A DNA stretch of 10,760 nucleotides. It comes from an uncultured Prevotella sp. (GTDB lineage: Bacteria > Bacteroidota > Bacteroidia > Bacteroidales > Bacteroidaceae). The stretch spans positions 1 through 10,760 of the forward strand of contig CAMYZK010000052.1 of the NCBI GenBank assembly GCA_947303825.1, in the 5' to 3' direction. Both the position numbers and the translations under genes were made by a program. Below are positions 1-10,760 of the stretch, piece after piece (the first letter of the stretch is position 1; the number at the start of each line of letters is the position of its first letter). The notes beneath the pieces were generated by a model. The model did no database searches. It had not been told where the DNA came from and worked only from the letters and a program-made list of their open reading frames with translations.

Positions 1-329
1 TTGCCCATATAGCCCATAGGGAAGCGCTCGCAGCAGTTGGCCACCACCTGACCGCCGGCCGTGGGCAGCCACTCCGACGGGATATTGTCCATGAAGTAGA
101 AGATGCTGTCGGCCTCTATCTGCGCTATATATTTCTGTATGTCCTCAGTGAGCGACCGCGTATTCTTCTTATACTCATAGTTCAGGGTATAGTAGTCGTT
201 CTCTATGGTCTCTACTTCGCCATAGCCTTTGTCTTCCTCTTTTTCCACCCACTCATCCATGGAGAGCGTGCATCCCGTGAGCAAGAGCAGCAGCAAGGAC
301 AGCATTGGGAAGTTTGCAAACTTTTTCAT
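1..329 (-). CDS. Acidic lipoprotein, N-terminal part (3' end outside window)
   Basis: Only the first 109 codons are present; the frame is still open at the left edge. The leader MKKFANFPMLSLLLLLLTGC is a textbook lipoprotein signal with Cys20 as the anchor. The mature start is acidic (MDEWVEKEED), consistent with a surface-directed lipoprotein. An acidic, Tyr-rich stretch follows (ENDYYTLNYEYKKN), then a likely helix (SLTEDIQKYIAQIEA), then FYFMDNIPSEWLPTAGGQVV, which resembles the start of a beta domain seen in other Bacteroidota exported proteins (recalled pattern, weak). A Cys-Cys pair lies in VANCCERF near the edge. The start at 329 is the only ATG that keeps the whole signal, and it lies 53 bases after the stop of the BIG2 lipoprotein gene, so it is probably the next gene of the same operon. 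I do not recognise the full product. Confidence 0.85.
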   Translation of the reverse strand, partial: MKKFANFPMLSLLLLLLTGCTLSMDEWVEKEEDKGYGEVETIENDYYTLNYEYKKNTRSLTEDIQKYIAQIEADSIFYFMDNIPSEWLPTAGGQVVANCCERFPMGYMG

Positions 330-382
330 ATTATCGGCTTTTTTGTGTTCTTTGTGAAATAACAGACTTATTAACCAAGACA
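330..382 (-). other. Short leader between the two lipoprotein genes
   Basis: This 53-base gap is AT-rich. It ends on the coding strand with CACAAAAAAGCCGATAAT before the ATG, the usual AT-rich leader of Bacteroidota without a Shine-Dalgarno site. An imperfect five-base stem (AATAA / TTATT) is present but too weak to call a terminator. I see no clear promoter, so read-through from the upstream gene is the simplest view. Confidence 0.4.
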
Positions 383-1063
383 TCAGAGGCTCAGGCTGAA
401 CAGGTTGGACAGCGTGCCATGGGCCTCACCGTCGTAATCTATGGTCTGCGGGAACTCCTCGTAGCGCAGCTGCTGCTTGTAGTAGACCCGGAAGGTTACC
501 GTCTCGTCGACACCTTCTGGATCAATATAGCGAATGTCGCTGCCCACGCGGAAGCGCACGTACTGGCGGCCTTTCCACTCCAAGACCTCCCCTACTCCTC
601 GCATCTCGTCACCGACGAAGGCTCCTAGAATCATCGTCTCCGGATTGAAGGGCTGTCCATGCACCGTAACATTGGCATAGACCATCATCTCGTATGGATA
701 GTCGCGGCAGGTGCTTTCCCAGCGGCGCATCACATTAACGTAACAGCTGTCTTCAAGCTGGCGTGACACGCTGATGGCCTTGACCAACGCCCAGCCCTCG
801 CCAACGCCTGTAAACACATTGTTGCTGATGCTGAGCACGGTGTCGGCACTCGATGTCCAGTAGACATCGGAGATGGCAATGGACTCAGGCTTGATGTCGG
901 GCTGCAAGGTAAACTGGTCGCCCACCATGATGTAGAGGGTATCGCGGCCAAGAGCCATCTCGACGGCAGCCACCTCATCCTCGTCAATCTCCATCAGCCC
1001 GCAGGAACCCATTGTCAGGGCAGCCACGAGCATCATGGCTATTCTTGCTGTCTTCTTCATCAT
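383..1063 (-). CDS. BIG2-domain lipoprotein
   Basis: The product is 226 residues. The leader is MMKKTARIAMMLVAALTMGS with the lipobox MGSC, giving a lipid-modified Cys21 and membrane anchoring. The residues just after it (MEIDEDE) are strongly acidic, like lipoprotein export signals that carry Bacteroidota lipoproteins to the cell surface. Residues 38-112 fit a BIG2 bacterial Ig-like domain: DTLYIMVGDQFTL, a Pro-containing turn, VYWTSSADTVLSIS, FTGVGEGWALVKA, and a closing CYVNV strand. Residues 114-226 form a second beta domain with ANVTV, LGAFVGDEMRGV and FRVYYKQ, a pattern I recall from other Bacteroidota exported proteins. Its role is unknown to me. The gene overlaps the FnIII stop by four bases (ATGA), and a second in-frame ATG at 1060 is also possible, so the two are probably translationally coupled. 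No catalytic residues are evident; a structural or binding role on the envelope is inference. Confidence 0.88.
   Translation of the reverse strand: MMKKTARIAMMLVAALTMGSCGLMEIDEDEVAAVEMALGRDTLYIMVGDQFTLQPDIKPESIAISDVYWTSSADTVLSISNNVFTGVGEGWALVKAISVSRQLEDSCYVNVMRRWESTCRDYPYEMMVYANVTVHGQPFNPETMILGAFVGDEMRGVGEVLEWKGRQYVRFRVGSDIRYIDPEGVDETVTFRVYYKQQLRYEEFPQTIDYDGEAHGTLSNLFSLSL
1060..1063 (-). promoter_or_regulatory. ATGA stop/start overlap between FnIII and BIG2 genes
   Basis: On the minus strand the FnIII protein ends ...GTT AAA TGA, and the TGA shares bases with the ATG of the next gene, which reads ATG ATG AAG. If the first ATG is used the overlap is four bases; with the second ATG it is one base. 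Either arrangement usually means re-initiation by the terminating ribosome, so the two proteins are likely made in linked amounts. No separate ribosome binding site stands out. Confidence 0.8.
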
Positions 1064-3366
1064 TTAACAGGAGCTTTAATGGTTACAATGTTTGAAGGCT
1101 CACTCTCACGCCCGTCTTCCATCTGTATCTGGATATAGTAGTGGGCGGTCTCGCCTGCATTCAGCAGGAAGTCGGTAAAGTCGCGCTCACTGGGTTCGGC
1201 AGAGAGCAGGAACTTGAAGCGGTCGTCGTCAGGACCCTGACGCCAGATGCAGAAATACCAGTCTTTACCCTCGGGCAGCTTAGAAGCTTCCCACGCCAGG
1301 CGCGTCATCTTCTTGTCCTCATCGTAGCTGGCAAAGAGCTTGATAGGTGCCTCGAATACCGTCTCACCGACAAAGCGTGTACAGAACTGAAGGCTCAGGC
1401 CACTGCTGACGCCAGAGAAGTTGAACGACTCGACGGCATAGACATACTCCTCGTCGCTATTGACCGGCGGAACATCGGTAAAGTCGATATAGTTGTTTTT
1501 GGCCTTCACCGAGTCGCCATCGCAGCGACGCAGCAGCGTCCACTCCTTGTCGCTGTCTATAAGACGGCGATAGACGTTATGGTAGGCCATCTGCTCGTCG
1601 CTACCCACAATCCAGTGCATGTATATGCCCTTACCATCGACATAGCTGGAGTCGAGGTGGGCAACGGTGGGCGGAACGGCCGATGGACGCAGGACCTGCA
1701 GCATGTCGGAGAACTCGCCAACGTTGGTGGAGTAGTCTACCGCGCGTACCTTATAGTAAATATATTTCTGGTTGACGTCGACAGCAACGGTATCGACGAA
1801 GACGGTGTCACCAGTGACAATACCGTTTTTCCGCGCCATGAACTCATGGGTGGAGTCGTTGGCGAAGACCACCTCGTAGTAGTCGATGTCGTCGCTAACC
1901 AGCGGATGCCATGAGAGGGTAATCAGTCCGTAACTGTTCTCGGAGGTGTCGGGGTCTAAGACTATGGATGTCTCTGCCCTGAGGCCTGTAGGGGGCTCAG
2001 GAGCCTTCATGTCGCTGACACGTAGCAGCTGCGGAATGGAGTAGCTCACGTTCTGTGCCGTGTCGTAGGCTGCCATGACAAGCTGTCCAGTGACAAGATT
2101 GGTCACATCGACAGTTACCATCGTGTCGGTAGGTGCCAGAGGCTTGTCTACCAGCGGACGCCACTTGCCTTCGGTGATACGCTCGTGGAAGTACATGGGA
2201 ACACAGCCCACGAAGTCGGCTTCGAGGGTATCCTTCACAAAGTGGATATTGGCAAAGACCTCCTTGCTGGGATCGTCTTCATTGCGGCGGTCTATCTCTA
2301 TCCATGTGAGGCGTGGCGGAGTGGGAGGCACCATGTCTTTGATGGTGACGGAGTGTACCGGCGAGGGGCTGGTGAGCTCGCCGAAGGGGTCGTGGGCAAA
2401 GACGCGGTACTCGTAGGTGCCGGGCTTGTCAACATGGTCACTGAAGAAACAGTCGCCACCCGTCACACCGTTCATGATGATGTACGGACGCTGTGTGAGC
2501 CGCTGCCACTTTCCGCCTGCCTCGCGACGCTCCACCTCATAGCTGGAGAACACACGGTCTTCCCATGTGATGAAGATGCCGTTGGGATAGGAGATGGAGT
2601 CGCTGAGCTGCACGTCGAAAGGCTCCGGCTTGAACTTCACGTTCTGCACGCTGTCCTTCACGCCCACACGAATGGGCACTCGGTTGGTAGAGTCGTAGAC
2701 GGCGGGTCTCACAAAATAGCTGTAGTAGCTGCCTTTCTTGGCTGTGCGGTCAACAAAGCGCATGGCCAGACGGTTGGCCAAGTCCTGACGCCACTCGCTG
2801 GTCAGCACTGCCACACCATACTGCAACTGCTGATCCTGGCTTATCTCGTAGAACGAACCCATGGAGCCTTCCTCGTCCTTTGTCTGGTCGGGAGTCATCT
2901 GGTCAAGGTTGTAGAGCGACCCCATGGCCAAGCCTGCAATGGAGTCATCCTCAGGATAGAGGGCACGGAACTCGTCGAGCGTAGCCGGCTTGAGCCCCAA
3001 GACGAGGGTGTCCTCCTCCATGGTCTTCTCGTCCATACGGACAATGGTGATGCCCACACGATTAAGGTACTTCCACGCCACATAGTCGTCTACTGCCCAT
3101 CGCAGCACCACAGAGTCGCCATAGGAGCGGGTCATCAGATTGATTTTTGCCCGCATGTCAGTGCGCTGCTTTGCCTTCAGCTCTTCATAGAAGGCAGTGG
3201 TGTCGCGTATCTCGCCTGGCAGGTATTTCATAACGATGTCGGTATCCTTATCGTCGGGGGTGGCATGGCCTGCTTTACCGATTCCGCCAGTAAAAGCCAT
3301 GCTGATAGAAGTACCGGCAAGAACCAGAACGGTGAATAGGGCAGGTATGTTTATTTTCCTTTTCAT
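1060..3366 (-). CDS. Secreted multi-domain fibronectin type III protein
   Basis: The product is 768 residues. I chose the ATG at 3366 because it opens a clean signal peptide: MKRK, then a hydrophobic core IPALFTVLVLAGTS, then SMA with likely cleavage near residue 24. The frame extends upstream to a TTG at 3417, but that lies in the heptamer repeat and would put a charged leader before the signal. Residues 75-240 form an N-terminal module starting with YGDSVVLRW and containing an acidic insert (about 110-175). FnIII-like units follow at about 248-343, 345-450 (degenerate), 453-559, 562-663 and 668-764. They show the usual pattern: Pro-rich linkers (VPPTPP, APEPP), a mid-domain Trp (ITLSWHP, IYMHW, RLAWE) and a Tyr-x-Tyr-x-Val/Ala strand (YEYRVFA, IYYKVRAVD, YVYAVES). 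There is no lipobox, membrane anchor or type IX C-terminal domain. It sits between the giant gene and two lipoproteins, so it probably binds one of them. From memory, giants of this type often have an FnIII neighbour in Bacteroidota; this is unverified. Confidence 0.88.
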   Translation of the reverse strand: MKRKINIPALFTVLVLAGTSISMAFTGGIGKAGHATPDDKDTDIVMKYLPGEIRDTTAFYEELKAKQRTDMRAKINLMTRSYGDSVVLRWAVDDYVAWKYLNRVGITIVRMDEKTMEEDTLVLGLKPATLDEFRALYPEDDSIAGLAMGSLYNLDQMTPDQTKDEEGSMGSFYEISQDQQLQYGVAVLTSEWRQDLANRLAMRFVDRTAKKGSYYSYFVRPAVYDSTNRVPIRVGVKDSVQNVKFKPEPFDVQLSDSISYPNGIFITWEDRVFSSYEVERREAGGKWQRLTQRPYIIMNGVTGGDCFFSDHVDKPGTYEYRVFAHDPFGELTSPSPVHSVTIKDMVPPTPPRLTWIEIDRRNEDDPSKEVFANIHFVKDTLEADFVGCVPMYFHERITEGKWRPLVDKPLAPTDTMVTVDVTNLVTGQLVMAAYDTAQNVSYSIPQLLRVSDMKAPEPPTGLRAETSIVLDPDTSENSYGLITLSWHPLVSDDIDYYEVVFANDSTHEFMARKNGIVTGDTVFVDTVAVDVNQKYIYYKVRAVDYSTNVGEFSDMLQVLRPSAVPPTVAHLDSSYVDGKGIYMHWIVGSDEQMAYHNVYRRLIDSDKEWTLLRRCDGDSVKAKNNYIDFTDVPPVNSDEEYVYAVESFNFSGVSSGLSLQFCTRFVGETVFEAPIKLFASYDEDKKMTRLAWEASKLPEGKDWYFCIWRQGPDDDRFKFLLSAEPSERDFTDFLLNAGETAHYYIQIQMEDGRESEPSNIVTIKAPVK

Positions 3367-3406
3367 TTTTCTGAATATGATAGGTTCTACATTCAATCTT
3401 CGACGT

Positions 3407-3459
3407 TCAATGGTCAATGGTCAATGGTCAATGCTCAATGGTCAATGGTCAATGGTCAA
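3407..3459. repeat. Intergenic heptanucleotide tandem array (TCAATGG)
   Basis: Seven head-to-tail copies of TCAATGG on the plus strand (CCATTGA on the minus, coding strand) plus a partial eighth (TCAAC). The fourth copy is TCAATGC. The array starts within a few bases of the giant gene's stop codon and fills over half of the 95-base gap before the FnIII gene. A six-base inverted repeat brackets it: GACGTT at 3402-3407 and AACGTC at 3458-3463, the latter overlapping the stop codon. From memory, heptamers of this kind are common between genes in Prevotella and Bacteroides. Copy number could change the spacing, and perhaps the mRNA structure, between the two genes; that effect is inference. Confidence 0.95.
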
Positions 3460-3461
3460 CG

Positions 3462-6400
3462 TCACTTAAAGAGATACGTCAGCGGATAGTTCAGGGTGAA
3501 GGTGTAGAGCGGGCTTTCGCCGAAGGCACTCTGGTTGACCGTATACTGACAGTTCACGAAGTCGTAGGCGTTGACACGGTAGGTGCTGAACTTGGCACTT
3601 GTCATGCGCTTCCATTCGGTAGTGGAGTTCAAGAAGTTACAGCGTCCGTGTCTGTTCTTCTTGTTCATCGAGTCGCCTGTCACATACTCAGTGCCCAGGA
3701 AGTCGCAGAACACCCACTCTGACATAGCCTCATGTCCACGTGCAGTCTTGTAAGACTTCGCGGCAGAAGAATAGCCCTTCAGAGTGCCCCAAGCAGTAAG
3801 CTTCTTCTTTGCACCCTTGTTCTGCAGCATAGAGCCCCAGACAATCGGGAACTGATAGGCAGGAATCATGATTGACGCATTGTCGTAAGATGCAGTACAA
3901 TAAGTACCCACACGGCTGGAATACCAGTTCTCCATGCCATTGGCCTCGCCAGTAAAGCTCTTGTTGTCGTGGTCTATCTTGTCTATCTGCCTGCTGTACC
4001 TGAATATCTCATTGTCTATTTTATAACTGAGCAGGTAGGGATGGTACATGTCTATCAGGTAGTTCCATACCTTGATGTAATCATAACTGCTAGGCCTGTA
4101 GGTGTTGGCGCGTGGCAGTCCGCCGAAGAAGTAAGTGTACTTGGCATCGTCCTGCTGAGCCAACGGGTAGTCGGCACTCTTGCTCCACTGTGCCCTGTCA
4201 TAGATGGAGAGCTTCTTGATGGTGTTGCGGTCGGTATTGGCAGTATAGGCCAGACCGTTGGCCGACAGCTTACCCTCAAAGACACCACCCTTGTCGGTGT
4301 ATATCAGCGACTGAGCCGTAGTGACATCCAGAGCTATACGGTCGGCGTCGAACTCCCATCCACCCAGGAAGGCGTAGTCGGCCAGATAGGCTATATGGTA
4401 GTACGGGTCGTAGCGGCGGTACTGATAGCCGTTGAGGAAGTCGATGTCGAGTGCCAGGTTGTAGTTGGTAATAGCAGGCGGATTATCCTTCTCGAAATAC
4501 ACGTTGTCGATACGGGCACCCACGAAGGGTTTCTCGTATTGTATGGAATAGCCATTGTTGCCGGTCTTCCAGTTAGAGCCATACGTATAGACGCGCAGGT
4601 TCACAAGCTCTGTCGTTTCTACAGTAGCCTTGCCGCTGACAGTCTTCGACACCTCGTATTCCAGCTTCAGATTATAGTTAGACCCCAGACTGTAGCCTGT
4701 AAGGTCGGACTGCGGTGTCATGTTACAGGTGCTGCTGGTAGTAACCCACTTGTTGCTGCGCTCGCAAATCTTCTTTGAGCCAGAGTAGAGACGCCAGTAG
4801 AGCTTACCCTTCTTAAACGATGTCTTGCTAAGGTCGGTAGTCAGGGCGATATTGGGTCTCCTCATGTCGTGTTCATGGACTATAAAGCTATTGGTATTCT
4901 TCAGGCTGTTGTAATACGACGGGTAGGCAATGGCCAAATAGTCTTGCAACTCGGGGCAGTCGCCAATGGCCTTGGTAGAGCCGGTGCGGAAGTAGTAGGT
5001 CTTGCTCTGCGACCAAGCCTTGTTGACGTATCTCTTCAACGACTGGTCATAGTTCAGCGGGTCTACCTCCCTACCATTTTGTATCTCCTTCGCATATCCC
5101 GTAACCGTCATCATGTAGTAACGGTTGGCATTAAGCTGGGTGATGTCGAGCAGGTTGTTGGTACCGTCACTGCTCTTGATGTAGAAGGTACGCTTGCTGT
5201 CGGGATGATCCCTCTTATAGATGGTATTTGGCAGGCTCTTGTATTCCTTGACGGTTACCGAATAATTGGCTCCCGAGCGGAAGATAAACGTGCGGCTGGC
5301 CTGTGCCTCAAGGTCACTGGCATCACCATCGTAGTTCTTGCGCATACGTGCCAGCTCTGTCTGATCGAGCACACGGAACGGCTGTTCGAGCGGAGCCTGC
5401 GTATAAAGGTACGGACGTGTGAGCAGCTTGGGGTCGATGGCGTTATCTTCCTTCCAGCCCAGTTCCTTGTCGGCATATCCTATGCTCAAGTCGCCGAAGA
5501 GCTCGAAGTTGTCGAGGGCGTTGCCATAGAACAGGTCACAGTTCTTACCACACTCGAAGGAGAACTTACGGTTGACGTTGACGAGTCCACCGAAGAGGCG
5601 CAGCTTGACGCGGGCCTCGCCGTCGAAATGGCTGGGCTTCGGTCCCTGCATGCGGAACACACCTCCGATGGCTGCGTCGGCCACGTCGAAGTCCTTCTTC
5701 CAGAAGCCGAGGTTTATCCTCAGACCGAACTTCGCAAAGAGGTAGGCGTAGAGCTGTCCGTAGCCGTACCAGCCCTTGTAACCCGGCGACCCGGAGATGT
5801 TGGTACAATAGACATTGCTGGGCAACTTGATGATAGAAATGTCGAAGCCTGCAGTGGCACCTGTGTAGAGGTAGAAGATACCGAGGTCTACATTGATGTA
5901 GCCCCATACCTGTGCACCGAACATCACACCACCGCCAATCTGCTTGATCTGGTCGTTGAACTCCTTCATGGAGGTCTCGCGGGCACGGTTAGCCTTGCTT
6001 ACGTCGGCTCCCTCGATACCCTTGCCGTCACCACCTCCGTTGAGGAACTTGCGGATGTCCTGCGGGATGTCGGGCAGCTTGCCGTTGTTAGGCAGCTCAT
6101 TACCCAGGCAAACGTAGCCATTGGCACCGAAGTCAACGCTGACAATCTTCGACTTGAACTTCAGGTAGGTGTACGAGCAACGCTTCTGGAAGTCGGGTTC
6201 GCCGAGGTAGAGGTGCCAGTGCGGCTTGCTATAGGAAGTGCCCTTCTCCTTCCACGTCACCTTGACCTGCAGGGAGATGTGTGCACCCATAGAGGCGGAG
6301 CAGGAAGAGCCGTTCTTAGAAGCCTTCGACTTGTCGGGCGTGCCCTCCTTCTCGTCCATGTCCTTGAGCGAGCCTGTCGGATCCATCTTCTTCAGTGCCT

Positions 6401-9400
6401 GGTAGCCGCTGTTCAGCTTCTTCTTCAGGTCGCCGAGCTTACCACTCATGCCCACGGTGCCGGCAGCAGCGGCAGCGATGGTCTCGGCATCGGCCTTGGC
6501 ATCGACAGTGATGTCTACCTGCAGATACTTCGTAGAGTTGTTGTTTTCGTATATCAGGTTGGCCTGTGCCTTGACAAGGCCGCTGACAGCCTCTATACTT
6601 CCATTGAACAGGAAGGTGGACAGACGCTTGTTCTTCGTGTCATAGATGACGGTCATCTCCATATCTGCCTTCAGCATAGACTGGCCGGCCGTCGTCGACA
6701 GGCCTAATCCTGCCACGACACCAATGAGTCCCTTCTGCGGCGTACAGCTGTCAGTGCCCTTACGACTACAGTTGTAGTAGAAGCCTGCTGTGATACTGTT
6801 GATGACCACGGGATCGCATCTCACGCCCACGTTGCTGGCCATCTTCGCATAGAAGAATCCGTAAGAGTAGGTAGAGCTGCCGCTCTTGTTCTTATAGTAG
6901 CCACCACTGGCGTCTACAGAGAAGAGGTCGCCCGGCATCTTGAACCTGATCTTGCCGGTATAGCCCTCCTTCGACTTGTCGTTCTTCTCAATGGTGAGGC
7001 TGCCGGAAAGTTCCATGCCGGCAAACTTGCTGTTAACGCTGACACTCTTGAACTCCGTCTTGTCGTAGCTCATCTTGATGCTCGAAAGCTTGGTCAGGTC
7101 GCTAGGCAGCGTGACATTGGCGTTGATGGTGATGCCGGCAGAAGCCCCCAGCTCAATACCGTCGATAAACTTGATAGAGCCCTGGATGTCGGCAGAGAGC
7201 TTCTTGTTGTTGTAGTTGAAGTTATACTTGTCGAGCGAGAACGTGAACGGGCCAAGCTTCTTCTCGGCAGAGGCCAGCGACCACTTACCTGTGTGGAAGT
7301 AGACCTTGCCGCTGGCAAAGGTAAACTCCTTGCCCTGCCACTTGATGCTACCCTTCAGGCTAGCGTTCTTAGCCTTCTTCTGCATGTCGCTTTCGTACTT
7401 CGACGTCCACGACGAGCTGCAGTTGGCAAGTCGCATGCCACAGAAGTGCACTCCCGGAATCTCAAACTTCATCGGGAGGCTGGAGTTCTTTATCTTATTG
7501 TTTAGGTAGCTTGTACCGCCGATGGTGATGTCGCCACCCATCATCAGCTCTACCTTTGTATCCTGACTGCTACCAGAGGGTACTGACTCCAGAAGGAAGT
7601 AGGTCTGGTCTTTGTTGAATTTAGCCTGAGCCAGGAAGAAGTCGAGCGAGAGCCCCTCCACCTGCTGGGTCTTGAAGATGACGGCATACTGGCCAGAGTT
7701 GCTGGTGTTCGACGTCATCTTCTTCATCTTACAGTCGTAACCTATCTTGCCGTCGAGTAGCGGTACGGCTATCTTTCCGTTGAAGCCGCAGTCGTTGAAG
7801 TTGTTCTGTATGAAGGAGGCGTAGACCTTGTCAAGGGTGAACTCCCAACCACCGACCTTACCTGTCTTGGCAGAAATGATGTTGGCAGCGCTGACGGCGA
7901 GCGTAGCTCCCGACTTGTCGAAGAACATGTTCTGCGCCTTTATCTCCAGGCGCTTGTCACCCTTCGTTCCTATCTCCAGCGCCTTGGGGAACTTGACACC
8001 TATCTCCTTGATGAACAGTCCCTGCCAGTCTTTGTCGCCAGTCACCTTATACGACTTTCCTTCCTTATCAGTCACGACACCCGTGAGGCCAGTCTTATTC
8101 TTGTCGTAGCCCTTGGGGAAGCTGCCCATCCTGTTAGAGTTGCGATAGTAGCTATGGTCGTAGACAATATCGGAGGCAGTGAACGTCCATCCAGGCAGAT
8201 CCTTGGCCTGGAACGGGTCGATGGTGATATCGTCAACCATCCAGTCGTCCCAGTCAGCAATGCTGGCCCTCACGTTGAGTATGGGGTTTTCTTTCGTCGG
8301 ACTACCGTTGTTATCCTTCACCAGACCAGGAATCTTCATGTCCATGTCTATGCCCAGGATTTCAAACTTGTCGTCGTGCCATGCAATGTATGTGCCATCC
8401 TCTGGCTCCAGCACATTCTTCGGAGCCTTGAAGGTCATCTCATACGATGACTTCGGGTCCTTGATGGTGAAGTCGGAGAGCAGGGCCACTGTTCCCGACT
8501 CTGGCAGCACGCGGTTGGGCGATATACACAGGCGCGGTGCTCCAAGCACAAGGATGTCGTTCTTAGTGTATTTGGAATTGGGCAGTGTGAACTCACCAAG
8601 CACATCCATCGTAGCGTGTGTGGCAGCGAACTTCATGCCCACAATCTGTATGTCTACCGGAGACTTGTTAATAGACTTAGGCAGAGCCAGCGGCATGTAG
8701 AGGTCTTTCACCTCGCCGGTGAGGAATGCGTTGACCACAGCCTGACCTTTCTTCACGTAGCCGTAATACTTAGCCAGGTCTATCTTCTTCGCAATGTCCT
8801 TCACCTTGCCGGTAGTGGCACTCTGCAACTCATTGGCGTAAGGTATGCCCGTGTCGCTGATGAGGTTGTCGATACCCCAGTCAGAGAAGAGCTTGTCAAC
8901 GACCTGAATACTGCTCAACTGCTCATTATTACTATAGGAGGCAGCTGTTCCGTCGTAGACATAATTCTCTGTATTTATCTTAAGGTCGTCGAACTTCACG
9001 CAGACATGTACCTTCATGCCCAAGGGCTGCCACAGCACATGGCCCTTGCCTTCCCAGGTGTCTTTCGCCTTGCCCGCCTTTATTTCGTCGATAGTCAGCT
9101 CATACTCGCCTATCTTCACCTTCTTGCCCTTCAGGTCGGATGCAGAAGCAGTAGTAGGCGTAGTGTTCTTGATGTCTATCATGTTAGAACACTGGAAGAA
9201 CTTCTTCGACAGCAGTTCAATGAGTGCGAAGTCCTTTATGTGTGTGCTGTCGCCCGTGAAGGCCACCGACGAACCCTTGGTGACAACGGGGTTGACACGC
9301 AGCACCATGTAGGTGCCGTTCTCCACCACGTCCTTTATCTTCTCCCAAGGAATGCTGTCTTCCAGCTCAGTGGTACGATTTCTGTATATAGGTTTGGTGG

Positions 9401-10760
9401 CCAGCGCAGCCTCAAGGTTGCATACCTGCTGTCCGCTAAAGATCTCCACATCGTATGCAAACTTGATGGAAGCGTAGTCCTTGCCTTCGCCACCTCTGTA
9501 CATCGGCTCTATCCACTCCACCTTGAGGTCGTTGCCAATGAACATCTTACGTGCGCCACCCTCCTCGGGGAACTGTGGCTTGGTAAGCGTTGGCAGAGAG
9601 AAGGAGTAAAGCGAATCCTTAGAGATAAGTCCGCTCAGGTCATCGTCGCCCCACTCAAAGTATGGGTCTTTGTCCTTATCCTTATCTTTGTCCTTATCAC
9701 CGCCTTTGTCGCCGCCTTTGTCGCCGCCTTTGTCGCCACCTTTGTCACCACCTTTGTCACCACCTTTGTCGCCACCTTTGTCCCCGCCGTTGTCGCCACC
9801 TTTGTCGCCACCTTTGTCGCCACCTTTGTCGCCACCTTTGTCACCGCCTTTGTCACCACCGTTGTTTTCCCCAGTGGTATCGTCATCCTCCATGTCGCTG
9901 GTCTTCACCCTGAACAGGCGGAAGGTAGACTTTCCTTCGTTCTCCAGCATGACATAGTTAAGCACATTGGTCGATGTGCTGGTGGCTGTCACCTGTGCAG
10001 CATATATCCTGTCAGTATAGAACTGTGAGTTAATGACAGTAGTAGGAATAATGCACTGTGCTGCCAGAAGGTTGTCGGCCTTATAGACGATGGGGTTGCG
10101 CTCAATGGCATCGTCGGGGTTCTGGTTCTTCATCACCTCGACAATCTTGAAGCTGTACTTGAATCCCATTGCTGCCGGGTTGCAAGCTATCACCGGCTGC
10201 GTCCAGGTGAACATTGGCGTCAGCGCATCGAGCACTGCCACGTCTTTGTTCTCCAGCGAGAGGCTGGTAGACACAGGTGTGAGGAACTGTGGAGCCTGTG
10301 CCTTATAGCATACGGTGAACTGCGCCTTTCCTCCAGTAGGATTGCTCACCACAACCGGGGTTGCCAGCTGTGGAGACGACCACTTGTATGCAGTGAGCTT
10401 AGCCTCATACTCACCTTCGGGCAGCAGTCCGAAAGAGCCATTGGTATAGCTCTCGAAGAGTCCCGGTGTGGCACTTACCTCGTTAGAGGGCACATGGTTG
10501 AAGAGCGTCTTCACCTCAAGCATGGTAAGCACACGCGTACCGTTGGCCGCTATGCTGATGGGCTTCATGGGCTGTCGCTTGGCCGGCGTGGTGACGCTAA
10601 GCCCCGATGCAGGCACCGTCTGCTGAATCTGCAAGGCCAGGTAGATGTCCTGTTGCTGATTAGAGGTGTTTGTCAACGTCACATTGAAATACTTGCCCGG
10701 GTCGTTGATGTAGAGCAGCACCTGGGGAGGCAACACCTGTTGCACAGGGGTAACATTGAC
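3462..10760 (-). CDS. Giant TANFOR-like, beta-rich exported protein (5' end outside window)
   Basis: A frame of 2432 residues stays open to the right window edge, so the true start and any signal peptide are missing, probably by only a few dozen codons. Residues are numbered from the edge. Residues 1-150 resemble the TANFOR domain of Bacteroidota giants: a VTP/PP start, NDPGKYFNVTLTNTS, then LPEGEYEAKLTAY and an FTVCY exit. An Ig/FnIII-like module follows (about 153-292, with FTWTQP), then a GGDK hinge (301-356) running into DKDKDKDKD, and a second such module (about 366-530). Residues 530-1480 alternate short hydrophobic and polar segments like stacked beta strands, ending in a lysine-rich, possibly helical stretch (1437-1483). 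Residues 1510-1750 hold a family core (GWYGYGQLYAYLFAKFGLRI, FECGKNCD). The last 660 residues are Tyr-rich and unassigned. There are about 27 cysteines. No type IX secretion C-terminal domain and no enzyme motif is seen. The family assignment rests on remembered sequence style, not a search. The function is unknown; a scaffold or adhesin-like envelope role is inference. Confidence 0.85.
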   Translation of the reverse strand, partial: VNVTPVQQVLPPQVLLYINDPGKYFNVTLTNTSNQQQDIYLALQIQQTVPASGLSVTTPAKRQPMKPISIAANGTRVLTMLEVKTLFNHVPSNEVSATPGLFESYTNGSFGLLPEGEYEAKLTAYKWSSPQLATPVVVSNPTGGKAQFTVCYKAQAPQFLTPVSTSLSLENKDVAVLDALTPMFTWTQPVIACNPAAMGFKYSFKIVEVMKNQNPDDAIERNPIVYKADNLLAAQCIIPTTVINSQFYTDRIYAAQVTATSTSTNVLNYVMLENEGKSTFRLFRVKTSDMEDDDTTGENNGGDKGGDKGGDKGGDKGGDKGGDNGGDKGGDKGGDKGGDKGGDKGGDKGGDKGGDKDKDKDKDKDPYFEWGDDDLSGLISKDSLYSFSLPTLTKPQFPEEGGARKMFIGNDLKVEWIEPMYRGGEGKDYASIKFAYDVEIFSGQQVCNLEAALATKPIYRNRTTELEDSIPWEKIKDVVENGTYMVLRVNPVVTKGSSVAFTGDSTHIKDFALIELLSKKFFQCSNMIDIKNTTPTTASASDLKGKKVKIGEYELTIDEIKAGKAKDTWEGKGHVLWQPLGMKVHVCVKFDDLKINTENYVYDGTAASYSNNEQLSSIQVVDKLFSDWGIDNLISDTGIPYANELQSATTGKVKDIAKKIDLAKYYGYVKKGQAVVNAFLTGEVKDLYMPLALPKSINKSPVDIQIVGMKFAATHATMDVLGEFTLPNSKYTKNDILVLGAPRLCISPNRVLPESGTVALLSDFTIKDPKSSYEMTFKAPKNVLEPEDGTYIAWHDDKFEILGIDMDMKIPGLVKDNNGSPTKENPILNVRASIADWDDWMVDDITIDPFQAKDLPGWTFTASDIVYDHSYYRNSNRMGSFPKGYDKNKTGLTGVVTDKEGKSYKVTGDKDWQGLFIKEIGVKFPKALEIGTKGDKRLEIKAQNMFFDKSGATLAVSAANIISAKTGKVGGWEFTLDKVYASFIQNNFNDCGFNGKIAVPLLDGKIGYDCKMKKMTSNTSNSGQYAVIFKTQQVEGLSLDFFLAQAKFNKDQTYFLLESVPSGSSQDTKVELMMGGDITIGGTSYLNNKIKNSSLPMKFEIPGVHFCGMRLANCSSSWTSKYESDMQKKAKNASLKGSIKWQGKEFTFASGKVYFHTGKWSLASAEKKLGPFTFSLDKYNFNYNNKKLSADIQGSIKFIDGIELGASAGITINANVTLPSDLTKLSSIKMSYDKTEFKSVSVNSKFAGMELSGSLTIEKNDKSKEGYTGKIRFKMPGDLFSVDASGGYYKNKSGSSTYSYGFFYAKMASNVGVRCDPVVINSITAGFYYNCSRKGTDSCTPQKGLIGVVAGLGLSTTAGQSMLKADMEMTVIYDTKNKRLSTFLFNGSIEAVSGLVKAQANLIYENNNSTKYLQVDITVDAKADAETIAAAAAGTVGMSGKLGDLKKKLNSGYQALKKMDPTGSLKDMDEKEGTPDKSKASKNGSSCSASMGAHISLQVKVTWKEKGTSYSKPHWHLYLGEPDFQKRCSYTYLKFKSKIVSVDFGANGYVCLGNELPNNGKLPDIPQDIRKFLNGGGDGKGIEGADVSKANRARETSMKEFNDQIKQIGGGVMFGAQVWGYINVDLGIFYLYTGATAGFDISIIKLPSNVYCTNISGSPGYKGWYGYGQLYAYLFAKFGLRINLGFWKKDFDVADAAIGGVFRMQGPKPSHFDGEARVKLRLFGGLVNVNRKFSFECGKNCDLFYGNALDNFELFGDLSIGYADKELGWKEDNAIDPKLLTRPYLYTQAPLEQPFRVLDQTELARMRKNYDGDASDLEAQASRTFIFRSGANYSVTVKEYKSLPNTIYKRDHPDSKRTFYIKSSDGTNNLLDITQLNANRYYMMTVTGYAKEIQNGREVDPLNYDQSLKRYVNKAWSQSKTYYFRTGSTKAIGDCPELQDYLAIAYPSYYNSLKNTNSFIVHEHDMRRPNIALTTDLSKTSFKKGKLYWRLYSGSKKICERSNKWVTTSSTCNMTPQSDLTGYSLGSNYNLKLEYEVSKTVSGKATVETTELVNLRVYTYGSNWKTGNNGYSIQYEKPFVGARIDNVYFEKDNPPAITNYNLALDIDFLNGYQYRRYDPYYHIAYLADYAFLGGWEFDADRIALDVTTAQSLIYTDKGGVFEGKLSANGLAYTANTDRNTIKKLSIYDRAQWSKSADYPLAQQDDAKYTYFFGGLPRANTYRPSSYDYIKVWNYLIDMYHPYLLSYKIDNEIFRYSRQIDKIDHDNKSFTGEANGMENWYSSRVGTYCTASYDNASIMIPAYQFPIVWGSMLQNKGAKKKLTAWGTLKGYSSAAKSYKTARGHEAMSEWVFCDFLGTEYVTGDSMNKKNRHGRCNFLNSTTEWKRMTSAKFSTYRVNAYDFVNCQYTVNQSAFGESPLYTFTLNYPLTYLFK
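9693..9860 (-). repeat. 12-base tandem repeat encoding (Gly-Gly-Asp-Lys)14 hinge
   Basis: Fourteen uninterrupted 12-base units lie inside the giant gene. The commonest coding-strand unit is GGTGGCGACAAA, and each unit encodes Gly-Gly-Asp-Lys; the sixth encodes GGDN. Variation is almost entirely at the third base of the two Gly codons. Asp is GAC in 13 of 14 units and Lys is AAA in 12 of 13, which points to spread by slippage or unequal exchange. The array runs into a charged DKDKDKDKD tail (9666-9692). Because the unit is a multiple of three, copy-number change alters hinge length without shifting the frame. The result should be a flexible, neutral, hydrophilic spacer between the N-terminal module and the main body. 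It is not an RTX calcium-binding motif. Confidence 0.97.

Follow-up and report, generated by a model that had tools for sequence, protein, structure and literature searches.

A probable TANFOR-type outer-membrane and surface-display module in an uncultured Prevotella

SprB and SprF form a T9SS adhesin and porin pair, in which SprF is the docking porin or accessory for SprB. TANFOR loci were described in 2020, from a set of 339 TANFOR proteins, as polymorphic toxins that were proposed to be substrates of the T9SS (Jana, Salomon and Bosis, PMC7073777). According to the text of that study, Fn3 proteins of COG3401 are enriched near TANFOR genes, and the export route is left open with a call for a model system; the word "barrel" does not occur in its main text. 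A passage of another paper names TANFOR among the trafficking domains of antimicrobial toxins (PMC11796102).

The window analysed here, 10,760 nucleotides from an uncultured Prevotella sp., is one entire contig and carries four codirectional open reading frames on the minus strand, separated by gaps of 95, -4 and 53 bases, exactly as in the original prediction. The largest (3462..10760) encodes a giant TANFOR-type protein, assigned from its reading frame, its homologues and its TANFOR relation, of which 2432 aa lie in the window; its 5' end is open, and the start codon and signal peptide are off the contig. The FnIII partner protein (1060..3366, 768 aa), lipoprotein 1 (LP1; 383..1063, 226 aa, with a weak Big_2-like match below the cut-off) and lipoprotein 2 (LP2; 3..329) follow, the last being represented by its first 109 aa, with its 3' end open at the contig end. 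Because the window is a complete contig, the count of four genes is an artefact of the contig ends, and in relatives at least two further genes, for a barrel and for a protein with a T9SS-type tail, are located upstream and are absent from the window. A Pfam and NCBIfam scan of the four window proteins gave no family above cut-off, in agreement with the earlier statement that none of them carries an enzyme domain. The expected export signals were also found, namely a signal peptide on the FnIII protein and lipoboxes recognised by eye rather than by a predictor (TMGSC and LLTGC, each cysteine being followed by acidic residues) in the two lipoproteins; that of the giant is presumed to lie off the window, and its relatives bear hydrophobic leaders.

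The giant had been called TANFOR-like, and profile comparison bore this out, although the TIGR02542 model itself barely scores the protein. The N-terminal TANFOR-like region (window residues 1-330; 9771..10760, minus strand), aligned as A2, matched seven TANFOR N-termini (A8) in hhalign at 99.4%, with E 3.3e-21 over 263 columns. Each of the seven A8 sequences is recognised by TIGR02542 at E 0.001, and one protein, from locus L097, matches both profiles; used directly, the model detected one of 27 N-termini (E 0.0055). Its cut-off of 67 bits was not reached by the window family, nor in any of 296 phylum genomes, where the best score was 37.5 bits. Judged from sequence, the barrel, the giant core and the FnIII protein are homologous to TANFOR loci. 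The module resembles the TANFOR toxin loci, as presented in the text of PMC7073777, in having a large Sec-exported protein with a TANFOR-type N-terminus in T9SS-bearing genomes, with Fn3 proteins and T9SS-tail proteins nearby. It differs from the loci presented there in its two lipoproteins, its conserved outer-membrane barrel and a C-terminus that is constant or made of BspA repeats, and no toxin or immunity gene was recognised in it, for which reason the module is classed as a TANFOR-type relative apart from the polymorphic toxins. An Fn3 gene together with a T9SS-tail gene, the neighbourhood that marks TANFOR loci, occurs in the relatives, while the window shows the FnIII gene only. The assembly can therefore be regarded as undescribed in part, since published work already covers TANFOR loci neighboured by genes for Fn3 proteins and T9SS substrates (PMC7073777).

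In 79 relative loci the gene order is T9SS-tail protein, barrel, giant, FnIII, LP1 and LP2. Far from rarely neighbouring each other, the homologues of the window genes stay together: the giant adjoins the FnIII gene in 73/74 loci, LP1 is in place in 74/75 and LP2 in 70/70, loci short of sequence on one side being excluded from the denominator concerned. The order was counted from coding-strand frames and HMMs, with gaps taken from the first possible start codon, and the profiles derive from the very 79 loci in which they were used for counting, whereas the homology found in 48 other loci is independent. The predicted envelope module is real, but the barrel (in place in 50/51 loci) and the T9SS-tail protein (20/20), both off the window, had been missed. 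Its distribution is patchy: within the genus of the window, 27 of 299 genomes carry it, the window's own genome included. The locus is also present in two cultured isolates, Prevotella sp. P3-122 (L046) and Prevotella sp. 885 (L042).

The barrel, the giant core and the FnIII protein recur across Bacteroidota. FnIII matches at E 1e-3 were obtained in 114 of 395 genomes, 50 of which were compiled here (45 at E 1e-20 or better and five weaker, four of them added for a nearby barrel) and 64 left out. Barrels were found in 38 genomes; 25 are near an FnIII gene, counting listed matches down to about E 1e-7, and the other 13 genomes have no listed FnIII match within 25 kb on the same contig. Outside the Prevotella-type set the order varies, the barrel being located after the FnIII gene in loci L101, L137, L141 and L153 and between the giant and FnIII genes in L133, and the distance between barrel and FnIII gene is 9 to 16 kb in ten loci counted by hand. 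These irregularities, like the patchy distribution, weigh against the display module considered below.

Profiles for LP1 and LP2, in contrast, gave no match at E 1e-3 in the 48 loci from genomes outside the window's family, where giant, FnIII and barrel do recur. The proposal that the lipoproteins anchor the FnIII and giant proteins is therefore unsupported as the central idea, and the barrel is the better candidate for an anchor or exit. Among the relatives, a simple lipobox pattern was found in 57/67 LP1 and 59/69 LP2 proteins, and the 12 residues after it include on average 3.9 (LP1) and 4.3 (LP2) acidic residues, where about 1.75 are expected from composition. The last gene, LP2, mostly encodes 750-990 aa in relatives. 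For the FnIII protein, a PDB profile search returned generic Fn3 matches only.

With homology, gene order, the conservation gradient, predicted folds and a TANFOR-barrel fusion as the evidence, the window probably represents most of a TANFOR-type outer-membrane or surface-display module, with a 26-strand barrel as the exit or anchor of the giant. The barrel, predicted to have 26 strands, is encoded by the next gene upstream of the giant in relatives. In four genomes, profile comparison identified a TANFOR-like N-terminus and the barrel as one protein; in loci L155, L156 and L159 the barrel profile alone found nothing, and profile comparison located the barrels within fusion proteins. These proteins raise the probability of the display module and of the barrel as an exit, and lower that of export by the T9SS and of a toxin function, both considered below. 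Six loci (L136, L152, L160, L167, L170 and L171) have no barrel in or near the stretch, several of them being short contigs. Of the giant, the fusion protein has the TANFOR-like N-terminus only and lacks the core; it could be a distinct component of paralogous origin. Contig C44, which has a barrel cut at its end, showed no overlap with the window, and a link between the two would be a guess.

A PDB sequence-profile search with the barrel gave no match. The best solved structural match was the MtrB-type barrel 6r2q_B, which is similar in predicted strand number and overall fold; however, with 13% identity where the two align, no PDB profile match and no cytochrome in the module, the likeness is one of shape only, and fold similarity among large barrels is generic, as ushers, LptD and porins score too. 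An outer-membrane barrel adjoining surface-type lipoproteins in a Prevotella-like bacterium could also belong to a SusCD-type nutrient-uptake system, but in the barrel model the strands begin at residue 42, leaving no space for a TonB plug, and Pfam detected no plug, TonB-receptor or SusD family either in 28 barrels or in the window lipoproteins (LP2 in part), so that such a system is hardly plausible.

Within the giant, the N-terminal region overlaps a low-complexity GGDK repeat linker (residues 299-363; 9672..9866, minus strand), which is poorly conserved, with an identity of 0.18 in alignment bin 301-400. The core (5484..9083, minus strand) is conserved phylum-wide (A6 versus A7, hhalign 100%, E 3e-100). 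About 24 long amphipathic antiparallel strands are predicted in its second half (AlphaFold model mf1f29189cc5b, pLDDT 74.7, pTM 0.46), with a mean difference in strand alternation of 2.81, versus 1.96 for the barrel and 1.44 for random windows of the same protein. The strand number and strong alternation could point to a lipid-binding sheet that feeds the barrel, in a module that transfers or retains a lipid or hydrophobic ligand, and the weak fold matches include ApoB100 and LptD. This function appears very unlikely, as the fold matches cannot be relied on at a pTM of 0.46 and with TM-scores near 0.1, and a soluble sandwich or another membrane barrel would account for the strand pattern equally well. 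The Foldseek/VIA matches of the core, with TM near 0.1 or a large rmsd, were left out of any fold assignment, and a PDB sequence-profile search with the giant gave no match.

The giant's C-terminal part (3465..5483, minus strand) is alignable across the family and not swapped. Among the 120 giant relatives listed, 29 end in BspA-like leucine-rich repeats, a feature shared with the BspA family; unlike in that family, the repeats are appended to the C-terminus of a TANFOR-type carrier that spans about 2800-3000 aa, and the Pfam scan found none in the window giant. DUF6603, seen in 2 of 17 window-type giants (best E 3e-4), was dropped, as a scan of 26 giants from across the phylum did not confirm it at E 0.01 and a literature search found no mention of it. 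The giant could instead be an antibacterial polymorphic toxin with an unrecognised terminal toxin domain and a downstream lipoprotein as immunity protein. LP2 is highly diverse, and in the related locus L100 a TANFOR protein that bears a DNase domain of the colicin/pyocin kind (E 3e-16) adjoins an FnIII relative (E 2e-51), with a barrel match about 0.9 kb past the fetched stretch. Against this stand the alignable C-terminus, its extension by BspA-like repeats rather than toxins, and the lack of toxin Pfam domains in the 17 scanned of 69 window-type giants (E 0.5) and the 26 scanned of 39 phylum-wide giants (E 0.01), which leave a toxin function decidedly unlikely.

The T9SS-type tails encoded upstream of the barrel matched TIGR04183 at E 0.01 in 8/20 cases; when four whole tail proteins were scanned, one passed (L174, 616 aa, 23.2 bits versus a cut-off of 23) and three had no match. 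SprA is encoded by all 38 barrel genomes and by all 45 genomes whose FnIII match reaches at least E 1e-20. By analogy with SprB and SprF, where a giant surface protein likewise adjoins a dedicated outer-membrane barrel, the giant and its partners might leave the cell through the T9SS, with the barrel acting only as an accessory or docking porin. For TANFOR proteins, export by the T9SS has itself been proposed in the text of PMC7073777. Unlike that pair, however, the 28 barrels gave no match to a PorP/SprF family in Pfam (E 0.5), and no T9SS sorting domain was recognised at the C-terminus of the giant or of the FnIII protein, neither of these window proteins matching any NCBIfam model at E 1. 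Because SprA is present in 164 of 170 sampled genera, its co-occurrence is nearly uninformative at the genus level, and it was set aside as a confounded proof of T9SS dependence. Export through the T9SS is thus conceivable but rather doubtful.

In the display module preferred here, Sec would bring the giant to the periplasm and the dedicated 26-stranded barrel would export or anchor it in the outer membrane. The TANFOR/Ig N-terminus and the large beta-core would form the constant carrier, and the C-terminus the business end, Fn3-like here, BspA-like repeats in some relatives and toxins in other Bacteroidota TANFOR proteins. The FnIII protein would be the constant soluble partner. In Prevotella-type bacteria the surface assembly would be completed by the upstream protein with a T9SS-type tail and by the two lipoproteins, which evolve fast and have acidic leaders. 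The products may form a complex, the barrel may be the exit or anchor, and the giant may be surface-exposed and act in adhesion or contact. More tentatively, the barrel might be a Bacteroidota-wide dedicated exit for TANFOR-type giants and thus form an export or display system in its own right, separate from the T9SS channel SprA, with a constant core, exchangeable tips (Fn3, BspA repeats or toxins) and, in some lineages, a TANFOR-like domain fused to the barrel.

A conserved barrel gene near TANFOR proteins, fused to a TANFOR-like region in four genomes, provides a concrete candidate for an exit, including for antibacterial toxins. As a non-toxin relative of known gene sets that carry toxins, the module hints at a way in which such proteins might leave the cell. 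Giant genes that occur in several copies per genome and are left unannotated by the family libraries used here gain a name, and the Prevotella-type carrier, tipped with Fn3 or BspA and without a recognised toxin, points to a role in adhesion or contact in gut communities.

The four genes on the minus strand of the window, with gaps of 95, -4 and 53 bases, were reproduced by ORF calling: a giant (10760..3462, lacking its first residues), an FnIII protein (3366..1060), lipoprotein 1 (LP1, 1063..383) and lipoprotein 2 (LP2, 329..3), of which only 109 residues are present, against mostly 750-990 in relatives. The module is larger than these four genes. The window is one entire contig of a fragmented genome (2.63 Mb, 385 contigs, completeness 70.7%), and a fuller second copy was found in the same genome on contig C4, containing two upstream-type secreted proteins, a barrel of 581 aa (a predicted 26-strand outer-membrane barrel), a giant of 2845 aa, an FnIII protein of 750 aa and lipoproteins of 256 and 872 aa. 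Contig C188 contains a tail protein, a barrel and a giant N-terminus, and C44 contains two upstream-type proteins and a barrel N-terminus. C188 has 66 to 77% DNA identity to the window across short stretches, and its copy is distinct from that of the window by this comparison. C44 could be the absent upstream part of the window copy; no overlap between them was found. The genome thus carries at least three copies. Across the genus the module is patchy, accessory and at times repeated, with one to three matches to the FnIII gene (E 1e-60) in each of 27/299 genomes, this one included.

A scan of named genomes confirmed 123 loci, of which the best 80 were kept and 79 used. The named relatives carry the labels Prevotella, Prevotellaceae, Bacteroidaceae or Bacteroidales, and many of them come from samples of rumen and gut. 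Gene order was counted by coding-strand profile searches, with loci containing enough sequence as denominators. The giant was directly upstream of FnIII in 73/74 loci and the barrel upstream of the giant in 50/51, while LP1 and LP2 were downstream of FnIII in 74/75 and 70/70, respectively. The original prediction of an envelope module would have failed had these genes seldom been adjacent; the counts show that they are regular neighbours. Median gaps, measured from the first possible start codon, were 15 bases (giant-FnIII) and 49 bases (FnIII-LP1). A T9SS-tail-type protein was upstream of the barrel in 20/20 loci.

Other features of these loci include a DUF1573-family protein downstream of LP2 in 16/59 loci (L014:15485-15904, L016:15420-15830 and L040:15398-15790, among others) and a tandem second copy of the LP2-family gene (L007:15499-17493). 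The LP1 profile matched three upstream tail-type proteins (E 8e-24 to 1e-8), indicating a domain common to both; LP1-sharing upstream proteins are in L003, L004 (G000:C4), L173 and L174 (G000:C188 and C44, the window's genome). Pfam gave at most tail matches on three upstream tail-type proteins. The giant has a GGDK repeat linker (window 9672-9866) that differs in length and composition among relatives.

The TANFOR label of the giant cannot rest on the NCBIfam model (TIGR02542), because it scores only 1/27 window-type N-termini (E 0.0055); it matches in 8/296 genomes, never above the curated cut-off. A profile comparison of the N-terminal region was therefore made against seven TANFOR N-termini of other genomes, all of which match the model; it gave 99.4% (E 3.3e-21, 263 columns). 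In locus L097, a 2029-aa protein that matches the profile of the window giant (E 7e-64) as well as the TANFOR model has a barrel (E 2e-61) on one side and an FnIII gene (E 5e-89) on the other, arranged as in the window's module. In L098, the giant's position, between the barrel and FnIII, is taken by a 1514-aa TANFOR protein that matches only the N-terminal profile.

A search seeded with FnIII found 114/395 Bacteroidota genomes at E 1e-3, many of them generic matches, and 40 loci were chosen. The giant or its conserved core (E 1e-20 or better) was present in 35/40 and the barrel in 21/40, with a barrel match no more than 25 kb away on that contig in 10 more (coordinates compared by hand); counting fusions, a barrel is in or near 34/40 loci. 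The cores of 26 such giants align with that of the window (E 3e-100, 969 columns). Profiles of LP1, LP2 and the upstream protein had no match at E 1e-3 in 48 loci outside the window's family.

The fusions place a TANFOR-like domain and a barrel on one chain in four genomes (G322, G267, G216 and G176) from three labelled families. In L158, the 871-aa protein right after FnIII joins a TANFOR-like N-terminus (E 5e-14) to a barrel at residues 460-750 (E 4e-17). Homologues over its full length, 33 to 71% identical, are downstream of FnIII in L155, L156 and L159, where a separate barrel was not found; comparison of their C-terminal parts with the barrel profile gave 97.2% (E 3e-11), as against 0.4% and 0.2% for the FnIII and core control profiles. 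In nine other genomes the barrel is extended at its C-terminus by about 240 aa (L175-L180 and L183-L185; 815-848 aa, 9-16 kb from FnIII). The 336-aa barrel frame at L181:1197-2207 looks truncated; a near-identical start in L182 runs to 766 aa.

Mean pairwise identity, calculated over the 28 loci that contain all five genes in full, falls from 0.59 (barrel) through 0.48 (FnIII), 0.46 (giant) and 0.38 (LP1) to 0.22 (LP2). Pairwise identities are correlated among the five proteins (Spearman 0.52 to 0.81), most strongly between barrel and giant. A conserved barrel with fast lipoproteins would fit a constant pore and surface parts that are under pressure to diversify.

TANFOR proteins have been described as polymorphic toxins with proposed T9SS export (PMC7073777), and a second paper only lists TANFOR as one of the trafficking domains of antimicrobial toxins (PMC11796102). 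No recognised toxin domain was found in the window giant (Pfam, NCBIfam), nor in the 17 of 69 window-type and 26 of 39 phylum-wide giants scanned, and the C-terminal 650 residues are alignable throughout the family. Among 120 listed relatives (157 found), 29 exceed 3800 aa and have BspA-like repeat motifs from near residue 2830-3030, while no more than one such motif occurs in any of the other 91, which are shorter. The BspA-fused giants (P0137, P0232 and 27 more) span 3850-4770 aa, and the source name of P0232 is BspA family surface protein. In L100, a TANFOR protein has a colicin/pyocin DNase domain at its end (E 3e-16), with an FnIII relative in the locus and a barrel match ~0.9 kb beyond the analysed stretch. 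The same type of carrier thus seems to bear differing tips.

TIGR04183 matched 8/20 tails of the upstream proteins (E 0.01), with no match in three of four whole upstream-type proteins scanned. The T9SS probably takes part in export of the upstream protein with the tail, and it may do so for the giant. SprA is encoded in 38/38 barrel genomes and 45/45 FnIII genomes (E 1e-20 or better), compared with 303/395 overall, which is weak evidence because 164/170 genera have SprA.

SprB, Fn3 and T9SS-tail domains were reported as enriched around TANFOR proteins (PMC7073777). The main text of that paper has no occurrence of 'barrel', 'porin', 'Prevotella' or 'lipoprotein', and its neighbourhood analysis counted known domains, so that it would have missed any barrel for which no family model exists. 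The present comparison reveals a predicted outer-membrane barrel, which that main text does not mention. Homology and gene order across relatives are solid and bear out the original prediction of a real module. The window's module is a Prevotella-type variant of TANFOR loci, with two additional lipoproteins and without a recognised toxin, in which we lean towards the predicted barrel being the giant's exit or anchor.
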